Positions 1 through 64,000 of a DNA stretch of 64,000 nucleotides are shown here, in pieces. The notes under the pieces are model-generated. The model saw nothing but the letters and a program-made list of their open reading frames with translations, had not been told where the DNA came from and did no database searches. Source of the DNA: Formosa agariphila KMM 3901 (GTDB taxonomy: Bacteria > Bacteroidota > Bacteroidia > Flavobacteriales > Flavobacteriaceae). Position 1 is the stretch's first letter; each line of letters begins with the position of its first letter. The stretch is taken from positions 3,813,507 through 3,877,506 of the forward strand of contig NZ_HG315671.1 in assembly GCF_000723205.1 (NCBI RefSeq). Direction: 5' to 3'. The position numbers were made by a program, and so were the translations under genes.

Positions 1-696
1 TACACCGTTAACAATCTCGTCGTTTGCTAAAACAGTTCCTAATTCTGGACACCAGTTTACTTCGGTTTCAGCCAAATACGTTAAACGGTACTGTAATAAA
101 ACGGCTTGTTTTTGTTCTGAAGAAAACCCGTTCCATTCCTCAGCAGTAAATGGTACGATATTATCGTCGCAAACCGCATTTACAGAAGCGTTTCCTTCTT
201 TAGAAAACACGGCTTCTAAAGTTGAAATATCTTCAGCTTTAGCGGTATCGTTATTAAACCAAGAATTGAACAATTGCACAAAAATCCATTGTGTCCATTT
301 GTAATATTCCGGATTCGAAGTACGTACTTCACGAGACCAGTCGAAAGAAAATCCGATTTGGTCTAATTGACGACGGTAGGTGGCGATATTTGTTTCGGTA
401 GTAATAGCAGGATGCTGACCCGTTTGAATTGCATATTGTTCTGCCGGCAAACCAAAACTATCGTATCCTTGCGGATGCAACACATTAAATCCTTTATGGC
501 GCTTGTAACGTGCATAAATATCTGAAGCAATATACCCTAACGGATGCCCAACGTGTAATCCTGCTCCAGACGGATAAGGAAACATATCGAGGATGTAGTA
601 TTTAGGTTTTTCAGATTGATTTTTGGCCTCGAACGTTTTGTGTTCTGCCCAATATTTTTGCCACTTGGCTTCTATGTCGTTAAAATGGTATTGCAT
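1..696 (-). CDS. leuS: Leucine--tRNA ligase, N-terminal part (cut by window edge)
   Basis: Class I aminoacyl-tRNA synthetase that charges tRNA-Leu in the cytoplasm. Only the first 232 residues are present; the gene runs off the left edge. The start is ATG at 694-696. The protein opens with the usual LeuRS N-terminus, and the class I HIGH-type signature appears as HVGHPLGY at about residues 48-55, preceded by DMFPYPSG. Further on, FDWSRE and YKWTQWIF are typical of LeuRS before the editing domain. The rest of the catalytic domain, the CP1 editing domain and the KMSKS loop are outside the window. It is transcribed away from ftsX. The family call is firm. Confidence 0.96.
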
Positions 697-822
697 ATTG
701 TCGTATTCCGCTTAATAAAGGCGCAAATTTAAGGTTATTATAACAATGTTGAAAGTTTAAACGTTGTTATCCTAAAGGAAATAGATTTCTTTTATATTTT
801 TACAAACAAATTTACGCCTTAT

Positions 823-1701
823 ATGAGCTCATCTTTTGAAAGTTATCAAAAACGCCGATTAATATCGTCTTATTTCTCTGTGGTCTTGAGTATTGCTTTA
901 GTATTATTCTTACTTGGTTTACTAGGCATGCTCGTGCTTAACACCAAGAAAGTTGCCGACCATTTTAAAGAACAAGTGGTGGTTACTATCTATTTAAAAG
1001 ATTCGGCAAAAGAAGTTGAAACCAAACAACTTGAAAAAAGCTTATCGATGGCCGAATACGTAAAGACAACCGAGTATGTTTCTAAGGAACAGGCAGCCGA
1101 ATTTATGAAGGCTGAAAACGGTGAAGATTTCATGAATTTCTTAGGTTTTAATCCGCTTCAAAATTCTATCGATGTGCATTTAAAAGCAGACTTTGTAACG
1201 TCTGAACATTTAAAAACCATATCTGACGAAGCTCTAGCAAAAACGTTTGTGGAAGAAGTGCGTTACGACAACGATTTGGTAAACCTCATGAACGAAAACG
1301 TAAAGCGCATTAGCTTCTGGATTTTAGTTATTAGCGGTATATTTACATTAATAGCCGTGCTACTTATAAATAGCTCAATCCGACTTTCTGTATATTCTAA
1401 ACGATTCACGATAAAAACCATGCAAATGGTAGGCGCAACCAAGCACTTTATTAGAAGACCTTTTGTTTGGAAAAGTGTAAAATTAGGTATTATTGGTGCT
1501 ATTATAGCTTTAATTGGAATGGCTATTGTATTCTATTATTTAAATGAAACATTCCCGGATTTACAATTATTAAACAATCCGATTTTAGTTGGAGGCCTAT
1601 TTGTAACCATCTTTATTTTAGGAATATTAATCACCTGGATTAGTACATTTATTGCCACGCAACGCTTCCTAAATTTAAAAACCGACCAATTATACTATTA
1701 A
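823..1701 (+). CDS. ftsX: Cell division protein FtsX (ABC transporter permease-like)
   Basis: Inner-membrane partner of the ATPase FtsE; the complex couples division to activation of peptidoglycan hydrolases. The 292-residue length fits the family. A first membrane helix at about residues 20-42 is followed by an extracytoplasmic domain (about 45-160) and three more helices near 163-185, 215-238 and 255-280, which is the FtsX layout. The motif KTMQMVGAT after the second helix is the conserved cytoplasmic coupling segment. No ftsE gene lies next to it here. It heads a tight run of envelope genes: the lipoprotein gene starts 4 bases after its stop codon. Confidence 0.92.
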   Translation: MSSSFESYQKRRLISSYFSVVLSIALVLFLLGLLGMLVLNTKKVADHFKEQVVVTIYLKDSAKEVETKQLEKSLSMAEYVKTTEYVSKEQAAEFMKAENGEDFMNFLGFNPLQNSIDVHLKADFVTSEHLKTISDEALAKTFVEEVRYDNDLVNLMNENVKRISFWILVISGIFTLIAVLLINSSIRLSVYSKRFTIKTMQMVGATKHFIRRPFVWKSVKLGIIGAIIALIGMAIVFYYLNETFPDLQLLNNPILVGGLFVTIFILGILITWISTFIATQRFLNLKTDQLYY

Positions 1702-1705
1702 TATT

Positions 1706-2350
1706 ATGATAAAATCTATTTGCTTATCACTGCTTTTTTTGTTCGTAATTAGCTGTAAAAAAGAGGTTAAAAACTTACCTGAAGATTTTGATTTTGGTGA
1801 TACAAAAGACAACACATATACTAATGCTTATTTTGGATTGACTTTTAATTATCCTGAAGCATGGTATCAGCAATCTAAACACGACATTAAAGCGATTACC
1901 GATAAAGGTGAAAAGTATTTAGCACGCGAAAACACCAAAATGGGGTCTATTTTAAAGGCTTCACAAATTAATACGGCCTATTTATTTTCACTTTTTAAAT
2001 ATCCGGTAAAAGAACCTCAAGGCTACAATGCGTCTTTAAGTGTGATTGCAGAAAATGTAGGTGGAAACCCTAAAATTACTCGTGGTCGCGATTATTTATT
2101 TAATTCTAAAGAGTTACTAAAAGAAACGCCTGCTGGTTTTGAATTTGAAGAAGACTTTGACACTAAAACATTAGGAGGTAAAACTTTTGATGTAATGCGT
2201 GCTAAAGCAACTTTTGGTGGCTATCCAGTGAACCAAGAATTTTACAGCATCGTGCGTTATGGTTTCAGCTTATCGTTTATATTATCGTACACCAACGAAG
2301 AAGAAAAAGCAGTGCTGCACGAGATTATAGACTCGATAGACTTAGAGTAA
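1706..2350 (+). CDS. Uncharacterised lipoprotein in the ftsX operon
   Basis: A 214-residue protein with a hydrophobic signal sequence ending in a lipobox (FVISC, cysteine at about residue 17) followed by KKE, so it should be a lipidated envelope protein. The rest is soluble and rich in aromatic residues, and resembles PsbP/PSCyt-like small lipoproteins with a segment such as FGLTFNYPEAWYQQ near residues 43-56. That segment is typical of proteins describing a folded periplasmic domain of unknown role. It lies between ftsX and the DUF3098 gene with a 4-base gap upstream, so it is probably co-transcribed. I do not recognise a named function. Confidence 0.7.
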   Translation: MIKSICLSLLFLFVISCKKEVKNLPEDFDFGDTKDNTYTNAYFGLTFNYPEAWYQQSKHDIKAITDKGEKYLARENTKMGSILKASQINTAYLFSLFKYPVKEPQGYNASLSVIAENVGGNPKITRGRDYLFNSKELLKETPAGFEFEEDFDTKTLGGKTFDVMRAKATFGGYPVNQEFYSIVRYGFSLSFILSYTNEEEKAVLHEIIDSIDLE

Positions 2351-2433
2351 TTTTAAGTAAGCTTTAAGGATTCTTTTTAAATAAAACCGTTAATTTGCAG
2401 TGCTTTCAAAGCTAATGCATTATTAAAATAAAC

Positions 2434-2688
2434 ATGGGAGAACAAAAAAATAAAGACCTAAGTAAAGGGGAGTTTATCTTCGGAAAAAAAAATTATAAGT
2501 TTATGCTTATCGGACTTGGCGTAATTGCGTTAGGTTTTATATTAATGTCTGGTGGCGGTAGCAACGACCCGAATGTATTTAGTCCAGATATTTTTAGTTT
2601 CAGAAGAATTCGATTGGCTCCAACCTTAGTTTTAATAGGATTTGGAATTCAGATTTATGCTATACTTTTAAATCCGAATAAAAAATAA
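2434..2688 (+). CDS. DUF3098 family small membrane protein
   Basis: An 84-residue protein with a polar N-terminus (KNKDLSKGEFIFGKKNYKFM) and two predicted membrane helices at about residues 24-41 and 60-80. The FGKKNYKFMLIG lead-in and the SGGGSNDPNVF loop match the Bacteroidota DUF3098 family, which is usually found between ftsX and uppP as here. The last base of its stop codon is the first base of the uppP start codon, so translation is probably coupled. Function is unknown; the constant neighbourhood suggests an envelope or division role. Confidence 0.85.
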   Translation: MGEQKNKDLSKGEFIFGKKNYKFMLIGLGVIALGFILMSGGGSNDPNVFSPDIFSFRRIRLAPTLVLIGFGIQIYAILLNPNKK

Positions 2689-3482
2689 TGGAAACTATTG
2701 ATGCAATTATCCTTGGAGTTATTCAAGGTCTTACCGAATTTTTACCAGTATCGTCAAGTGGGCATTTAGAAATAGGAAAAGCTATTTTAGGAGACCATTC
2801 TGTACCAGAAGAAAGTTTATTATTTACCGTAGTACTTCACTTTGCAACAGCATTAAGTACCATGGTTATTTTTAGAAAAGATATTTTAGACCTTATAAAA
2901 GGGGCTTTAAAATTTGAATGGAATGAAGATTTACAATTCATTTCTAAAATAGCGCTTTCAATGATTCCTGCAGTAATTGTAGGATTGTTTTTTGAAGAAC
3001 AATTAGAATCACTTTTTGGAGGCAACTTACTATTAGTAGGTGCTATGCTTATTGTAACAGCTGTACTACTTTTCCTTGCAGATAAAGCAAAAGACACAGG
3101 AAAACCGGTAACGTTTAAAAATGCTTTTATTATTGGAATCTCTCAAGCCATTGCCATGTTGCCAGGAATTTCAAGGTCTGGAGCCACAATTTCAACATCG
3201 GTTTTATTAGGAAATGACAAAACTAAAGCGGCTCGTTTTTCATTTTTAATGGTTGTTCCTTTAATTTTCGGAAAAATAGCTAAAGACATTTTAGGAGGCG
3301 AATTAAATTTCGACAGCACAAACATCACTGCGCTTTCGGCAGGATTTATCGCAGCTTTTATATGTGGTCTTTTCGCCTGTACTTGGATGATATCTTTAGT
3401 GAAGAAAAGTAAATTATCTTATTTCGCCATCTATTGTGCTATTGTAGGATGTATTGCCATTGGTTATACGGTTTTAAATTAA
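2688..3482 (+). CDS. uppP: Undecaprenyl-diphosphate phosphatase (UppP/BacA)
   Basis: Integral membrane phosphatase that converts undecaprenyl diphosphate to the monophosphate, recycling the lipid carrier of peptidoglycan and O-antigen synthesis. It can also confer bacitracin resistance. The 264-residue length is normal. The signature GLTEFLPVSSSGHLE at about residues 14-28 carries the catalytic glutamate and serines, and PGISRSGATIS near residues 158-168 carries the second conserved arginine/serine motif. About eight hydrophobic segments span the protein. It overlaps the previous gene by one base and is followed after one base by truB. Confidence 0.96.
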   Translation: METIDAIILGVIQGLTEFLPVSSSGHLEIGKAILGDHSVPEESLLFTVVLHFATALSTMVIFRKDILDLIKGALKFEWNEDLQFISKIALSMIPAVIVGLFFEEQLESLFGGNLLLVGAMLIVTAVLLFLADKAKDTGKPVTFKNAFIIGISQAIAMLPGISRSGATISTSVLLGNDKTKAARFSFLMVVPLIFGKIAKDILGGELNFDSTNITALSAGFIAAFICGLFACTWMISLVKKSKLSYFAIYCAIVGCIAIGYTVLN

Positions 3483-3483
3483 T

Positions 3484-4176
3484 ATGAAAACATTAGAAGA
3501 TTACCAAGCCGGACAAGTCCTATTGATTGACAAACCTTTGCATTGGACCTCTTTTCAGGCCGTAAACAAACTGCGTTGGGAAATACGACAAGCCTTTAAT
3601 ATAAAGAAAATAAAAGTGGGTCATGCCGGAACGCTCGATCCTTTAGCTACTGGCCTTTTAGTGATTTGTACCGGTAAAATGACCAAGCAAATAGATACTT
3701 TCCAGGGGCAGATTAAAGAATACACTGGAACCATTGTTTTAGGGGGTACTACACCGTCTTTCGATTTAGAAACCGAAATTAATGAAACATATCCTACAGC
3801 TCATATTACTCCGGAATTAATCCACGAAACCACTAAACAGTTTATTGGAGACATTGAGCAATATCCACCGGTGTTTTCGGCTATAAAGAAAGATGGTAAG
3901 CGCTTGTATGAATTTGCTCGTGCTGGTGAAGACGTTGAAATAAAACCAAGAACCATCCATATTGCGGCATTTGAAATCACTAACATTATTGAAAATAACG
4001 TCGAGTTTAGAGTAGTTTGCAGTAAAGGAACTTACATACGCTCTTTAGCAAACGATTTTGGTAAGGCTCTAGGTTCAGGCGGACATTTATCTGTTTTACG
4101 TCGTACTAAAATTGGCGATTTTAATGTAGACAACGCTTTAAGTCCAGAGCAATTTATAGCACAATTGAAAGGCTAA
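3484..4176 (+). CDS. truB: tRNA pseudouridine(55) synthase TruB
   Basis: Makes pseudouridine 55 in the T-loop of tRNAs. The 230-residue protein has the TruB catalytic motif GHAGTLDPLATGLL at about residues 43-56, in which the aspartate is the nucleophile. Later family motifs are PPVFSAIKKDGKRLYE and CSKGTYIRSLANDFG. It is a short TruB without an extended C-terminal PUA domain, which is usual in Bacteroidota. It starts one base after the uppP stop, so it is in the ftsX-uppP operon. Confidence 0.96.
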   Translation: MKTLEDYQAGQVLLIDKPLHWTSFQAVNKLRWEIRQAFNIKKIKVGHAGTLDPLATGLLVICTGKMTKQIDTFQGQIKEYTGTIVLGGTTPSFDLETEINETYPTAHITPELIHETTKQFIGDIEQYPPVFSAIKKDGKRLYEFARAGEDVEIKPRTIHIAAFEITNIIENNVEFRVVCSKGTYIRSLANDFGKALGSGGHLSVLRRTKIGDFNVDNALSPEQFIAQLKG

Positions 4177-4230
4177 ACCTTCAAAACATTCGTATATTAG
4201 TTTTGATTTCACCCCAAATACAATATTTTT

Positions 4231-5013
4231 TTGATTGTAAAAGACACATATAAAGCAGCCTTTATTACAGCACTTATTGCTGGAACGGTATTACTTATTA
4301 TGTATAATATGCATCTTACTAAACAAGATGCATTAGTTTCTGAAACGTTTTACGACATGCAACCAGAAGACATGCAGCAGGAATTAAAAGAGAAACTACT
4401 CGCCGAACAATCTCCACAAGATAAAGCCGAGACGAATAAAGCATTTAACGAAACACAGAATAACAAACGATTTGCGAAAGCGTATAACCCTATTGCTCCA
4501 CCTAAAGCATACGAGAATTCTAGGCTAACACAAACTGAAGAGATTAAAGATATTCAAGACGAGACTAGCGATATTAATACGCCTTCGGAAAATAGACATT
4601 TAGAGGCAAACGAAATTTCCTCCTTCAATAGCGTCAATAGTTTTTTAAAAAAAAGGACACCAAAAAACAATACATCTAACGCTTCTAACGGAGATAACTC
4701 AAGTACTAAAACGGCTATGAATGCTTCTGCAAATACTAATAGCAGCATGCATTATTCTCTAAAAGACCGCACAGATATTTACCTACCAACACCAATTTAC
4801 TTATGCGAAGCTGGTGGTAAAGTTGTTATTAACATAACCGTAAATACCGAAGGAGATGTTGTAGACACTTACGTTAACACATCATCCACAACTAAAAACG
4901 ATTGCTTAATTGACAGTGCCCTAGAGTACGCCAAAAAAGCACGTTTTAGTTCAGATGCATCGAAACCATCTCAAATAGGTTCGATTACTTTTTATTTTGA
5001 AGGCAAAAATTAA
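4231..5013 (+). CDS. TonB-like/energy-transducer C-terminal domain protein, membrane anchored
   Basis: A 260-residue protein with one N-terminal membrane helix (about residues 8-26), a long charged, low-complexity periplasmic linker rich in Asn, Ser, Thr and Lys, and a C-terminal domain of about 75 residues. The C-terminal part (GGKVVINITVNTEGDVVD, then a pair of cysteines and ARFS) has the shape of TonB C-terminal repeats that contact TonB-dependent receptors. The start used is TTG at 4231; no ATG fits before the membrane helix, so the start is uncertain. It follows truB by 54 bases and ends in a 4-base tail-to-tail overlap with the thioredoxin-like gene. Substrate or receptor partners cannot be inferred. 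Confidence 0.65.
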   Translation: MIVKDTYKAAFITALIAGTVLLIMYNMHLTKQDALVSETFYDMQPEDMQQELKEKLLAEQSPQDKAETNKAFNETQNNKRFAKAYNPIAPPKAYENSRLTQTEEIKDIQDETSDINTPSENRHLEANEISSFNSVNSFLKKRTPKNNTSNASNGDNSSTKTAMNASANTNSSMHYSLKDRTDIYLPTPIYLCEAGGKVVINITVNTEGDVVDTYVNTSSTTKNDCLIDSALEYAKKARFSSDASKPSQIGSITFYFEGKN

Positions 5014-5630
5014 ACGCCTAATAATTCTAATAAATCGGTAATGGTACTTTGCCCTTTATCTAAATTATACCAAGTTTGTAAAGACTCTTTAAATTCTGGA
5101 GTTAATACCCCGTGTTCAGCTTTATAATCGGCCACAAATTTTGTTGCAACTTTTGGTCGCGGTCCAAATGTATTAACAACCTCTCCGGTTGTATTATCTA
5201 TGACAATCATTTTTGGAATAGACTTTCCTCCGTTAGTTAAAAACATATCCATTAAAGCCTCATTCTCGTCGCGAAGCACGACTCTTAATTCAATATTTTC
5301 GTTTAATTCTGAAACCTTATTTATTATAGGTAAAACATGTGCAGCATCTCCACACCAGCTTTCTGCAATTACCAACCACGTTTGGTTTCCTTTAAAATTC
5401 TGAATGGCTTCTGTAGCTGTTTCAGAAACTTTAAGCGTTTTATCCCATCGCTTCATTCGGCTTTCGTTCACTTTGGTATACCCAACAAAATCTTCTGTCT
5501 GAGCTGCACCTGTTGTGCCTCCTGTTTTAGATAATGCTTTTACCAAATCTCTAAAATCTTGATAAGACATTGCGCGTTCTAAACCTTTTTGAATAATTTC
5601 ATTCTTAACTTTACTATGTGTTATTTCCAT
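5010..5630 (-). CDS. Thioredoxin-like family protein (WCGD active site)
   Basis: A 206-residue cytoplasmic protein, no signal peptide. The thioredoxin-like fold is seen from about residue 78 (WLVIAESWCGDAAH). The motif is WCGDA with only the first cysteine of a CxxC pair, so it is unlikely to act as a classical dithiol oxidoreductase. The cis-proline region appears as GGKSIPKMIVID near residues 133-144. The same arrangement is known in the Bacteroidota thioredoxin family annotated as a bacillithiol-type or putative thiol-disulphide protein. It is transcribed convergently with the TonB-like gene, overlapping by 4 bases. The actual substrate is unknown. Confidence 0.8.
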   Translation of the reverse strand: MEITHSKVKNEIIQKGLERAMSYQDFRDLVKALSKTGGTTGAAQTEDFVGYTKVNESRMKRWDKTLKVSETATEAIQNFKGNQTWLVIAESWCGDAAHVLPIINKVSELNENIELRVVLRDENEALMDMFLTNGGKSIPKMIVIDNTTGEVVNTFGPRPKVATKFVADYKAEHGVLTPEFKESLQTWYNLDKGQSTITDLLELLGV

Positions 5631-5725
5631 AAGATGCTTAATTTACTTCACAAAATTACTTTATAAATGTGTGTTTTTAGGTAACTGTTGTTACATTAGT
5701 AGAAATAAAATTTAAACCTTACAAG

Positions 5726-6289
5726 ATGGAAAAACACAGATGTGGTTGGTGTAAAAACGATGATTTATATGAAGCCTATCATGACCTAGAATGGGGTGTT
5801 CCGGTTAAAGATGATGCTACACTATTCGAATTTTTAATTCTTGAAACGTTTCAAGCAGGTTTAAGTTGGATTACAATTTTAAGAAAACGCGAGAATTTTA
5901 GAACAGCATTTGATAATTTCGATTATAAAAAAATAGCTAAATATTCATCATCTAAAATGGATGAATTGGCACAAGATGCTGGAATTGTTAGAAATAAACT
6001 CAAAATAAAAGCCACCGTAAGTAATGCACAAGCGTTTATTAAAATTCAAGAAGAATTTGGAAGTTTTAGCAGTTACATTTGGAATTTTGTTGATGGTAAT
6101 CCGATAAAAAACAAAGTGCAACATTATAAAGAAGCGCCCGCTAACACGCCTTTAAGTGATGCTTTAAGCAAAGATTTAAAAAAACGCGGATTTAAATTTG
6201 TAGGCTCTACTGTTATTTATGCACATATGCAGGCTACAGGCATGGTTAACGACCACGAAGTAAATTGTTTTCGCTATAACGAAGTGTAA
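5726..6289 (+). CDS. tag: DNA-3-methyladenine glycosylase I
   Basis: Base-excision repair glycosylase that removes 3-methyladenine from alkylated DNA. The 187-residue length is typical. The start RCGWCKNDDLYEAYHDLEWG includes the zinc-ligand cysteine and histidine near the N-terminus, and the C-terminal NDHEVNCF supplies the other histidine/cysteine pair of the Tag zinc snap. ETFQAGLSW carries the substrate-pocket residues. It ends directly against the convergent aat gene with no gap. Confidence 0.95.
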   Translation: MEKHRCGWCKNDDLYEAYHDLEWGVPVKDDATLFEFLILETFQAGLSWITILRKRENFRTAFDNFDYKKIAKYSSSKMDELAQDAGIVRNKLKIKATVSNAQAFIKIQEEFGSFSSYIWNFVDGNPIKNKVQHYKEAPANTPLSDALSKDLKKRGFKFVGSTVIYAHMQATGMVNDHEVNCFRYNEV

Positions 6290-6913
6290 TTATAAATATT
6301 CTAAGAATTTAGCTCTAGAAATATTACGCGCACCAAGACTTTCTAAATGGTGCGTATGAATTTGGCAGTCTATAAGTTTATAATCTGTATTTTGAACAAA
6401 CGTTATAAAAGCTGCCTTACTAGCATTGCTTACTTTAGAAAACATACTTTCTCCACAAAATACGTCGTTACCTAAATCTAGGCCATAAAACCCACCAACT
6501 AATTCATCGTTTTGCCAAACTTCGATTGATTTTGCAAATCCCATTTCATATAACTCAATGTAAGCTTGGGTCATATTTTTGGTAATCCAAGTTCCTGTTT
6601 GTCCGTTACGTTTAATTTTAGCACAAGCTTCTATAACTTCGGGAAACGCTTTATTAACAGTTACTGTTAAATCGCAATTACGAAGAAATTGCCTCATGCT
6701 TTTAGAAACTTTTAACTCGTCTGGATAAAGCACAAACCGAGGATCTGGCGACCACCATAAAATAGAATTATCATCTTCAAACCAAGGAAAGATTCCGCGC
6801 TTATAAGCGAACAACAAACGGTCTGTAGATAAATCGCCGCCAACCGCAATTAATCCTTCTTGAGTTGCGTCTTTAATGTCTGGAAATTCTATTTTAGTTT
6901 TTAAAAATTTCAT
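6290..6913 (-). CDS. aat: Leucyl/phenylalanyl-tRNA--protein transferase
   Basis: Transfers Leu or Phe from tRNA to N-terminal Arg or Lys of proteins, marking them for ClpS/ClpAP degradation (N-end rule). The 207-residue sequence has the family signatures GLIAVGGDLS near residues 20-29, YKRGIFPWF near 37-45, WWSPDPRFVL, and GGFYGLDLGNDVFCGESMFS in the catalytic half. The final QIHTHHLESLGA is also typical. It is convergent and directly adjacent to tag. Confidence 0.96.
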   Translation of the reverse strand: MKFLKTKIEFPDIKDATQEGLIAVGGDLSTDRLLFAYKRGIFPWFEDDNSILWWSPDPRFVLYPDELKVSKSMRQFLRNCDLTVTVNKAFPEVIEACAKIKRNGQTGTWITKNMTQAYIELYEMGFAKSIEVWQNDELVGGFYGLDLGNDVFCGESMFSKVSNASKAAFITFVQNTDYKLIDCQIHTHHLESLGARNISRAKFLEYL

Positions 6914-6943
6914 ACCCCTAAATTAATAAAAGAATCGATATAA

Positions 6944-6980
6944 ATAAAAAAAACCCCAATATCGTTAGATATTGAGGTTA
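6944..6980 (-). terminator. Rho-independent terminator of the DUF3127 gene
   Basis: On the minus strand a ten-pair stem (CCTCAATATC with GATATTGGGG, one G-U pair) with a TAAC loop is followed by a run of seven T. It lies 34 bases beyond the stop of the DUF3127 gene. Confidence 0.85.
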
Positions 6981-7013
6981 ATCACACTTTGAATTAGTCA
7001 TAGTATACCTTTA

Positions 7014-7388
7014 CTAGAAAGGTAAGTCGTCGTGATCATCTTTATTTAAGCTTGATGCTGGTTCGAATGCATCTGCTGGTGGAACTGGAGGAACTGCTCC
7101 TGAAGCCGATTCTTGTACTGCTTCAATTCTCCAACCTTGGATAGAGTTAAAATATTTAGTCTCTCCTTGTGGATTAACCCATTCTCTACCTCTTAAATTA
7201 ATACTCACTTTTACGTTTTGCCCTACGCTATAGCTGTTTAGTAAATCTGTTTTATCTTGAACAAATTCTACTAATATATGTTGAGGATACTGCTCTTCTG
7301 TTGTTACTACTAGCTCTCTTTTTCTAAATCCATTACTCCCAAAAGTTTGGGTTTCACCTACCATTTTTACTTTTCCTTGTACTTCCAT
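7014..7388 (-). CDS. DUF3127 family, SSB-like OB-fold protein
   Basis: A 124-residue protein of the Bacteroidota DUF3127 family. Residues 1-95 form an OB-fold-like segment (GKVKMVGETQTFG, KRELVVTTEEQYPQH, VSINLRGREW). The linker is rich in Ala and Pro, and the tail ends DDHDDLPF. That acidic tip is the same as the C-terminal tip of SSB, including the SSB at 30685-31134 in this window (EADDDLPF), which recruits DNA-repair enzymes. A role on nucleic acid is therefore likely but is inferred. It is monocistronic with its own terminator downstream. Confidence 0.82.
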   Translation of the reverse strand: MEVQGKVKMVGETQTFGSNGFRKRELVVTTEEQYPQHILVEFVQDKTDLLNSYSVGQNVKVSINLRGREWVNPQGETKYFNSIQGWRIEAVQESASGAVPPVPPADAFEPASSLNKDDHDDLPF

Positions 7389-7907
7389 TACATTTAATTT
7401 TCTATTATAAAAACTCTCTTATATTTATGCTTTAAGATAAAAAAAACACCTTAACCATTTCCAATTACAACTTTGAAAACTTAGGTATTCTTCTATCCAA
7501 TTCATTAACGCCATTCTCACATTCAGTACAAATTTAAAGGCATCTGCTTTACTAAGTCGTAATTTACAGTATTAATTACAACCTTCTCAAAGATTTTTTT
7601 TTAAACCCTATGTTTTTCTGAATTATTCTGAATGTGTTTTTTGTCTAAAACACCATAATTGGTAGATTTTACGACTCTTATTAAAAAAATAAATACCAAC
7701 ATATTCTATCATTTCGCTACGTCATCATTCCACATACAAGTATTTAATATCGCTAATATTAATTACTTAGACTAAAAACTACATTAGTTTACCATTTTAA
7801 TATTTTACAAAGGTAACTATTCTATCAATTAACAAAAAATGATTTGAACACTTGATAGCACAATATTATTAACAGATTTGCATTATATTACCATTAAATT
7901 AGTTTTC
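7389..7907. other. Long AT-rich intergenic region
   Basis: 519 bases with no plausible gene on either strand. The left end must hold the promoter of the minus-strand DUF3127 gene and the right end the promoter of the histidine kinase. The sequence is very AT-rich and has no long repeat or clear RNA fold that I could identify. Confidence 0.6.
7852..7880 (+). promoter_or_regulatory. Candidate promoter of the histidine kinase
   Basis: TTG at 7852-7854, 18 bases of spacer, then CAGATTTG at 7873-7880. This matches the flavobacterial TTG-N19-TAnnTTTG consensus with one mismatch. It overlaps the TTG codon at 7878, which argues that the kinase starts at the ATG at 7908 and not at that TTG. Confidence 0.5.
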
Positions 7908-9080
7908 ATGCTATTTACTAAACATAAAAACCTCATCCGTTGGATATTCATCGGATTCTCATTTGTTATAATTGCCCTTATTTTATGGAATACTTATATG
8001 TTTTTTCAAAGCTTTAAAGCTGAAGAACGTATAAAAATGGAAAATTGGTCGGCAGCGCAACGTGACTTAATTAAAAGTACCAATTTAGATGGTGATATTG
8101 GCGAACTTCCGCTTCAAATATTACAAAGTAACACAACCACACCAATGATTATGGTGGATTTAAATGGTAACGTAGAACACAATAACTTAGACGCAAAGAA
8201 AGCAGAAAATAGTGCTTACGTTAAAGATCTTATTTTAGATTTTGAAAAAGAAAATACCCCCATTGAAATTATTTACGATGGTAAAATTTTAAATACGCTT
8301 TATTACGGAAATTCTCCTTTATTAAATAAATTAAAATATTATCCTATTGCGTTTGTGCTTATTCTGGTGCTATTCGCAGGATTAGTGTATAGTTTTTACC
8401 GCAGCACTAAAATTGCAACGCAAAATAAATTATGGTCTGGAATGGCCAAAGAAACTGCACACCAAATAGGGACACCTTTATCGTCCTTAATTGGTTGGAC
8501 CGAAATTTTAAAAATTGAAAACGTTAACCCAGAATATATAAAGGAAATTGAAAAAGATATTAGTCGTCTTGAAACGATTACCGAACGTTTTAGCAAAATA
8601 GGCTCTGTACCCACGTTGGTTAAAGCCGATATTGTAAAAGAAACGATAGAGTCTTACGATTACTTAAAATACCGCTCTTCTAAACTAGTGGAGTTTAGCA
8701 TTGATGTACCAGACACCGAAATCCCTGTGCAACTAAACTCACAGCTTTATAGTTGGACTATTGAAAACTTGGTTAAGAATGCTATTGATGCTATGAAGGG
8801 TAAAGGAAAATTGGCTGTACAGATAACAGCTTCAAATCTGGAGGTTAAAATTTTTGTTACAGATACGGGAAAAGGGCTAACAAAAGCCCAATATAATAGT
8901 GTTTTTGAACCTGGTTTTACCACTAAAAAACGAGGTTGGGGGCTAGGTTTATCGTTAGCTAGACGTATTATTGAAGATTTCCATGATGGTAAAATAAAAG
9001 TATCTCATTCCGAAATAGGAAAAGGTACTACCATGCAAATTACTTTAAAAATAGATAAGGAAACTAAACGTGATGCTTAA
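7908..9080 (+). CDS. Membrane sensor histidine kinase
   Basis: A 390-residue two-component kinase using ATG at 7908. A first membrane helix lies near residues 12-32, an extracytoplasmic sensor segment of about 110 residues follows, and a second helix is near residues 147-166. The H-box is AHQIGTPLSSLIGW with the phospho-accepting histidine. ATPase motifs are NLVKNAIDAM (N box), DTGKGL (G1) and GWGLGLSLARRI (G2). The AHQ-GTPLSSL form of the H-box is common in Bacteroidota kinases. No response regulator gene is adjacent, so it is an orphan here. It abuts the convergent HIT gene without a gap. The signal sensed is unknown. Confidence 0.9.
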   Translation: MLFTKHKNLIRWIFIGFSFVIIALILWNTYMFFQSFKAEERIKMENWSAAQRDLIKSTNLDGDIGELPLQILQSNTTTPMIMVDLNGNVEHNNLDAKKAENSAYVKDLILDFEKENTPIEIIYDGKILNTLYYGNSPLLNKLKYYPIAFVLILVLFAGLVYSFYRSTKIATQNKLWSGMAKETAHQIGTPLSSLIGWTEILKIENVNPEYIKEIEKDISRLETITERFSKIGSVPTLVKADIVKETIESYDYLKYRSSKLVEFSIDVPDTEIPVQLNSQLYSWTIENLVKNAIDAMKGKGKLAVQITASNLEVKIFVTDTGKGLTKAQYNSVFEPGFTTKKRGWGLGLSLARRIIEDFHDGKIKVSHSEIGKGTTMQITLKIDKETKRDA

Positions 9081-9470
9081 TTATAAGGCGCTATTTATGG
9101 CTTTTGCAAGCTCTTGAAATTCGTCTTTAGACACGTTTGTTTTTTGTAAAAAACGAGCATCTTCCATCGTATTTAAAGGAATTAAATGCACATGTGCATG
9201 AGGTACTTCTAAGCCAATAACCGTCATACCTACACGTTTACACGGTACAACTTTTTCAATAGCAGTAGCCACTTCTTTAGAAAACTTCATTAATCTCAAA
9301 TAAAGTTCATCATCCATATCGAAAATCTTATCCACTTCTTTTTTCGGAATACAAAGCGTATGTCCTTTAGCATTTGGATTGATATCTAGAAAAGCAAAGA
9401 AATCGTCTGTTTCTGCAACTTTATAACAAGGGATTTCTCCAGAGATGATTTTACTAAAAATAGAAGCCAT
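9081..9470 (-). CDS. HIT family nucleotide hydrolase/transferase
   Basis: A 129-residue histidine-triad protein. The triad is HAHVHLIPL at about residues 90-98; the N-terminal half has the HINT-type segment FSKIISGEIPCYKVAE and DINPNAKGHTLCIPK. These enzymes hydrolyse AMP-linked or related nucleotide conjugates. It is probably co-transcribed with greA: the greA stop is 113 bases upstream with a terminator between them, so read-through may be limited. The exact substrate cannot be told. Confidence 0.92.
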   Translation of the reverse strand: MASIFSKIISGEIPCYKVAETDDFFAFLDINPNAKGHTLCIPKKEVDKIFDMDDELYLRLMKFSKEVATAIEKVVPCKRVGMTVIGLEVPHAHVHLIPLNTMEDARFLQKTNVSKDEFQELAKAINSAL

Positions 9471-9495
9471 AATATGTTGTTTAGTTATGTAAATA

Positions 9496-9559
9496 TAAAA
9501 AGATTCCTAGAGTTTCAATTAAAACCGTGTGTAATTTCGGTTTAAAACTTTAGGAATCT
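9496..9559 (-). terminator. Terminator after greA
   Basis: On the minus strand a long inverted repeat (AGATTCCTAAAGTTT with AAACTCTAGGAATCT, one mismatch) encloses a second small inverted repeat and is followed by TTTTTAT. It lies just downstream of the greA stop codon. Confidence 0.75.
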
Positions 9560-9583
9560 TCTTTGTAATTTTGCTTGAACGTA

Positions 9584-10057
9584 TTATCTCGAAATTTCTA
9601 CAATATCGAATTTCATAATCCCGCTAGGCACTTGAATTTCGGCAACATCGCCAACAGATTTACCTAATAAACCTTTCCCAATTGGAGAGTTTACAGATAT
9701 TTTCCCAGATTTTAAGTCGGCTTCACCATCGGCTACCAAAGTGTAATTCATTTCCATACCGTTGGTTTGGTTTTTAATTTTCACTTTAGATAACACTAAT
9801 ATTTTAGATGTATCTAATTGCGACTCATCGATTACGCGTGCGCCAGATAGTACTTCTTCTAATTTAGAAATTTTCATTTCTAACATACCTTGTGCTTCTT
9901 TAGCAGCATCGTATTCGGCATTTTCACTTAAATCCCCTTTGTCTCTTGCTTCAGCTATTGCTTGAGAGGCACGTGGCCGCTCTATATCTTTTAATTGTCT
10001 TAGTTCGTCTCTTAACTTCTTTAGTCCTTCTGCAGTGTAATAAGATTTTTTACTCAT
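9584..10057 (-). CDS. greA: Transcription elongation factor GreA
   Basis: Binds the secondary channel of RNA polymerase and stimulates cleavage of backtracked transcripts. The 157-residue length is standard. The N-terminal coiled coil has the family motif RDKGDLSENAEYDAAKEAQG at about residues 38-57, whose acidic tip is the catalytic part, and the C-terminal FKBP-like domain ends with NSPIGKGLLGKSVGD. A terminator follows it. Confidence 0.97.
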   Translation of the reverse strand: MSKKSYYTAEGLKKLRDELRQLKDIERPRASQAIAEARDKGDLSENAEYDAAKEAQGMLEMKISKLEEVLSGARVIDESQLDTSKILVLSKVKIKNQTNGMEMNYTLVADGEADLKSGKISVNSPIGKGLLGKSVGDVAEIQVPSGIMKFDIVEISR

Positions 10058-10207
10058 AACTTCATCGTTTTAATTCAAAAAAATATGCTTCATAAACCAC
10101 AGTTTATAAAACATAAAAAATCTCGCAGTACGAGATTGTCTTACAAATATACAAAATATTTATCTCAAACTACTTTTTGTTGTAAATTGCAGACCGAAAT
10201 TTCAACT

Positions 10208-10648
10208 ATGAAAAAACTTTTTTTTATTGCTTTAACTGTCTTAATGATGGTGAATTGCACTTCTGATGATAGTGCCTTATATAATCCGAATTTACCTGAT
10301 TATTCTTTTGACACAGGCACTTTAATTAATACAAATTTACCTTTATACAATCAATTAAATTTTGCAGGAAATTACATCACACTCGATAGTCCATATGGGA
10401 TAAACGGGCTTGTACTGTATTATTTAGGAGGCACTCAATATGTGGCATACGAATTAAGCGATCCAAACCACCCAATTACGACATGCTCTAAACTAGATGT
10501 AAATGGACTTATTGCTAGTTGTCGTTGCGACGATGGTAATTCGTACAATATTATTAATGGTCTTCCAGAAACAGGAACCACTGGCGGTTATACCTTACAA
10601 CCGTACCGTGTAGAAGTTAGCGGAAGTATAGTACGTGTTTATAACTAA
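10208..10648 (+). CDS. Small uncharacterised lipoprotein
   Basis: A 146-residue protein from the ATG at 10208. The signal sequence MKKLFFIALTVLMMVNC ends in a cysteine followed by TSDD, a lipoprotein signal with an acidic +2 region. An upstream ATG at 10085 in the same frame would add 41 residues unlike a signal peptide, so it was not used. The mature part contains NLPDYSFDTGTLINTNLPLY and a paired-cysteine segment (SCRCDDGN near residues 110-117). The family resembles small Rieske-like flavobacterial lipoproteins, but no full Rieske motif is visible, so I leave the function open. A strong terminator follows directly. Confidence 0.7.
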   Translation: MKKLFFIALTVLMMVNCTSDDSALYNPNLPDYSFDTGTLINTNLPLYNQLNFAGNYITLDSPYGINGLVLYYLGGTQYVAYELSDPNHPITTCSKLDVNGLIASCRCDDGNSYNIINGLPETGTTGGYTLQPYRVEVSGSIVRVYN

Positions 10649-10649
10649 T

Positions 10650-10692
10650 AAAACAGGCGATTCATTATTTTGAATCGCCTGTTTTATTTTTT
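10650..10692. terminator. Bidirectional terminator
   Basis: A 15-pair perfect stem (AAAACAGGCGATTCA with its complement) with a seven-base loop, followed by a T-run on the plus strand. It serves the lipoprotein on the plus strand and, through the mirrored A-run, the TonB-dependent receptor on the minus strand. Confidence 0.9.
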
Positions 10693-12884
10693 TAGAATTT
10701 AAGAGTTAGCCCAACCAAGAAATTGGTAGTAGCTTGCGGATAATATCCTGCACCTTCAATTGTTGTTATTGCATCTGGATTACTCCAAGTATCATCATAA
10801 GTATAGTAATATCCGTTAGATACATATTTCTCGTTAAAAATATTGTTTACAACACCACTCAATATAATGGATTTAAAAATTGACTTCATTTTAAACTCGT
10901 ACATTATATTTAAATCATTAACAAAATAACTATCCAGTTTAGATTTTTCAGCATCTGTATTTCCCATATACTGCTCGCCTACAAATTTACTTAGAAGCGA
11001 AACCTGAAAGGCGTCGTTTGGCTGAAAAACAATAGCATTACCTAATACAATATCTGGTGAAAATGAAATATTAGTAGAACCAAAATCTTGTAACTCACCA
11101 TCGAAAGACTGATAAATAGATTTATTTTTATTAGTACTAAACGTTACATTAGGCTGTATTGAAAATGCTTTTGATATTCCTATAGCAGCTTCAATTTCTA
11201 ATCCTAAACGGTAACTTTCCCCACTATTTGTTCGGATAGGATTTCCAACTCCATCAATTTCTCCAGACAAAATTAATTGCTCGTTATATTGCATATAGTA
11301 CACATTGGCATTGAATTTAAAGCGTTGCTTTTCGTGTCTCCATCCCAATTCAAAATCGTTTAATTGCTCTGGCTTTACATCTGGATTATTTTGAAAATCA
11401 TCTCGATTTGGTTCTCTGTTTGCACGTGCATAAGAGAAATACATATTATTGTTTTCATTTAACTCGTAAGTCACACCCGCTTTTGGATTAAAAAAACTGT
11501 ATTGCTCATCGATATTAAGCGGTAAACGATCTGAATCTATACCGGTTGTTTTATAATCTATAAATCGCAATTGTAAATCGCCATATAAACTCCACTTATC
11601 ATTCAGTCGATACGTTGCTTTCGTAAACACACTTACATCTTGCTTCTTTCCGTTACCATCGTAATAATGGTCATCTTTTTCGCTATTACTAGCATAGTTC
11701 GCCCAAATTATTTCTCCAAAATGATCACCATCATAATAACTATAAGACCCTCCTAAAAAGGCATTTACTTTATCATTTTTAAAATTCACATTAGCATTAA
11801 CTACATAGAAATCGTTATCTAACCAACGACGACGAATAATGTCTGTAGTTTCAATTGTTTCACCTCCAATGGTAACATTATCTAATCCGTAATCTTCAAA
11901 AGACTCGTCTTCTTTATACTGTTCAAAATATCCACTTCCTTTGGTATAGTTTAATCCTAAGTTTGTAGACCAATTATTATTAAAACGTTCGTTCCAGTGT
12001 AATTGATAATGATCTTGCTGATAATCGTCTACTTCCTCGTCGTAGAATTGCTCATTCCCATCTTCATCGGTATACAATCCTGCCGAATTATAAGTTCTGT
12101 CGTTCTTTAATTTATCTAAATCTTCTATTCCATTCCAAGATTGGTAGGTATTTTCATGACCTCCAAAAGTAATAGCTTTTATCAAGGTATTATGGTCAAC
12201 ATAAGACGCTTGTAAGAAATACGATTTTAAATCTGTAGAGGCACGATCTATGTAACCATCAGAATTAATTACAGATAAACGACCTGCAATTTCAATATGA
12301 TTATTTAATAATCCTGTACTGAATTTGGCCGTATGTTTTCTGGTATTGTAACTTCCAAAACTGTTAGAAATTTCTGCGTTTGCCTCATTAGAAACTGCAT
12401 CTGTTAGTACATTAATACTTGCACCAAAAGCACCAGAACCATTTGTAGACGTCCCAACACCACGTTGTAATTGTAAACTTTCTACAGACGATGCAATATC
12501 TCCTAAATTCACCCAAAACGTACCTAAAGATTCAGCATCATTATATGGAATTCCATTAATTGTAACGTTGGTAGATTGAGCACTTACACCACGAACACGA
12601 ATACCAGTATATCCTATTCCGGCTCCCGCATCGCTAGTTGTTACCACCGAAGGCAAATAATTTAATAAAATAGGAATATCTTGACCAAGGTTACGTTTTG
12701 CTAAAGTTTCTTTATCTACATTAGAGTGTGTTATTGGCGAAGTTGCATTAACACGCACCGCTGTAACTAAAATTTCATCTAATGTTTCGGTAGTAACCGC
12801 AGTAGAGTCTTGAGGTTTTTCCTCTTGAGAAAATGCTGTAAAATTCATAATTACACAGCAGATAAAAACAATAAAATGTTTCAT
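10692..12884 (-). CDS. TonB-dependent receptor under TPP riboswitch, probable thiamine (or precursor) receptor
   Basis: A 730-residue outer-membrane receptor. A signal peptide of about 19 residues (ends AFSQ) is followed by a TonB box-like segment (TLDEILVTAVR), a plug domain at about residues 45-165 (LNYLPSVVTT, GIRVRGVSAQSTNVTINGIP) and a 22-strand-type barrel ending in aromatic residues (VGLTLKF). The leader carries a TPP riboswitch, which is the evidence for thiamine or a thiamine phosphate as substrate. The family call is firm and the substrate is inferred. The nearby thiamine-binding protein and PnuC transporter genes support it. The stop codon overlaps the T-run of the terminator. Confidence 0.9.
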   Translation of the reverse strand: MKHFIVFICCVIMNFTAFSQEEKPQDSTAVTTETLDEILVTAVRVNATSPITHSNVDKETLAKRNLGQDIPILLNYLPSVVTTSDAGAGIGYTGIRVRGVSAQSTNVTINGIPYNDAESLGTFWVNLGDIASSVESLQLQRGVGTSTNGSGAFGASINVLTDAVSNEANAEISNSFGSYNTRKHTAKFSTGLLNNHIEIAGRLSVINSDGYIDRASTDLKSYFLQASYVDHNTLIKAITFGGHENTYQSWNGIEDLDKLKNDRTYNSAGLYTDEDGNEQFYDEEVDDYQQDHYQLHWNERFNNNWSTNLGLNYTKGSGYFEQYKEDESFEDYGLDNVTIGGETIETTDIIRRRWLDNDFYVVNANVNFKNDKVNAFLGGSYSYYDGDHFGEIIWANYASNSEKDDHYYDGNGKKQDVSVFTKATYRLNDKWSLYGDLQLRFIDYKTTGIDSDRLPLNIDEQYSFFNPKAGVTYELNENNNMYFSYARANREPNRDDFQNNPDVKPEQLNDFELGWRHEKQRFKFNANVYYMQYNEQLILSGEIDGVGNPIRTNSGESYRLGLEIEAAIGISKAFSIQPNVTFSTNKNKSIYQSFDGELQDFGSTNISFSPDIVLGNAIVFQPNDAFQVSLLSKFVGEQYMGNTDAEKSKLDSYFVNDLNIMYEFKMKSIFKSIILSGVVNNIFNEKYVSNGYYYTYDDTWSNPDAITTIEGAGYYPQATTNFLVGLTLKF

Positions 12885-12909
12885 TCGATAGTATTGATTT
12901 AAATCGAAT
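12883..12909 (-). promoter_or_regulatory. Hairpin over the receptor start codon (candidate riboswitch expression platform)
   Basis: On the minus strand ATTCGAT at 12909-12903 can pair with ATCGAAT at 12889-12883, seven pairs around a 13-base loop. The downstream arm contains the first two bases of the receptor start codon. Blocking of the start would give translational control when TPP binds. The pairing is visible; the regulatory role is inferred. Confidence 0.45.
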
Positions 12910-13101
12910 AAAAAGAGGCCCTTATTCTATATTTTATATTGATTTTATTTTTGAGCGTTTAAACAAACACGATAGTAACATCTGATATTTTCCTTATTTA
13001 AATCGTTACATGAACATACCGAACACGATTAGATTTAGAAGTTAAATAGCATTGGATTTTATCGTACTCGTTAAAAACATCTATTAGATATTTCTTTAAC
13101 G

Positions 13102-13179
13102 CTCCATTCCTAAACAGCATTACCTGTTCTAGGTTCAATGGGTATGATCTCAGCCGATATTAGGCACCCCTCTAATGAG
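13102..13179 (-). promoter_or_regulatory. TPP riboswitch (thi box)
   Basis: Read on the minus strand the region contains the thi-box core: GGGGTGCC, then GGCTGAGATCATACCC, then GAACCTAGAACAGGTAATGCTG. These are the conserved pyrimidine- and pyrophosphate-sensor helices of the thiamine pyrophosphate aptamer. A closing helix can form between CTC-ATT near 13179-13174 and AATGGAG near 13108-13102. It lies 218 bases upstream of the receptor start. The aptamer identity is firm from the core motif. Confidence 0.93.
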
Positions 13180-13186
13180 AACGTTG

Positions 13187-13194
13187 CAAAGTTA
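13187..13194 (-). promoter_or_regulatory. Promoter -7 element for the riboswitch transcript
   Basis: TAACTTTG on the minus strand fits the flavobacterial TAnnTTTG -7 element and would start transcription about 7 bases further on, right at the 5' edge of the TPP aptamer. No good TTG -33 element was found. Confidence 0.55.
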
Positions 13195-13233
13195 GAAACA
13201 ATTCTGATTTCTTCTAATTATTTCTATGAAATT

Positions 13234-13641
13234 CTAATCTAAGTTTGGTTTGCGTCTAGACGCCTTTTTTTCTGAAGTTACTTTTTTGCCTTTAAGGCGC
13301 TTTTTTATAGCAGATTTTGGCACACGCGTAGGACGTCTCTTCTTAGCAACTTTCAATCCGTTATGGATGGTTTGTAAAAAACGACTGATAACCAATTCCT
13401 TGTTTTTATGCTGACTACGACTTTCGTCGCATTGCAATAATAACACCTGATTATTTGTTAATCGAGGCTGAAGTTTGGTTATGAGTCGTTCTTTTTGTGC
13501 TTCTGTTAATGCCGAAGAATCTATAATACTAAAAGTTAATTCTACTTTTGAAGACACTTTATTTACATGCTGACCTCCTGCCCCGGAACTACGTACGGCT
13601 TTAAAAGATAATTCTGAAATAAGTAGCGCTTCATTAATCAT
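13234..13641 (-). CDS. arfB: Alternative ribosome-rescue factor ArfB (peptidyl-tRNA hydrolase)
   Basis: Rescues stalled ribosomes lacking a stop codon by hydrolysing peptidyl-tRNA. The 135-residue protein has the catalytic GGQ motif in RSSGAGGQHVNKVSSKVE at about residues 17-34, and lacks the stop-codon recognition domains of RF1/RF2. The C-terminus is a long basic tail (KKRRPTRVPKS, then RLKGKKVTSEKKASRRK) that inserts in the mRNA tunnel. It is the last gene of the thiamine-linked operon, two bases after the DUF4301 gene, and probably rides along for no functional reason that I can see. Confidence 0.93.
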   Translation of the reverse strand: MINEALLISELSFKAVRSSGAGGQHVNKVSSKVELTFSIIDSSALTEAQKERLITKLQPRLTNNQVLLLQCDESRSQHKNKELVISRFLQTIHNGLKVAKKRRPTRVPKSAIKKRLKGKKVTSEKKASRRKPNLD

Positions 13642-13643
13642 AT

Positions 13644-15197
13644 TTACATTTGGTGCGCAGGTTTCAGTAAATCGGCAACAGTTTTTACTGGATTAAAGGT
13701 ATTTAAAGGTACCTCTACAAAAACAGTATTCCAGTTGGCCATAGCACCATTCCATAATCCTGGTAATTCTAAGGCTAACAGCTCTTTTCCTTCTTTTGTT
13801 TTTTGGGTAATAAATCCGGTAGTTGGATCAACATACTTTAATAAATTGAATGCTTCTCCTTTATAATCTTTTGTTCCGCACACTAAATCTACAGGGTTAA
13901 AATGAGTTGACCCTTGTAATACTGCGTTCTGCGTTTGATTATCAAGATCTATTTGAGCTGACTCTACAATTTGAAGCGATAAATTTCCATTATGATCTTC
14001 TACCCAAAATGGTCCACCACCAGGTTCGCCTTCATTTTTAACCATACCACAAATACGAATTGGGCGATTAAGTTTTTCTTTTAAATACTCTGTTTGATAT
14101 GTGTTTGCAAACTTTTCAAAATCAATTGCAATGTCTACATTTAACTTCCGTTTTAAAAACTCAGCTATTTCTACTAATTCTGCTTCATCAGCTTCACCTT
14201 TATCTAAATCGTTTAAATAGGCAAAGGCTTGTTCTTGCAACTCTAACAACACACCTGCGAGTACTTTTTTATACTCTACAACATTGTCTTTATACTTAGA
14301 GACCACGACATTATCTATATTTTTAATGAAGATAACATCTGCATCTAAATCGTTTAAATTTTCAATTAAAGCACCGTGTCCCGAAGGTCTAAATAATAAG
14401 GTTCCGTCGTCTTCACGAAATGGCTCTTTATCTGGTGTTAATGCAATTGTATCTGTAGATTGTTTTTGAAATGAAAATGAAATATTATAATCTAAGTTTG
14501 TTACTTTCTCTACAACAGGTTTAATTTGTTTAAACTCGGATTCAAACTTATCGTTATGTGTTTCAGAAATTGTAAAATGAAGATTTGCTTTTCCATTTGC
14601 AGACGCATAAGAAGCCGCTTCAAATAAATGCTCTTCGAACGCAGTAGAAATATGATCATCGTATTTATGAAACGGGAGTAATCCTTTTGGGAACGAACCA
14701 TAATCTAAGTATTTTTCGTCTAACATTACATTAACGAAAATCCATTTTTGTTTATCGGCACTATACGTCGAATAATCTGGATAATTATGATTTATTACGT
14801 CTAAAACTAAATTATAAAAAGGTAAATCTTCTACGCCTTTAAAAAAAGAAGCTAGATTTTTATCGTTAGTTTTCTCAATATAAGCATCGAAAGTCTCTGA
14901 TCCTTCTGGATTAAAATTTGAAACAAAACTAAATAAGTTTTTAAACATTCTTGTTGCGGCGCCAGATGCTGGAACGAATTTTAAAACTGACAAATCTTTA
15001 CGTTTTTCATCGTAAGCTGCCACATAAGCTTTGCGCTCGGCATCATCAAACTTTAAAAGTCCGTGGTCTAATACAGCTGGCGATTCTAAATCTATAAATG
15101 GAATACCGTTTTTAAATTGCTCTACTTGCGAAGAAATTTTTTGTAAGGTTAATCCTTTATCTTCTATTTGTTTTAAATCTTGTTCTGAAAAATTCAT
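13644..15197 (-). CDS. DUF4301 family protein
   Basis: A 517-residue soluble protein without signal or membrane segment. It matches the Bacteroidota DUF4301 family: motifs include FVPASGAATRMFKNL near residues 76-90, RPSGHGALIENLNDL near 271-285 and GEPGGGPFWV near 392-401. The ASGAATRMF and RPSGHGALI segments look like nucleotide-sugar-pyrophosphorylase-type binding loops, so a nucleotidyltransferase-like fold is likely, but the reaction is unknown. It overlaps the upstream kinase gene by 4 bases and is followed after two bases by arfB, so all are co-transcribed. Confidence 0.82.
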   Translation of the reverse strand: MNFSEQDLKQIEDKGLTLQKISSQVEQFKNGIPFIDLESPAVLDHGLLKFDDAERKAYVAAYDEKRKDLSVLKFVPASGAATRMFKNLFSFVSNFNPEGSETFDAYIEKTNDKNLASFFKGVEDLPFYNLVLDVINHNYPDYSTYSADKQKWIFVNVMLDEKYLDYGSFPKGLLPFHKYDDHISTAFEEHLFEAASYASANGKANLHFTISETHNDKFESEFKQIKPVVEKVTNLDYNISFSFQKQSTDTIALTPDKEPFREDDGTLLFRPSGHGALIENLNDLDADVIFIKNIDNVVVSKYKDNVVEYKKVLAGVLLELQEQAFAYLNDLDKGEADEAELVEIAEFLKRKLNVDIAIDFEKFANTYQTEYLKEKLNRPIRICGMVKNEGEPGGGPFWVEDHNGNLSLQIVESAQIDLDNQTQNAVLQGSTHFNPVDLVCGTKDYKGEAFNLLKYVDPTTGFITQKTKEGKELLALELPGLWNGAMANWNTVFVEVPLNTFNPVKTVADLLKPAHQM

Positions 15198-15760
15198 GCG
15201 TGTTCTAATATTAATTTATCTATATGTTTAACAGCCAAATCGAAACGTTCTTTAAAGGTTCCTTTTAGTAAAACATATGGTTTATTATAATCGTTTAAAG
15301 CCTTTTTAAATGCATTAAACATAGTTTCTCGTTCGTTTGGTTTGTCTCTAACCTCGTCTGCTTCCCAAGGGATATCAATATACGTTAAAAAGTACAAATT
15401 ATAATGATTTTCTATGGCCGAAGCTGTCAAAGACTCATTATAAAATCCTTTGTAATAGACTTCTGCATAGACTTTTGTTTCTAACAAATTCGTATCACAA
15501 ATTAATAAGTTTTTAGCCGCTTTGGTTAACTCATTCTCTAAAAACATTTGCCCTTTTGCTATAGGTATAACATCGTCTTCAGTTAAAACGTCATTCGTTT
15601 TATTTTTCTCCAATGCATAAGTTCTGGAAAACTCTGGCACATATATGGTGTTATAATGCTCTGCCAATTGTTTTGCCAACACGGTCTTTCCTGTCGACTC
15701 TGGCCCAAACAATACAATTTTTAAGTTGTTTGAGGGGCTTTGTCTAAGGTCTTCTTCCAT
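15194..15760 (-). CDS. NadR-like AAA/P-loop kinase (probable ribosylnicotinamide or thiamine kinase)
   Basis: A 188-residue P-loop protein. The Walker A motif is GPESTGKT at about residues 19-26 and resembles the C-terminal ribosylnicotinamide kinase domain of NadR, with VPEFSRTYA and CDTNLLETKVYAE following. There is no nucleotidyltransferase domain. It overlaps the pnuC gene by 40 bases. In NadR/PnuC pairs such kinases trap the imported vitamin by phosphorylation. Because the first gene of this operon binds thiamine, a thiamine kinase role is an alternative to nicotinamide riboside kinase. The family is clear; the substrate is not. Confidence 0.82.
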   Translation of the reverse strand: MEEDLRQSPSNNLKIVLFGPESTGKTVLAKQLAEHYNTIYVPEFSRTYALEKNKTNDVLTEDDVIPIAKGQMFLENELTKAAKNLLICDTNLLETKVYAEVYYKGFYNESLTASAIENHYNLYFLTYIDIPWEADEVRDKPNERETMFNAFKKALNDYNKPYVLLKGTFKERFDLAVKHIDKLILEHA

Positions 15761-16353
15761 GCGTAATATCCTGAAATTGCTATAAATGTAAATCCTAAAT
15801 ACTGTAGGCTTGTAAATGTAAATCCTTTATAAAAATAAAGCGGAATTGAAATAATATCGGCAATAATCCAAAGTGTCCAGTTCTCTAATTTGCGTTTTGC
15901 CATAAGCCACATCCCTACAAAAAACAAACCTGTTGTAAGTATATCTATCCAGGCCACCCAGCTTGTTAACTTATCGAAAACTGTATAAATTATATATACA
16001 AAAACCATAGTTGCAACAAATATGGCCACTCCTACTTTTTGTTCTTTAGCCGTTGTTCTAGAGATTGGGGTTAATTGGTCGTCATCTACTTTTCTGGTCC
16101 AGATATACCATCCATAAACACTCATTATAAAATAATAGGCATTAATCATCATATCTCCTAACAAGCCCCAATGTAACAATAGATAGACAAAAATAAGCGT
16201 ACTAATCATTCCGGTTGGAAAGACTAAAATGTTATTTTTCTTAGAAAACCACACCGATAAGAACCCAAAAATTACAGCCACTATTTCAAGTACTATATTT
16301 ATGGTTTGATACCCTTCGTATTGTCCGAATAAAAAATTAAAAATTTGGGACAT
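15721..16353 (-). CDS. pnuC: PnuC-family vitamin transporter (probable PnuT, thiamine)
   Basis: A 210-residue membrane protein with about seven helices. Family motifs include NILVFPTGMISTLIFVY, YFIMSVYGWYIW near residues 73-84 and NWTLWIIADIISIPLY near 157-172. PnuC proteins move nicotinamide riboside, and homologues (PnuT, PnuX) move thiamine or riboflavin by facilitated diffusion with phosphorylation trapping. The upstream overlapping gene encodes a thiamine-binding protein and a TPP riboswitch lies nearby, so thiamine is the likelier substrate. It overlaps both neighbours (17 and 40 bases). Confidence 0.88.
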   Translation of the reverse strand: MSQIFNFLFGQYEGYQTINIVLEIVAVIFGFLSVWFSKKNNILVFPTGMISTLIFVYLLLHWGLLGDMMINAYYFIMSVYGWYIWTRKVDDDQLTPISRTTAKEQKVGVAIFVATMVFVYIIYTVFDKLTSWVAWIDILTTGLFFVGMWLMAKRKLENWTLWIIADIISIPLYFYKGFTFTSLQYLGFTFIAISGYYAWKKTLDKAPQTT

Positions 16354-16597
16354 AATCGCTTCTATCGCTCTTCACAATTTTCATATTCGCTATTACACCG
16401 TCTAAATTTTGGAAAGATGCTCGTAAAGCATCCGTTAAAAACGGCATGACCTTATCGAAATCACCATACACTTGAGTACTTAATGGATTTTCTAAAATCG
16501 TAAATTCTGAAGCTCTTAAATCTTTAATAAATTCTTGAATTGGCGGTTCGTAATCAGCATTCAAGGGCATTAGAGTTAACTCTACAGATATTTTCAT
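16337..16597 (-). CDS. Thiamine-binding protein (YkoF/MTH1187-like)
   Basis: An 86-residue protein with the small ferredoxin-like fold of the MTH1187/YkoF/DUF77 family: MKISVELTLMPL at the start, then NPLSTQVYGDFDKVM and MKIVKSDRSDY. Members bind thiamine or hydroxymethylpyrimidine derivatives. It has no signal peptide, so it should act in the cytoplasm. It is the first gene of the pnuC operon and overlaps it by 17 bases. No TPP riboswitch could be seen in the 110 bases upstream of this gene. Confidence 0.82.
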   Translation of the reverse strand: MKISVELTLMPLNADYEPPIQEFIKDLRASEFTILENPLSTQVYGDFDKVMPFLTDALRASFQNLDGVIANMKIVKSDRSDYVPNF

Positions 16598-16707
16598 AAT
16601 TAATTTTTCTATGATTTATTCAAGGCGCATTTACATATTGCCTCCGAATAACCAAAAGTACTAAGGATTTTAGTTTTAAAGAATTAATTTAGAAGTAATT
16701 TAGTTCA

Positions 16708-17433
16708 TTACCAACGTTTAAGATTGTTGAATAATGCTTCATTTTTTTCAAGAGCTGTACCTATAACTACCAAATTAGCACCTGCTTTAAATGCTTGATC
16801 CATTTGGGCCCTACTTTTAATACCACCACCAACAATTAGCGGAATACTTAAATCGTTGCTAACGGCTTTAATAATTTCTGGAGCAACTGGACTTTTGGCA
16901 CCACTACCTGCTTCTAAGTACATAAGGCGCATACCCAATAACTCACCAGCTAAAGCAGTATGTACTATATTTTCTATATGTTTAGAAGGCATTGGTTCTG
17001 TATCAGTAACCTTTTGTACAGTGCTTGTTTCTCCATTTTCAATTAAAAGGTAACCTGTTGGAATAATTTCTAAACTGGTTTCTTTTAAACGTGGAATAGC
17101 CTCTACATGTTTACCTATTAAATAAGCTGGATTTCTACCAGATAATAACGATAAAAACAATAATGCATTAGCTTTATCTGTAATCTGCACAACATCTCCA
17201 GGAAATAAAACAACTGGAAGATTAGTATGCTTTTTAATTTCTAACACTAAAGGTTCTGTAAGATCCACAGGAACGGTACTACCACCTACAAAAATATAAT
17301 TGGCTACAGATTGATTAATTTTTTTAACAAATCCCTCAACATCAGCGAGTCTAATTTTTTCAGGATCAATTAGAATTGCTAATTGTTTTTTTGTGTTAAA
17401 AATGTTATTTAAAATATGATTTAATACGTTCAT
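16708..17433 (-). CDS. Geranylgeranylglyceryl/heptaprenylglyceryl phosphate synthase family protein
   Basis: A 241-residue TIM-barrel prenyltransferase of the GGGPS/PcrB family. Recognisable motifs are AILIDPEK near residues 19-26, FVGGSTV near 48-54, LFLSLLSGRNPAYLIG near 92-107, YLEAGSGAKSPV near 172-183 and VGGGIKSRAQMDQAFKAGA near 201-219 for phosphate binding. These enzymes join a polyprenyl diphosphate to glycerol-1-phosphate; Bacteroidota members form a distinct clade. The physiological lipid made here is not certain. It is probably co-transcribed with the phosphopantetheinyl transferase gene 3 bases upstream. Confidence 0.93.
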   Translation of the reverse strand: MNVLNHILNNIFNTKKQLAILIDPEKIRLADVEGFVKKINQSVANYIFVGGSTVPVDLTEPLVLEIKKHTNLPVVLFPGDVVQITDKANALLFLSLLSGRNPAYLIGKHVEAIPRLKETSLEIIPTGYLLIENGETSTVQKVTDTEPMPSKHIENIVHTALAGELLGMRLMYLEAGSGAKSPVAPEIIKAVSNDLSIPLIVGGGIKSRAQMDQAFKAGANLVVIGTALEKNEALFNNLKRW

Positions 17434-17436
17434 TAT

Positions 17437-18063
17437 CTATGTAACTGTGTAAACGCAAGTAAAATCTTCGAATTCTAAAAAATAGATATCGAATCGGTTC
17501 TTGCTATCTTTATAATCTATCCAAGCTGTAGTTTGGCCTTCATTTAAATCAAAAGGAATCACCAAGATGTGGTTATAAAAACTTAATCCGGGTGTTGCAT
17601 ATAATTTATATAATGCTTCTTTTGCCCCCCAAATAACGGTAAGTTTTTTAACATAATCAATTTCATCTTCAGATAAATAGCAGAATTCATAATTTGAGAA
17701 TTTATGGGCGATTAATTTCACTTTTTCTCGATTTTTCTCAATATCTATTCCTGTTTTTTTATCACTAATAACAACTCCCGAAAACGTAAACGAATGCGTT
17801 ATAGATATATGCCTGCCATCTTTTAAATGTGGCTTCCCATTTTGATCGTAATATAAATCGAAATCTGAGTATCCCAATTCGGCTAACAAGCATCTTACAC
17901 TTAAGAATCCGCGTTGGTGCAATTCACTTTTCATGCCCAAAACGCGAGTTAAACTTTCTGGTTTTAACTTAACAGCTTGAAACAATTCATCATAAGACTC
18001 TGTAATTTTCCAAATCTTAACAGTAGTTTGTGAATTAGGCTGTAGGGTTTTATATACTGGCAT
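17437..18063 (-). CDS. 4'-phosphopantetheinyl transferase superfamily protein
   Basis: Transfers the phosphopantetheine arm of coenzyme A to a carrier protein. The 208-residue length fits Sfp-type members. The magnesium-binding motif is GIDIEK near residues 109-114 and the conserved WGAKEALYKLY near 145-155 completes the active site; ITHSF supplies the CoA-binding histidine region. The target carrier protein is not encoded nearby. It starts the two-gene unit with the GGGP synthase and is divergent from ahcY. Confidence 0.92.
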   Translation of the reverse strand: MPVYKTLQPNSQTTVKIWKITESYDELFQAVKLKPESLTRVLGMKSELHQRGFLSVRCLLAELGYSDFDLYYDQNGKPHLKDGRHISITHSFTFSGVVISDKKTGIDIEKNREKVKLIAHKFSNYEFCYLSEDEIDYVKKLTVIWGAKEALYKLYATPGLSFYNHILVIPFDLNEGQTTAWIDYKDSKNRFDIYFLEFEDFTCVYTVT

Positions 18064-18086
18064 TTATATTTCTCGTACTTATTATG

Positions 18087-18094
18087 TAACTTTG
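18087..18094 (+). promoter_or_regulatory. Promoter -7 element of ahcY
   Basis: TAACTTTG matches TAnnTTTG and lies 31 bases before the ahcY start codon. The -33 TTG is not evident. Confidence 0.5.
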
Positions 18095-18125
18095 CACTCT
18101 TAAATTAAGAGACAAATATACAATT

Positions 18126-19442
18126 ATGAATACAAAAACGATTCCTTACGTACCTTATAAAGTAAAAGATATGTCGCTTGCGGCTTGGGGAAGAAAAGAA
18201 ATTGAATTAGCCGAAGCAGAGATGCCAGGTCTAATGAGCCTTCGTGAAGAGTACAAAGACAGTCAACCTTTAAAAGGTGCTAGAATTGCTGGATGTTTAC
18301 ATATGACGATTCAGACTGCTGTATTAATTGAAACTTTAAAAGCTTTAGGTGCTGAAGTAACCTGGAGTTCTTGCAATATTTTCTCTACGCAAGATCAAGC
18401 TGCTGCTGCAATTGCAGATGGTGGTACTGCTGTTTATGCTTGGAAAGGTTTAACAGAAGAAGAATTTGAATGGTGTATAGAGCAGACTTTATTTTTTGGT
18501 GAAGACAGAAAACCATTAAACATGATTCTTGATGATGGTGGAGATTTAACAAATATGGTTTTAGATAAATACCCAGAACTAGTTGATGGTATTAACGGTT
18601 TATCTGAAGAAACTACAACTGGAGTTCACCGTTTATACGAACGTATGAAAAACGGAACGTTACCAATGCCTGCAATTAACATTAACGACTCGGTTACAAA
18701 ATCTAAATTCGATAACAAATACGGATGTAGAGAAAGTGCTGTAGACGCTATTCGTCGTGCAACAGATGTTATGTTAGCTGGTAAACGTGTTATTGTTTGT
18801 GGTTATGGTGATGTTGGTAAAGGTACAGCTGCTTCTTTTAAAGGAGCTGGTAGTATTGTTACCGTTACAGAAATAGACCCTATTTGCGCATTACAAGCTG
18901 CAATGGATGGTTTTGAAGTTAAGAAATTAGAATCTGTAGTTCCAACTGCCGATATCGTAATTACAACTACAGGAAACAAAGATATCGTTCGTGCAGAGCA
19001 TTTCAAGGCTATGAAAGATAAAACCATAGTATGTAACATTGGTCACTTCGATAACGAAATTCAAGTAGGATGGCTAAACGACAACTACGGAGATACTAAA
19101 GATACAATTAAGCCTCAAGTAGATAAATATACTATAGACGGAAAAGATATTATTTTATTAGCTGAAGGACGTTTAGTAAACTTAGGTTGTGCAACTGGAC
19201 ACCCAAGTTTTGTAATGAGTAACTCATTTACAAACCAAACATTAGCTCAAATCGAATTGTGGACTAACAGAGATGCTTACAAAAACGAAGTATACATGTT
19301 ACCTAAGCATTTAGATGAAAAAGTAGCTAAATTACACTTAGCTAAAATTGGTGTTGAACTTACTGAGTTAAAACCTGACCAAGCAGAATATATTGGTGTA
19401 ACGGTTGAAGGTCCTTACAAACCTGAGTACTATAGATACTAA
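18126..19442 (+). CDS. ahcY: Adenosylhomocysteinase
   Basis: Hydrolyses S-adenosylhomocysteine to adenosine and homocysteine, keeping methyltransferases free of product inhibition. The 438-residue length is normal. Family signatures are [16 protein letters not shown] near residues 81-96, the NAD-binding Rossmann loop [12 protein letters not shown] near 219-230, and the C-terminal [10 protein letters not shown] with the lysine and tyrosine that complete the cofactor site. Codon use is like highly expressed genes. It has its own promoter element and a terminator downstream. Confidence 0.98.
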
Positions 19443-19487
19443 ATAGACATATGTTGCTAATGTATTAGTAACTGTTTTATAACTATT

Positions 19488-19523
19488 AAAAATCCCGAGC
19501 ATGTATTTGTTTGGGATTTTTTT
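19488..19523 (+). terminator. Terminator after ahcY
   Basis: AAAAATCCC at 19488-19496 pairs with GGGATTTTT at 19513-19521, followed by further T. The loop is 16 bases. It lies 46 bases after the ahcY stop. Confidence 0.75.
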
Positions 19524-19682
19524 GCATCTAATATTAGTCTTAATTAAAAAAATGCCTAGCTTTATTAAAGCAACAACAAATACTGCCATGCAAAAAGCAT
19601 TAAGAGACAGTAGCCATATTAAATTTAGTTTAAAAATAGCTCCAAATCGAATTACGAATTTAATCAACCTTAATTTCTAAAA

Positions 19683-20204
19683 ATGATTACAGAATTTAAA
19701 ACAGAAATAGTAAGTTCAAATAAAGTCAATAAAGTCGTTACGATTGTATTTCTTATTTTATACGTGATTTCTATCTTCTATGTTTTTCTATACGATAAAG
19801 ACAGTCAAAACATATATTTAAAGTACTTAGCTTTAGCAGTATACCTTTCTGGAATCTACTTCTTATTTGGTAAATCCTTTATTAAACCTAAGAAAATTGG
19901 TGTTTTAAAATTATCAACTGAAAAAATTGAATTTGAAGAAAATGGCGAAACTAAAAATATTCCACTTAATGAACTTGAAAATGTATACTTGAATTATATG
20001 GATTATGGAAGCTGGACAACACACTCTATTTATGGTAATAAAAACCATATTATAATCACCGATAAGTCTGGAAATCGATACAATTTTGAAATACTAATAA
20101 GAAATAAAGATTCTAAAGATGAATTAAAAAGTGTTTTAAATAGTTCGGAATATTATGAGAAATTCAATTTAACAAAGGCGCCTAACTCCCGGACCAATTT
20201 TTAA
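19683..20204 (+). CDS. Uncharacterised small membrane protein (PH-like tail)
   Basis: A 173-residue protein with two membrane helices at about residues 17-36 and 45-63, then a soluble C-terminal domain of about 105 residues (LKLSTEKIEFEENGE, then IIITDKSGNRYNFEI). This helix pair followed by a beta-rich PH-like segment resembles a common family of unnamed bacterial membrane proteins. It is a single gene. Nothing in the context tells its function. Confidence 0.6.
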   Translation: MITEFKTEIVSSNKVNKVVTIVFLILYVISIFYVFLYDKDSQNIYLKYLALAVYLSGIYFLFGKSFIKPKKIGVLKLSTEKIEFEENGETKNIPLNELENVYLNYMDYGSWTTHSIYGNKNHIIITDKSGNRYNFEILIRNKDSKDELKSVLNSSEYYEKFNLTKAPNSRTNF

Positions 20205-20297
20205 GAACCTACTAATTAAGCACTGGCCACGTACTAAAATAAACCCGAATTCCTCCAAAAATATTTAATTAAATATAGAAAACTAATAGTAACAAGA

Positions 20298-20330
20298 AAA
20301 GTCCTTGCAAATAAATTGCAAGGACTTTTG
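20298..20330 (-). terminator. Terminator of the rplU-rpmA operon
   Basis: AAAGTCCTTGCAA at 20298-20310 pairs with TTGCAAGGACTTT at 20317-20329. On the minus strand the hairpin ends in TTTTC, 22 bases after the rpmA stop. Confidence 0.8.
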
Positions 20331-20351
20331 TATTGTATAAGAAACTATTTC

Positions 20352-20612
20352 TTAAGCCTCGAAAGGAACTATAGAAACGTAAGACTTGTTGTCTTTTTTC
20401 TTTGTAAATTTCACAACACCATCTACTCTAGCGTGTAATGTGTGGTCTTTACCAGCATATACATTTTCACCTGGGTGATGTGTATTACCTCTTTGTCTTA
20501 TGATGATATTTCCAGCAATTGCAGCTTGACCACCAAAAATCTTTACACCTAAGCGTTTTGATTCTGATTCTCTACCGTTCTTAGAACTACCTACCCCTTT
20601 TTTGTGAGCCAT
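20352..20612 (-). CDS. rpmA: 50S ribosomal protein L27
   Basis: Ribosomal protein bL27 at the peptidyl-transferase centre. The 86-residue protein begins [20 protein letters not shown] without the cleavable leader seen in Firmicutes and carries the invariant [16 protein letters not shown] near residues 27-42. It follows rplU by 43 bases on the same transcript. Confidence 0.98.
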
Positions 20613-20655
20613 TGTCTTAAGGTTTTATATTGTTAATAATAATGAATTTGAAAAA

Positions 20656-21276
20656 TTACTTTTCAATTCCACCGTCTAATTTGTCTTGTAATACTTTTAA
20701 TTCATCCCATTTACCATCTGCAGCTAACTGAGCTTGTTTTGGCCAAGTTTCTGTAACGATGTGAGATAATCTTGAGCTAGCAGCAGTTAACACTTCGCTT
20801 AATTTCTCAGCTGGTGTATTTGCGACTTTAGCGAAAGTATCGATTCCAGCATTTACTAAAGCTTCAGCAGCTTTAGGTCCAGCACCTTCGATTTTCTTTA
20901 AATCATCTGCTTTAGTAGCAGTTGCTTTTTTAGCTTTTGTTGCTGGTGCAGCTTTTTTAGCTCCAGAAGCAGCAATGCTTTCAATTACGATTTCAGTAAG
21001 AGCTTGACGGTGACCGTTTTTAACACGGTATCCTTTACGTCTCTTTTTCTTGAAAACAATAACTTTATCACCTTTAAGGTGTTTTAAGATTTTTGCACTT
21101 ACTTGTGCTCCATCTATAGCCGGGGCGCCTAAAGTAATATTGTCACCATCTCCTATAAGAAGTACATTATCAAAAGATACTGCATCTCCTTCTTCAGAAG
21201 CTAAACGGTGAACAAACACTTTTTGGTCTTTTACAACTTTAAATTGTTGCCCTGCTATCTCTACAATTGCGTACAT
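20656..21276 (-). CDS. rplU: 50S ribosomal protein L21 with C-terminal helix-hairpin-helix extension
   Basis: Ribosomal protein bL21 bound to 23S rRNA. Residues 1-105 are the normal L21 fold (MYAIVEIAGQQFKVVKDQ and KKKRRKGYRVKNGHRQ). A linker rich in Ala and Lys follows, then an extra C-terminal domain of about 80 residues with a helix-hairpin-helix signature (KKIEGAGPKAAEALVNAGI near residues 127-145) and ending in EELKV-type helices. The total is 206 residues against about 103 for most bacteria. Extended L21 proteins are known in Flavobacteriia. A strong promoter lies upstream and rpmA follows. Confidence 0.96.
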   Translation of the reverse strand: MYAIVEIAGQQFKVVKDQKVFVHRLASEEGDAVSFDNVLLIGDGDNITLGAPAIDGAQVSAKILKHLKGDKVIVFKKKRRKGYRVKNGHRQALTEIVIESIAASGAKKAAPATKAKKATATKADDLKKIEGAGPKAAEALVNAGIDTFAKVANTPAEKLSEVLTAASSRLSHIVTETWPKQAQLAADGKWDELKVLQDKLDGGIEK

Positions 21277-21317
21277 AGCGTAACGTTTTATTTATTAATT
21301 TTGTTCAAAAATGAGTG

Positions 21318-21347
21318 CAAATATACATCTAATTAATTAAACTACAA
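21318..21347 (-). promoter_or_regulatory. Consensus promoter of rplU-rpmA
   Basis: On the minus strand TTG at 21347-21345, exactly 19 bases of spacer, and TATATTTG at 21325-21318. This is a full match to the TTG-N19-TAnnTTTG flavobacterial sigma promoter and one of the best in the window. Confidence 0.85.
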
Positions 21348-21655
21348 ACGTTTTATGCAAATTGAAATAAAAAATGTGCTCTTTTCAAATCTTCTGCTTC
21401 AAAAATAAAACAAGTTTCTCAAAATCAATATTTTAATTTGTCACATTACAGACAAATGCCCCTCTAACTCAGTTCTCTTTACAGAATTAATACATACCTC
21501 TTCTTAAATTTACCAATTCAAAAAAACTCATGTTTTTTATAACAGATTATACTTCTAAAAAATTATCATTACTTATTTTAGCTTAATTATGTAACTATTA
21601 TATGTACAAGTAGACATATCAATAAATTAAAAATCAACTTAAACACAAACTCACA
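21348..21655. other. AT-rich intergenic region before the M16 protease genes
   Basis: 308 bases between the rplU promoter and the first M16 gene. It must contain the promoter of the protease pair, but I see no clear TAnnTTTG element, repeat or RNA structure. Confidence 0.5.
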
Positions 21656-22975
21656 ATGAAAAAACGCTTATTTTCTTTAGCTTCTTTGTTGCTTGTTGGC
21701 CATTTGGCAACAGCTCAAAAAGTTGAATTTGAAGAGTACGATTTGGACAACGGATTGCATGTTATTCTTCACCAAGACAACACTGCGCCAGTTGTTACAA
21801 CCTCTGTAATGTACCATGTAGGAGCAAAAGATGAAAACCCAGAGCGTACTGGATTTGCTCACTTTTTTGAACACCTCTTATTTGAAGGTACCGAAAACAT
21901 AGAACGTGGAGAATTCATGAAAATTATTCCTGCTAACGGCGGAAAATTTAATGCAAACACCACAAATGATAGAACATACTATTACGAAGTCTTTCCTTCT
22001 AACAAAGTAGAACTTGGTTTATGGCTAGAGTCTGAACGTTTAATGCACCCGGTAATCAACCAAATTGGTGTAGATACACAAAATGAGGTTGTAAAAGAAG
22101 AAAAACGTATGCGCTATGATAACAGTCCATATGGAAGTCTTATTATTAATGTACAAAAAAATCTTTTTATAAAGCATCCATACCGCTGGACTACTATTGG
22201 AGAAATGGAACACTTAGATGCTGCAACATTACAAGAGTTTAAAGACTTCAATAAAAAGTTTTACATCCCAAATAATGCCGTTTTAGTTGTTGCTGGTGAT
22301 ATCGATAAAGCACAAGTTAAAAAAATGATCCAAGATTATTTCGGACCAATTCCAAAAGGAACTCCAGTAGTAAGAGACCTACCTCAAGAAGCTCCTATTA
22401 CAACGGAGATTAAAGCCAAAGCTTATGACGGAAATATTAAAATTCCTGCTATCGTTGAAGCCTATAGAACACCATCCTATAAAGAGAAGGATTCTTATGT
22501 TTTAAATATGATTTCTGAATACTTAAGTGGTGGAAAATCATCTAAACTATACAAAAAACTGGTAGATGAAAAAAAGATGGCTTTACAAGTCGGAGCTATG
22601 AGTATGAGTCTAGAAGATTATAGTGCATATATTGTTTATGGTTTACCATTAGGAGACACTTCACTTGCCGATTTAACTAAAGAAATTGACGAAGAAATTG
22701 TAAAACTTCAAACAAATTTAATTTCAGAAAGAGATCATCAAAAATTACTTAATCAATTCGAAAATAATTTTGTTAATTCAAATTCTAGTGTCGAAGGTAT
22801 TGCTAGCTCTTTAGCGACTTACTATTTACTTTACGACGATGTGAATTTAATTAATGACGAAATTAATATATACAGATCTATAACAAGAGAAGATATTCAA
22901 GCCGTTGCTAAAAAGTATTTAAACCCTAACCAAAGGTTATTATTAGAGTACTTACCAGAAGAAAAGAAGCAATAA
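21656..22975 (+). CDS. M16 family metallopeptidase, catalytically complete
   Basis: A 439-residue secreted zinc peptidase with a signal peptide of about 20 residues (ends ATAQ). The inverted zinc motif HxxEH is present as HFFEH in FAHFFEHLLFEGTEN near residues 67-81, with the third ligand glutamate in NEVVKEEKRM near residues 143-152. The second half is the M16 inactive domain. It is followed after 19 bases by a longer M16 gene that lacks the zinc motif. Such pairs form an active/inactive heterodimer in the periplasm and degrade peptides. Confidence 0.94.
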   Translation: MKKRLFSLASLLLVGHLATAQKVEFEEYDLDNGLHVILHQDNTAPVVTTSVMYHVGAKDENPERTGFAHFFEHLLFEGTENIERGEFMKIIPANGGKFNANTTNDRTYYYEVFPSNKVELGLWLESERLMHPVINQIGVDTQNEVVKEEKRMRYDNSPYGSLIINVQKNLFIKHPYRWTTIGEMEHLDAATLQEFKDFNKKFYIPNNAVLVVAGDIDKAQVKKMIQDYFGPIPKGTPVVRDLPQEAPITTEIKAKAYDGNIKIPAIVEAYRTPSYKEKDSYVLNMISEYLSGGKSSKLYKKLVDEKKMALQVGAMSMSLEDYSAYIVYGLPLGDTSLADLTKEIDEEIVKLQTNLISERDHQKLLNQFENNFVNSNSSVEGIASSLATYYLLYDDVNLINDEINIYRSITREDIQAVAKKYLNPNQRLLLEYLPEEKKQ

Positions 22976-22994
22976 TAAAAAGACGTACACAAAA

Positions 22995-25064
22995 ATGAAA
23001 ACAAAAATATCAGTATTATTAGCATTGTTTTTAATGTCTGTTGGCGTTCACGCACAAATAGACAGATCTAAACAACCTGAACCAGGACCAGCTCCAAAAA
23101 TTTCACTAGAAACACCTCAAGAATTCCAATTAAAAAACGGAATAAAAGTACTTGTTGTAGAAAATCATAAATTACCTAAAGTAACGTACTCATTAACGTT
23201 AGACAACAAACCCATTACTGAAGGTGATAAAGCTGGAGTTTCAAGTTTACTTTCAGACATGTTAGGTAACGGAACGACTTCTATCCCTAAAGATGAATTT
23301 AATGATGAAATCGACTTCTTAGGTGCTCGATTAGGATTTGGATCTCAAAGCGCTTATGCCTCTTCTTTAACAAAATACACTGGTCGTATTTTAGAATTAA
23401 TGGCCGATGCCGCTATAAACCCATTATTTACAGAAGAAGAATTTCAGAAAAGTAAAGACCAATTAATTGAAGGTTTAAAATCTCAAGAAAAAAGTGTCGA
23501 TGCAATTGCTTCTAGAGTAGGATCTGCATTATCTTTTGGAAAACACACAGCTTACGGAGAATTTGTTACCGAAGAAACCGTGAACAACATCACACTTCAA
23601 GATGTTAAAGATTTCTACAACACATACTTTATACCTAACAATGCCTATTTAATAGTTGTTGGAGATATCGATTTTAAAACAGCTAAAAAAGCAATCACAA
23701 AAGATTTTGGAAAATGGAAAAAAGGGGCTGAAATAAAAACCACACTTCCTGAGGTTACTCCAAACGTAGCAACTACTCAAATAGACTTTGTAGACATGTC
23801 TAACGCTGTACAATCTAATATTGTTGTAACTAACAATGTTGATTTAAAAATGAATCACCCAGATTATTTTTCTGCACAAATTGCAAACTACATTTTAGGT
23901 GGTGGTGGTGAAGGTTATTTATTTAAAAACCTTCGTGAAGAACATGCCTATACTTACGGTGCTTATTCATCTCTTAGAGATAGCCGCTACAACGGTGGTC
24001 GTTTTACTGCTAGCTCTCAAGTAAGAAATGCTGTAACAGATAGTGCTGCAGTTCAGATTTTAAATGAAATCAACAGAATTAAAACAGAACCTGTAGACCC
24101 TAAAGATTTAGAAAGTGCTAAAGCTAAATATATAGGTAGTTTTGTAATGGCTTTAGAAAAACCCGAAACTGTTGCAGAATATGCACTTAATATTAAATTA
24201 AATAATCTTCCAAGTGACTTTTACGAAACCTATTTGGAGAAAATTAATGCTTTAACACCTGCAGATATTCAGAAAGCAGCAAACAAATATTTTCAATCTA
24301 AAAATTCACGTATCATAATTACAGGTAAAGGAAGTGACGTTTTAACTAATCTTGAAAAAACAGGAATCCCAGTTAAATATTACGATACTTACGCTAAACC
24401 AATAGACAAGCCTGTATACGAAGTTGCTATACCTGAAGGTGTAACTGCAGAAAGTGTTTTACAAAACTACATTACCGCAATTGGCGGAAAAGAAATGTTA
24501 GATAAAGTAAACACCCTTGTTATTAAATATGAAGCAGAAGCAAATGGCTCTAAAATAATTTCTGAAGAAAAACGTGCAATCGGAAAATTAGCTCAAAATC
24601 TTTTTGTGAATGATAATTTAGCGGTGGCTATGATTGTAACTCCTGAGGACGTTTTTGTAAAACAAGGCGGTGCTAAAAACCCGATTCCTGCAGAAATGGC
24701 TAAAGATATGAGAGTCTCTTCTGGTTTATTTATGGAACAAACTATTCTAGCTTTAGGTACAGCCAAATTAGCAGGTATCGAAGATGTTAAAGGACAAAAA
24801 GCCTACAAAATTGAAGTTCCTGGAACAACAGTATCTTACAATTTATTCTACGATGTAGAAACGAGCTTAAAAGTTAAAGAAACTCAAGTAATCAATATGG
24901 GCGGGCAATCTCAAGTTCAAGATTCGTTTCTTAAAGACTATAAAGCTTTCGAAGGAATTTTATTCCCTTCTATAAAAGAAAGTTCACAAATGGGTCAGCC
25001 AATACACGCTAACCTACAAGAAGTTCTTATAAATTCTGGAGTGACTGATGCCGATTTTCAATAA
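22995..25064 (+). CDS. M16 family protein without zinc motif, with extra C-terminal domain
   Basis: A 689-residue secreted protein (signal peptide ends VHAQ) made of two M16 domains at about residues 35-260 and 270-460, plus a C-terminal domain of about 210 residues (AESVLQNYITAIGGKEMLDKV onward) of the type found in lipoprotein-sorting-like beta structures. In the place of HxxEH it has SSLLSDMLGNGT, so it should be inactive and act as partner to the preceding enzyme. The R-Y pair of the second M16 domain (HAYTYGAYSS) is kept. It ends before a terminator. Confidence 0.9.
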   Translation: MKTKISVLLALFLMSVGVHAQIDRSKQPEPGPAPKISLETPQEFQLKNGIKVLVVENHKLPKVTYSLTLDNKPITEGDKAGVSSLLSDMLGNGTTSIPKDEFNDEIDFLGARLGFGSQSAYASSLTKYTGRILELMADAAINPLFTEEEFQKSKDQLIEGLKSQEKSVDAIASRVGSALSFGKHTAYGEFVTEETVNNITLQDVKDFYNTYFIPNNAYLIVVGDIDFKTAKKAITKDFGKWKKGAEIKTTLPEVTPNVATTQIDFVDMSNAVQSNIVVTNNVDLKMNHPDYFSAQIANYILGGGGEGYLFKNLREEHAYTYGAYSSLRDSRYNGGRFTASSQVRNAVTDSAAVQILNEINRIKTEPVDPKDLESAKAKYIGSFVMALEKPETVAEYALNIKLNNLPSDFYETYLEKINALTPADIQKAANKYFQSKNSRIIITGKGSDVLTNLEKTGIPVKYYDTYAKPIDKPVYEVAIPEGVTAESVLQNYITAIGGKEMLDKVNTLVIKYEAEANGSKIISEEKRAIGKLAQNLFVNDNLAVAMIVTPEDVFVKQGGAKNPIPAEMAKDMRVSSGLFMEQTILALGTAKLAGIEDVKGQKAYKIEVPGTTVSYNLFYDVETSLKVKETQVINMGGQSQVQDSFLKDYKAFEGILFPSIKESSQMGQPIHANLQEVLINSGVTDADFQ

Positions 25065-25085
25065 TAAAATAATTTTTAAAATTTT

Positions 25086-25114
25086 AAAACCGAAGTTCAA
25101 GCTTCGGTTTTTTT
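25086..25114. terminator. Terminator between M16 genes and EamA gene
   Basis: AAAACCGAAG pairs with CTTCGGTTTT around a six-base loop, and is followed by TTTT. It serves the plus-strand M16 operon; the minus-strand eamA stop codon lies in its T-run, so it can act for both. Confidence 0.85.
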
Positions 25115-25988
25115 ATGCCCTCTTATTTGCCAAATACACTCCAGACAAAATAATTAAAGAAGCAAAACCTTGCAATACGCTAAACCCTTCGCCATCTAAA
25201 AATCCCCAAGTTAATGCTACAATAGGCATTACATAAGTGACAGAAGACGCAAATACAGGAGTCGATATTTTAATTAATTTATTAAACAACACTTTCGCTA
25301 ATGCGGTTCCAAAAAAGGATAAAATAAAAATATAAACCAAAGCCATTTTAAGTGTTGGTTGATGCAAATTAGAGCGTTCAAAAAAACCTGTAAAAAACAA
25401 TATTATACAGGCCGGAATTACAACCACCACGTAATTACCCGTCGCTATAGTTAGTGGTTTTAAATGCTGCAAATGACGTTTTATAATATTTACATTAAAG
25501 GCATACATTACAGTTGCCAACACAATATAACCTGCGTACAAATAATTCTGATGCGGATTTAAATCGGAACCTTCCATAACCAATAAAGCAGTACCTATAA
25601 ACCCTAAAACAACACCAAAAACCTGACGTTTTGTTGAAGCTATTTGAAACACTGCAAAACCAACCAATATGGTTTGTAGCGGCACTAATGAATTTAAAAT
25701 AGAGGCAATAGCACTATCTATTTCTGTTTCGGCTATAGCAAATAGAAACGCAGGAATAAACGACCCAAACACTCCAGATAATGCAATCCATTTCCAAGCT
25801 GCTTTATCTATAGTTTTAATATATTTTAATCCAACAGTAAATAAGATAAACGCTGTAAATATATTTCTTAAAGCACCCAACTGAAAAGGTGTCACTCCAA
25901 TAAGCGCTTTTTTCATTAAAATAAAGGAGCTTCCCCATATTAATGATAACACAAAAAGATAGACCCATTTTGAAGTATTTTCGCTCAT
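25113..25988 (-). CDS. EamA/DMT family transporter
   Basis: A 291-residue membrane protein with ten predicted helices arranged as two EamA repeats of about 140 residues each. The first repeat begins WVYLFVLSLIWGSSFILMKK near residues 8-27; the second ends in SVTYVMPIVALTWGFLDGE. Family members export amino acids, metabolites or drugs across the inner membrane. The substrate cannot be told. It is monocistronic and divergent from the HMA lipoprotein gene. Confidence 0.9.
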   Translation of the reverse strand: MSENTSKWVYLFVLSLIWGSSFILMKKALIGVTPFQLGALRNIFTAFILFTVGLKYIKTIDKAAWKWIALSGVFGSFIPAFLFAIAETEIDSAIASILNSLVPLQTILVGFAVFQIASTKRQVFGVVLGFIGTALLVMEGSDLNPHQNYLYAGYIVLATVMYAFNVNIIKRHLQHLKPLTIATGNYVVVVIPACIILFFTGFFERSNLHQPTLKMALVYIFILSFFGTALAKVLFNKLIKISTPVFASSVTYVMPIVALTWGFLDGEGFSVLQGFASLIILSGVYLANKRA

Positions 25989-26047
25989 ACAATATATTCT
26001 AACGCTACAAAAATGGAACTTTTAACACGAAAAATCACTTAAATTAT

Positions 26048-26055
26048 TAAATTTG
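26048..26055 (+). promoter_or_regulatory. Promoter -7 element of the HMA lipoprotein
   Basis: TAAATTTG matches TAnnTTTG and lies 24 bases before the start codon. No clear -33 TTG was found. Confidence 0.45.
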
Positions 26056-26079
26056 TTCACCTTATAAATTTTAGATCCT

Positions 26080-26628
26080 ATGAAACACTTTAAAATTCTT
26101 TTTGCGGTATTATTACTTTCAGCAGTATCATTTTCGTGTAAAAACAAATCAGCCGAACCAGAAATAAAAACAGTAGAAACAGCTGCCCCAACAGAAGCTG
26201 TCGCTAAAACTATAGATCCAAATGCAACTTATGCTAAAGCAGAATTCACTATCGAAGGAATGACTTGCCAAATTGGATGCGCTAATACCATAGAGAAAAA
26301 ATTATCTAAACTTGATGGTATTAAATCTGCAACAGTAAGTTTCGACAAAAAATTAGCTATGGTAGAATATGATGTGGCTAAAGTAAATGCAACTACTCTT
26401 GAAGAAACTGTAACTAAAGCTGGAGAGATGTATAGTGTAACAGACATGAAAACTGTAGATACTTTTGACACAACAACGACAAATGAGACAGAAACTTCGA
26501 AGCAAATGACTTGCAAAGGCGACTGTGAAGGCACATGTGATGGAGACTGCAAAAAGAAATCTGAAGATGTTGCAATGGCATGTTCTGCAGACGGAAAAGA
26601 AGGATGTTGTGCTAGTAAAAAAGCATAA
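26080..26628 (+). CDS. Heavy-metal-associated domain lipoprotein with Cys-rich tail
   Basis: A 182-residue lipoprotein (signal ending FSC at about residue 20). A heavy-metal-associated domain occupies about residues 48-115; its metal loop is GMTCQIGCA, a C-x3-C spacing rather than the usual C-x2-C of HMA domains. The C-terminal tail has a second cysteine cluster, TCKGDCEGTCDGDCK, that is a regular (C-x3)3-C, then SADGKEGCC. Both clusters suggest copper or zinc handling in the envelope. No P-type ATPase or efflux gene is nearby. A terminator follows 26 bases after the stop. Confidence 0.82.
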   Translation: MKHFKILFAVLLLSAVSFSCKNKSAEPEIKTVETAAPTEAVAKTIDPNATYAKAEFTIEGMTCQIGCANTIEKKLSKLDGIKSATVSFDKKLAMVEYDVAKVNATTLEETVTKAGEMYSVTDMKTVDTFDTTTTNETETSKQMTCKGDCEGTCDGDCKKKSEDVAMACSADGKEGCCASKKA

Positions 26629-26653
26629 ACCCTAACATGATATAAATTAATAT

Positions 26654-26681
26654 AAAAGCATCTCGAAAGAGATGCTTTTAT
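26654..26681 (+). terminator. Terminator after the HMA lipoprotein
   Basis: AAAAGCATCTC pairs with GAGATGCTTTT around a GAAA tetraloop. It lies 26 bases after the stop codon. Confidence 0.85.
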
Positions 26682-26745
26682 AGTTTACATGCCATTTTAT
26701 CGCATCAATATATTTAACTAGACGTTTAATAAAATAAAAGCTTTC

Positions 26746-27534
26746 TTAATTTTTAATTTGAGTTACAGTTACACGTTGTTTTAATGTATGAACCGCAGGC
26801 CCAAACTGATTAAAAATAGCGACATCGGCAGCATCTAACCCATAACCTACAGACACATAACCTCCTTTTATTCCTGTTTGAGTAGCATCGAAAACATACC
26901 AACGTCCACCAACATAAGCTTCAAACCAAGCATGCATATCCATGGGTTTTAAATTATGCAAATAGCCCACTACCATACGCGCAGGAATACTTAAACTTCT
27001 ACATAATGCGATTCCTAAATGAGCTAAATCTCTACAAACTCCCGACCCTTTCTGATTTACTTCTATAGCCGAAGTTGGATAAACACTACTTCCCGGAATA
27101 TAACTAATTGTATGGCGCAACCAATCTTCTATAGCCTGCACTTGCTGATACCCCGGCATTTTATTAGCTATAATTGAATTAGCCAACTCATTAAAGCGAT
27201 CGGACTCACAGTATCGACTAGGCAACAAATAACAGAGGACGTCGTTTGGCAAATGTTGTATTTCTACAAAAGGAGCACCAAAATCTACATCAACAAATTC
27301 TGAAGTTTTTACATCTGAAGTCGTATAAATAGTTAACTCACCTTTTGGAGCAACGAATCTTTGACACAGATTCCCGTAGCCATCTGTAAATTCAATAATA
27401 GACATATTGGGCGCTATTTTAAATTCATCGCGTTCAATCCACTGCTCAGCACCGCTACGAGGGCGTAACATTAAAATAAAAGGCGTTGGAGTTTCTACAT
27501 CGAATGCCAAATCACAACTAACACGTAACCACAT
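26746..27534 (-). CDS. Transglutaminase-like cysteine protease-fold protein
   Basis: A 262-residue cytoplasmic protein. The transglutaminase core has the triad: cysteine in GVCRDLAHLGIAL near residues 164-176, histidine in MDMHAWFEAYVGG near 198-210 and aspartate in YVFDATQ. The N-terminal half has a beta-sandwich as in the bacterial transglutaminase-like family with an N-terminal domain (Bact_transglu_N). Substrates are unknown. It stands alone, with nothing else nearby to give its role. Confidence 0.87.
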   Translation of the reverse strand: MWLRVSCDLAFDVETPTPFILMLRPRSGAEQWIERDEFKIAPNMSIIEFTDGYGNLCQRFVAPKGELTIYTTSDVKTSEFVDVDFGAPFVEIQHLPNDVLCYLLPSRYCESDRFNELANSIIANKMPGYQQVQAIEDWLRHTISYIPGSSVYPTSAIEVNQKGSGVCRDLAHLGIALCRSLSIPARMVVGYLHNLKPMDMHAWFEAYVGGRWYVFDATQTGIKGGYVSVGYGLDAADVAIFNQFGPAVHTLKQRVTVTQIKN

Positions 27535-27784
27535 AAGCGAATTCTATAAAAAACAATTTTCATCATCAAAAATTGATAACTATTAAATATAAAGGATTAT
27601 TAGTCAAAATGTATTCGCTAATTTGTTTTAATTGCAGCATAAATCTGATTAAACCACAATAAAACAGAAGCTTTAAACAGATACTCATTTTTAAGTTACA
27701 TAAAAAGCACTAGAGACTAGTATTGAACTAAAAAAAGCATCTCTTTCGAAATGCCTATATATTCTGTATTTATCTATAATTTAA
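27535..27784. other. Intergenic region between transglutaminase and dienelactone hydrolase genes
   Basis: 250 AT-rich bases. They hold the promoter of the transglutaminase gene on the left side and the terminator at 27730-27754 on the right. No gene is evident. Confidence 0.5.
27730..27754 (-). terminator. Terminator after the dienelactone hydrolase gene
   Basis: On the minus strand GCATTTC pairs with GAGATGC (one G-U) around a GAAA loop, followed by TTTTTTT. It is 31 bases past the stop. Confidence 0.8.
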
Positions 27785-28672
27785 CTACGTTAAATGCTCT
27801 TTAAAGAAAGCCATTGTTCTATTCCATGATAAACTTGCTGCCGCTTCATCATACCTTGGTGTTGTATTATTATGAAAACCATGATTAACATCTGCATACA
27901 CAAACGCCTCATATTGCTTATTATTCGCTTGAAGAGCCGCTTCATAATCAGGCCAACCGGCATTAACACGTTTATCTAATTCTGCAAAATGCAACATTAG
28001 TGGAGCATTAATTTCTACAACCTCTTCGGCACTCGGTTGACCGCCATAATACGGTACTGCAGCACCTAAATCTGGTACACGAACAGCCATCATATTGGAA
28101 ATCCAACCACCAAAACAAAATCCAACTACGCCAATCTCACCTGTACAATCTTCATGATTTTTCAAGTAATTAAACGCTGCAATAAAGTCTTCTAGCATTT
28201 CATTTTTATCGCGTTTCTTTTGCATCTCTCGTCCTTCGTCGTCGTTTCCTGGATAGCCACCTAATGGCGTTAATGCATCTGGAGCAATAGAGATAAAGCC
28301 TTCTAGGGCTGCACGCCTTCCAACATCTTCTATATACGGATTAAGCCCTCTATTTTCATGAACAACAATAATTCCAGGAAGTTTCCCTGTACGCGATTCA
28401 GGTTTTGAAAGTAATGCTTTAATACCGCCGCCACCTCTAGGAGAATTGTAAGTAATATAATTAGAATCTAATCGCGAATCGTCTTTACTAACTAAAATGG
28501 AATCTATATAATTAGGAGAAATAAAGCTAAGCAAGGACGACACGGTAATCCCTCCCACTGCATACAACGAAAGTTTCTTTAAGAATTGACGCCTTTCTAT
28601 TTTACTGTGTACATAATCGTCATATAAATCAAAAACCTCCTGATTTATATCTTCTTTCTTTAGTTTTTTCAT
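27785..28672 (-). CDS. Dienelactone hydrolase family protein with Tat signal
   Basis: A 295-residue alpha/beta hydrolase. The N-terminus carries a twin-arginine signal (ERRQFLKKL near residues 36-44 followed by a hydrophobic stretch), so it should be folded before export. The catalytic nucleophile is cysteine in GFCFGGW near residues 174-180, aspartate near 230 (AELDKRVN) and histidine in DVNHGFHNN near residues 262-270. This is the Cys-Asp-His dienelactone hydrolase triad. The substrate may be a lactone or ester; this is not determined. It is monocistronic. Confidence 0.9.
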   Translation of the reverse strand: MKKLKKEDINQEVFDLYDDYVHSKIERRQFLKKLSLYAVGGITVSSLLSFISPNYIDSILVSKDDSRLDSNYITYNSPRGGGGIKALLSKPESRTGKLPGIIVVHENRGLNPYIEDVGRRAALEGFISIAPDALTPLGGYPGNDDEGREMQKKRDKNEMLEDFIAAFNYLKNHEDCTGEIGVVGFCFGGWISNMMAVRVPDLGAAVPYYGGQPSAEEVVEINAPLMLHFAELDKRVNAGWPDYEAALQANNKQYEAFVYADVNHGFHNNTTPRYDEAAASLSWNRTMAFFKEHLT

Positions 28673-28767
28673 AGCCTTAAATTAGTCTTTTTTTTGAAAA
28701 CAATTTTAAACTTATAAAAATTTTAAGAAATCAATTTAATGAAGCACAAGATATTAAAGCCTTGAAT

Positions 28768-29355
28768 TTATTTCCAAGTTACAGATTCCATAATCTGTTT
28801 TATATCTTTTTCTAAATACTTAGCTGCAGGAAAAATAGAATCGTAATTAGGTTTCGTGTAAAAATATAGAGACCCTGTTAAAAAATGATTTACACTATCG
28901 GTGACATAAAACTGAGATTGAGAAGCCGCATTTCCTCCTACTTCATAAAACATACCGTACACTTTACGCTCATCGTTAATATACACTTGTTCTACAATTT
29001 CATCTGCCTTAATGGTATGCTTTTGGGTGAAATTTTGAGCATCTTTAATAAACTTCATCAAGCTTATTGAATCTCCATCTATATTTTTATAGGTAAGAAA
29101 TATAGTCCCTTTTAAATTGGAGTATTCTATGTTTACACCATAATTATCTTGACCAGCCATCTTTTTTAATCCAACATTAGTTGCAAAAGAATTTTTGTTA
29201 AAGGTAAACGGCACATCTAAATCGGATTTGCTATAACTCGCCTCAGGATAACTTAATCTCAAGTAAGCATTCGGTTTAGGGACAGGGGCGTCTCCGCAGG
29301 ATACAACTAGGATAAATACAAAAAATACAATGATTTTTAATGTGTGTTTTAACAT
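28768..29355 (-). CDS. gldD: Gliding motility lipoprotein GldD
   Basis: A 195-residue lipoprotein (signal ends VVSCGDAP) of the GldD family, required for gliding motility and type IX secretion in flavobacteria. The start PKPNAYLRLSYPEASY after the lipobox and the C-terminal MESVTWK match. It lies one base after gldE, the usual flavobacterial order (mutY, ssb, gldE, gldD), so it is co-transcribed with it. The window gives no other gld or spr gene except the SprA-like protein at 46393. Confidence 0.93.
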   Translation of the reverse strand: MLKHTLKIIVFFVFILVVSCGDAPVPKPNAYLRLSYPEASYSKSDLDVPFTFNKNSFATNVGLKKMAGQDNYGVNIEYSNLKGTIFLTYKNIDGDSISLMKFIKDAQNFTQKHTIKADEIVEQVYINDERKVYGMFYEVGGNAASQSQFYVTDSVNHFLTGSLYFYTKPNYDSIFPAAKYLEKDIKQIMESVTWK

Positions 29356-29356
29356 A

Positions 29357-30661
29357 TTATAAGATGGTAACTTTTACACGTTTAATGCGTTTTTTGTCTA
29401 TAGCTTCTATTGTGAAAAGATAATTTTCGAAATTTATTTTAGCATTCAAAATTGGGAAATTCCCTGAGTTCTCCAAAACAAAACCGGCAATAGTTTCTGC
29501 TTCACCTTTTTTTTGTTCGAAAACAGAATCGTCTTCAATTTTAATAATTTTATAAAAATCTTTTAAAGGTGTTTTGCCTTCAAACACAAAATTATGGTCG
29601 TCTAGTTTAGAATATATCAAATCTTCATCGTCGTATTCATCGCTAATTTCTCCAACAATTTCTTCAATAATATCTTCTAAAGAAATTAATCCGGACGTTC
29701 CTCCATATTCATCTACTACAACTGCTAAATGCACTTTTTTCTCTTGGAAATCGGCCATTAAATCATCTAGCTTTTTATTTTCCGGAACGAAAAAAGGCTC
29801 ACGAATTAAAGCTTTCCAATCAAACTGCTTGCGATCTACATAAGGCAACAAATCTTTAACGTAAAGAATCCCTTTAATATTATCGATATTATCTTCGTAA
29901 ACTGGAATTCTAGAATATCCATTAGCTATAATTTCTGGAATAATTTCCGGGTATTTTAAGTCCTGATTTAATGCAAAAATATCTATTCGAGGGCGCATAA
30001 CTTGTTTGGTATCTGTATTACCAAAAGACACAATACCTTGAAGAATTTTTTGTTCTTCTTTAGAAGTATCGTCTTCACTAGTTAACTCTAAAGCTTGCGA
30101 TAATTGATCGATACTTAAGTTAGATTTTTGCTTTCCTAATTTATCGTGAATAGCCAATGTAATACTACGCATAGGTAAACTTAATGGCGAAAATAAAACA
30201 TCCATAACCTGAAGTGGAACAGCCATAAATGTGGCAAATTTCATTTTATTTCTGCTGGCGTAAATCTTTGGTAATATTTCACCAAATAATAAAATTAAAA
30301 AAGTAACTAAAACAACTTCTAGAATAAAACGTACCACTTCTGATGTTACTCCGCCAAACATAAAATCGCTTAAATAAGCAAAAAGTATTACAATTGCGAT
30401 ATTTATAAAATTATTAGCAACTAATATTGTGGCCAATAACTTTTTAGGGCGTTCTAATAATTTTGCTATTAGCTGAATAGCTTTAGAGTCTTTTTCTATG
30501 CCTTCATTTATGTCGGTAACAGTTAAAGAAAACAGAGCTACTTCTGCTCCAGAAATAAGAGCCGAGCAAATTAGTAATACACATAAAAGTACTACTCCAA
30601 AAATTAATGGAAAATTAAATGAGAGAATTAAAGCTAAAATACTCGAGGGGTCAGGATCCAA
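29357..30661 (-). CDS. gldE: Gliding motility-associated protein GldE (CNNM/CBS/CorC_HlyC)
   Basis: A 434-residue membrane protein with a CNNM/DUF21 transmembrane domain (about residues 15-195, four helices), two CBS domains (about 215-340, with PEIIANGYSRIPVYEDN and EKKVHLAVVVDEYGGTSGLI) and a C-terminal CorC_HlyC domain (about 350-430). Overproduced GldE can replace GldD function in F. johnsoniae, so the pair works together. It starts 23 bases after the ssb stop. Confidence 0.93.
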   Translation of the reverse strand: MDPDPSSILALILSFNFPLIFGVVLLCVLLICSALISGAEVALFSLTVTDINEGIEKDSKAIQLIAKLLERPKKLLATILVANNFINIAIVILFAYLSDFMFGGVTSEVVRFILEVVLVTFLILLFGEILPKIYASRNKMKFATFMAVPLQVMDVLFSPLSLPMRSITLAIHDKLGKQKSNLSIDQLSQALELTSEDDTSKEEQKILQGIVSFGNTDTKQVMRPRIDIFALNQDLKYPEIIPEIIANGYSRIPVYEDNIDNIKGILYVKDLLPYVDRKQFDWKALIREPFFVPENKKLDDLMADFQEKKVHLAVVVDEYGGTSGLISLEDIIEEIVGEISDEYDDEDLIYSKLDDHNFVFEGKTPLKDFYKIIKIEDDSVFEQKKGEAETIAGFVLENSGNFPILNAKINFENYLFTIEAIDKKRIKRVKVTIL

Positions 30662-30684
30662 TTGAAATAAAATTAGTTAAACAT

Positions 30685-31134
30685 TTAAAATGGCAAATCG
30701 TCGTCGGCTTCATTTGTAGCACTCTGACTTGGGGCCGGTTTATTTTCTGCGGTTTTAGCAACTTGCGGTGATTGGTCTGCATTTGCTCCGCTTTCTTTTT
30801 TCGTCGTTAAAAAAGTAAAATCTGTACACTGTATTTCTGTAGAGTAACGATCTTGTCCAGATTCGTCTTGCCACTTTCTGGTTTTAAGACGACCTTCAAC
30901 ATAAATTTTATCACCTTTACTTAAATACTTTTCACAAATTTCTGCACCTTTATTTCTTACAACAATATTATGCCACTCTGTATTTGTAACCCGTTCGTTA
31001 GTTTGCTTACTTACATAGGTTTCATTTGTTGCCAAGGGAAAACGGCCCACGCAACCACCTCCTTCGAAATAGTGCATTTTAACATCGTCTCCTAAATGTC
31101 CTATAAGCATTACTTTATTTAACGTACCAGCCAT
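30685..31134 (-). CDS. ssb: Single-stranded DNA-binding protein
   Basis: A 149-residue SSB with an OB fold (residues 1-105, GHLGDDVKMHYFEGGG and VEGRLKTRKWQDESG), a variable linker and the acidic tip EADDDLPF that recruits partner proteins. It is in the mutY-ssb-gldE-gldD group, 90 bases after mutY. A second OB-fold protein with a similar tip is encoded at 7014-7388. Confidence 0.96.
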   Translation of the reverse strand: MAGTLNKVMLIGHLGDDVKMHYFEGGGCVGRFPLATNETYVSKQTNERVTNTEWHNIVVRNKGAEICEKYLSKGDKIYVEGRLKTRKWQDESGQDRYSTEIQCTDFTFLTTKKESGANADQSPQVAKTAENKPAPSQSATNEADDDLPF

Positions 31135-31155
31135 AAATTATTGTTTTACGAACTG

Positions 31156-31163
31156 CAAAATTA
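31156..31163 (-). promoter_or_regulatory. Promoter -7 element before ssb
   Basis: TAATTTTG on the minus strand matches TAnnTTTG, 22 bases before the ssb start codon. It would give ssb-gldE-gldD a start independent of mutY. Confidence 0.5.
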
Positions 31164-31224
31164 CACTTTGTAGTTCAACTTTTTTAAAATTAATAAAAAA
31201 ATTATGAGATATAAATTTCTAATG

Positions 31225-32265
31225 TTAAAAATTGAAATTTTCAATGAAGTTTCCTATTAGAATCGGAACTGGAAAATCCTCAACTTCAGACACAGAAATA
31301 GCGCCCTCTATATTAAAATCGACTTCTATAATCCAAAACTGTGTATATAGATGTTGATGCGATAATTTATGTACAATTTCGTCTTTATTATATAACGACA
31401 CTTCGAAATTTTTACCTTTTAAAACATCTAAGGTTTCTAACTCCTTCTGAAGTTGCCTATGTGTCAATCCTTTTTCTGACTCAATTAAAGGAAATTGATA
31501 CAAATTTTGCCAAATGCCTTTACCCTGACGTTGCTCTAAAACAGTAGTTTGATTTGGGGTTAGAAATACTAAAAAATTAAAATACTTTTTAGACACTTTT
31601 GCTGCTTTTATCTTTACTGGTAATTCACCAATTACAGCATTACTATAGGCATAACAACTGTTATTAAAAGGGCAAATTGTACAATCTGGACTTTTAGGTT
31701 TACACTGTATTGCTCCAAATTCCATAACCGCCTGGTTAAACGTAGCAGGATCCTTAACATCAATTAACTCTTGAGCCAAAGTTTTAAATTCTTTTGCACC
31801 TTTAGATGAATTAATAGGTGTATAAATTCCGAAATAACGAGATAAAACTCTATACACATTACCATCTACAACGGCCGCGACTTCGTTATAACATATAGAA
31901 GCAATAGCACTAGCGGTATAGTCGCCTACCCCTTTTAGTTTTAATAAGTCTTTATAATTAGTAGGAAAAACACCTTGCAGTTCATCGACCACATATTTTG
32001 CCGCAGCATGCAAGTTTCTGGCCCTAGAATAATACCCTAAACCTTGCCAAAGTTTTAAAACTTCTGCTTCATTTGCCTTCGCTAAATGAAAAACTGTAGG
32101 AAATGTGGTCACAAAATCTTCATAATAAGGTAACCCTTGCTTAATTTGAGTCTGCTGTAAAATTATTTCAGACAACCAGATATAATATGGATTAGTTGTC
32201 TGTCTCCAAGGAAGTTGACGCTTATTAATTGAGTACCAATGTGTTAAAGTTTTACTAAAAGACAT
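31225..32265 (-). CDS. mutY: A/G-specific adenine glycosylase MutY
   Basis: Removes adenine mispaired with 8-oxoguanine. The 346-residue protein has the helix-hairpin-helix LKGVGDYTASAIASI near residues 114-128, the catalytic aspartate just after (VVDGNVYRV), and a C-terminal iron-sulphur ligand set CKPKSPDCTICPFNNSC near residues 191-207 (C-x6-C-x2-C-x5-C). The C-terminal Nudix-like domain that reads 8-oxoG follows. It is the first gene of the ssb-gld group. Confidence 0.96.
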   Translation of the reverse strand: MSFSKTLTHWYSINKRQLPWRQTTNPYYIWLSEIILQQTQIKQGLPYYEDFVTTFPTVFHLAKANEAEVLKLWQGLGYYSRARNLHAAAKYVVDELQGVFPTNYKDLLKLKGVGDYTASAIASICYNEVAAVVDGNVYRVLSRYFGIYTPINSSKGAKEFKTLAQELIDVKDPATFNQAVMEFGAIQCKPKSPDCTICPFNNSCYAYSNAVIGELPVKIKAAKVSKKYFNFLVFLTPNQTTVLEQRQGKGIWQNLYQFPLIESEKGLTHRQLQKELETLDVLKGKNFEVSLYNKDEIVHKLSHQHLYTQFWIIEVDFNIEGAISVSEVEDFPVPILIGNFIENFNF

Positions 32266-32326
32266 ATATTAAAATTAGAAGTGGCAAACATAATCGTTTA
32301 TAATCTTAAATTTTAATGAATTAGGT

Positions 32327-32358
32327 TTGAAATATTGAATTTTAAATGACTATATTTG
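32327..32358 (+). promoter_or_regulatory. Promoter of the HU gene
   Basis: TTG at 32327-32329, 21 bases, and TATATTTG at 32351-32358, 42 bases before the HU start codon. This is a good TTG-N-TAnnTTTG match for a highly expressed gene. Confidence 0.75.
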
Positions 32359-32400
32359 CATCCCTTTATAATTAATTGATAACTTTTAAAAAAATAAATA

Positions 32401-32694
32401 ATGACTAAGGCTGATTTAGTAGCGAAAATTTCTGAGAAATTAGGAATCGAGAAAGGTGATGTTCAAGCAACTGTGGAAACATTCATGGAAGAAGTAAAAA
32501 CATCTTTAGAAGCTGGTGATAACGTATATTTAAGAGGTTTTGGTAGTTTTATAATCAAAACTCGAGCGGAAAAAACTGGTAGAAACATCTCTAAAAACAC
32601 TACTATTAAAATTCCTGCACACAACATTCCTGCATTTAAACCTGCAAAAGTATTTGTAGAAGGTGTAAAAACTAATGTAGACGTTAAAGAATAA
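32401..32694 (+). CDS. HU family DNA-binding protein
   Basis: A 97-residue histone-like protein that bends and compacts DNA. It has the HU fold: helices at the start (MTKADLVAKISEKLGI), the beta-arm region GSFIIKTRAEKTGRN near residues 48-62 and the IPAFKPAK of the family C-terminus. It is followed after 36 bases by a tiny basic protein gene on the same strand, probably the same transcript. Confidence 0.95.
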   Translation: MTKADLVAKISEKLGIEKGDVQATVETFMEEVKTSLEAGDNVYLRGFGSFIIKTRAEKTGRNISKNTTIKIPAHNIPAFKPAKVFVEGVKTNVDVKE

Positions 32695-32730
32695 CAAAAA
32701 ACTAAATATTAACCTAAAAAAGACAGATCT

Positions 32731-32823
32731 ATGCCAAGTGGTAAGAAACGTAAAAGACATAAGGTAGCAACGCATAAGCGTAAGAAACGTGCTCGTGCTA
32801 ACCGTCACAAAAAGAAAAAATAA
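32731..32823 (+). CDS. Tiny basic protein, AURKAIP1/COX24 (mS38)-like ribosomal protein
   Basis: A 30-residue protein from ATG 32731 to the stop at 32823. It is almost half Lys and Arg (PSGKKRKRHKVATHKRKKR, then a Lys/Arg/His-rich tail). It matches a conserved short Bacteroidota protein usually named AURKAIP1/COX24 domain-containing, related to the C-terminus of mitochondrial ribosomal protein mS38 (bS22-like), so it probably sits in the 30S subunit. It follows HU by 36 bases and has a terminator 4 bases downstream. It is too short for routine gene-size cut-offs. Confidence 0.82.
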   Translation: MPSGKKRKRHKVATHKRKKRARANRHKKKK

Positions 32824-32827
32824 TCCC

Positions 32828-32854
32828 AAAAAGTAGTTTTATAACTACTTTTTT
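32828..32854 (+). terminator. Terminator after the HU/basic-protein unit
   Basis: AAAAAGTAGTT pairs with AACTACTTTTT around a four-base loop and runs into T's. Confidence 0.85.
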
Positions 32855-32881
32855 GGTTTTTATCAAATTGTTCTTTGACAT

Positions 32882-32940
32882 GAGTTTCCCCGCGATATAC
32901 CTTTCGCAAAAAAAGGAAACTCCACAGATTAAATCCTGTG
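32882..32940 (+). promoter_or_regulatory. Structured leader upstream of RNase G
   Basis: GAGTTTCC at 32882-32889 pairs with GGAAACTC at 32915-32922, with a smaller GCG/CGC helix inside; a second hairpin CACAG/CTGTG follows at 32923-32940. The region lies 127 bases before the rng start. It is likely part of the rng 5' leader. Its function is unknown. Confidence 0.5.
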
Positions 32941-33066
32941 AAAAAATAATGTATAATCCATCTGTACAGTTCGGTTATTAGTTATTAGTTTTGGGTTGCT
33001 ATAAATTTATATGTCAACACATTACTATTTACTTTACACCAAATAGTATGGATAAAAATTAACGAA

Positions 33067-34611
33067 ATGGATAAAGAATTGATCGTAAGATCTAGTCCCC
33101 AACATGTTGATTTTGCCTTATTAAAAGATGGAAAACTTATTGAATTACATAAAGACGAAGGAGGTAACAATTTTTCCGTTGGTGACGTGTTTATCGCCAA
33201 AATAAGAAAAACTGTTCCTGGGCTAAATGCTGCTTTTGTAAATGTAGGCTACGAAAAAGATGCCTTTTTACATTACCACGATTTAGGACCAAAACTTCCT
33301 TCCCTTTTAAAATTCACAAAACGTGTAAGCACAGGTAAACTAAACGATTTCTTTTTAAAAGATTTCCCAAATGAAAAAGAGATTGACAAAAACGGAAGCA
33401 TCATCGATGTTTTAAAGTCTAATCAATCCCTACTCGTACAAATTGTAAAAGAACCAATCTCTACCAAAGGCCCTAGAATAAGCTCTGAGCTTTCTATTGC
33501 TGGACGTTATATTGTTCTTGTTCCTTTTTCCGACCGTATTTCAATTTCACAAAAAATTGAAGACAAAGCCGAAAAAGACCGCCTAAAACGATTGGTTAAA
33601 AGCATTACGCCTCCAGGTTTTGGTATTATTGTTCGTACAGTAGCAGAAGGCAAGAAAGTTGCCGAATTAGATAAAGATTTACAAAATTTGCTTGGTCGTT
33701 GGACTGCAATGTGTAAGAAACTTAACAAAGCACATCACCCTAGTAAAGTTTTAGGAGAATTAAACAAAGCCTCGTCTATTTTGCGAGATATCTTTAATGA
33801 TACTTTTACAAGCATACAAGTTGATGATGAAGAACTTTATCACCAAATTAAAGATTATGTGCAACTTATTGCACCTAACAAAGAATCAATCGTTAAATTG
33901 TATCAGTCTAATGTTCCTATTTTTGAGAAATTTGGAGTAGAAAGACAAATTAAAACGTCCTTTGGAAAAACGGTTTCTATGGCAAAAGGCGCTTACTTGG
34001 TAGTAGAACATACCGAAGCCCTTCACGTTGTAGATGTTAACAGTGGTAATCGCTCTAACAAAGCCAATTCTCAAGAAGACACCGCATTAGAAGTAAATAT
34101 GATTGCCGCCCAGGAAATAGCGAGACAACTTCGTTTACGCGACATGGGAGGTATTATAGTTGTCGACTTCATCGACATGACTAATGCTGAAAACAGAAAA
34201 ACGCTCTACAACTACCTTCGTGATGAAATGAAGGATGATAGAGCGAAACACAAAATATTACCTCCAAGTAAATTTGGATTGATACAAATTACAAGACAAC
34301 GTGTTCGCCCAGAAATGAACATAAAAACCCGTGAAGATAACCCGAACGGAGTTAAAGGCGAAGAAGTTGAAGCACCAATAGTATTGGTACAAAAAATAAC
34401 TCAAGAACTTGAGCGACTATTAAAAAAAGACTATAAAAAGCTGGTTTTAAACACACATCCTTTTATAGCAGCCTTCTTAACAAAAGGCTTTCCATCAATT
34501 CGTTCAAAATGGTTTGTTGAACACAAAAAATGGGTAAAAATTATGCCCAGAGATGCTTACACATATCTAGAATACCACTTTTTTGATAAAGATGGTAATC
34601 AAATCAACTAA
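33067..34611 (+). CDS. rng: Ribonuclease G/E family endoribonuclease
   Basis: A 514-residue endonuclease for rRNA maturation and mRNA decay. The S1 RNA-binding domain is at about residues 38-120 (VGDVFIAKIRKTVPGLNAAF), and the catalytic core has the magnesium-binding aspartates in VVDVNSGN near residues 325-332 and GGIIVVDFIDM near 361-371. The length and lack of a long C-terminal scaffold make it RNase G-like rather than RNase E. The long structured leader upstream suggests post-transcriptional control. A terminator follows. Confidence 0.95.
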   Translation: MDKELIVRSSPQHVDFALLKDGKLIELHKDEGGNNFSVGDVFIAKIRKTVPGLNAAFVNVGYEKDAFLHYHDLGPKLPSLLKFTKRVSTGKLNDFFLKDFPNEKEIDKNGSIIDVLKSNQSLLVQIVKEPISTKGPRISSELSIAGRYIVLVPFSDRISISQKIEDKAEKDRLKRLVKSITPPGFGIIVRTVAEGKKVAELDKDLQNLLGRWTAMCKKLNKAHHPSKVLGELNKASSILRDIFNDTFTSIQVDDEELYHQIKDYVQLIAPNKESIVKLYQSNVPIFEKFGVERQIKTSFGKTVSMAKGAYLVVEHTEALHVVDVNSGNRSNKANSQEDTALEVNMIAAQEIARQLRLRDMGGIIVVDFIDMTNAENRKTLYNYLRDEMKDDRAKHKILPPSKFGLIQITRQRVRPEMNIKTREDNPNGVKGEEVEAPIVLVQKITQELERLLKKDYKKLVLNTHPFIAAFLTKGFPSIRSKWFVEHKKWVKIMPRDAYTYLEYHFFDKDGNQIN

Positions 34612-34612
34612 T

Positions 34613-34648
34613 AAAAAAGCCTTACTTTATTCAAGTAAGGCTTTTTTT
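34613..34648 (+). terminator. Terminator after rng
   Basis: AAAAAGCCTTACTT pairs with AAGTAAGGCTTTTT around a five-base loop, followed by more T. Confidence 0.88.
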
Positions 34649-34672
34649 ATGCTTAATTTTTAGGTGATAATT

Positions 34673-35710
34673 TTATGTGGCTGGATTTGGAATTTCTTCG
34701 TGAATTTTATTTATCTCAGTAATAATCTCTTCACTTAACTCCACATGTATACTTTCAATATTTTCTTTTAGTTGCTCCATGGTTGAAGCTCCTATAATAT
34801 TACTCGTTACAAAAGGTTGCTGAGTTACAAAAGCCAAAGACATTTGTGCTAAACTTAATCCGTTTTGCTTAGCAATTTTTAAATATTCTGTAGTTGCTTT
34901 AGTACAATTTACACTACTATATCTCGAAAAACGAGGATATAAATTTAATCTTGAATGTTCGTCTGCAAGACCTTCCACATACTTCCCCGACAATACACCA
35001 AAGGCCATTGGGGAATACGCTAACAGGCCTAAACCTTCACGCATGGCTATTTCAGCCAAATCATTTTCAAACCCTCTATTTATTAAAGAATACGAATTCT
35101 GAATCGTTTTCATTCTAGGTTTTCCATTGTATTTAGCTTCTTCTAAATATCGCATGGCACCCCAAGCTTTTTCGTTAGAGATTCCTATATTTCTAATTTT
35201 ACCGGCTTGTATAGCTTTGTCTAAACTATTTAAAACTTCATTAAAATTATCTTCCCACGGATCATTTGGATTATGTTTATAATCTCGCGTTCCAAAAAAA
35301 TTAGACTGACGTTCTGGCCAATGCAATTGATATAAATCTAGGTAATCTGTTTGCAAACGTTTTAAACTCTGATTAATGGCATCTTCAATAGCTTTTGGAG
35401 CAAATCCGTTTGTTCTAATATGTGCAGTATAATCTCCAGTTCCTGCAATTTTAGACCCCAAAACAATGTCGCTACGTTTTCCTGTTTTTTTAAGCCATTT
35501 TCCTATAATGCGTTCGGTTTCTGCATAGGTTTCTTCTTGCGCCGGTACTGGATATAATTCTGCAGTATCAAAGAAATTAATACCTTGATCTACCGCATAA
35601 TCCATTTGACTAAATCCTTCTTCTTGGGTGTTTTGATTTCCCCAAGTCATTGTTCCCAAACAGAGTTTACTCACTTTAATATCTGAATGTGGCAACGTTG
35701 TATATTTCAT
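34673..35710 (-). CDS. Aldo/keto reductase (Tas-like)
   Basis: A 345-residue NADPH-dependent oxidoreductase with a TIM barrel. The catalytic tetrad is visible: aspartate and tyrosine in FFDTAELYPV near residues 46-55, lysine in LGSKIAG near 83-89 and histidine in YQLHWPER near 124-131. The cofactor loop is seen in NIIGASTMEQL near residues 314-324. Sequence style matches the Tas/YajO-type group. It lies 14 bases downstream of the cytochrome gene, so the two may be co-transcribed. The substrate is unknown. Confidence 0.92.
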   Translation of the reverse strand: MKYTTLPHSDIKVSKLCLGTMTWGNQNTQEEGFSQMDYAVDQGINFFDTAELYPVPAQEETYAETERIIGKWLKKTGKRSDIVLGSKIAGTGDYTAHIRTNGFAPKAIEDAINQSLKRLQTDYLDLYQLHWPERQSNFFGTRDYKHNPNDPWEDNFNEVLNSLDKAIQAGKIRNIGISNEKAWGAMRYLEEAKYNGKPRMKTIQNSYSLINRGFENDLAEIAMREGLGLLAYSPMAFGVLSGKYVEGLADEHSRLNLYPRFSRYSSVNCTKATTEYLKIAKQNGLSLAQMSLAFVTQQPFVTSNIIGASTMEQLKENIESIHVELSEEIITEINKIHEEIPNPAT

Positions 35711-35723
35711 TTAAACTGAGTTT

Positions 35724-37904
35724 TTAAGAATTATTTTGATTGTTCTGTAAATTTTGCATGATGCGATTACTTTGTTCAGTTTTACCCTGACCTTGGTAAA
35801 TTAAGGCTAATAAATACTGGTAATCCTGATTGTCTGGCAATAGTTTTACAGCTTTTAATATCACGTGTTCTGCTTCGGTAAACTTTTTATTCTGATAATA
35901 AAATGTTGCCAAATTATACATAGATCGCGTATCTGTAGAATCTATTTTTATGGCTTGATTTAAATCGGAAACAGCCTGTTCGTTCGCTTTGATTTCAAAA
36001 TTTAAAAGGGCTCTTAAATAATAAGCTCGTCCAGCATTTGGTTCTTTTCTTAACCATGTATTTAACGTACTTAATGCCAATTCTGAATTCCCTTTTAAAC
36101 TATATGCTGTTGCTAAATTAGAATACACTGGTAGCAATAAACTGTCTTTCTTTAACGCTAATTCGTAATTTTTTATAGCATTATCAGGATCATTATTCTG
36201 AAGATAATAATCGCCCAATTGTAAACGTCCTGTAGAGAAATCTGCATTGGTAAACATCATGGTTTCTAGCTCATGTCTCGCTTTACTAAGTTCTGACTGA
36301 TTAATTGTTGCTAAAGTTTGAGCATCAATTCCTGTTAACAATTGCATGGCTCCTATTCTAACCAAACGTGTGGTATCGCTTAAATGCTTAGACGCGATAA
36401 ATACACGGTCCTGTGGACTTATATTTCTAAATTTCTGAAGCGCATTAAAGCGAACCATTGGAGAAGGATCTTCCAGACTTTTTAGAATAACCTCAAACTG
36501 TTCGTTATTTGTAATATCTATATTCTCAATTACTGTAGCTCTTGCAATTGCTGGATAATCTAGATTATTAATAAATGTATCTAACCCCATGCGTTCTTGT
36601 ACACTAATATTAGATTTATTACTAATTAACAATTGATCTGAATAATGATCTAATCGGTCTGGACCATACCATTCTACTACCTGCTTTGCTGCCCATTCAT
36701 CAGATTTATCTTGATGACATTGCGTACACGCATTTGGTGTTCCATATTCTACACTTTGGTCTGGTCTTGGCACTCTAAAACTATGATCACGTCTAAAATC
36801 GTTCCCCATATAAACAGCTCCCGTCATGTGGCAATTTACACATTGTGCACCATCTGTTTCTGCTTCATGAAAATGATGAGAAGGTTCGTTATAGTTAGGA
36901 GTATGACATTGTAAACATAATCTATTGTCTGTATACTTTGTTTTTAAAGTGTGTGGATCGTGACAATCGGAACAGGTCACGCCTTCATGATACATTTTAC
37001 TTTGAAGAAAAGACCCATATACATAATCTTCATCTTCAATTTGTCCATCGCCATGATATAAATCGTTGGTTATATTTTGAAGTAGATATTGGTCTTCAAA
37101 ATGAGTTCCAGGAATCATTTTTTCTGTTAAACGCGCACGTCTGGCATGACAAGGTGCACACATATTCATCTGGCTAAACTGAGAGTTTCCTGGAATGATA
37201 TACGTGTTTTCGGTATGTGTACTATCTTGAATATTATTTGCCCAATACACATGACGCTCTGCAGGACCATGGCAACTTTCGCAACTCACATTAATTATAG
37301 AATATTTAGTATCGTAACTATCGGTTTCAACATTATAATCCTTTTCTAAGTTTGTTGAGTGACACTCGGCACACATGGTATTCCAGTTTTGAGCGGTCTC
37401 TGTCCAATGCAACCAATCGTGCGGATCTATTTCATCGCCTTTATATTGGTGAAACCATACTCCTTTTTCGGTATCCCAAGTAACACGAAGCACTTGTTTT
37501 CTTCCGCGATCAAAATCTATTAAATATTGCTGAAGCGGTCTTACTCCAAACGCATAACTAATTTCATAATCAACCTCACTGCCGTCTATTTCTTTAACAT
37601 GAACCATAAATTTATCATCTTCCGATCTTGTAAAATGATAAGACACGCCATCAATAATAGTTTTTACATTATTAAAATCGCCTAAAATTGTAGAATCATT
37701 AGCAACTTGCATGGCTAAATCGTGATCTGAACCTCTCCAATCATCATACACCCCTTTATGGCATTCCATACATTGAGAATCTCCAATAAAACCATCTTTA
37801 TGTTGTAGTTTTAGATCCTCTATGGCAACATAATCTGACTGTTTCGTTTTGGAATTACAAGCCGACAGTACGACCAAACAGACAACCCAAAAAACATGCT
37901 TCAT
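35724..37904 (-). CDS. Octahaem c-type cytochrome lipoprotein with HEAT and TPR repeats
   Basis: A 726-residue envelope lipoprotein (signal ends VLSAC). It contains eight CxxCH haem-binding motifs in the first 400 residues: CMECH, CAECH, CESCH, CAPCH, CSDCH, CLQCH, CVNCH and CTQCH. The middle (about 440-530) has HEAT-like repeats and the end (about 545-720) has four or five TPR repeats. Its haem spacing is close to cytochrome c554/NrfB-like multihaem proteins. The combination of octahaem and protein-protein repeats suggests a periplasmic or outer-membrane electron-transfer scaffold; the donor and acceptor are unknown. The aldo/keto reductase gene follows it. Confidence 0.9.
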   Translation of the reverse strand: MKHVFWVVCLVVLSACNSKTKQSDYVAIEDLKLQHKDGFIGDSQCMECHKGVYDDWRGSDHDLAMQVANDSTILGDFNNVKTIIDGVSYHFTRSEDDKFMVHVKEIDGSEVDYEISYAFGVRPLQQYLIDFDRGRKQVLRVTWDTEKGVWFHQYKGDEIDPHDWLHWTETAQNWNTMCAECHSTNLEKDYNVETDSYDTKYSIINVSCESCHGPAERHVYWANNIQDSTHTENTYIIPGNSQFSQMNMCAPCHARRARLTEKMIPGTHFEDQYLLQNITNDLYHGDGQIEDEDYVYGSFLQSKMYHEGVTCSDCHDPHTLKTKYTDNRLCLQCHTPNYNEPSHHFHEAETDGAQCVNCHMTGAVYMGNDFRRDHSFRVPRPDQSVEYGTPNACTQCHQDKSDEWAAKQVVEWYGPDRLDHYSDQLLISNKSNISVQERMGLDTFINNLDYPAIARATVIENIDITNNEQFEVILKSLEDPSPMVRFNALQKFRNISPQDRVFIASKHLSDTTRLVRIGAMQLLTGIDAQTLATINQSELSKARHELETMMFTNADFSTGRLQLGDYYLQNNDPDNAIKNYELALKKDSLLLPVYSNLATAYSLKGNSELALSTLNTWLRKEPNAGRAYYLRALLNFEIKANEQAVSDLNQAIKIDSTDTRSMYNLATFYYQNKKFTEAEHVILKAVKLLPDNQDYQYLLALIYQGQGKTEQSNRIMQNLQNNQNNS

Positions 37905-37965
37905 ATTTAATTTAAATGTAGAATTAACTTAAGCTACTAAGTTAAAACTTATTTCAACTATGAAG

Positions 37966-38026
37966 AAAAAACAAACGCTAAATATCCCTTATAATTATTA
38001 TAAATTACAAGACACATTTAGCGTTT
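37966..38026 (-). terminator. Terminator upstream of the cytochrome gene
   Basis: On the minus strand AAACGCTAAAT pairs with ATTTAGCGTTT (11 perfect pairs, 32-base loop), followed by GTTTTTTC. It lies 21 bases beyond the ompA tail fragment at 38048. It could be the original terminator of ompA, left behind when extra DNA was inserted. Confidence 0.6.
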
Positions 38027-38047
38027 AGAATTAAATATTTTTTTTAG

Positions 38048-38131
38048 AAATAAATCGTCTAAATTTCATTTAGAAGTTTAGAAATTTCATCTAATTTAGG
38101 CGTTAAAATAACTTCTATTCTTCTGTTTTTA
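38048..38131 (-). pseudogene. Orphan ompA 3'-end fragment A
   Basis: Minus-strand reading gives KNRRIEVILTPKL then DEISKLLNEI and a stop codon, identical in protein to the C-terminus of the intact OmpA-family gene at 44381-45343. At the DNA level it differs at eight sites in 73, all synonymous. The match extends about 11 bases past the stop codon (same ATAAATCGT flank). There is no start and no upstream gene sequence. It is not a functional gene. Confidence 0.85.
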
Positions 38132-38184
38132 ATTTCGTTTATAAGATAAATTATAACCGAATCGATAAGCAATACCCAAGTTTC

Positions 38185-40821
38185 TTACAACGAAAATCTA
38201 ACTTTCACTAACCCTTGTCTTGGTCTTAAAGCAAAATTAGATTCTATATAACTAAAGCTATCTACTATTGCGGTTAGATAATTTTTATCATTAAATAGAT
38301 TATTAATCTGAAACTCAAAATCAATTTTTTTCTTTTTCCAAGTGTATCTATATACCACATCGGCAAAAATATTTTCTGCCCGCCTGTTACCTAAATTACT
38401 TTTCACATATTCGGTTTTTATACCAAAATAATGATGTTCTTCTGGATAGACATTGACATTAAATTCATGAAATTGTTGAACTATAGTTTGATTGTCTTGA
38501 TTCTGAATGTGATTGTTCGCAAACTGAAACACACTTACTAATTCTGTATTTAACCAATCGGTAACATCTGTATCTATTTTACCGTTTAATCGCCAATTTT
38601 CATTAGAGATATCTGTTATTTCTGAATTCAATATTTGTTGAAAATCCTGTAAATTAAAATTAACACCTAAGGTTAAGTTAGTGTTTAATTTACTAAAATA
38701 CTTGCTTGCCCTTGTCATAAAATTATGATTTAAACGTGTATTATCTTGTTCTATAGCCTGTAGTTCTGTTGCCCCATTCTCTAGTATATTATTGTTGAAC
38801 AAAAGATTAGTATTTGTTTTAGTATGGCTGTAAACCGAACTAAAGAAAAAGGATTTAATTGGATTTCTATAACTAAACGAGGTAGAATAACCCCAATTTC
38901 GATTTTCAGGCAAGGGAGCGTCTATACGTTGAATACTACGGTAATTCTGTAATATATAATTGTAGTAAACCTGATTAATTGTGCCAAAATCATTATTTAA
39001 ATGTGCTGATGTTGACAAACTCCAGTTCGAGGTTAAATCGAAAGTTAAAGAAATTCGTGGATCAAAAGTTATACGGCTTAGGTTTTGATTTCTACTCAAC
39101 GATTCATCTTCTAATTGATAAGTGTGGATATTAATAGGTGTATGTAATTCTATGCGCCACTTTTCCGATTTGTATTGTGTTTGTAAAAGCGCATAGAATT
39201 TTGAACGTATCCAAGCTAAATTATTTTTAAATATTTCGTTATTAACTATGTTTGAAGTAAAAATTCCACTTTCCAAACGTTGCTTTTCAAACAGCACACC
39301 TAGTTTTGGCGACAAACTAAATTTTTTGTAACCTTTTGTAAAGCCTATAGAGTTATTTGTATAGAATGTATTAAGCTCCAAATTTTGAATTACTTCATTA
39401 TACGGTAAACCACCGTTTAATAAATCTTCAAACTGTCCTGGGTTTACAGTTAATGTCTGTGGCGTTCTATTAACACCAATATAAGATTTTAAAGTTGCAA
39501 TTTGTTTCCCTAAAGGAAATAAGGTTTTTAAATTGTTAGATAATTTGAAGTAGCGATTACTTAAACTTTGACTAATATTTTCATTGTACTGTTGAATACT
39601 ACCACGCTCACTATCCCAAAACCCTTGAACAACTAAACTATTTTTAAAGTAGTTTTTATTACTATTTCTTTGGATGGTTAAATTAGTTTCTAATGAATTT
39701 TTATAAAACTGATTATATTTATTTTCAAACAACGAAATGGTATCGTTTGCAGTGAAAAACTGCGTATTTGTAAAACCGTTTTGTTGCTGATAATCATTAA
39801 GATAGGACACATTTAGACGTAGCTCTAAATCCTTTTTTAACTTCTGTAAATAATTAGCGCTTAGTAAATTAATATTATTATCTAACCAACGTTGCTCCGG
39901 AAAATTTGGAACACCAATTTTTTGAATTGCTAACCAATCTTGCTTTTCGTTATTGCGTTCAAATTGATCTAATAAATCTTCAATAGTTAAGGTTTTTAAT
40001 TGTGATGCAACATTATCACCGATGTTATTAGATTGATAAGAACTAAGCATTTGTCGTTTTTTAGAAAATAGCATTGGGGTAATATTCGTATCCCAGAGTA
40101 ATGGCTCCGAGCCTGCACCTAATTCGGCTTGCCCTGTAAAGGTATACTTGTTTTTAAGCTTAATATTTAAAGCTGCTTGATCCGAATACACCAAACTATC
40201 CAGAACTTTAATAGGCTGATGATTTTCTAAAACTTGTACCTTGCTAACTTCTTTATGCGGCAAGTTTTCATTTGCAAGATTATATTTCCCTTCAAGTAAA
40301 TCTAAGCCCTCAATATAATATTTGTTAATAGGTTTACCTTGGTAGAGTATTTTACCGTCACTAAGAACCTCAATTCCTGGCATATTTTTTAGAACATCGG
40401 CTATGGTTCTATCTTCTTGTTTTGTAAAGGCATTAACCGCATAATTTATAGTGTCTCCATGCTTCGTAATAGGACTATTTTTTATAACAATCTCATTTAA
40501 CTCCGTAGGTGCTTCTACTAAAATAAAATCTAGTGTTTGGCTTTTGTTTAAAATAGTTTTAACAACCGATTTATAGCCCATAGACTTAATGTTTAGCTGT
40601 ATATTTTCAGCATAACCGTTTACAGGAATTGAATAATAACCTTTACTGTTAGAAATGGCATAATTTAAAATTTGGTCTGAATGTAACGGTGTAATAGTAA
40701 TACTTGCACCAGAAACAGGCTTACCATTTTTAGTTAACAACAAGCCATTAATATTAGATTGCGAAAACATGTCACAAATACTAAATAAAACGATAGTTAA
40801 ACAAAAAATAGCTTGATGCAT
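38185..40821 (-). CDS. TonB-dependent receptor-type outer-membrane protein with carboxypeptidase-regulatory domain
   Basis: An 878-residue protein counted from the ATG at 40821, which gives a standard signal peptide (MHQAIFCLTIVLFSICDMFSQ). A TTG 13 codons upstream was not used. A carboxypeptidase-regulatory-like beta-sandwich (SGASITITPL near residues 38-47) is followed by a plug-like domain (HGDTINYAVNAF, ADVLKNMPGIEVLSDGK near residues 117-160), then a barrel of about 600 residues ending KVRFSL. The plug's DTINYAVNAFT with PHKEVSKVQVLENH is typical of the GLPGLI-associated receptor group. It is downstream of the GLPGLI gene, and the pair occurs together widely. Ligand unknown. Confidence 0.85.
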   Translation of the reverse strand: MHQAIFCLTIVLFSICDMFSQSNINGLLLTKNGKPVSGASITITPLHSDQILNYAISNSKGYYSIPVNGYAENIQLNIKSMGYKSVVKTILNKSQTLDFILVEAPTELNEIVIKNSPITKHGDTINYAVNAFTKQEDRTIADVLKNMPGIEVLSDGKILYQGKPINKYYIEGLDLLEGKYNLANENLPHKEVSKVQVLENHQPIKVLDSLVYSDQAALNIKLKNKYTFTGQAELGAGSEPLLWDTNITPMLFSKKRQMLSSYQSNNIGDNVASQLKTLTIEDLLDQFERNNEKQDWLAIQKIGVPNFPEQRWLDNNINLLSANYLQKLKKDLELRLNVSYLNDYQQQNGFTNTQFFTANDTISLFENKYNQFYKNSLETNLTIQRNSNKNYFKNSLVVQGFWDSERGSIQQYNENISQSLSNRYFKLSNNLKTLFPLGKQIATLKSYIGVNRTPQTLTVNPGQFEDLLNGGLPYNEVIQNLELNTFYTNNSIGFTKGYKKFSLSPKLGVLFEKQRLESGIFTSNIVNNEIFKNNLAWIRSKFYALLQTQYKSEKWRIELHTPINIHTYQLEDESLSRNQNLSRITFDPRISLTFDLTSNWSLSTSAHLNNDFGTINQVYYNYILQNYRSIQRIDAPLPENRNWGYSTSFSYRNPIKSFFFSSVYSHTKTNTNLLFNNNILENGATELQAIEQDNTRLNHNFMTRASKYFSKLNTNLTLGVNFNLQDFQQILNSEITDISNENWRLNGKIDTDVTDWLNTELVSVFQFANNHIQNQDNQTIVQQFHEFNVNVYPEEHHYFGIKTEYVKSNLGNRRAENIFADVVYRYTWKKKKIDFEFQINNLFNDKNYLTAIVDSFSYIESNFALRPRQGLVKVRFSL

Positions 40822-40875
40822 TAATAAACAGTAATTACTTGTTCTTGCTTTATTTTTCAAGGAATTGATGATTAA

Positions 40876-40920
40876 CTAACAGTAAATAAGAATAATACAT
40901 TTATCAAAAAAAAAAAAAAA
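40876..40920 (-). repeat. T15 homopolymer tract with shared downstream motif, copy 1
   Basis: On the minus strand fifteen T (40920-40906) are followed by GATAAATGTATTATTCTTAT and TTACTGTT. The tract is 85 bases before the receptor start codon. A similar T15 plus TATTCCTATTCTACTAGTT occurs at 42204-42218. Candidate slippage-prone site. Confidence 0.6.
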
Positions 40921-40955
40921 GATCAAACTAATAAACTCCTATTTTACTAGCCAGT

Positions 40956-41756
40956 TTATAATTCAATTGGGTTATTCCTTTTTTTCAATTTCTGTTTCAC
41001 CCCTTCTTTATAGTCATCCTTTATTGTAAAACCCGATTGTGCTATTCTTTCTATTATATTTTTCTTGTAATCTTTTAACTTTTCAAAATAGATGGGTTTG
41101 GTTGTAATAAAAAGGTCTTTTCCTGGTTTTAAATTTGAATAAATTAAGTTCATATCAGATTTAGCAATTAATTCAAATACATAATGATTTTTTAAATCCG
41201 AAATCTTAACAATGAGACCAGGTAAACCACTAAACTTGTACGGTCCATCAGAGATTGGGATTTCATTAGAAAACCAAGCTTCATAATTTCTACCCCCATA
41301 ATAGGTCGTAGCCTTCTGACATTTAAGACCATTTATTGATAACGTATCGGTGGTTATACTCCATTTCATTCCATTCTTCTGTTCTTTATACTCAAAATTA
41401 TCTGTATATATTTTATCATAAACAGTTATGCTATCTTCTTTCTTTTCTTTTAATATTTTAAAATGAAATTGAGTTTTTGGAAATCTTGAAATATCTAGCA
41501 TACCAATTTCTGCGGCAGGCTTATTTTTTATATCAAGAAGTATTGAATCTTTTAAATAAGTGTTTTCACTTAGAAATATTGAAACCTCATCATTAGTTAA
41601 GAGCAACATGTCTTCACTTTGTTTGGCATAAACATCTGTAGAATCTGATTGATATGTTAGCCTATAAGTGAATGTATGCTGTATAACATATTTATTTTGA
41701 GTCTGTATACTTAGAGAGGTCAAAAAAATAATAAAGAACATGAATTTATAAAACAT
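40956..41756 (-). CDS. GLPGLI family protein
   Basis: A 266-residue secreted protein with a signal peptide (about 20 residues, MFYKFMFFIIFLTSL then SIQTQ). The family motif GLPGLI is at about residues 177-182 inside GPYKFSGLPGLIVKISD. The domain is beta-rich and is found in Bacteroidota next to TonB-dependent receptors, as here; its biochemical role is unknown. It lies 65 bases after the small cysteine-rich peptide gene and 134 bases before the receptor. Confidence 0.9.
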   Translation of the reverse strand: MFYKFMFFIIFLTSLSIQTQNKYVIQHTFTYRLTYQSDSTDVYAKQSEDMLLLTNDEVSIFLSENTYLKDSILLDIKNKPAAEIGMLDISRFPKTQFHFKILKEKKEDSITVYDKIYTDNFEYKEQKNGMKWSITTDTLSINGLKCQKATTYYGGRNYEAWFSNEIPISDGPYKFSGLPGLIVKISDLKNHYVFELIAKSDMNLIYSNLKPGKDLFITTKPIYFEKLKDYKKNIIERIAQSGFTIKDDYKEGVKQKLKKRNNPIEL

Positions 41757-41821
41757 ATTATGTAAACTGTTAGTTTTAAAGTTATCCGCCTATAAAAACA
41801 AGCAGGTAACCGAATAATTAA

Positions 41822-42025
41822 TTAAGGGCATAGCGCTTCATCTGCCGCCAAAGCCTTTTCAATAATTTCTGTGGTTGACTCTCCACAAGACCAGCCCTCT
41901 ATACCACAAGAAAGCGTTGTAGGCACGCAATTATAATCTTCTTCTGCTGCATCTACAGTACTATTATTTGCAAAACTAATGGCAGCACCTAAGACAAATA
42001 CTAATGTTAAAATTACATTTTTCAT
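41822..42025 (-). CDS. Small secreted cysteine-rich peptide
   Basis: A 67-residue protein. Residues 1-19 form a signal peptide (MKNVILTLVFVLGAAISFA) with predicted cleavage before NNST. The mature part of about 48 residues is acidic and holds four cysteines at residues 33, 40, 47 and 66, spaced C-x6-C-x6-C-x18-C, which could form two disulphides. Such short proteins occur before GLPGLI/receptor genes in flavobacteria and are related in style to NVEALA-type peptides, but I do not recognise a named family. It may be a secreted ligand, signal or toxin; this is inference only. Confidence 0.72.
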   Translation of the reverse strand: MKNVILTLVFVLGAAISFANNSTVDAAEEDYNCVPTTLSCGIEGWSCGESTTEIIEKALAADEALCP

Positions 42026-42051
42026 TTTAAATAAAATTAGATGGTTAAAAA

Positions 42052-42081
42052 ATAAATTAGTTATTCATTTTTCCTAGTCAA
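42052..42081 (-). promoter_or_regulatory. Candidate promoter of the cysteine-rich peptide gene
   Basis: On the minus strand TTG at 42081-42079, 19 bases, then TAATTTAT at 42059-42052. This matches the flavobacterial promoter apart from the last two positions of TAnnTTTG. It is 27 bases before the start codon. Confidence 0.5.
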
Positions 42082-42171
42082 TTTATCCATCTACTTTTAG
42101 AATACCTATTTACTTTTTTATTTCCATAAGTTGGATGGTCACTAAATGGCTCTATTCGTTAACAAACTAAA

Positions 42172-42218
42172 TACAACTAGTAGAATAGGAATAACACTTT
42201 TCCAAAAAAAAAAAAAAA
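42172..42218 (-). repeat. T15 homopolymer tract with shared downstream motif, copy 2
   Basis: On the minus strand fifteen T (42218-42204) are followed by GGAAAAGTGTTATTCCTATT and CTACTAGTT. The tail resembles the sequence after the T15 at 40920-40906. The tract is about 180 bases before the peptide start. Confidence 0.6.
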
Positions 42219-42371
42219 TGAGAAACAAAAATAAATTAACCATTAAAACAATAAATTAATTAAAAATTAAATTAAATATTAGATTTAATTAATCTACATC
42301 TTGTGATAAAAAACCATAAAGAATACGTTTACCATAGCTTTTTTTTACTTTTTATAGACTAAAAACAAACT

Positions 42372-42410
42372 GAGTTCACTAATTCCGATACAACCAGAAA
42401 AAGTGAACTC
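42372..42410. repeat. Inverted repeat in the accessory intergenic region
   Basis: GAGTTCAC at 42372-42379 and GTGAACTC at 42403-42410 form an eight-pair arm with a 23-base loop. It could be a weak terminator for minus-strand transcripts from the ompA side. There is no strong T-run directly after it. Confidence 0.35.
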
Positions 42411-42435
42411 AAATAAACAAAACCAAAATCTACTC

Positions 42436-42535
42436 CTAAATCTCATTTAAAAGTTTAGAAATCTCATCTAATTTAGGTGTTAACACCACTTCAATTCTTC
42501 TATTTTTAGCGCGACCTTCAGCAGTTGAATTTGAG
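42436..42535 (-). pseudogene. Orphan ompA 3'-end fragment B
   Basis: Minus-strand reading gives NSTAEGRAKNRRIEVVLT and then PKLDEISKLLNEI plus stop, matching the C-terminus of the intact OmpA-family protein with only one change (Val for Ile). The DNA is about 88% identical (12 differences in 100), mostly synonymous. Unlike fragment A the sequence after the stop is not shared with intact ompA. No start codon or upstream gene is present. Confidence 0.85.
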
Positions 42536-42592
42536 CCCGATAACGCGGTCTTATAGTCCGTGCCATAAATATATTATTAAATCGGTAACCCC

Positions 42593-42665
42593 CGCTACCG
42601 CACGAACCCTTTCGTGTGGTTTATTCTAATTTAAATCCTAAAATACAACCATATTGTCAATTAAA
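42593..42665 (-). repeat. Interspersed repeat, copy 1 (short form)
   Basis: On the minus strand this carries ATTTAAATTAGAATAAACCACACGAAAGG and the end CGTGCGGTAGCG, shared with the copy at 43632-43735. It lacks the 23-base middle part of copy 2. Both lie just downstream of a secreted-protein gene, in the same orientation. Confidence 0.7.
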
Positions 42666-42696
42666 CCTTATTCCCCTGCATAACCCTAATCTAAAA

Positions 42697-43395
42697 CTAC
42701 TCATCCACCACACGTTGCAACCGTACAGTAGTACCATTTTTATTTTTTACTTCTAGATATTTACGCCCTTGTTTTACAATTTCTAAAGTATCTGTTTGAT
42801 TCAATATTGGTAATCCCTCACCTTGATTTTGCATAAAAACAGAAATCTCATAATTATAATTTCTATCAACTATGAGGTTATATGGTTTATACCCTAAATT
42901 GGACAACATAAATTGTAGATTATTTTTTTCTTTTTTAAGCCTAAAAACAGCTACACCGCTATTATTAGCAGCAACACCACTATAACCATATTTTGACAAA
43001 CTATCCTTATACATTACACTTGCTGCGGGAGGATCTAGCACTTTATGATTTAAATCGAACAAAACAAATTTTATGCAAATTGAATCTTTATTATTTCTCC
43101 AAATTTTGGAGATATGATATCCTATTTTTATTGGTTCTGTTAAATCGTAATTCAAAATTAATGAATCGTTTTTTATTTGATAATGACCTTTACCATATTT
43201 ATCATCACCCAAACTCGCTCCTGAATGGTACTCAAAAATTCCATTTTTCTTAAAATCAAAGAAATTATAATGCTCTTGATTAGGCATTAAATTACTATAT
43301 CTTCCTTCAATACTTTTTTGTCCATAAAACTGACTAAATGAACATAAAATGAATATTATAAAAACAGACTTAATCACACTTCGTTCCTTTCGCAT
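42697..43395 (-). CDS. Secreted protein, candidate immunity-type partner of the adjacent toxin-tip fragment
   Basis: A 232-residue protein if it starts at the ATG at 43395; an in-frame ATG four codons earlier would give 236. The signal sequence is SVIKSVFIIFILCSFSQFYGQ. A lipocalin-like N-terminal half (EGRYSNLMP, NGIFEYHSGASLGD) is followed by a second beta domain with GYKPYNLIV. Its start overlaps the end of the coding fragment at 43370-43633 by 26 or 38 bases in another frame, which suggests translational coupling. I do not recognise a named family. The pairing resembles toxin C-terminus plus immunity gene, but no toxin activity is shown. Confidence 0.6.
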   Translation of the reverse strand: MRKERSVIKSVFIIFILCSFSQFYGQKSIEGRYSNLMPNQEHYNFFDFKKNGIFEYHSGASLGDDKYGKGHYQIKNDSLILNYDLTEPIKIGYHISKIWRNNKDSICIKFVLFDLNHKVLDPPAASVMYKDSLSKYGYSGVAANNSGVAVFRLKKEKNNLQFMLSNLGYKPYNLIVDRNYNYEISVFMQNQGEGLPILNQTDTLEIVKQGRKYLEVKNKNGTTVRLQRVVDE

Positions 43396-43633
43396 TGCTA
43401 TTTCCATTTTGCTCGTTTGTTAATGTTTTTGAGATATTTTGTCTATCGATTAATTCAGGAACCAAAGCTTTAAAAGCATCCGTTTCAGTAACAATATTAC
43501 CATTAGAATCCACTTGAAATAACCCTCCTAAAGCCATGCTTCTATAATAATCCCACCCCAAATCACCACCTGTTCCATATTCAATATCCCATGTTAACAA
43601 AGACATAGCAATTGCATCAACATACTGTCCCAT
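43370..43633 (-). pseudogene. Truncated C-terminal coding fragment (candidate toxin tip)
   Basis: An open frame of 87 residues that begins directly at the edge of the interspersed repeat, so its upstream part is missing. Reading MGQYVDAIAMSLLTWD to NISKTLTNEQNGNSNAKG then TKCD, it looks like the end of a larger protein. It shares a pattern with the fragment at 44229-44370: FY/YY-x3-A-x-x-GL, then DAF/DAY-K and a Cys near the end. In similar flavobacterial proteins the end of a zinc-peptidase-like polymorphic toxin has this look (recalled, not checked). No complete domain is present. Confidence 0.55.
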
Positions 43634-43735
43634 AAACCACGCTACCGCACGAAATCGCAGATTCAGCGTAGCTAATCCTTTCGTGTGGTTTATTCTAATT
43701 TAAATCCTGAAATACAAACTACATTCTCAATTAAA
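43632..43735 (-). repeat. Interspersed repeat, copy 2 (long form)
   Basis: On the minus strand this contains ATTTAAATTAGAATAAACCACACGAAAGG, a 23-base central part (ATTAGCTACGCTGAATCTGCGAT) and TTCGTGCGGTAGCGTGGTTTAT. The two ends form an imperfect inverted repeat (AAACCACACGAAA against TTTCGTGCGGTAGCGTGGTTT). Copy 1 is at 42593-42665. It ends at the start of the truncated fragment 43370-43633. Confidence 0.75.
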
Positions 43736-43831
43736 ACCAAAATTCCATTAATACTATAACAAACATAATTTTATTGTAGATACACGATGCAATCGCGCAC
43801 TAGCGGGTTACCTACTCAATTTCAGTAGTAT

Positions 43832-44239
43832 TTATTCTATTAAATAACTTGGCTCCAATTCTATTATAGAATCTCCTTTAATTAGATAAATTGATTTTTC
43901 CTTAAAATACATATACAACTCCCAATCGTCAATAACGCTAGTATTATTTTTCCCACTATAAAATTGTCTGCTTTTCAAAATATCTTTAACACAAATTGGG
44001 TTAATTTTATTTTTCAAGAGTTTCTTTTTATTTTGTTTAAAATAAAAAAAACCATTATTCCCACTATTTTTTAAATAATAATAAGTATAGTTTTCATAGT
44101 TGTGTTTCTTTTTAACTAAAAGTTTTCTATCATATTTTAAGTTTAGGGTATCCTTCTTATGTATATCTATTTGTGAACTAACTGCAAAACTAAAGCTAAA
44201 CACAAAAAGTACAAGTAAAAAAATCTTTCTATTGAGCAT
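43832..44239 (-). CDS. Small secreted protein, candidate immunity-type partner
   Basis: A 135-residue protein with a signal peptide of about 21 residues (MLNRKIFLLVLFVFSFSFAVSS). The mature part is basic and aromatic (YENYTYYYLKNSGNNGFFYF) and ends in acidic residues. The start codon overlaps the end of the coding fragment at 44229-44370 by 11 bases in another frame. A small, single-domain, secreted protein coupled to a fragment of a larger gene is the layout of a toxin-immunity unit, but its family is not known to me. Confidence 0.6.
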   Translation of the reverse strand: MLNRKIFLLVLFVFSFSFAVSSQIDIHKKDTLNLKYDRKLLVKKKHNYENYTYYYLKNSGNNGFFYFKQNKKKLLKNKINPICVKDILKSRQFYSGKNNTSVIDDWELYMYFKEKSIYLIKGDSIIELEPSYLIE

Positions 44240-44370
44240 CTTTACAGTCTTTAGTTAAAAAATCAATATCCATATCAACAGCCTCCAACTGTGCTATTTT
44301 ATTAGAGTCAATATCTTTATAAGCATCCACATTATGTTCTTTTAGGCCCCTCCAAGCGAGTACCTCGTAA
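44229..44370 (-). pseudogene. Truncated C-terminal coding fragment directly behind ompA
   Basis: Reading from the ompA stop towards lower coordinates gives, in one frame, FYEVLAWRGLKEHNVDAY and then about 28 more residues (SNKIAQLEAVDMDIDF to KDCKDAQ) before a TAG at 44229-44231. There is no start; the frame runs out of the ompA tail and its 3' flank. The sequence resembles the fragment at 43370-43633, so both may come from the same family of larger proteins. It is too short to have been listed as a gene. Confidence 0.55.
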
Positions 44371-44380
44371 AATAAATCGT

Positions 44381-45343
44381 CTAAATCTCATTTAAAAGTT
44401 TAGATATTTCATCTAACTTAGGAGTTAAAATCACTTCTATTCTACGGTTTTTAGCACGCCCTTCAGCAGTTGAATTTGAGGCTATTGGCGCATATTCTCC
44501 GCGACCTGCTGCCGTTAAATTCTCTGGATTTATCCCTTTATTTTCTCTTAAAATATTCACGATAGCCGTGGCGCGTTTGGTCGATAAATCCCAGTTTCCA
44601 GATAATTGTCCGTTACCTTTATAAGGCACATCGTCTGTATGGCCTTCTATAAGTACCGCAATATCTGGGTTTACAGATAACACACTTCCTAATTGCTCTA
44701 CTGCTCTACGCCCCTCTGTACCTACAGCCCAACTTCCCGAACTAAACAAGAGTTTGTTTTCCATAGAAATATAGACTTTTCCATCACGTTGCTCTACAGT
44801 TAACCCTTGGCCTTCAAAATCGGTTAAGGCTCTAGAAATCGCATCTTTTAACGCAAGCATAGTCGCGTCTTTTTCTGCAATAACACGTTCTAATTCCGCC
44901 ACGCGATTTGAACGGGATTGTAGTTCTTTTTTTAATTCTTCTAATCTGTTATTTTCTGCAGCTAGAGCTTGCTCTTTTGCTTCTAACTGCGCTAATAACT
45001 CTCTGTTTTGCTGTACGTTTTTAGCAATAGATTCTGAGCTATTTTTTTCTAAAGCCTCATAAGAATCTTGTAAATGTTGATGGTTAGATTTTAACGCATC
45101 AAAATCATTTTGAAGTCGGTCGCGTTGCGCCAATGTTTTATCGTAATTTGTCTGAAGTTCTGCCAAATCTCCTTCTAATTGCGTTTTAGCAGCAGATAAT
45201 TCAGCATTCTCATCCATCAACGATTGATTTTCTTGCTTTAAAGCGTCATGCCTCGTTTCTAAATCTTTATAAACTCTAGGCGCTACACACGATGTGGTTG
45301 CAACCATTATAGATAATACCGATACTATTAATTTGTAATTCAT
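44381..45343 (-). CDS. OmpA-family peptidoglycan-binding lipoprotein
   Basis: A 320-residue lipoprotein from the ATG at 45343 (a TTG at 45358 is less likely). Signal sequence ends TTSC at residue 19. Residues 25-170 form a long coiled coil (many Leu, Glu, Gln). The C-terminal OmpA domain (about 185-310) has IEGHTDDVPY near residues 222-231 and the peptidoglycan-binding NWDLSTKRATAIV and GRAKNRRIEV motifs. It anchors the envelope to peptidoglycan. Its 3' end is duplicated twice downstream (42436 and 38048), see findings. Confidence 0.9.
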   Translation of the reverse strand: MNYKLIVSVLSIMVATTSCVAPRVYKDLETRHDALKQENQSLMDENAELSAAKTQLEGDLAELQTNYDKTLAQRDRLQNDFDALKSNHQHLQDSYEALEKNSSESIAKNVQQNRELLAQLEAKEQALAAENNRLEELKKELQSRSNRVAELERVIAEKDATMLALKDAISRALTDFEGQGLTVEQRDGKVYISMENKLLFSSGSWAVGTEGRRAVEQLGSVLSVNPDIAVLIEGHTDDVPYKGNGQLSGNWDLSTKRATAIVNILRENKGINPENLTAAGRGEYAPIASNSTAEGRAKNRRIEVILTPKLDEISKLLNEI

Positions 45344-45371
45344 AAGATAAAGCTTCAAGGTTATAATATAA

Positions 45372-46133
45372 TTAATCTACTTCAACTAAAATAGGACAAT
45401 GGTCACTATGCTTGGCTTCAGGTAAAATAACAGCACGCTTTAATCGCGATTCTAAATGATTAGCTACCAAACAATAATCTATTCGCCAACCTTTATTATT
45501 ATTTCTAGCATTAGCACGATAACTCCACCAGCTATAATGGTCTGGTTCTTTGTTAAAATGTCTAAACGAATCTATAAATCCGCTATCCATAAACGTACCA
45601 ATCCATTCGCGTTCTACAGGTAAAAATCCTGAGACATTTTTATTTCTCACAGGATCATGAATATCTATAGCTTCGTGACAAATATTATAATCACCACAAA
45701 TAATTAAATTAGGAATTTCCTTTTTCAATTCGGTAACATAATCTTGAAACATCGCCATATACTCAAATTTATGTTCTAACCTCGCCAAGTTTGTCCCAGA
45801 AGGCAAGTATAAACTCATTACAGACACGTCGTCGAAATCGGCACGAATGTTACGTCCTTCAAAATCCATTGATTCAATTCCTGTGCCAAATTCTACATGA
45901 TTTGGTTTAATTTTACTTAAAATAGCAACACCACTATAACCTTTTTTTTGTGCGCTAAACCAATAGTTATATGGATATCCTGCTTCTGCAAAAATGTCTA
46001 AATCTAACTGGTCTTCATTGGCTTTAATTTCCTGTAAACAAATAACATCTGGATTTGCACTTATTAACCAATCTAAGAATCCTTTTTTAAGGGCGGCACG
46101 AATACCGTTAACATTATAAGAAATTATCTTCAT
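45372..46133 (-). CDS. xth: Exodeoxyribonuclease III (AP endonuclease)
   Basis: A 253-residue DNA-repair nuclease of the ExoIII/APE1 family. Motifs: KIISYNVNGIRAALKKGFLDW at the start, CLQEIKANEDQLD near residues 32-44 with the metal-binding glutamate, PNLIICGDYNICHE near 136-149 and the final KHSDHCPI near 241-248. Length fits bacterial members. It is 28 bases upstream of ompA, so the two may be co-transcribed. Confidence 0.95.
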   Translation of the reverse strand: MKIISYNVNGIRAALKKGFLDWLISANPDVICLQEIKANEDQLDLDIFAEAGYPYNYWFSAQKKGYSGVAILSKIKPNHVEFGTGIESMDFEGRNIRADFDDVSVMSLYLPSGTNLARLEHKFEYMAMFQDYVTELKKEIPNLIICGDYNICHEAIDIHDPVRNKNVSGFLPVEREWIGTFMDSGFIDSFRHFNKEPDHYSWWSYRANARNNNKGWRIDYCLVANHLESRLKRAVILPEAKHSDHCPILVEVD

Positions 46134-46392
46134 TTTTGCTGTTTTTTCGCGCTATTGAATCAATATTTACACACAATATGCGTTTATTAATTTCGGTAGG
46201 CTTATTTTTTATAGAATTTCAGCTAAAATAAATAATGCATTACTTTTACACTATTAATTTAGTGCCCTTTTAACACAAATTACAACCAACCACTTCTTAC
46301 TAAACGTATGAAGTATTTTTATAAAACTGGGTTAAACTTATTCGGATATATTACCGAATTGTTTTTTAAACCTTAGGCTTTTTAAATATTAC

Positions 46393-49300
46393 ATGAAATT
46401 TATAATCGTCTTTCTTTGTTTTTCTTTTAGCCTTTGCGTGTTTTCGCAAGAGCAAAACACGAATTACAAAACAAAAAAAGTGGCGGTTAAAGATACTATT
46501 GTAATCGATAGTGTAAGCATTAACCCCAATTGGTTTACGCTAAAAACCACTACCGGAACAGCTATTGATAGCAGTTTGTATACTATCGATTTTCCTAAAG
46601 CGACACTAACGTTTAAACAACCCATTGAAACAGATTCTATTTTAATTTCGTATTTAAAATTTCCTGATTTTTTAACCAAAACGTATCGTCAATTAGATGA
46701 GAGCATTATCTTATCGGATATAAATAATCAGCAAAAACTTTATAAACTCTCGCAACCTACGGGTACAAAAAAATACATTCCTTTTGATGGTTTATCTACC
46801 TCTGGAAGTATTTCTAGAGGGGTAACCGTAGGAAACAATCAGAATTCCGTTTTAAACAGCGAACTCGATTTACAGATTACAGGAAAATTAAACGATAAAA
46901 TTTCGTTACGAGCCTCAATTCAGGATGCCAACATCCCGTTACAAGAAAGTGGCTATTCGCAACGGTTAGATGAATTTGACCAAGTGTTTATCGAAATTTT
47001 TAGCGACACTTGGAATATCCGTGCGGGAGATGTCGATTTACAAAAGACGAATACCTTTTTTGCCAATTTCAGTAAACGTGTACAAGGGTTATCGTTAAAC
47101 GCAACTTTAAATCACGAACAGTCTACCACCAATCTTTTTGCCGCAGGTGCTATTGTACGCGGACAATTTACAAGAAGCCAATTTACAGCCCAAGAAGGAA
47201 ACCAAGGGCCGTATAAATTAAAAGGTCCTAACGACGAGCTTTTTGTACTTATCGTGTCTGGTAGCGAAACTGTTTACGTTAATGGTATTGCTTTAGAACG
47301 TGGCGAAAACAACGATTATATTATAGATTATAATGCCGGCGAAATTATTTTTAATTCCACTTTTCCTGTTACTTCAGAAATGCGTATCACTGTCGATTTT
47401 CAATACAGCGAGCGTAATTACTCTAGAATAATTGCTTACGGAGGCGGACAACACGAAAGCAAAAAATTTAATATTGGAGCGTCTGTTTATTCTGAAAACG
47501 ATTCGAAAAACAATCCGCTTCAGCAAAATTTATCGACCGAGCAAGTTGACATATTAGCCAATGCAGGTGACGATTCTTCTAAAATGATTTCAGCATCGGA
47601 AACTCCTGAAGCCTTTAACGAAAATCGTATTTTATATAAAAAAGAAACGTTTAATTCTGAAACCATTTATGTGTTTTCGAATAACCCTGACGATGAACTT
47701 TACAGCGTTACATTTAGTACTGTTGGTGATAATCAAGGGCATTATATTTTAAGCGATATTAATGCTATTAATAATATTTACGAATATATATCGCCTGTAA
47801 ACGGTATTCCACAAGGAAACTATGCACCTGTAACGCAACTTATCGCGCCAACCAAACTTCAAATTGCCGTGGTTAACGGAACTTTTAAACCTTCGAAAAA
47901 AACTAATATTTACTTTGAAGGTGCAGGAAGTAAAAACGACCTTAATTTATTTTCAGATTTAGACGATGCCAATAATGATGGCTTTGCAGGAAAATTAAAA
48001 ATTAATCAGAATATCATTAATCAAGATAGTCTTTGGACACTAAATGCATTTGCAGATTTCGATTATATTGAAGAAAATTTCAGGACCATTGAAGTGCTTT
48101 ACAACACCGAATTTAATCGCGACTGGAACATAGAGAACACGGTTGGAAATCAGAAATTATTAGTTGGCGGATTACAGCTTCAGTTACCCGAAAAGGTATT
48201 TTTTAATTATCAGTTCGAACATCTAAGTTATCATAATAATTTTAATGGAAACCGACATGTTGCCAATGGGGTTCTTCATTTAAATCGTTTTAATTTTTAT
48301 ACGGTTTCTAGTTTTTTAAATTCTGAATCGGATAGCAATACCTCAACATTTTTACGATCATCGAATACAGCAACCTACAGTTTTGGTAAACCTTGGGTTG
48401 GAGCAAAATTTGCTATTGAAGACAATCAGCAACAAGAAAAAATAACAGAACGTTATCTTCCGACAAGTCAGAAATTTAAAAGTTATGAAGCCTTTACAGG
48501 AATTGGAGACAGCACAAAAATCTTTGCCGAAGTTGGATTTAAATACCGTATAAACGATAGTATTAGAAATAACGAATTGCAACACGTAAACACCTCTAAA
48601 ACCTATTATCTAGATTCGAGACTGGTACAAAATACCAACACAAATTTATCGCTTTATGTAAACTACCGCACCTTAGATAATGTTTTTGAAGACCATGAAC
48701 AATCTTTGAATTCACGATTAATTTACAATCAGAATTTCTTTAAACAAATCGTACAATGGAATACTATTTTCGAGACCAATTCGGGAACTTTACCTCAACA
48801 AGATTTCACGTATGTAGAGGTTGAACCAGGCCAAGGTGGGTATACTTGGATTGATTATAACGAAAACGGCATTCAGGAGTTAGAAGAATTTGAATTGGCA
48901 CAATTTCAAGATGAAGGAAAATACATTCGAGTTCTACTGCCAAATCAAGTGTATATAAAGACACATCAGAATAGATTTAGCCAAACATTAACTTTAAATC
49001 CGCAGCAATGGGTTAATTCAGGTATTAAATTTAAATCGTTCCTATCTCAGTTTTATAATCAGACAGCCTATTTAATAGATAGAAAAACGTATCGCGATGG
49101 AAATAATTTTCAGATCAATCCGTTTAAAGCTGATGAAGAAAATCAGCTTGGTTTAGTTTTAAATGTTAGAAATGTACTATTTTTTAATCGCGGCAAACAA
49201 CATTACACAACCTCTTATACGTTTTTAAAAAACCGAGCAAGAAGTATTTTAACCATAGGTTTTATAGAAAACAACGTACAAAGTCACCAACTTAATTTTA

Positions 49301-49797
49301 ATCATAAATTTGGAGAAAGCTGGCTGATAACTTTATTAAGTAGTTTAAGTGAAGCCGAGAGTATTAGTGAAAATTATGTGAGTAAGAATTTTAATATCGA
49401 TGAAACACAATTCAATCCTAAACTCACCTATTTACTTAATGAAAACACACGATTTGATGTGTTCTACCAATTCACTAATAAAGAAAACACCATAGGAAGT
49501 TTTGAAACTTTAGAACAACAAAAGTATGGTGCCTCGCTCTCTATTTCCAATGTTCAGAAATCGGCTATTAGCGGAGAATTCAATTATTTTTCTAACGCCT
49601 ATTCAGGAAATGCAAATACACCAGTAGCTTACCAGATGTTAGAAGGTTTACAGCCCGGAAAAAACTTTACTTGGACCATGCTTGTTCAGAAAAAAATAAC
49701 CAAATTTTTAGATTTAAACCTCTCCTATTTTGGAAGAAAATCTGAAACTAGTAAAAGCATTCATACAGGAAGTGTTCAACTTAAAGCTTATTTTTAA
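46393..49797 (+). CDS. Large SprA-reminiscent outer-membrane beta-barrel-type protein
   Basis: A 1134-residue protein with a signal peptide of about 19 residues (ends CVFSQ). The body is an alternation of aromatic and polar residues of a beta-barrel, ending with SVQLKAYF, a C-terminal aromatic of outer-membrane proteins. One segment (SGSETVYVNGIALERGENN then IIDYNAGEIIF near residues 290-320) closely resembles the repeated YVNGxxLxRG...DYNxGEI motif of SprA, the type IX translocon. It is much shorter than SprA (about 2400 residues), so it is a related but different protein. No gene partner is next to it. Confidence 0.75.
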   Translation: MKFIIVFLCFSFSLCVFSQEQNTNYKTKKVAVKDTIVIDSVSINPNWFTLKTTTGTAIDSSLYTIDFPKATLTFKQPIETDSILISYLKFPDFLTKTYRQLDESIILSDINNQQKLYKLSQPTGTKKYIPFDGLSTSGSISRGVTVGNNQNSVLNSELDLQITGKLNDKISLRASIQDANIPLQESGYSQRLDEFDQVFIEIFSDTWNIRAGDVDLQKTNTFFANFSKRVQGLSLNATLNHEQSTTNLFAAGAIVRGQFTRSQFTAQEGNQGPYKLKGPNDELFVLIVSGSETVYVNGIALERGENNDYIIDYNAGEIIFNSTFPVTSEMRITVDFQYSERNYSRIIAYGGGQHESKKFNIGASVYSENDSKNNPLQQNLSTEQVDILANAGDDSSKMISASETPEAFNENRILYKKETFNSETIYVFSNNPDDELYSVTFSTVGDNQGHYILSDINAINNIYEYISPVNGIPQGNYAPVTQLIAPTKLQIAVVNGTFKPSKKTNIYFEGAGSKNDLNLFSDLDDANNDGFAGKLKINQNIINQDSLWTLNAFADFDYIEENFRTIEVLYNTEFNRDWNIENTVGNQKLLVGGLQLQLPEKVFFNYQFEHLSYHNNFNGNRHVANGVLHLNRFNFYTVSSFLNSESDSNTSTFLRSSNTATYSFGKPWVGAKFAIEDNQQQEKITERYLPTSQKFKSYEAFTGIGDSTKIFAEVGFKYRINDSIRNNELQHVNTSKTYYLDSRLVQNTNTNLSLYVNYRTLDNVFEDHEQSLNSRLIYNQNFFKQIVQWNTIFETNSGTLPQQDFTYVEVEPGQGGYTWIDYNENGIQELEEFELAQFQDEGKYIRVLLPNQVYIKTHQNRFSQTLTLNPQQWVNSGIKFKSFLSQFYNQTAYLIDRKTYRDGNNFQINPFKADEENQLGLVLNVRNVLFFNRGKQHYTTSYTFLKNRARSILTIGFIENNVQSHQLNFNHKFGESWLITLLSSLSEAESISENYVSKNFNIDETQFNPKLTYLLNENTRFDVFYQFTNKENTIGSFETLEQQKYGASLSISNVQKSAISGEFNYFSNAYSGNANTPVAYQMLEGLQPGKNFTWTMLVQKKITKFLDLNLSYFGRKSETSKSIHTGSVQLKAYF

Positions 49798-49824
49798 TTA
49801 AGTTTTACTATGCTCTAAAACAAC

Positions 49825-49936
49825 AAAAAAGAGCCTAAATAATAAATTATTTAGGCTCATGTAAGCGTGTTGTAGATTTTGAGAAATCTTGTAATAACCA
49901 CAACATAATTCAAATAATGTAAAAGGACTGGTTATC
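49825..49936 (-). ncRNA. Candidate structured small RNA
   Basis: On the minus strand a -7-like TAAATTTG (49949-49942) would start a transcript near 49936. It contains ATAACCA/TGGTTAT (49894-49900 with 49929-49935), an AGATTT/AAATCT hairpin (49874-49889) and a strong terminal stem GAGCCTAAATAA/TTATTTAGGCTC (49831-49858) before a T6 run. There is no credible protein. The glyS transcript already has its own terminator at 50015-50050, so this second terminator needs another transcript. No known family recognised. Confidence 0.5.
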
Positions 49937-50014
49937 TCATACAAATTTATCCTTTTTAATTGATAAACTATTACGGGAAAACCGTACTTCTTGAAGATTT
50001 TACTTCTTAACAAC

Positions 50015-50050
50015 AAAAAATCCCCAAGCAGAACTTGAGGATTTTATTTT
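50015..50050 (-). terminator. Terminator of glyS
   Basis: On the minus strand AAAATCCTCAAG pairs with CTTGGGGATTTT (one mismatch) followed by TTG and T's. It lies 54 bases beyond the glyS stop. Confidence 0.75.
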
Positions 50051-50103
50051 ATATCATTGATTTTTAACACTAAAGTGCTAAAAAAAAATAGAGCAACATG
50101 AAC

Positions 50104-51645
50104 TTACATTTTCATTAACCAAGTACGTACATCTACTTCTTGCTTAATAATATCGTGTAAATCTTCAATTTTTACTCGTGTTTGTTCCATCGTATCTCTA
50201 TGACGAATTGTAACCATATTGTCTTCTAACGTATCATGATCTACAGTAATACAAAACGGAGTTCCGTTTGCATCTTGTCTACGGTAACGTCTTCCAACAG
50301 CATCTTTTTCATCGTAAACCACATTGAAGTCCCATTTTAATTCTTCTACAATTTTACGAGCTACTTCTGGTAAACCGTCCTTTTTAACCAGTGGTAAAAT
50401 GGCTGCTTTAACAGGAGCTAAAACCGCTGGTAATTTTAAAACAGTACGTGTTGTATTATTCTCTAATTCTTCTTCTACTAACGAGTTTGAGAATACAGCT
50501 AAGAACATACGATCTAAACCAATAGACGTTTCTACAACGTAAGGCACATAGCTCTTGTTTTCTTCGTGATCGAAATATTGTAATTTCTTTCCTGAATGTT
50601 TTTCGTGCTGACTTAAATCGAAATCTGTACGTGAATGAATTCCTTCTAATTCTTTAAATCCGAACGGGAATTTAAATTCTATATCTGCTGCTGCATCTGC
50701 GTAATGTGCTAATTTATCGTGATCGTGGAAACGATAATTATCTGCACCCATCCCTAACGATAAATGCCATTTTAAACGTGTTTGCTTCCACTCTTCGTAC
50801 CACTCTTTCTGAGTTCCTGGTTTTACAAAGAATTGCATTTCCATTTGTTCAAACTCACGCATACGGAAAATAAACTGTCTTGCAACAATTTCATTTCTAA
50901 ACGCTTTTCCTGTTTGTGCAATTCCAAAAGGAATCTTCATACGTCCCGTTTTCTGAACGTTTAAGAAATTAACAAAAATCCCTTGAGCTGTTTCTGGACG
51001 TAAATATAAATCCATTGCAGAATCTGCAGATGCACCTAATTTAGTACCAAACATCAAGTTAAATTGCTTAACATCGGTCCAGTTTCTAGAACCTGTTAAA
51101 GGATCTGCTATTTCTAATTCTTCAATTAAAGCTTTTACATCTGCTAAGTTTTCTTCACCTAGAGATTTCCCCATACGTGCTAAAATACCGTCAATTTTTT
51201 CCTGGTATCCTACAACACGTCCGTTAGTACTTAAAAACTCTTCTTTATTAAATGCATCACCAAAACGTTTTGCGGCTTTGGCTACTTCTTTATCTATTTT
51301 AGCTTCTATTTTTGCGCAATAGTCTTCAATTAAAACATCGGCTCTATAGCGCTTTTTAGAGTCTTTATTATCTATTAATGGATCGTTAAAGGCATCGACA
51401 TGGCCAGAAGCTTTCCAAGTGGTTGGATGCATAAAGATTGCTGCGTCTAAGCCCACAATATTTTCATGCATTTGTACCATGGCTTTCCACCAATAGTCGC
51501 GTATATTTTTCTTTAACTCCACACCGTTTTGTGCATAATCGTATACTGCACTTAAACCGTCGTAAATTTCACTGCTCTGAAACACATAACCGTATTCCTT
51601 TGCATGAGAAATTACCTTCTTAAATTGATCATCTTGATTTGCCAT
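50104..51645 (-). CDS. glyS: Glycine--tRNA ligase (dimeric alpha2 type)
   Basis: Charges tRNA-Gly. The 513-residue length and single gene show the alpha2 class II enzyme rather than the alpha2beta2 form. Class II motifs are seen: LYLRPETAQGIF near residues 217-228 (motif 2 region), FRNEIVARQFIFRMREFEQMEM near 257-278 with the ATP-binding arginines, and GLDRMFLAVF near 382-391 (motif 3). The C-terminal anticodon-binding domain is complete. It is transcribed alone with its own terminator. Confidence 0.96.
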   Translation of the reverse strand: MANQDDQFKKVISHAKEYGYVFQSSEIYDGLSAVYDYAQNGVELKKNIRDYWWKAMVQMHENIVGLDAAIFMHPTTWKASGHVDAFNDPLIDNKDSKKRYRADVLIEDYCAKIEAKIDKEVAKAAKRFGDAFNKEEFLSTNGRVVGYQEKIDGILARMGKSLGEENLADVKALIEELEIADPLTGSRNWTDVKQFNLMFGTKLGASADSAMDLYLRPETAQGIFVNFLNVQKTGRMKIPFGIAQTGKAFRNEIVARQFIFRMREFEQMEMQFFVKPGTQKEWYEEWKQTRLKWHLSLGMGADNYRFHDHDKLAHYADAAADIEFKFPFGFKELEGIHSRTDFDLSQHEKHSGKKLQYFDHEENKSYVPYVVETSIGLDRMFLAVFSNSLVEEELENNTTRTVLKLPAVLAPVKAAILPLVKKDGLPEVARKIVEELKWDFNVVYDEKDAVGRRYRRQDANGTPFCITVDHDTLEDNMVTIRHRDTMEQTRVKIEDLHDIIKQEVDVRTWLMKM

Positions 51646-51717
51646 GCTACAAAAATATAAAACGCCGGAAAACTATACGTATCTTTTTTTTAAAGTATTA
51701 CGAAATTTTGTAATTTA

Positions 51718-52410
51718 ATGTTTTTAGGTTCTATGTTTAAAGCGTTATTCAATATTTTCTTTCCAAAAGTATGCTATAGCTGCATGACTATTTTGGCCGA
51801 TGGAGAGGCAACGCTATGCACAACGTGTAGGCACCATTTACCTGTTACTCAATTTCATTTTAACAATAACGACAGCGTTTCTAAAGTGTTTTACGGAAGA
51901 GTTCAGGTAGAAAATGCTACTGCCCTACTGCGATTCGAAAAAAAAGGAATAACTCAAAAACTCATACATCAATTAAAATATAAAGGTCAGGAACCCATTG
52001 GCACATTTTTAGGCGATTGGCTTGGTGGCGAATTACAAACTTTAGATGCTTATAAAACCATTGATGTTGTAATTCCCGTTCCGCTACATAAAACCAAACT
52101 TAAAAAACGTGGCTATAATCAGGTGGCAAAATTTGGTCAGCAATTGGCTTTAGCTTTAAATGCAGCGTATATTGACGATGTTTTAATAAAAATAACGAAT
52201 GTAAACTCTCAAGTTTCTAAAAACAGATTAAGTCGATGGACAAATTCTGAAGTCATTTTTAGTGTTCAGCATTTAGAAAAAATAGATAACAAACACATTT
52301 TACTAGTAGACGATATAATAACCACGGGAGCCACCATGGAAGCCTGTGCTAACTTATTACTTTCTGCTAAAAATGTTAAAATAAGCATCGCTGCAATGGC
52401 AATTGCTTAA
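51718..52410 (+). CDS. ComF family phosphoribosyltransferase-like protein
   Basis: A 230-residue protein with an N-terminal zinc-finger pair (CYSCM and CTTCRHH near residues 19-41) and a C-terminal phosphoribosyltransferase fold. The PRPP-binding motif is ILLVDDIITTGATME near residues 197-211. ComF/GntX proteins help DNA uptake in competent bacteria or nucleotide salvage. The start ATG at 51718 has an alternative 15 bases later (MFKALFN). It stands between glyS (minus) and the Ig-like lipoprotein gene. Confidence 0.9.
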   Translation: MFLGSMFKALFNIFFPKVCYSCMTILADGEATLCTTCRHHLPVTQFHFNNNDSVSKVFYGRVQVENATALLRFEKKGITQKLIHQLKYKGQEPIGTFLGDWLGGELQTLDAYKTIDVVIPVPLHKTKLKKRGYNQVAKFGQQLALALNAAYIDDVLIKITNVNSQVSKNRLSRWTNSEVIFSVQHLEKIDNKHILLVDDIITTGATMEACANLLLSAKNVKISIAAMAIA

Positions 52411-52466
52411 ACTGTTTTCGGTTACTGCCAAATAAATTGTTTCTTTGCGTAAATTGTAATTGAATA

Positions 52467-54074
52467 ATGAGTAAAACGCTTTCAAATTTTTTGTTTATAG
52501 GTATACTGTGTTTATTTATCGCCAACTGTGCCAATAGAGGAAATCCGTCTGGAGGACCAAAAGATGTAACAGCTCCGGAAATCACAAAATCGGTACCTAA
52601 AAACTACACAACAAATTTTAGCGGGAACGAAATTAGAATCTATTTTAACGAATACGTTAAGATTAAAAATCTAAGTAAGCAGCTTATTATTTCGCCTCCT
52701 ATGGAAACACAACCAGAGATTACCCCTTTAGGAAGCGCGAGCAAGTACATTACTATTAAAATTTTCGACACGCTTGCTCCTAACACCACGTATGCTTTTA
52801 ATTTCGGGAATAGCATTGAGGATAACAACGAGGGAAATCCGTTTCCGTATTTTAAATATGTGTTATCTACAGGCGATTATATCGATTCTTTATCTGTAGC
52901 AGGAATTATTCAAGATGCCACTTTAAAAGATCCTGAAAATTTTGTATCGATAGGTTTATATGAAATTGATTCTACCTTCTCAGATTCTATAATTTATAAA
53001 GAAAAACCTAAATATGTTACTAGTACATTAGATAGTATTACCACTTTTGTTTTAGAAAATATTAAGGCAGGAACTTATCTTTTGGCAGCCATGAAGGATG
53101 AAAATCAGGATTTTAAATTTCAACAAAAATCAGATAAGATTGCTTTTATTAAGGAATACATTACTGTACCAAAAGACACCATTTATCGCTTAAAATTATT
53201 TAAGGAAGATTTAGATTTTAAATCTTTTAAACCGCGATTAATTTCTAAAGGAAAAGTCGCGTTTGGTTATGAAGGAGATTATGAAAACATGTCTATTGAA
53301 TTTCTTTCTGAAAAACCTGCAGACTTTGAAGAAGTAGTTACTAAAAATCAAGAAACAGATTCTTTAATGTATTGGTATAGACCACAACTTGAAACAGATT
53401 CAATCAAGTTTAAAATTGCTTACAAGAACACTGCAATTGATACTTTTTCAGTTAAAATAACAGATAAATATCAAGATTCTTTAACGGTAAAAGGAAGTGT
53501 AAACGGGCAAATTAATTTTAATGAAGATTTTGTTCTGTCGGCAACAACACCTATAAAATCATTAAATGCATCCTACATTTCGCTTATAGATAAAGATTCT
53601 ACCGTAGTGCCATACACTACAAAAATGGATACGCTTAATAATAACATTCGATTTTTATTTGAAAAGAACGAGAACTCGAAATATCGTTTACAATTTTTAC
53701 CAGGTGCGATTACCGATTTCTACGACGATAAAAACGACACACTACAATATATTATGCAAACCAAGGCTTACGACGATTATCCTAATGTGCGCGTCTTACC
53801 TAGAAATGCCGTTTACCCAATAATTGTTCAATTAACTTCGGCAAAAGGCGAGGTAAAATACGAACAATATAGTACCGAAGCGGCACCTATAGATTTCACG
53901 TATTTGAAAAGCGGAAAGTATCTCCTTCGCGTAATTTATGACGAAAACGGAAACAAAAAATTCGATACAGGGAGTTACCTTAAAAAAATTCAGCCTGAAC
54001 GTGTAAGCTATTACCCTGAAGAAATAGAAGTACGAACGGGCTTCGATTCGGAATATGAATTTATTCTAAAGTAA
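52467..54074 (+). CDS. Ig-like domain lipoprotein (large, Bacteroidota-type)
   Basis: A 535-residue lipoprotein (signal ends FIANC). After RGNPSGGPKDVTAPEI at about residues 23-38, the segment NEIRIYFNEYV near residues 53-63 and later beta-rich domains match SbsA/Big_5-like Ig domains of surface proteins. The C-terminal part has more beta domains (KYLLRVIYDENGNKKFD near residues 493-507). It probably contributes to the outer-membrane or surface layer. It ends in a 14-base tail-to-tail overlap with the amidase gene. Confidence 0.82.
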   Translation: MSKTLSNFLFIGILCLFIANCANRGNPSGGPKDVTAPEITKSVPKNYTTNFSGNEIRIYFNEYVKIKNLSKQLIISPPMETQPEITPLGSASKYITIKIFDTLAPNTTYAFNFGNSIEDNNEGNPFPYFKYVLSTGDYIDSLSVAGIIQDATLKDPENFVSIGLYEIDSTFSDSIIYKEKPKYVTSTLDSITTFVLENIKAGTYLLAAMKDENQDFKFQQKSDKIAFIKEYITVPKDTIYRLKLFKEDLDFKSFKPRLISKGKVAFGYEGDYENMSIEFLSEKPADFEEVVTKNQETDSLMYWYRPQLETDSIKFKIAYKNTAIDTFSVKITDKYQDSLTVKGSVNGQINFNEDFVLSATTPIKSLNASYISLIDKDSTVVPYTTKMDTLNNNIRFLFEKNENSKYRLQFLPGAITDFYDDKNDTLQYIMQTKAYDDYPNVRVLPRNAVYPIIVQLTSAKGEVKYEQYSTEAAPIDFTYLKSGKYLLRVIYDENGNKKFDTGSYLKKIQPERVSYYPEEIEVRTGFDSEYEFILK

Positions 54075-54840
54075 AGGCATCTCTATCATTCAAAAATTTG
54101 AATTTACGTCTGGTATTAACAACGTCTTCTTTCTTTAAAACAACAATACGATACCCAATTTCGTTTTCATTAAATTCAGAAACGGTATCACCTAGCGCAT
54201 TATAAACAGCAGAATGCCCTGAATACATATGCCCTTTTTCGTCTTCACCAACACGATTTACACCTACACAATAACACATATTTTCTATTGCACGTGCTTT
54301 CAATAAAGCATCCCAAGCAGATGTTCGTGGAACGGGCCAATTTGCAACATAAAATAAAACATCGTAATCGTTGTTATAGCGCGACCAAACGGGAAAACGT
54401 AAATCATAACAGACCAACGGGAAAAGTTTCCAGCCTTTATAATCTACAATAGTGCGTTCTGTTCCTGCTGTATATACTTTATGCTCTCCAGCCAAAGTAA
54501 ATGTATGACGCTTTTTGTATGTTTTTAAATCGCCATTAGGGTACACAAATACCAATTGATTAAAATAGTGACCGTCTTCTTTAAGAATAAGGCTTCCCAT
54601 TAAAGCAGCCTGTTTTTTGTGTGCCAATTGTTTCATCCAAGACACCGATTCGCCAGACAACGTTTCAGCGTGTTTTTCAGCATTCATTGTAAACCCTGTG
54701 GTAAACATTTCAGGCAGTACAACAACATCTATGGCATCGGGAATAGACAACACAAGCGCTTGTATGTTCTCGCGATTAGCCTTAGGGTTTTCCCAAATTA
54801 AATCGGTTTGAATAAGCGCTATCTGTAAATGGTCATTCAT
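54061..54840 (-). CDS. Nitrilase-family amidase (omega-amidase-like)
   Basis: A 259-residue carbon-nitrogen hydrolase. The triad is visible: glutamate in VLPEMFTTGF near residues 41-50, lysine in YKKRHTFTLAGE near 109-120 and cysteine in PLVCYDLRFPVWSRYN near 142-157. The sequence is like YafV/Nit2 omega-amidases, which repair dead-end products such as 2-oxoglutaramate. It overlaps the lipoprotein gene by 14 bases and the next upstream small gene by 1 base. Confidence 0.92.
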   Translation of the reverse strand: MNDHLQIALIQTDLIWENPKANRENIQALVLSIPDAIDVVVLPEMFTTGFTMNAEKHAETLSGESVSWMKQLAHKKQAALMGSLILKEDGHYFNQLVFVYPNGDLKTYKKRHTFTLAGEHKVYTAGTERTIVDYKGWKLFPLVCYDLRFPVWSRYNNDYDVLFYVANWPVPRTSAWDALLKARAIENMCYCVGVNRVGEDEKGHMYSGHSAVYNALGDTVSEFNENEIGYRIVVLKKEDVVNTRRKFKFLNDRDAFTLE

Positions 54841-55169
54841 TAAAAGAATACATATTTCTTTTCGTTATTAGTCATGCGTTTCGCTCGTTCTTCCTCCTTT
54901 AATTCTTTTCGGTAGGCTTTAGCGATAGCTCTATTTTGAATTCTTTCGTTTCTCTTCATCTCTCTAAATTCACCAGCTTTAGCTTCATGCTCGCGAAAAA
55001 TAGCTTTCTGATCATCTAACGTTAAACTCTCGGTTATATCGTAACCGTTTAACAAAATTGAAGTGCCTTTCACTTCGTAAACATTATTATTATACTCAAT
55101 TTCTTGAGCGTTCAGTGCCGTTAAAGCACATAATGACATAGCAAAAGCCAATAGTAGTGGTTTTTTCAT
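54840..55169 (-). CDS. Small periplasmic protein of unknown function
   Basis: A 109-residue protein with a signal peptide (about 21 residues, MKKPLLLAFAMSLCALTALNA) and a charged helical remainder rich in Glu, Lys and Arg (FREHEAKAGEFREMKRNE). Its stop codon shares a base with the start of the amidase gene, so they are co-transcribed. I do not recognise its family. The helical, charged mature part suggests a small coiled-coil or chaperone-like protein. Confidence 0.65.
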   Translation of the reverse strand: MKKPLLLAFAMSLCALTALNAQEIEYNNNVYEVKGTSILLNGYDITESLTLDDQKAIFREHEAKAGEFREMKRNERIQNRAIAKAYRKELKEEERAKRMTNNEKKYVFF

Positions 55170-55327
55170 AAGTAAAATAGGTTTGGGACTAGCAATTTAC
55201 TAAAAGCCAAGGTATTCCCCTAAAGTTTTAGATGAACGGCATCATTTTTTTTAAACAATTTTTGTTAATAATTATTTTAAAAACAGGAATTACCATCTTT
55301 AAAACGCACTAATAGTTTAGCCTTTTT

Positions 55328-55335
55328 TATCTTTG
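55328..55335 (+). promoter_or_regulatory. Promoter -7 element of the S46 peptidase gene
   Basis: TATCTTTG matches TAnnTTTG and lies 20 bases before the start codon. No clear -33 TTG. Confidence 0.5.
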
Positions 55336-55355
55336 CAAAAATTAAATACAAACTC

Positions 55356-57443
55356 ATGAGATTAATAAAACTTTTAGTTCTTTTTATTAGCATTCAAGTC
55401 AGTGCACAACAAGGTGGTATGTGGATTCCCTCGCTCTTACAAGGGATGAATGAAAACGATATGGAAAGCTTAGGAAGTAAACTTTCTGCCAAAGATATTT
55501 ACGATGTTAATAATTCTAGTTTAAAAGACGCTATCGGTCATTTTAACGGTGGCTGCACAAGCGAAGTTATTTCTAAACAAGGTTTACTTTTAACCAATCA
55601 CCACTGCGGGTACGGACAAATTCAATCGCATTCGTCTCTAGAAAACGATTATTTAAAAGATGGCTTTTGGGCTAAAAATCTTAAGGACGAATTACCAAAC
55701 AATGGTTTATACGTTGAGTTTATTGTGCGTATTGAAGATGTAACCGCTCAAGTGCTTGAAGGCGTTACTAAAGATATGACAGCAAAGGAGAAACAAGCTA
55801 AAACCGATGGAAATAGTAACAGAATTCAATCAGCTACTAAAAAAGAAGAATGGCAAAACACAAAGATAAAGTCCTTTTTTAAAGGCAACCAGTACTTCTT
55901 ATTCGTTACCGAGCGATTTAACGATATCCGTTTAGTTGGTGCGCCTCCTACGAGTATTGGAAAATTTGGTTCGGATACAGACAACTGGGTTTGGCCAAGA
56001 CATACTGGAGATTTTTCATTATTCAGAATTTATGCTGATAAAAACAATCGTCCAGCAGAATATTCAGAAAACAATAAACCTTACAAGCCTAAACACTTTT
56101 TACCAATTTCTTTAGACGGGATTAGCGAAGGTGATTTTACTTTAGTTTTCGGATTCCCAGGAACAACACAAGAGTATTTACCTGCAGTAGCCATTAAAGA
56201 AATTACAGAACAATTAAACCCTAGCAATATTGCTATTCGCGAAGCCGCTTTAAAAGTGATTGATGCCAAAATGAAAGAAAGCGATGTAATCCGCATTCAA
56301 TACGCATCTAAACAAGCCCGAATTGCAAACGCTTGGAAAAAATGGATTGGCGAAAATCAAGGGATTAAAAAAAGTAATGCTATTGAAAAAAAGAAGGCTG
56401 AAGAAGCCGCTTTTACTGAAGCTTTAAAAACAAAAAACTTAGAAAGCGAATACGGTCACATACTGCCTGAACTCGAAAAGCAATATGAAACGTTTGCTCC
56501 CGTAGATGTTAAACGTAGTAATTTTGTAGAAATTTTTGTTAGAACTAACGAATTGATGTCTATGATGTTTAGATTATCGCAATTAGAAGCTGCAGCAACT
56601 AAAGGTGATGATGTTTTTAACGAAGCTAAAGCCGCTACTCAAGATAGAATTAAAAGCACACTTAAAAACTTTAATACAGAAGTAGACAAAGGTGTTTTTG
56701 AAGCTATAATGCCTTTTTATACTAAAGACGTAGATGTTTCTATTTATAATAAAACTGCATTTACTAATCTGGAACGTGCACTATCAGTATTAGAAGGCAC
56801 ACCAACAGAAGTAGTTGAAAAACTAAATAACGATGCTGCTTATGCCTATGCTAAACCATTTATTATTGATTTTTACACAACTATAGAACCTGATTTTCAA
56901 GAGAAAAACAACTCGATAAACACTTTAGAAACGGCATACATGAAAGCCCTTATGGAAGTTGTACCTAGCGAACGTTATTATCCAGATGCTAACAGCACGC
57001 TTCGTGTTACATACGGTCAAGTTCGTGGTTACGCTCCTAGAGATGCTGTGTATTACAATCCGGTATCGTATTTAGATGGCGTTATGGAAAAATATATTCC
57101 TGGTGATTATGAATTTGACGTTCCACAAAAACTTCAAGATTTATATACAAGTAAAGATTACGGGCGCTACGCCGATGCTAACGGAAAATTACCTGTGTGT
57201 TTCTTAGGAACCAATCATACAACTGGAGGAAACTCAGGAAGTCCCGCTATAGATGCTGAAGGAAATTTAATCGGATTAAATTTCGACCGCGTATGGGAAG
57301 GCACAATGAGTGATATGAATTACGACCCAGAAATCTGTAGAAATATTATGGTCGATGTACGTTACATACTATTTATTGTCGATAAATATGCTGGTGCAGA
57401 ACGCCTAATTAAAGAGATGAAATTGGTTCATCCTAAAAAGTAA
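55356..57443 (+). CDS. S46 family dipeptidyl-peptidase, DPP11-like
   Basis: A 695-residue periplasmic serine peptidase that removes dipeptides from peptide N-termini. Signal peptide of about 18 residues. The catalytic histidine is in LTNHHCGYG near residues 79-87 and the serine in GGNSGSPA near 624-631. The specificity pocket reads LNFDRVWEGTMSD near residues 640-652: an arginine after FD marks DPP11 (Asp/Glu preference), whereas DPP7 has glycine there. The gene is single and has a strong terminator. Used for amino-acid scavenging. Confidence 0.9.
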   Translation: MRLIKLLVLFISIQVSAQQGGMWIPSLLQGMNENDMESLGSKLSAKDIYDVNNSSLKDAIGHFNGGCTSEVISKQGLLLTNHHCGYGQIQSHSSLENDYLKDGFWAKNLKDELPNNGLYVEFIVRIEDVTAQVLEGVTKDMTAKEKQAKTDGNSNRIQSATKKEEWQNTKIKSFFKGNQYFLFVTERFNDIRLVGAPPTSIGKFGSDTDNWVWPRHTGDFSLFRIYADKNNRPAEYSENNKPYKPKHFLPISLDGISEGDFTLVFGFPGTTQEYLPAVAIKEITEQLNPSNIAIREAALKVIDAKMKESDVIRIQYASKQARIANAWKKWIGENQGIKKSNAIEKKKAEEAAFTEALKTKNLESEYGHILPELEKQYETFAPVDVKRSNFVEIFVRTNELMSMMFRLSQLEAAATKGDDVFNEAKAATQDRIKSTLKNFNTEVDKGVFEAIMPFYTKDVDVSIYNKTAFTNLERALSVLEGTPTEVVEKLNNDAAYAYAKPFIIDFYTTIEPDFQEKNNSINTLETAYMKALMEVVPSERYYPDANSTLRVTYGQVRGYAPRDAVYYNPVSYLDGVMEKYIPGDYEFDVPQKLQDLYTSKDYGRYADANGKLPVCFLGTNHTTGGNSGSPAIDAEGNLIGLNFDRVWEGTMSDMNYDPEICRNIMVDVRYILFIVDKYAGAERLIKEMKLVHPKK

Positions 57444-57509
57444 GATTTCTACTATAAAATTTAAAACAAACGGCATCATTATAAAAACGGATAGACCGTT
57501 TAAAAATTG

Positions 57510-57544
57510 AAAAAACCAGTGAACTTACATTCACTGGTTTTTTA
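57510..57544. terminator. Terminator after the S46 peptidase
   Basis: AAAACCAGTGAA pairs with TTCACTGGTTTT around six bases, followed by T's; the A-run on the other side makes it usable in both directions. Confidence 0.88.
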
Positions 57545-57665
57545 TTGCGAATTCGTCTAGTCGTAAAATCACGACTCAACTCATTCTATAAAGAGACAAA
57601 ACAATCAAATGAAAGCAGAGTTTAGCTGCTGTGTTTAATTTCTAAAAATGTAAGGCTCAAAAAAA

Positions 57666-58049
57666 TTAATCGCATAAATTATTTATTTCAGCCCTAACAT
57701 CATTTATGTATTCATCCCAATCGCCTTCATAGGCTCCAGGGTAGCATTCTTCAAGATTTTCCAAGGCATCTACATACCTATTACCAGCATTTTTATAAGC
57801 ATTACAATTCTCGGTGGTTGGGTTTGCTTCATATGCTATTCCTGCATTAGTGAAATCTGAAAGATGACTCGATGTAAAATCAGTCCAATCGGTTCCACAA
57901 TCAAAACCTAAAGCGTCTGCGATATCATCTTCACCACAAGATGTAAATAACGCAAGTCCCATAAAACTAACAACGATTAACACCTTTAATTTACTGCAAA
58001 AAATAGTATCCTTTATACTCTGAACGTTACTCTTGTTTAAACTTTCCAT
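57666..58049 (-). CDS. Small cysteine-containing lipoprotein
   Basis: A 127-residue protein with an unusually long polar leader (about 20 residues) before the hydrophobic stretch and a lipobox (LALFTSC near residue 38). The mature part is acidic and has four further cysteines (FDC, ENC, EEC, NLC), enough for two disulphides. It is divergent from the TPR/LuxR regulator gene. I do not know its family or role. Confidence 0.6.
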   Translation of the reverse strand: MESLNKSNVQSIKDTIFCSKLKVLIVVSFMGLALFTSCGEDDIADALGFDCGTDWTDFTSSHLSDFTNAGIAYEANPTTENCNAYKNAGNRYVDALENLEECYPGAYEGDWDEYINDVRAEINNLCD

Positions 58050-58220
58050 AATGTTGATTTTTAGTTAATACTAGTATTGATTTAATAACACTTTAAAGGT
58101 ATACCAAGCGTTCAAAACAGGATATCACAGAGGTAACAGTATATAAAACATATGTAACATTTTAGATAAAAATGGCGAAAAGGAAACATTTAAGTAACAT
58201 TACATTTTTTAATTTTGGCC

Positions 58221-59846
58221 ATGATTTTATATAAAACCAACAGCTTTGGCTATAGTATTCTGCGACATAACACCATTAAAACAGTATACCTAGTCGCATT
58301 TATTTTTCTCAACGTTATTCATCTTAACGCACAAGACCAATACAAAGATTCTAATACTGGTATTGATACCGTTTTTACTGAATTAAAAAATCGGTTAGAT
58401 AAAGCTAATCAAGACAAAAACGATGTTGCTATAATGAATTCACACATCCAATTAGCTAATTTCTATTTGCAATTGGGTTTAGAAAACGAAGCCATAAAAC
58501 ATTATCACGATGCCTTAGAGAAGAGTACAAAAAAAGATACAACAGCTATTTATATTGGAAACAAAATGAGTAACATCTACCTCTCTTTAAAACAATATGA
58601 AAATGCGAAATCTTATCTAACTAAAAGTTTATCGATAGCAGAACAACTGGATTTTAAAAAAGGAAAGGCTGAATGTTTTGGATTATTAGGTAGTGTGGCA
58701 GAAAAAGAGGCCAATTACACATTAGCCTTAAAGCATCAAGAAGAAAGTTTAACTATTTACAAAACACTTTCCGACAGTACTGGCTTAGCTACTACTTACG
58801 AAAATATTGGAAGTATTTATGAAGACTTACAACAGTACGACAATGCGTTAAAATACTTTTTAAAAGCACATTCACTCTCCAACAATATCCCGACGTATAA
58901 CCAAATAAATATTCTCAATAATATAGGAGATGCGTACAGAAAAATGATGAAATCTGAAGAAGCACTTCCTTACACCTTACTAGCGCTTCAACAGGCTAGA
59001 ACATCAAAAACTACACATCAAGAAGAATCTGCGCTTAAAGATTTAGCATTAAACTATGCCGATTTAGACGATTATAAAACCGCTTTCGATTACATAATTC
59101 TGTATCAGGACTTAAACAAAAAAGAAACGGAACATAAAGACACAGAATTAGTTCGTTCGTTACAAATACTTTACGAGGTTGAAGAACATGAAGCCGAAGT
59201 AAAACTTCTGAATAAACAAAACGAAGTAAATAAAATTAGACAAAACATTATTTTACTAGCGAGCACCTTTATAATACTCATGTTATTAGGTTGGTTTCTA
59301 CATTTCAGAAAACGTAAAAAACAGCAATCGAAAATTCAACACTATAAAAATGAGCTTTTGCAAGCAAATATAGATAAAAAGACACAAGAGGAAATTGCTT
59401 TACAAAGAGAGAATACTATAAAAACGTCGGCTCTTACCAATTACAGTTTGCACTTAGCACATAAGAACAAAATGATTTCGGATATAACTCGAACATTAAA
59501 TAATATAAAGGACAGAAATTCTGTACTGATAAAATCTAAAATTGAAACGTTAATCAAAGACATCGATTTAGATATTTCTCAAGAACAAGAGTGGACAGAA
59601 TTCATTAATTTCTTCGAGCAAATCCATCCTCATTTTTCTCAAAACTTAAAAAAGGATGTTACAAAAGAATTAACAGCGTCCGAATTAAGATTATGTGTGT
59701 TATTAAGGCTTAATTTATCGTCTAAAGAAATTGCATCAATACTTAGAATAACCCCTGATAGTGTGAGAATTGCACGCTATAGACTCCGAAAGAAACTTCC
59801 AATCGACTCAAAAGAAGACCTTCAAGTCTTCCTCTTAAACTTATAA
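58221..59846 (+). CDS. TPR-repeat membrane protein with LuxR-type DNA-binding domain
   Basis: A 541-residue regulator (from the ATG at 58221; a TTG two codons earlier is unlikely because it lies in a TAATTTTG promoter-like element). A signal/anchor sequence at about residues 18-38 is followed by at least six TPR repeats (about residues 65-310, with GSIYEDLQQYDNALKYFLKA), one membrane helix near 345-362, a coiled coil and a C-terminal helix-turn-helix (LRLNLSSKEIASILRITPDSV near residues 497-517). Such proteins couple periplasmic binding to transcription in Bacteroidota. The receptor and phytase genes follow, so it probably controls them. Confidence 0.85.
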   Translation: MILYKTNSFGYSILRHNTIKTVYLVAFIFLNVIHLNAQDQYKDSNTGIDTVFTELKNRLDKANQDKNDVAIMNSHIQLANFYLQLGLENEAIKHYHDALEKSTKKDTTAIYIGNKMSNIYLSLKQYENAKSYLTKSLSIAEQLDFKKGKAECFGLLGSVAEKEANYTLALKHQEESLTIYKTLSDSTGLATTYENIGSIYEDLQQYDNALKYFLKAHSLSNNIPTYNQINILNNIGDAYRKMMKSEEALPYTLLALQQARTSKTTHQEESALKDLALNYADLDDYKTAFDYIILYQDLNKKETEHKDTELVRSLQILYEVEEHEAEVKLLNKQNEVNKIRQNIILLASTFIILMLLGWFLHFRKRKKQQSKIQHYKNELLQANIDKKTQEEIALQRENTIKTSALTNYSLHLAHKNKMISDITRTLNNIKDRNSVLIKSKIETLIKDIDLDISQEQEWTEFINFFEQIHPHFSQNLKKDVTKELTASELRLCVLLRLNLSSKEIASILRITPDSVRIARYRLRKKLPIDSKEDLQVFLLNL

Positions 59847-59973
59847 TACAATGTTTCTAAAACATTACCAACTTGTAATTCCAATGTTAATGTTGCCTTA
59901 TAATATAGGCTAATTTACACAGTTTATCACGTTTTGTTAACGGTTACTTTAGATAAAAAACGAGCTCTCAATC

Positions 59974-59981
59974 TAACTTTG
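59974..59981 (+). promoter_or_regulatory. Promoter -7 element of the phytase-locus receptor
   Basis: TAACTTTG matches TAnnTTTG and lies 27 bases before the receptor start. It implies that the receptor-phytase unit has its own start separate from the regulator gene. Confidence 0.5.
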
Positions 59982-60008
59982 TCAAAAAAATTAACCTAAC
60001 AAATAATT

Positions 60009-62861
60009 ATGAAAAACTGGATTACCTTAATGATGCTTATGGTTACAACTTTAAGCGCATTAGCACAAACCGGACAAGTGCAAGGACTCATTACAGATGA
60101 AAATAAAATTACCATTCCTGGCGCTTCCGTATTAATTGAAGAACTTAATAAAGGAGCTATTTCCGACTTTAATGGGAAATTTACGTTTGTAAATGTAGAA
60201 GCTGGAACATATACTTTATCTATAAAATATTTAGGATATGCAGAATACGAACAACAAATCACTGTTCAGCCTACACAAACAACAACATTAAAAATTACTT
60301 TAGAGGAACACGCTACAGAACTCGACGAAGTTCAAGTAGTATCTTTCGGTTTTGGATCTCAAGCTAGAGCTCTTAACACACAGAAAAACAAGCAAAACAT
60401 TACAAATATCGTATCTACAGATCAAATTGGTAAATTTCCAGATGCTAATATTGGAGATGCAATAAAACGTATTCCGGGTATTACCATGCAAATGGATCAA
60501 GGAGAAGCTAGAGATATTATTGTTCGTGGTTTAGCACCACAATTAAACTCGGTAACTTTAAACGGAAGTAGAATTCCATCTGCAGAAGCCGATAATAGAA
60601 ATGTACAAATGGATCTTATTCCATCGGATATGATCCAAACCGTAGAAGTTAACAAAGCGGTTACTCCAGATATGGATGCCGATGCCATTGGAGGCTCTGT
60701 AAACTTAATTACAAGAACATCGCCTCAAGGGTTTCGTTTATCTGCAACCGGTGGTTCAGGGATTAACTTAATTAACGACAAACGTATTATTAACGGATCA
60801 TTTCTAGTTGGAGACCGTTCTAAAAATAATAAATTCGGATGGGTTGTGTCTGCATCCTATAACGACTCTGACTTTGGTTCTGATAACATTGAAGCCGAAT
60901 GGGATGACGAATTTGAATACAACACTGGAGAAGAGGACGAAGAAGGCGAACCAATTATGCAAGAAGTAGATGTAAACCCATATGCGAATGTGTTCGAAAT
61001 TAGAGAATATCACGTACAACGTATTCGTCGTAGTTTATCTGCAAACTTCGATTATAAATTAAACGATAATAATACACTTTACTTTAAGTCTATCTATAAC
61101 TGGAGAGACGACCGCGAGAATAGATTTGTACTAGAGCAAGAAATTCTTGATGGTGAAGATATCGAGTATGGAGATTTTAGTGTAGATTCAAACAACAATT
61201 TAACAGCATTTCCTGTAGGTGTAAAACGAGAAGTTAAAGGAGGAATAGACAATAGCAGAAATAAAAACACACGTTTAGAAGACCAACGTATGCAAAACTA
61301 TAGTCTTAGTGGAGATCACTTGGTAAACAATTTACAAATCGACTGGATGACTTCATTCTCTAAAGCTTCAGAAGAACGTTTAAACGAGCGTTATTTAGTT
61401 CACGAAAGCGAATACGGCATAAACTTTAACAACAATGCAGATAAGCCGAACTACACACCACAAAGTGCAGAGGATGCAGACTATAGAATCTTCGAATTCG
61501 ACGAGTTGTACGAAGAAAATCAATATACCGACGAAACAGATTTTAACGCCTTAGTTAATTTTGAGCTTCCGCTTCATATATTCGATAAAGAGAATGGTAC
61601 TTTAAAGTTTGGTGCTAAAACCAGAATCAAAGAAAAAATTCAGGACAACGACTATATTGAATATTCACCTGAAAATGACGATTTAGAGTTCTTAGGAAAT
61701 CTACCTACACGTAACTATACAGAAGCAGATTTTAATCCTGGATCTCAATATGTAATCGGAGATTTTGCTACTCCAGAATATTTAGGAAGTTTAGATCTTT
61801 ATGATACTTCACTTTTCGAAAGTGAAGATTTACCAGAAGAGTATATTACAGGAAATTTCAAGGTTAAAGAAGATGTATATGCTGCCTATGTTATGACAGA
61901 CCAAAACATTACAGACAAACTAAGTTTCCTTTTTGGTGTACGTTTGGAGCATACGGTAGTTGATGCCACTGGTAACGAGATTATTTTTGATGCAGATGGC
62001 GATTATTCAGCAACATCTCCTATTACTAGTCAAAATGATTACACCAACATTTTACCTAGTTTACACTTGAAATACGATATTACAGACCATACCGTTTTAC
62101 GTTTCGCTTGGACAAATACAATTGCTAGACCTAATTACGAGGATATTGTTCCATCTAGAGAAATTAACTTCGAAGACGATGAAATTAGCTTAGGAAACCC
62201 TGATTTAAATCCTACAACTTCTATGAACTTCGACATCATGGCAGAACATTATTTTACGTCTGTAGGTTTACTTTCTGGAGGTGTATTTTACAAAGATATC
62301 GAAGACTTTATCTATACGTTTCAATATGAAGATGCAGACGGATTTGAAGTTTACCAACCTTTTAATGGAGATAGAGCAAGCTTATTCGGATTCGAAGCAG
62401 CATATCAACGTCAGTTAGATTTCTTGCCTGGTTTTTTACAAAATTTAAATATTTATTTAAACTATACGTATCTTAAATCTGATGCTTCTGGTATTAGAAA
62501 TGAAGATGGAGAAGAGCGCGACGATTTAGATTTACCTCAAACCGCTCCAAACATGTTTAATGCATCTTTAGGCTATACAAGTAAATACTTTAGTTTACGT
62601 CTATCTGGTAACTATTCTGATGCTTATATCGATGAAATTGGCGGACGTGCTTTTGAAGACCGTTATTACGACGAGCAGTTCTTTTTAGATTTTAATGCAC
62701 GTGCTAACATCACTAAACAATTAAGTTTTTATGTCGATGTAAATAACATTACAAACCAACCATTACGTTACTACCAAGGAACAAGCGCTAGAACAATGCA
62801 AATGGAATACTACCAAGCACGTGTTACTTTTGGATTGAAATACGATTTATTTAAAAAATAA
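60009..62861 (+). CDS. TonB-dependent receptor (phytase-linked)
   Basis: A 950-residue outer-membrane receptor: signal peptide (about 20 residues, ends ALAQ), carboxypeptidase-regulatory beta-sandwich (about 25-105, GASVLIEELNKGAISDFNG), plug (about 120-235, with GKFPDANIGDAIKRIPGI and VNKAVTPDMDADAIGGSVNL) and barrel ending LKYDLFKK. The plug has the DADAIGG motif of the TonB-dependent receptors common beside phytase genes. It is followed after 63 bases by the phytase gene, so it probably imports a product of phytate breakdown. The true ligand is inferred. Confidence 0.9.
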   Translation: MKNWITLMMLMVTTLSALAQTGQVQGLITDENKITIPGASVLIEELNKGAISDFNGKFTFVNVEAGTYTLSIKYLGYAEYEQQITVQPTQTTTLKITLEEHATELDEVQVVSFGFGSQARALNTQKNKQNITNIVSTDQIGKFPDANIGDAIKRIPGITMQMDQGEARDIIVRGLAPQLNSVTLNGSRIPSAEADNRNVQMDLIPSDMIQTVEVNKAVTPDMDADAIGGSVNLITRTSPQGFRLSATGGSGINLINDKRIINGSFLVGDRSKNNKFGWVVSASYNDSDFGSDNIEAEWDDEFEYNTGEEDEEGEPIMQEVDVNPYANVFEIREYHVQRIRRSLSANFDYKLNDNNTLYFKSIYNWRDDRENRFVLEQEILDGEDIEYGDFSVDSNNNLTAFPVGVKREVKGGIDNSRNKNTRLEDQRMQNYSLSGDHLVNNLQIDWMTSFSKASEERLNERYLVHESEYGINFNNNADKPNYTPQSAEDADYRIFEFDELYEENQYTDETDFNALVNFELPLHIFDKENGTLKFGAKTRIKEKIQDNDYIEYSPENDDLEFLGNLPTRNYTEADFNPGSQYVIGDFATPEYLGSLDLYDTSLFESEDLPEEYITGNFKVKEDVYAAYVMTDQNITDKLSFLFGVRLEHTVVDATGNEIIFDADGDYSATSPITSQNDYTNILPSLHLKYDITDHTVLRFAWTNTIARPNYEDIVPSREINFEDDEISLGNPDLNPTTSMNFDIMAEHYFTSVGLLSGGVFYKDIEDFIYTFQYEDADGFEVYQPFNGDRASLFGFEAAYQRQLDFLPGFLQNLNIYLNYTYLKSDASGIRNEDGEERDDLDLPQTAPNMFNASLGYTSKYFSLRLSGNYSDAYIDEIGGRAFEDRYYDEQFFLDFNARANITKQLSFYVDVNNITNQPLRYYQGTSARTMQMEYYQARVTFGLKYDLFKK

Positions 62862-62869
62862 TTTAACCT

Positions 62870-62906
62870 CCCGTTGTGTTTCACAATACATACAGCACAC
62901 AACGGG
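62870..62906 (+). promoter_or_regulatory. Intercistronic hairpin between receptor and phytase
   Basis: CCCGTTGTGT at 62870-62879 pairs perfectly with ACACAACGGG at 62897-62906 around a 17-base loop, followed by ATATTTTAT. It may attenuate or process the transcript between receptor and phytase. There is no strong T-run, so full termination is not expected. Confidence 0.55.
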
Positions 62907-62924
62907 ATATTTTATAACTACATT

Positions 62925-63947
62925 ATGAAAAAACAAATTTTCAGTATTGCCATGGCAACACTATGTTTTACGGCTTGTAAAACAACAACTAAATTACCTG
63001 AAATTAAACCAACATTAGTTTCTCAAAAAACACCTCACGATACAGACGACCCTGCCATTTGGGTAAACAAAAACAATCCGGCGCAAAGTATTGTTTTTGG
63101 TACAGACAAAGATGAAGTAAACGGTGGTGTTTATGCCTTCGACTTAGACGGAAAAATAATTAAAGAGAAAAGTCTTACTGGAGTAAACTACCCTAACAAT
63201 GTAGATATCGAATACGACTTCGCTTTAAACGATTCGACTACAGTTGATATCATGATGTTTAGTGAACGAGAAAAAAACCAAATGCGATTGTATACTGTTC
63301 CAGATATGACGCCTTTAGATAACGGTGGATTTCCTGTTTTTGAAGACGAAACCGATTTAGAATTAAGACGTCCTATGGGAATTAGTATTTACAAAAACCC
63401 TACGACCAATAAAACTTACGCCATTGTAAGTCGTAAAAAAGGACCAACAGAAGGGTATTTATACCAGTACGAGTTAACCACAAATAACAGTAAAGTTTCT
63501 GCGAAATTGGTTAGAAAATTTGGAACCTTTAGTGGACAAAAAGAAATTGAAGCTATTGTTGTAGATGATGCTTTAGGACATGTATATTTTTCTGACGAAG
63601 GCGTTGGTATACGTAAATTCTATGCAGATCCGGCAAAAGGAGATGCTCAGATTTCTATGTTTGGAAGTGAACATTTTAAAGATGATATCGAAGGAATCGC
63701 GTTAGCGACTTATAGCGATGGAGCTGGATTTCTAATTGTATCTAACCAACAAGATCATAGTTTTAATATTTTTAAACGTGGTGACAACAGCTATGTAAAA
63801 ACATTAAATCTGGGTACTATTGAAACTGATGGTTGCGATGTGACCACAGAAGCTTTAGGACCGAAATATCCAAATGGTTTATTTGTTTCTATGAACGATG
63901 AAAAAGATTTCTTTTTCCACAGTTTAGATTCTTTACAATTGAGATAA
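62925..63947 (+). CDS. Beta-propeller phytase
   Basis: A 340-residue lipoprotein from the ATG at 62925 (signal ends FTACKTTT, cysteine near residue 17). An upstream in-frame codon at 62874 lies inside the intercistronic hairpin and would add residues unlike a signal. The family motif DTDDPAIWVN near residues 38-47 binds calcium; further motifs (FGTDKDEVNGGVYAFDLDG, DIEGIAL, LIVSNQQDHSF) fit six-bladed beta-propeller 3-phytases. It releases phosphate from phytate. Paired with the TonB-dependent receptor upstream. Confidence 0.92.
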   Translation: MKKQIFSIAMATLCFTACKTTTKLPEIKPTLVSQKTPHDTDDPAIWVNKNNPAQSIVFGTDKDEVNGGVYAFDLDGKIIKEKSLTGVNYPNNVDIEYDFALNDSTTVDIMMFSEREKNQMRLYTVPDMTPLDNGGFPVFEDETDLELRRPMGISIYKNPTTNKTYAIVSRKKGPTEGYLYQYELTTNNSKVSAKLVRKFGTFSGQKEIEAIVVDDALGHVYFSDEGVGIRKFYADPAKGDAQISMFGSEHFKDDIEGIALATYSDGAGFLIVSNQQDHSFNIFKRGDNSYVKTLNLGTIETDGCDVTTEALGPKYPNGLFVSMNDEKDFFFHSLDSLQLR

Positions 63948-63971
63948 TTTCTATTGAAATATTATAACTAA

Positions 63972-64000
63972 AAAAACGCCATTTTCAGAACTGAAAGTGG
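63972..64000 (+). terminator. Terminator after phytase (cut by window end)
   Basis: CGCCATTTTCAG at 63977-63988 and CTGAAAGTGG at 63991-64000 begin a stem that is cut by the window edge. Preceded by A's, it is probably the phytase terminator. Confidence 0.55.

What the first reader, a model, noticed from the sequence alone, without database searches (positions are those of the whole stretch)
38048..45343. Three copies of the ompA 3' end bracket accessory DNA
The last about 100 bases of the OmpA-family gene (44381-45343) occur again at 42436-42535 and 38048-38131 as headless fragments in the same orientation. The fragments encode the same C-terminus (only one Ile/Val change), yet the DNA differs by 8 of 73 and 12 of 100 sites, nearly all synonymous. 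So the fragments are not decayed duplicates of this gene; they look like ends of homologous genes that were under selection, brought in with new DNA. The layout suggests repeated insertion at a gene 3'-end hotspot, each time restoring the OmpA tail. No integrase is visible. The terminator at 37966-38026, just past fragment A, may be the original one.
Basis: partly seen in the sequence, partly recalled or inferred. Interest (0 to 1): 0.75.

Follow-up and report, generated by a model that had tools for sequence, protein, structure and literature searches.

The report
Accessory DNA stacked behind ompA tails
Foreign genes have apparently been added at least twice just behind a conserved outer-membrane gene of a marine flavobacterium, each addition bringing its own copy of the gene's last stretch and leaving the old stretch behind as a scar, and scars of the same kind are seen at a nearby gene in related bacteria.

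Summary
The ompA 3' end recurs at 42436-42535 (B) and 38048-38131 (A) as headless same-strand fragments. Differences are species-like: 8 of 72 nt (A; no amino-acid change) and 12 of 99 nt (B; one), reached by random substitution in 0 of 20,000 simulations each. Four of five same-genus genomes show the empty site: ompA, terminator, cytochrome gene. A keeps that ancestral terminator, so A is the original ompA end. The fifth (G004) has cargo at the same spot, 941 bp of it 99% identical to the window's, without any ompA tail: a donor-like state. A nearby gene, rng, shows the same architecture in four other genomes; two resolve, at family level, into a single-occupant 'before' and a single-occupant 'donor-like' state. 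No integrase or transposase was found among the stacked-insert proteins tested. Best reading: incoming DNA recombined through homology in the conserved gene on one side and closed inside the recipient gene's tail on the other, stacking cargos and leaving tail scars. That resembles homology-facilitated illegitimate recombination and Rhs/T6SS tail displacement, but the anchor gene's product is constant. Joint microhomology and the true donors are unproven. New variant of a known kind.

The parts
44381..45343 (-). intact OmpA-family gene; by the model its head is recipient DNA and its tail came with the last insert
   Evidence: Pfam OmpA E 2.4e-17; 74-83% aa identity to the five same-genus orthologues
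44229..44380 (-). 11 nt shared with fragment A, then a headless C-terminal fragment (YEVLAWRGL...) of a secreted-protein family
   Evidence: matches residues 407-447 of a 452-aa protein of a Gelidibacter array (46%, E 3e-10)
43832..44239 (-). 135-aa secreted-looking protein, partner gene of that fragment
   Evidence: 29% identity, E 8e-11 to a 134-aa protein of the same Gelidibacter array; no Pfam or NCBIfam family
43628..43722 (-). hairpin repeat, copy 1
   Evidence: among the six genomes of the genus found only here and in G004, each time in this interval; fold z -3.57
43370..43633 (-). headless C-terminal fragment (87 aa) related to the end of a 461-aa protein of G004
   Evidence: 65% identity to residues 382-461 of the G004 protein
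42697..43407 (-). 236-aa secreted-looking protein, partner of that fragment; a 100% aa identical copy in G004
   Evidence: 941 bp at 99.0% DNA identity with the G004 insert
42536..42630 (-). hairpin repeat copy 2 plus a REP-like palindrome that ends where fragment B begins
   Evidence: 77 nt at 94.8% identity to G004; palindrome found once in the own genome, 2 mismatches allowed
42436..42535 (-). headless ompA tail B (scar of the later insertion)
   Evidence: 88% to ompA; 9 synonymous and 1 non-synonymous codon changes
42363..42410 (-). terminator-like hairpin behind B, resembling a sequence behind ompA in G004
   Evidence: local score 41 with G004 against 30 for the next of 97 loci; 0 of 2000 mononucleotide shuffles reach it, best shuffle 39
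41822..42025 (-). 67-aa secreted-looking small protein
   Evidence: ORF; no Pfam or NCBIfam hit
40956..41756 (-). GLPGLI family protein
   Evidence: TIGR01200 E 1.3e-48
38185..40860 (-). 891-aa outer-membrane receptor-like protein with a carboxypeptidase-regulatory-like N-terminus
   Evidence: Pfam PF13715 E 3e-7, just under its curated cut-off; 'receptor-like' is recalled, not tested
38048..38131 (-). headless ompA tail A plus 11 nt of 3' flank: the original ompA end
   Evidence: 89% to ompA; its 3' flank scores 129, 122, 95 and 54 with G001, G002, G003 and G005 against 27 or less for other loci
37966..38026 (-). ancestral ompA terminator
   Evidence: orthologous in G001, G002, G003; fold z -8.35
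35724..37904 (-). multihaem cytochrome / TPR gene, the ancestral downstream neighbour
   Evidence: starts 142-154 nt behind ompA in G001, G002, G003 and G005; Pfam

Best explanation
The interval behind ompA was filled in at least two steps by DNA from other Flavobacteriaceae. In each step the incoming molecule carried the end of the donor's ompA plus whatever followed it there. It paired with the recipient ompA through that shared sequence, so the gene stays whole but ends in the donor's tail. The cargo's far end joined inside the recipient's own ompA tail, with little or no homology. The displaced tail, with its terminator, is left as a headless scar. Order: first the small protein-GLPGLI-receptor block with tail B (leaving A), then the secreted-protein array with the present tail (leaving B). 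Shown: the empty site, A as the original end, ortholog-like divergence of the tails, a cargo-bearing ompA end without scar in G004, no recombinase among the cargo proteins tested, and the same architecture at rng in four genomes. Inferred: one-sided homologous anchoring, direction and order of events, natural transformation as route.
For: Empty site in 4 of 5 same-genus genomes. A's 3' flank matches those four and no other locus. G004: about 4.8 kb between ompA and the cytochrome gene, 941 bp of it at 99% DNA identity to the window cargo while OmpA is 81% (aa), and no ompA tail there. B's 3' flank fits G004 best of 97 loci. The three tails differ like species of the genus do (8-10 of 72 nt; pairs of G001-G005 6-16) and almost only synonymously. 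Recurrence: rng tail plus terminator duplicated around inserts in L043, L085, L116 and G063 = L219. In L219 the scar runs on at 92.5% identity for 3.4 kb into the sole occupants seen in sister L066, and the proximal cargo (astacin-like protease) has its relative as sole occupant in L055, 56% aa identity over 375 residues. In L116 the distal block (DUF5004 lipoprotein) has its relative as sole occupant in G427 (56% aa), and the proximal AHH-nuclease block has its relatives as occupants in G422 (46 and 41% aa for two of its three proteins; no match reported for the third). Scar starts vary: 73 and 100 nt from the stop in ompA; 131, 87, 86, 75 in rng.
Against: The true donor of either ompA tail was not found: the present tail's 3' flank matches no locus (best score 27). 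Joint microhomology could not be measured, because no donor sequence runs across a joint; at the B joint the G004 sequence differs by a base exactly at the break. Two of four rng scars start at nearly the same A-rich spot (87 and 86 nt), as a fixed site would predict. The comEC reading frame of this strain has an in-frame TAG, which argues against present-day transformation unless it is a sequencing error. In the uniform scan tails and heads were about equally common overall (13 and 11); the excess in conserved genes (4 rng tails, no heads) was defined after the fact. ompA scars were seen in only this one of 98 sequences. The donor-like occupants in L055 and G422 are distant relatives, not sources.
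Confidence: 0.66

Rival explanations
1. Site-specific integrative elements (phage, ICE or a decayed cis-mobilisable element) target the 3' end of ompA, carry a replacement tail on attP, and accreted in tandem; the integrase genes were later lost.
For: Tail restoration with mostly synonymous change and tandem stacking are what such elements produce (recalled: e14 at icd, CIME accretion). The B copy starts with about 21 nt identical to ompA. Two rng scars start at nearly the same place.
Against: No integrase family among the proteins tested: six cargo proteins of the window, four of G004, and eleven proteins lying between rng and akr in L043, L085, L116 and L219 (Pfam; NCBIfam, PHROGs and PADLOC for part of them). 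Scar starts differ within ompA (73, 100 nt) and within rng (131 to 75). Cargo in G004, L055 and G422 sits behind the gene without a distal tail, which site-specific integration should leave.
Confidence: 0.15
2. RecA-type integration of small circles (as proposed for Rhs tips): a circle made by recombination between tail copies carries a piece of gene end plus cargo and integrates by a single crossover in the gene.
For: Gives the same final structure; proposed for rhs by Jackson et al. 2009 (PMC2935791, passages seen). In L043 the first part of the scar is more diverged from rng than the rest (alignment), as a crossover inside the scar would leave.
Against: Needs a circle for which there is no sequence evidence; donor-like states lack the second tail needed to make it.
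Confidence: 0.13
3. Local tandem duplication of ompA with its downstream DNA, followed by deletion of gene heads.
For: Headless tails without cargo do exist in this genome, e.g. a decayed tail of a 488-aa gene just behind it.
Against: The copies differ by 11-12% almost only at synonymous sites, 0 of 20,000 neutral simulations; B's 3' flank resembles that of G004; part of the cargo is 99% identical to another species.
Confidence: 0.04

Closest known systems
Homology-facilitated illegitimate recombination (HFIR) in naturally transformable bacteria
   Same: Homologous anchor on one side, non-homologous closure on the other, added DNA, no recombinase
   Different: The original laboratory papers were not read here (seen only as references in PMC5361080 and as abstract openings in the listing); here the process is inferred from old genomic scars, joint microhomology unproven
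T6SS effector-immunity stacking in Vibrio cholerae (PMC5361080, passages seen)
   Same: A new module inserts next to a shared gene and pushes an old 3' end downstream; its authors suggest an HFIR-like mechanism
   Different: There the effector gene or domain is replaced; here the OmpA and RNase G/E C-termini stay the same and only the DNA behind them changes
Rhs C-terminal tip displacement (PMC2935791, passages seen)
   Same: Strings of headless 3' fragments behind an intact gene, each taken to mark an earlier insertion
   Different: In Rhs the tip itself is the variable cargo; its authors propose circular intermediates
Integrase-less hotspots between core genes (PMC5635113, passages seen) and Neisseria minimal mobile elements (recalled)
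   Same: Alternative unrelated occupants between the same conserved genes, often without an integrase
   Different: Explained there by double crossover in both flanking genes, which swaps occupants; stacking with tail scars would need another event (inference)
Phage or ICE integration at gene 3' ends (e14 at icd; recalled)
   Same: The element supplies a diverged replacement tail and displaces the old one
   Different: Needs an integrase and a fixed core; neither was found here

Membership tests
HFIR-type insertion | homologous anchor shared by donor and recipient | tested here: met
   related cargo stands behind the same gene in donor-like and product genomes for ompA (G004) and rng (L055, G422)
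HFIR-type insertion | non-homologous or microhomologous closure at the other end | tested here: inconclusive
   joints fall inside the gene tail at variable places; no donor sequence spans a joint
HFIR-type insertion | no recombinase needed | tested here: met
   no integrase or transposase family among the insert proteins tested; ORFs under 60 aa not tested
HFIR-type insertion | uptake route for linear DNA | tested here: inconclusive
   dprA frame open; comEC frame has an internal TAG
Site-specific integrative element at a gene 3' end | integrase gene in the insert | tested here: not met
   loss after insertion cannot be excluded
Site-specific integrative element at a gene 3' end | same core position at every insertion | tested here: not met
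   73 and 100 nt from the stop in ompA; 131, 87, 86, 75 nt in rng, two of them nearly the same
Site-specific integrative element at a gene 3' end | displaced tail at the far end in every carrier | tested here: not met
   G004, L055 and G422 carry cargo without a tail
Rhs/CDI/T6SS tail displacement | headless gene ends left behind an intact gene | tested here: met
   A and B; also headless ends of a secreted-protein family within the cargo
Rhs/CDI/T6SS tail displacement | anchor gene with a variable C-terminus | tested here: not met
   the OmpA C-terminus is constant
Minimal mobile element | alternative cassettes between the same conserved genes | tested here: met
   no cargo (4), G004-type or window-type cargo behind ompA in six genomes; more than 400 nt in 24 of 49 rng-akr intervals, with six pairs of related occupants found between loci
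Minimal mobile element | exchange by double crossover in both flanking genes | not tested
   no close strains available
Integron cassette array | IntI and attC sites | tested here: inconclusive
   no integrase among the window cargo proteins; the hairpin repeats were folded but not scored as attC

The most novel reading that the evidence does not exclude
Across Flavobacteriaceae the 3' ends of conserved single-copy genes (ompA, rng) serve as recombinase-free landing pads: the gene end itself does the work of an attachment site, cassettes travel as 'gene tail plus cargo', stacks grow by repeated anchoring, and the direct tail repeats (about 75-175 nt, 88-97% identical) allow whole blocks to be lost or re-donated by ordinary homologous recombination.
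Probability: 0.3. Interest if true: 0.7.

Novelty: new variant of a known kind. Interest (0 to 1): 0.5.

Why it matters
Many gene-turnover hotspots lack integrases (45% of hotspots encode one, according to passages of PMC5635113), and how new DNA is added there rather than swapped is less clear. Headless tails with their own terminators would be a readable scar of such additions: they give the order of arrivals, separate recipient from donor DNA, and let the process be counted in any genome set. The before, donor-like and after states at rng make the idea directly testable.

Tried and rejected
Chance match: rejected (E 4.1e-30 and 1.1e-19 in the whole genome). Decayed duplicate: rejected. tRNA-associated island: no tRNA in the window. 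REP/RAYT (IS200-like) transposition as cause: a palindrome like the one next to B flanks an IS200-like transposase gene in G103, but the own genome holds a single copy and this would not explain gene tails; left as a side observation. Uniqueness of the hairpin repeat to the genus: not claimed; pieces of it occur in 20 of 397 family genomes, the own one included.

General excess of tails over heads: not supported. A uniform scan of 107 loci (window not included; two duplicate contigs left out) and 1324 ORFs gave 13 tail and 11 head hits, most in accessory or repeated families; four of the tails and none of the heads belong to rng. An earlier, less sensitive scan had given 9 downstream plus 2 upstream tails and no heads (98 sequences, 1180 ORFs). 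In two 400-kb samples: own genome 7 tails and 2 heads, G004 2 tails and 3 heads; of the seven own tails four are hits among tandem paralogues and two are insertion-sequence remnants. Rows dropped as chance or not gene tails: short DNA hits of 20-33 nt in L066, L111 and L117; repeats in the flank behind ompA in L043 and L116 and weak protein hits in L062 and L108. In one search several loci held under 2.5 kb of downstream sequence (lengths), so a distant tail could be missed there.

Chimerism inside ompA by sliding identity: no informative break. PADLOC and PHROGs searches of ten proteins each: nothing useful (one weak PHROGs hit of unknown function). Searches for printed reports of such scars listed none that fits by title and abstract opening; this is not a full search.
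Full report
What is there. The finding's three copies are real, in the stated places and orientation, and are the only strong matches in the genome. The region reads, in transcription order on the minus strand: ompA (45343-44381); a headless end of a secreted-protein family and its 135-aa partner; a hairpin repeat; a second headless end (87 aa) and its 236-aa partner; a second hairpin repeat and a REP-like palindrome; ompA tail B with a terminator-like hairpin of its own; a 67-aa small protein, a GLPGLI protein and an 891-aa outer-membrane receptor-like protein; ompA tail A; the terminator; the cytochrome gene.

Empty site. In same-genus genomes G001, G002, G003 and G005 the cytochrome gene starts 142-154 nt behind ompA, with a terminator between. 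A's 3' flank scores 129, 122, 95 and 54 against these four, and 27 or less against all other loci. So A with its terminator is the ancestral end of ompA, and the DNA from about 38132 to 44380 was added.

Nature of the tails. Main-A, main-B and A-B distances (8, 10 and 9 of 72 nt) lie in the range of between-species distances in the genus (6-16 of 72 for pairs of G001-G005), and nearly all changes are synonymous; random substitution gives so few amino-acid changes in 0 of 20,000 simulations for each fragment. Three ompA ends of species-level divergence therefore lie in one genome. B's single amino-acid change, Ile to Val, occurs naturally in G001.

A donor-like relative. G004 carries about 4.8 kb between ompA and the cytochrome gene, with a 461-aa protein (weak SprT-like hit, E 4.7e-5, under the curated cut-off) whose C-terminal end is 65% identical to the window's 87-aa fragment, and the 236-aa protein at 100% aa and 99.0% DNA identity over 941 bp. 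OmpA itself is only 81% identical (aa) between the two. G004 has no ompA tail behind its cargo. The hairpin repeat occurs, among the six genomes of the genus, only in this interval of these two; pieces of it occur in 20 of 397 family genomes. B's 3' flank resembles the flank of ompA in G004 more than in any other of 97 loci (41 against 30).

The same thing at rng. A nearby conserved gene, rng (RNase G/E), ends towards the same region, with akr (an aldo-keto-reductase-like gene) facing it. In 49 loci with rng and akr facing each other, 24 have more than 400 nt between them (L219 was added because its scar was already known). Four hold a second rng tail with terminator: L043, L085 (Aestuariivivens marinum), L116 (Gelidibacter sediminis) and L219 (G063). 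In a draw of 120 family genomes, 2 of 119 with a match had a second, headless match (G018 = L043, and G063). Thirteen further non-duplicate loci from the two genera had none, two of them with under 500 nt of sequence behind rng (three of its 16 loci repeat L066, L120 and L116).

Resolved cases. L219: after the scar the sequence follows same-genus L066 for 3.4 kb at 92.5% identity (two genes at 98 and 97% aa), where these genes are the only occupants; before the scar lies an astacin-like protease whose relative (56% aa over 375 residues) is the only occupant in Flavivirga rizhaonensis, L055. L116: after the scar a DUF5004 lipoprotein, whose relative (56% aa) is sole occupant in G427; before it an AHH-nuclease protein with partner genes, whose relatives (46 and 41% aa for two proteins) are the occupants in G422. 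L043 shares the distal lipoprotein (65% aa) but has other cargo and another scar start, so it is probably a separate event. L085 remains unresolved. The donor-like occupants at rng are relatives, not sources.

Mechanism. A double crossover would swap occupants and leave no scar (inference). Site-specific integration should leave a tail behind every occupant, at one position, and needs an integrase; occupants without a tail, differing positions and no integrase among the proteins tested speak against it. Tested by Pfam were six cargo proteins of the window, four of G004, and eleven proteins lying between rng and akr in the four stacks; only part of these went to NCBIfam, PHROGs and PADLOC. One-sided anchoring in the conserved gene with closure inside the recipient's tail gives the observed layout. 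It would also explain why insertions are tolerated: the gene is never broken. Direction, order and route are inferred. Competence is known in the family (Riemerella; abstract openings in the listing), and one of these abstracts reports Flavobacterium johnsoniae not competent under the same conditions. This strain has dprA, but its comEC frame has an internal TAG.

Cargo. Related secreted-protein arrays occur behind rng in Gelidibacter (L300, L303) and, for the 236-aa family, next to an IS200-like gene behind rng in L049; L049 shows no rng tail. They consist largely of C-terminal ends plus partner genes, like displaced tips of toxin systems; a toxin role is a guess from layout.

Organism. The genome is 4,228,350 bases; from recall this fits Formosa agariphila KMM 3901. 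The paper looked at gives genome sizes of mostly 3.9-4.4 Mb for Formosa strains and does not print this number (PMC12943765, passages seen).

Limits. One genome shows the ompA scars; rng scars rest on four genomes, one of them added because of its scar. No true donor, no joint with both parents known, and no unbiased census. Overall, tail and head fragments were about equally common in the uniform scan (13 and 11).

Noticed in passing
L241:17228-17360 (own genome, 2,317,228-2,317,360): Headless, decayed tail (80% identity, with a premature stop) of a 488-aa gene, lying 159 nt behind it by the match and roughly 60-80 nt behind it when read by eye; a possible older scar without cargo.
   Followed up: partly
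L228:811-2835 (own genome, near 3,515,092): comEC is split into two in-frame ORFs of 343 and 328 aa by a TAG; real loss or sequencing error.
   Followed up: partly
L214:5247-5960 (G103): An IS200-like gene (Y1_Tnp; 'RAYT' recalled) is flanked by inverted copies of a palindrome (GCACGGACTACAAGTCCGCG...) close to the one that abuts ompA tail B in the window.
   Followed up: partly
window 38132-38184: The 53 nt between the 891-aa gene and tail A can be read as LGIAYRFGYNLSYKRN-stop, which looks like the C-terminus of another outer-membrane protein, perhaps one more headless tail.
   Followed up: no
L300 and L303 (Gelidibacter, behind rng): Arrays of partly headless secreted-protein genes related to the window cargo, with many internal partial repeats.
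   Followed up: partly
L248:709-995 (own genome): Adjacent remnants of two insertion sequences (DDE and IS110-type transposases) whose longer copies lie in the same stretch.
   Followed up: partly
L264:16261-16320 (G004): A 60-nt, 97% identical tail of a 264-aa gene lies 5.8 kb downstream, beyond two transposase-like genes (by likeness to those in L248) and a UvrD-type helicase; another possible scar.
   Followed up: partly
L043 and L116, flank behind ompA: Short direct repeats (about 40-46 nt) in the 100 nt behind ompA, not part of the gene.
   Followed up: no
L050 (Pontimicrobium aquaticum): 2.6 kb between ompA and akr without an ompA tail; occupant not examined.
   Followed up: no
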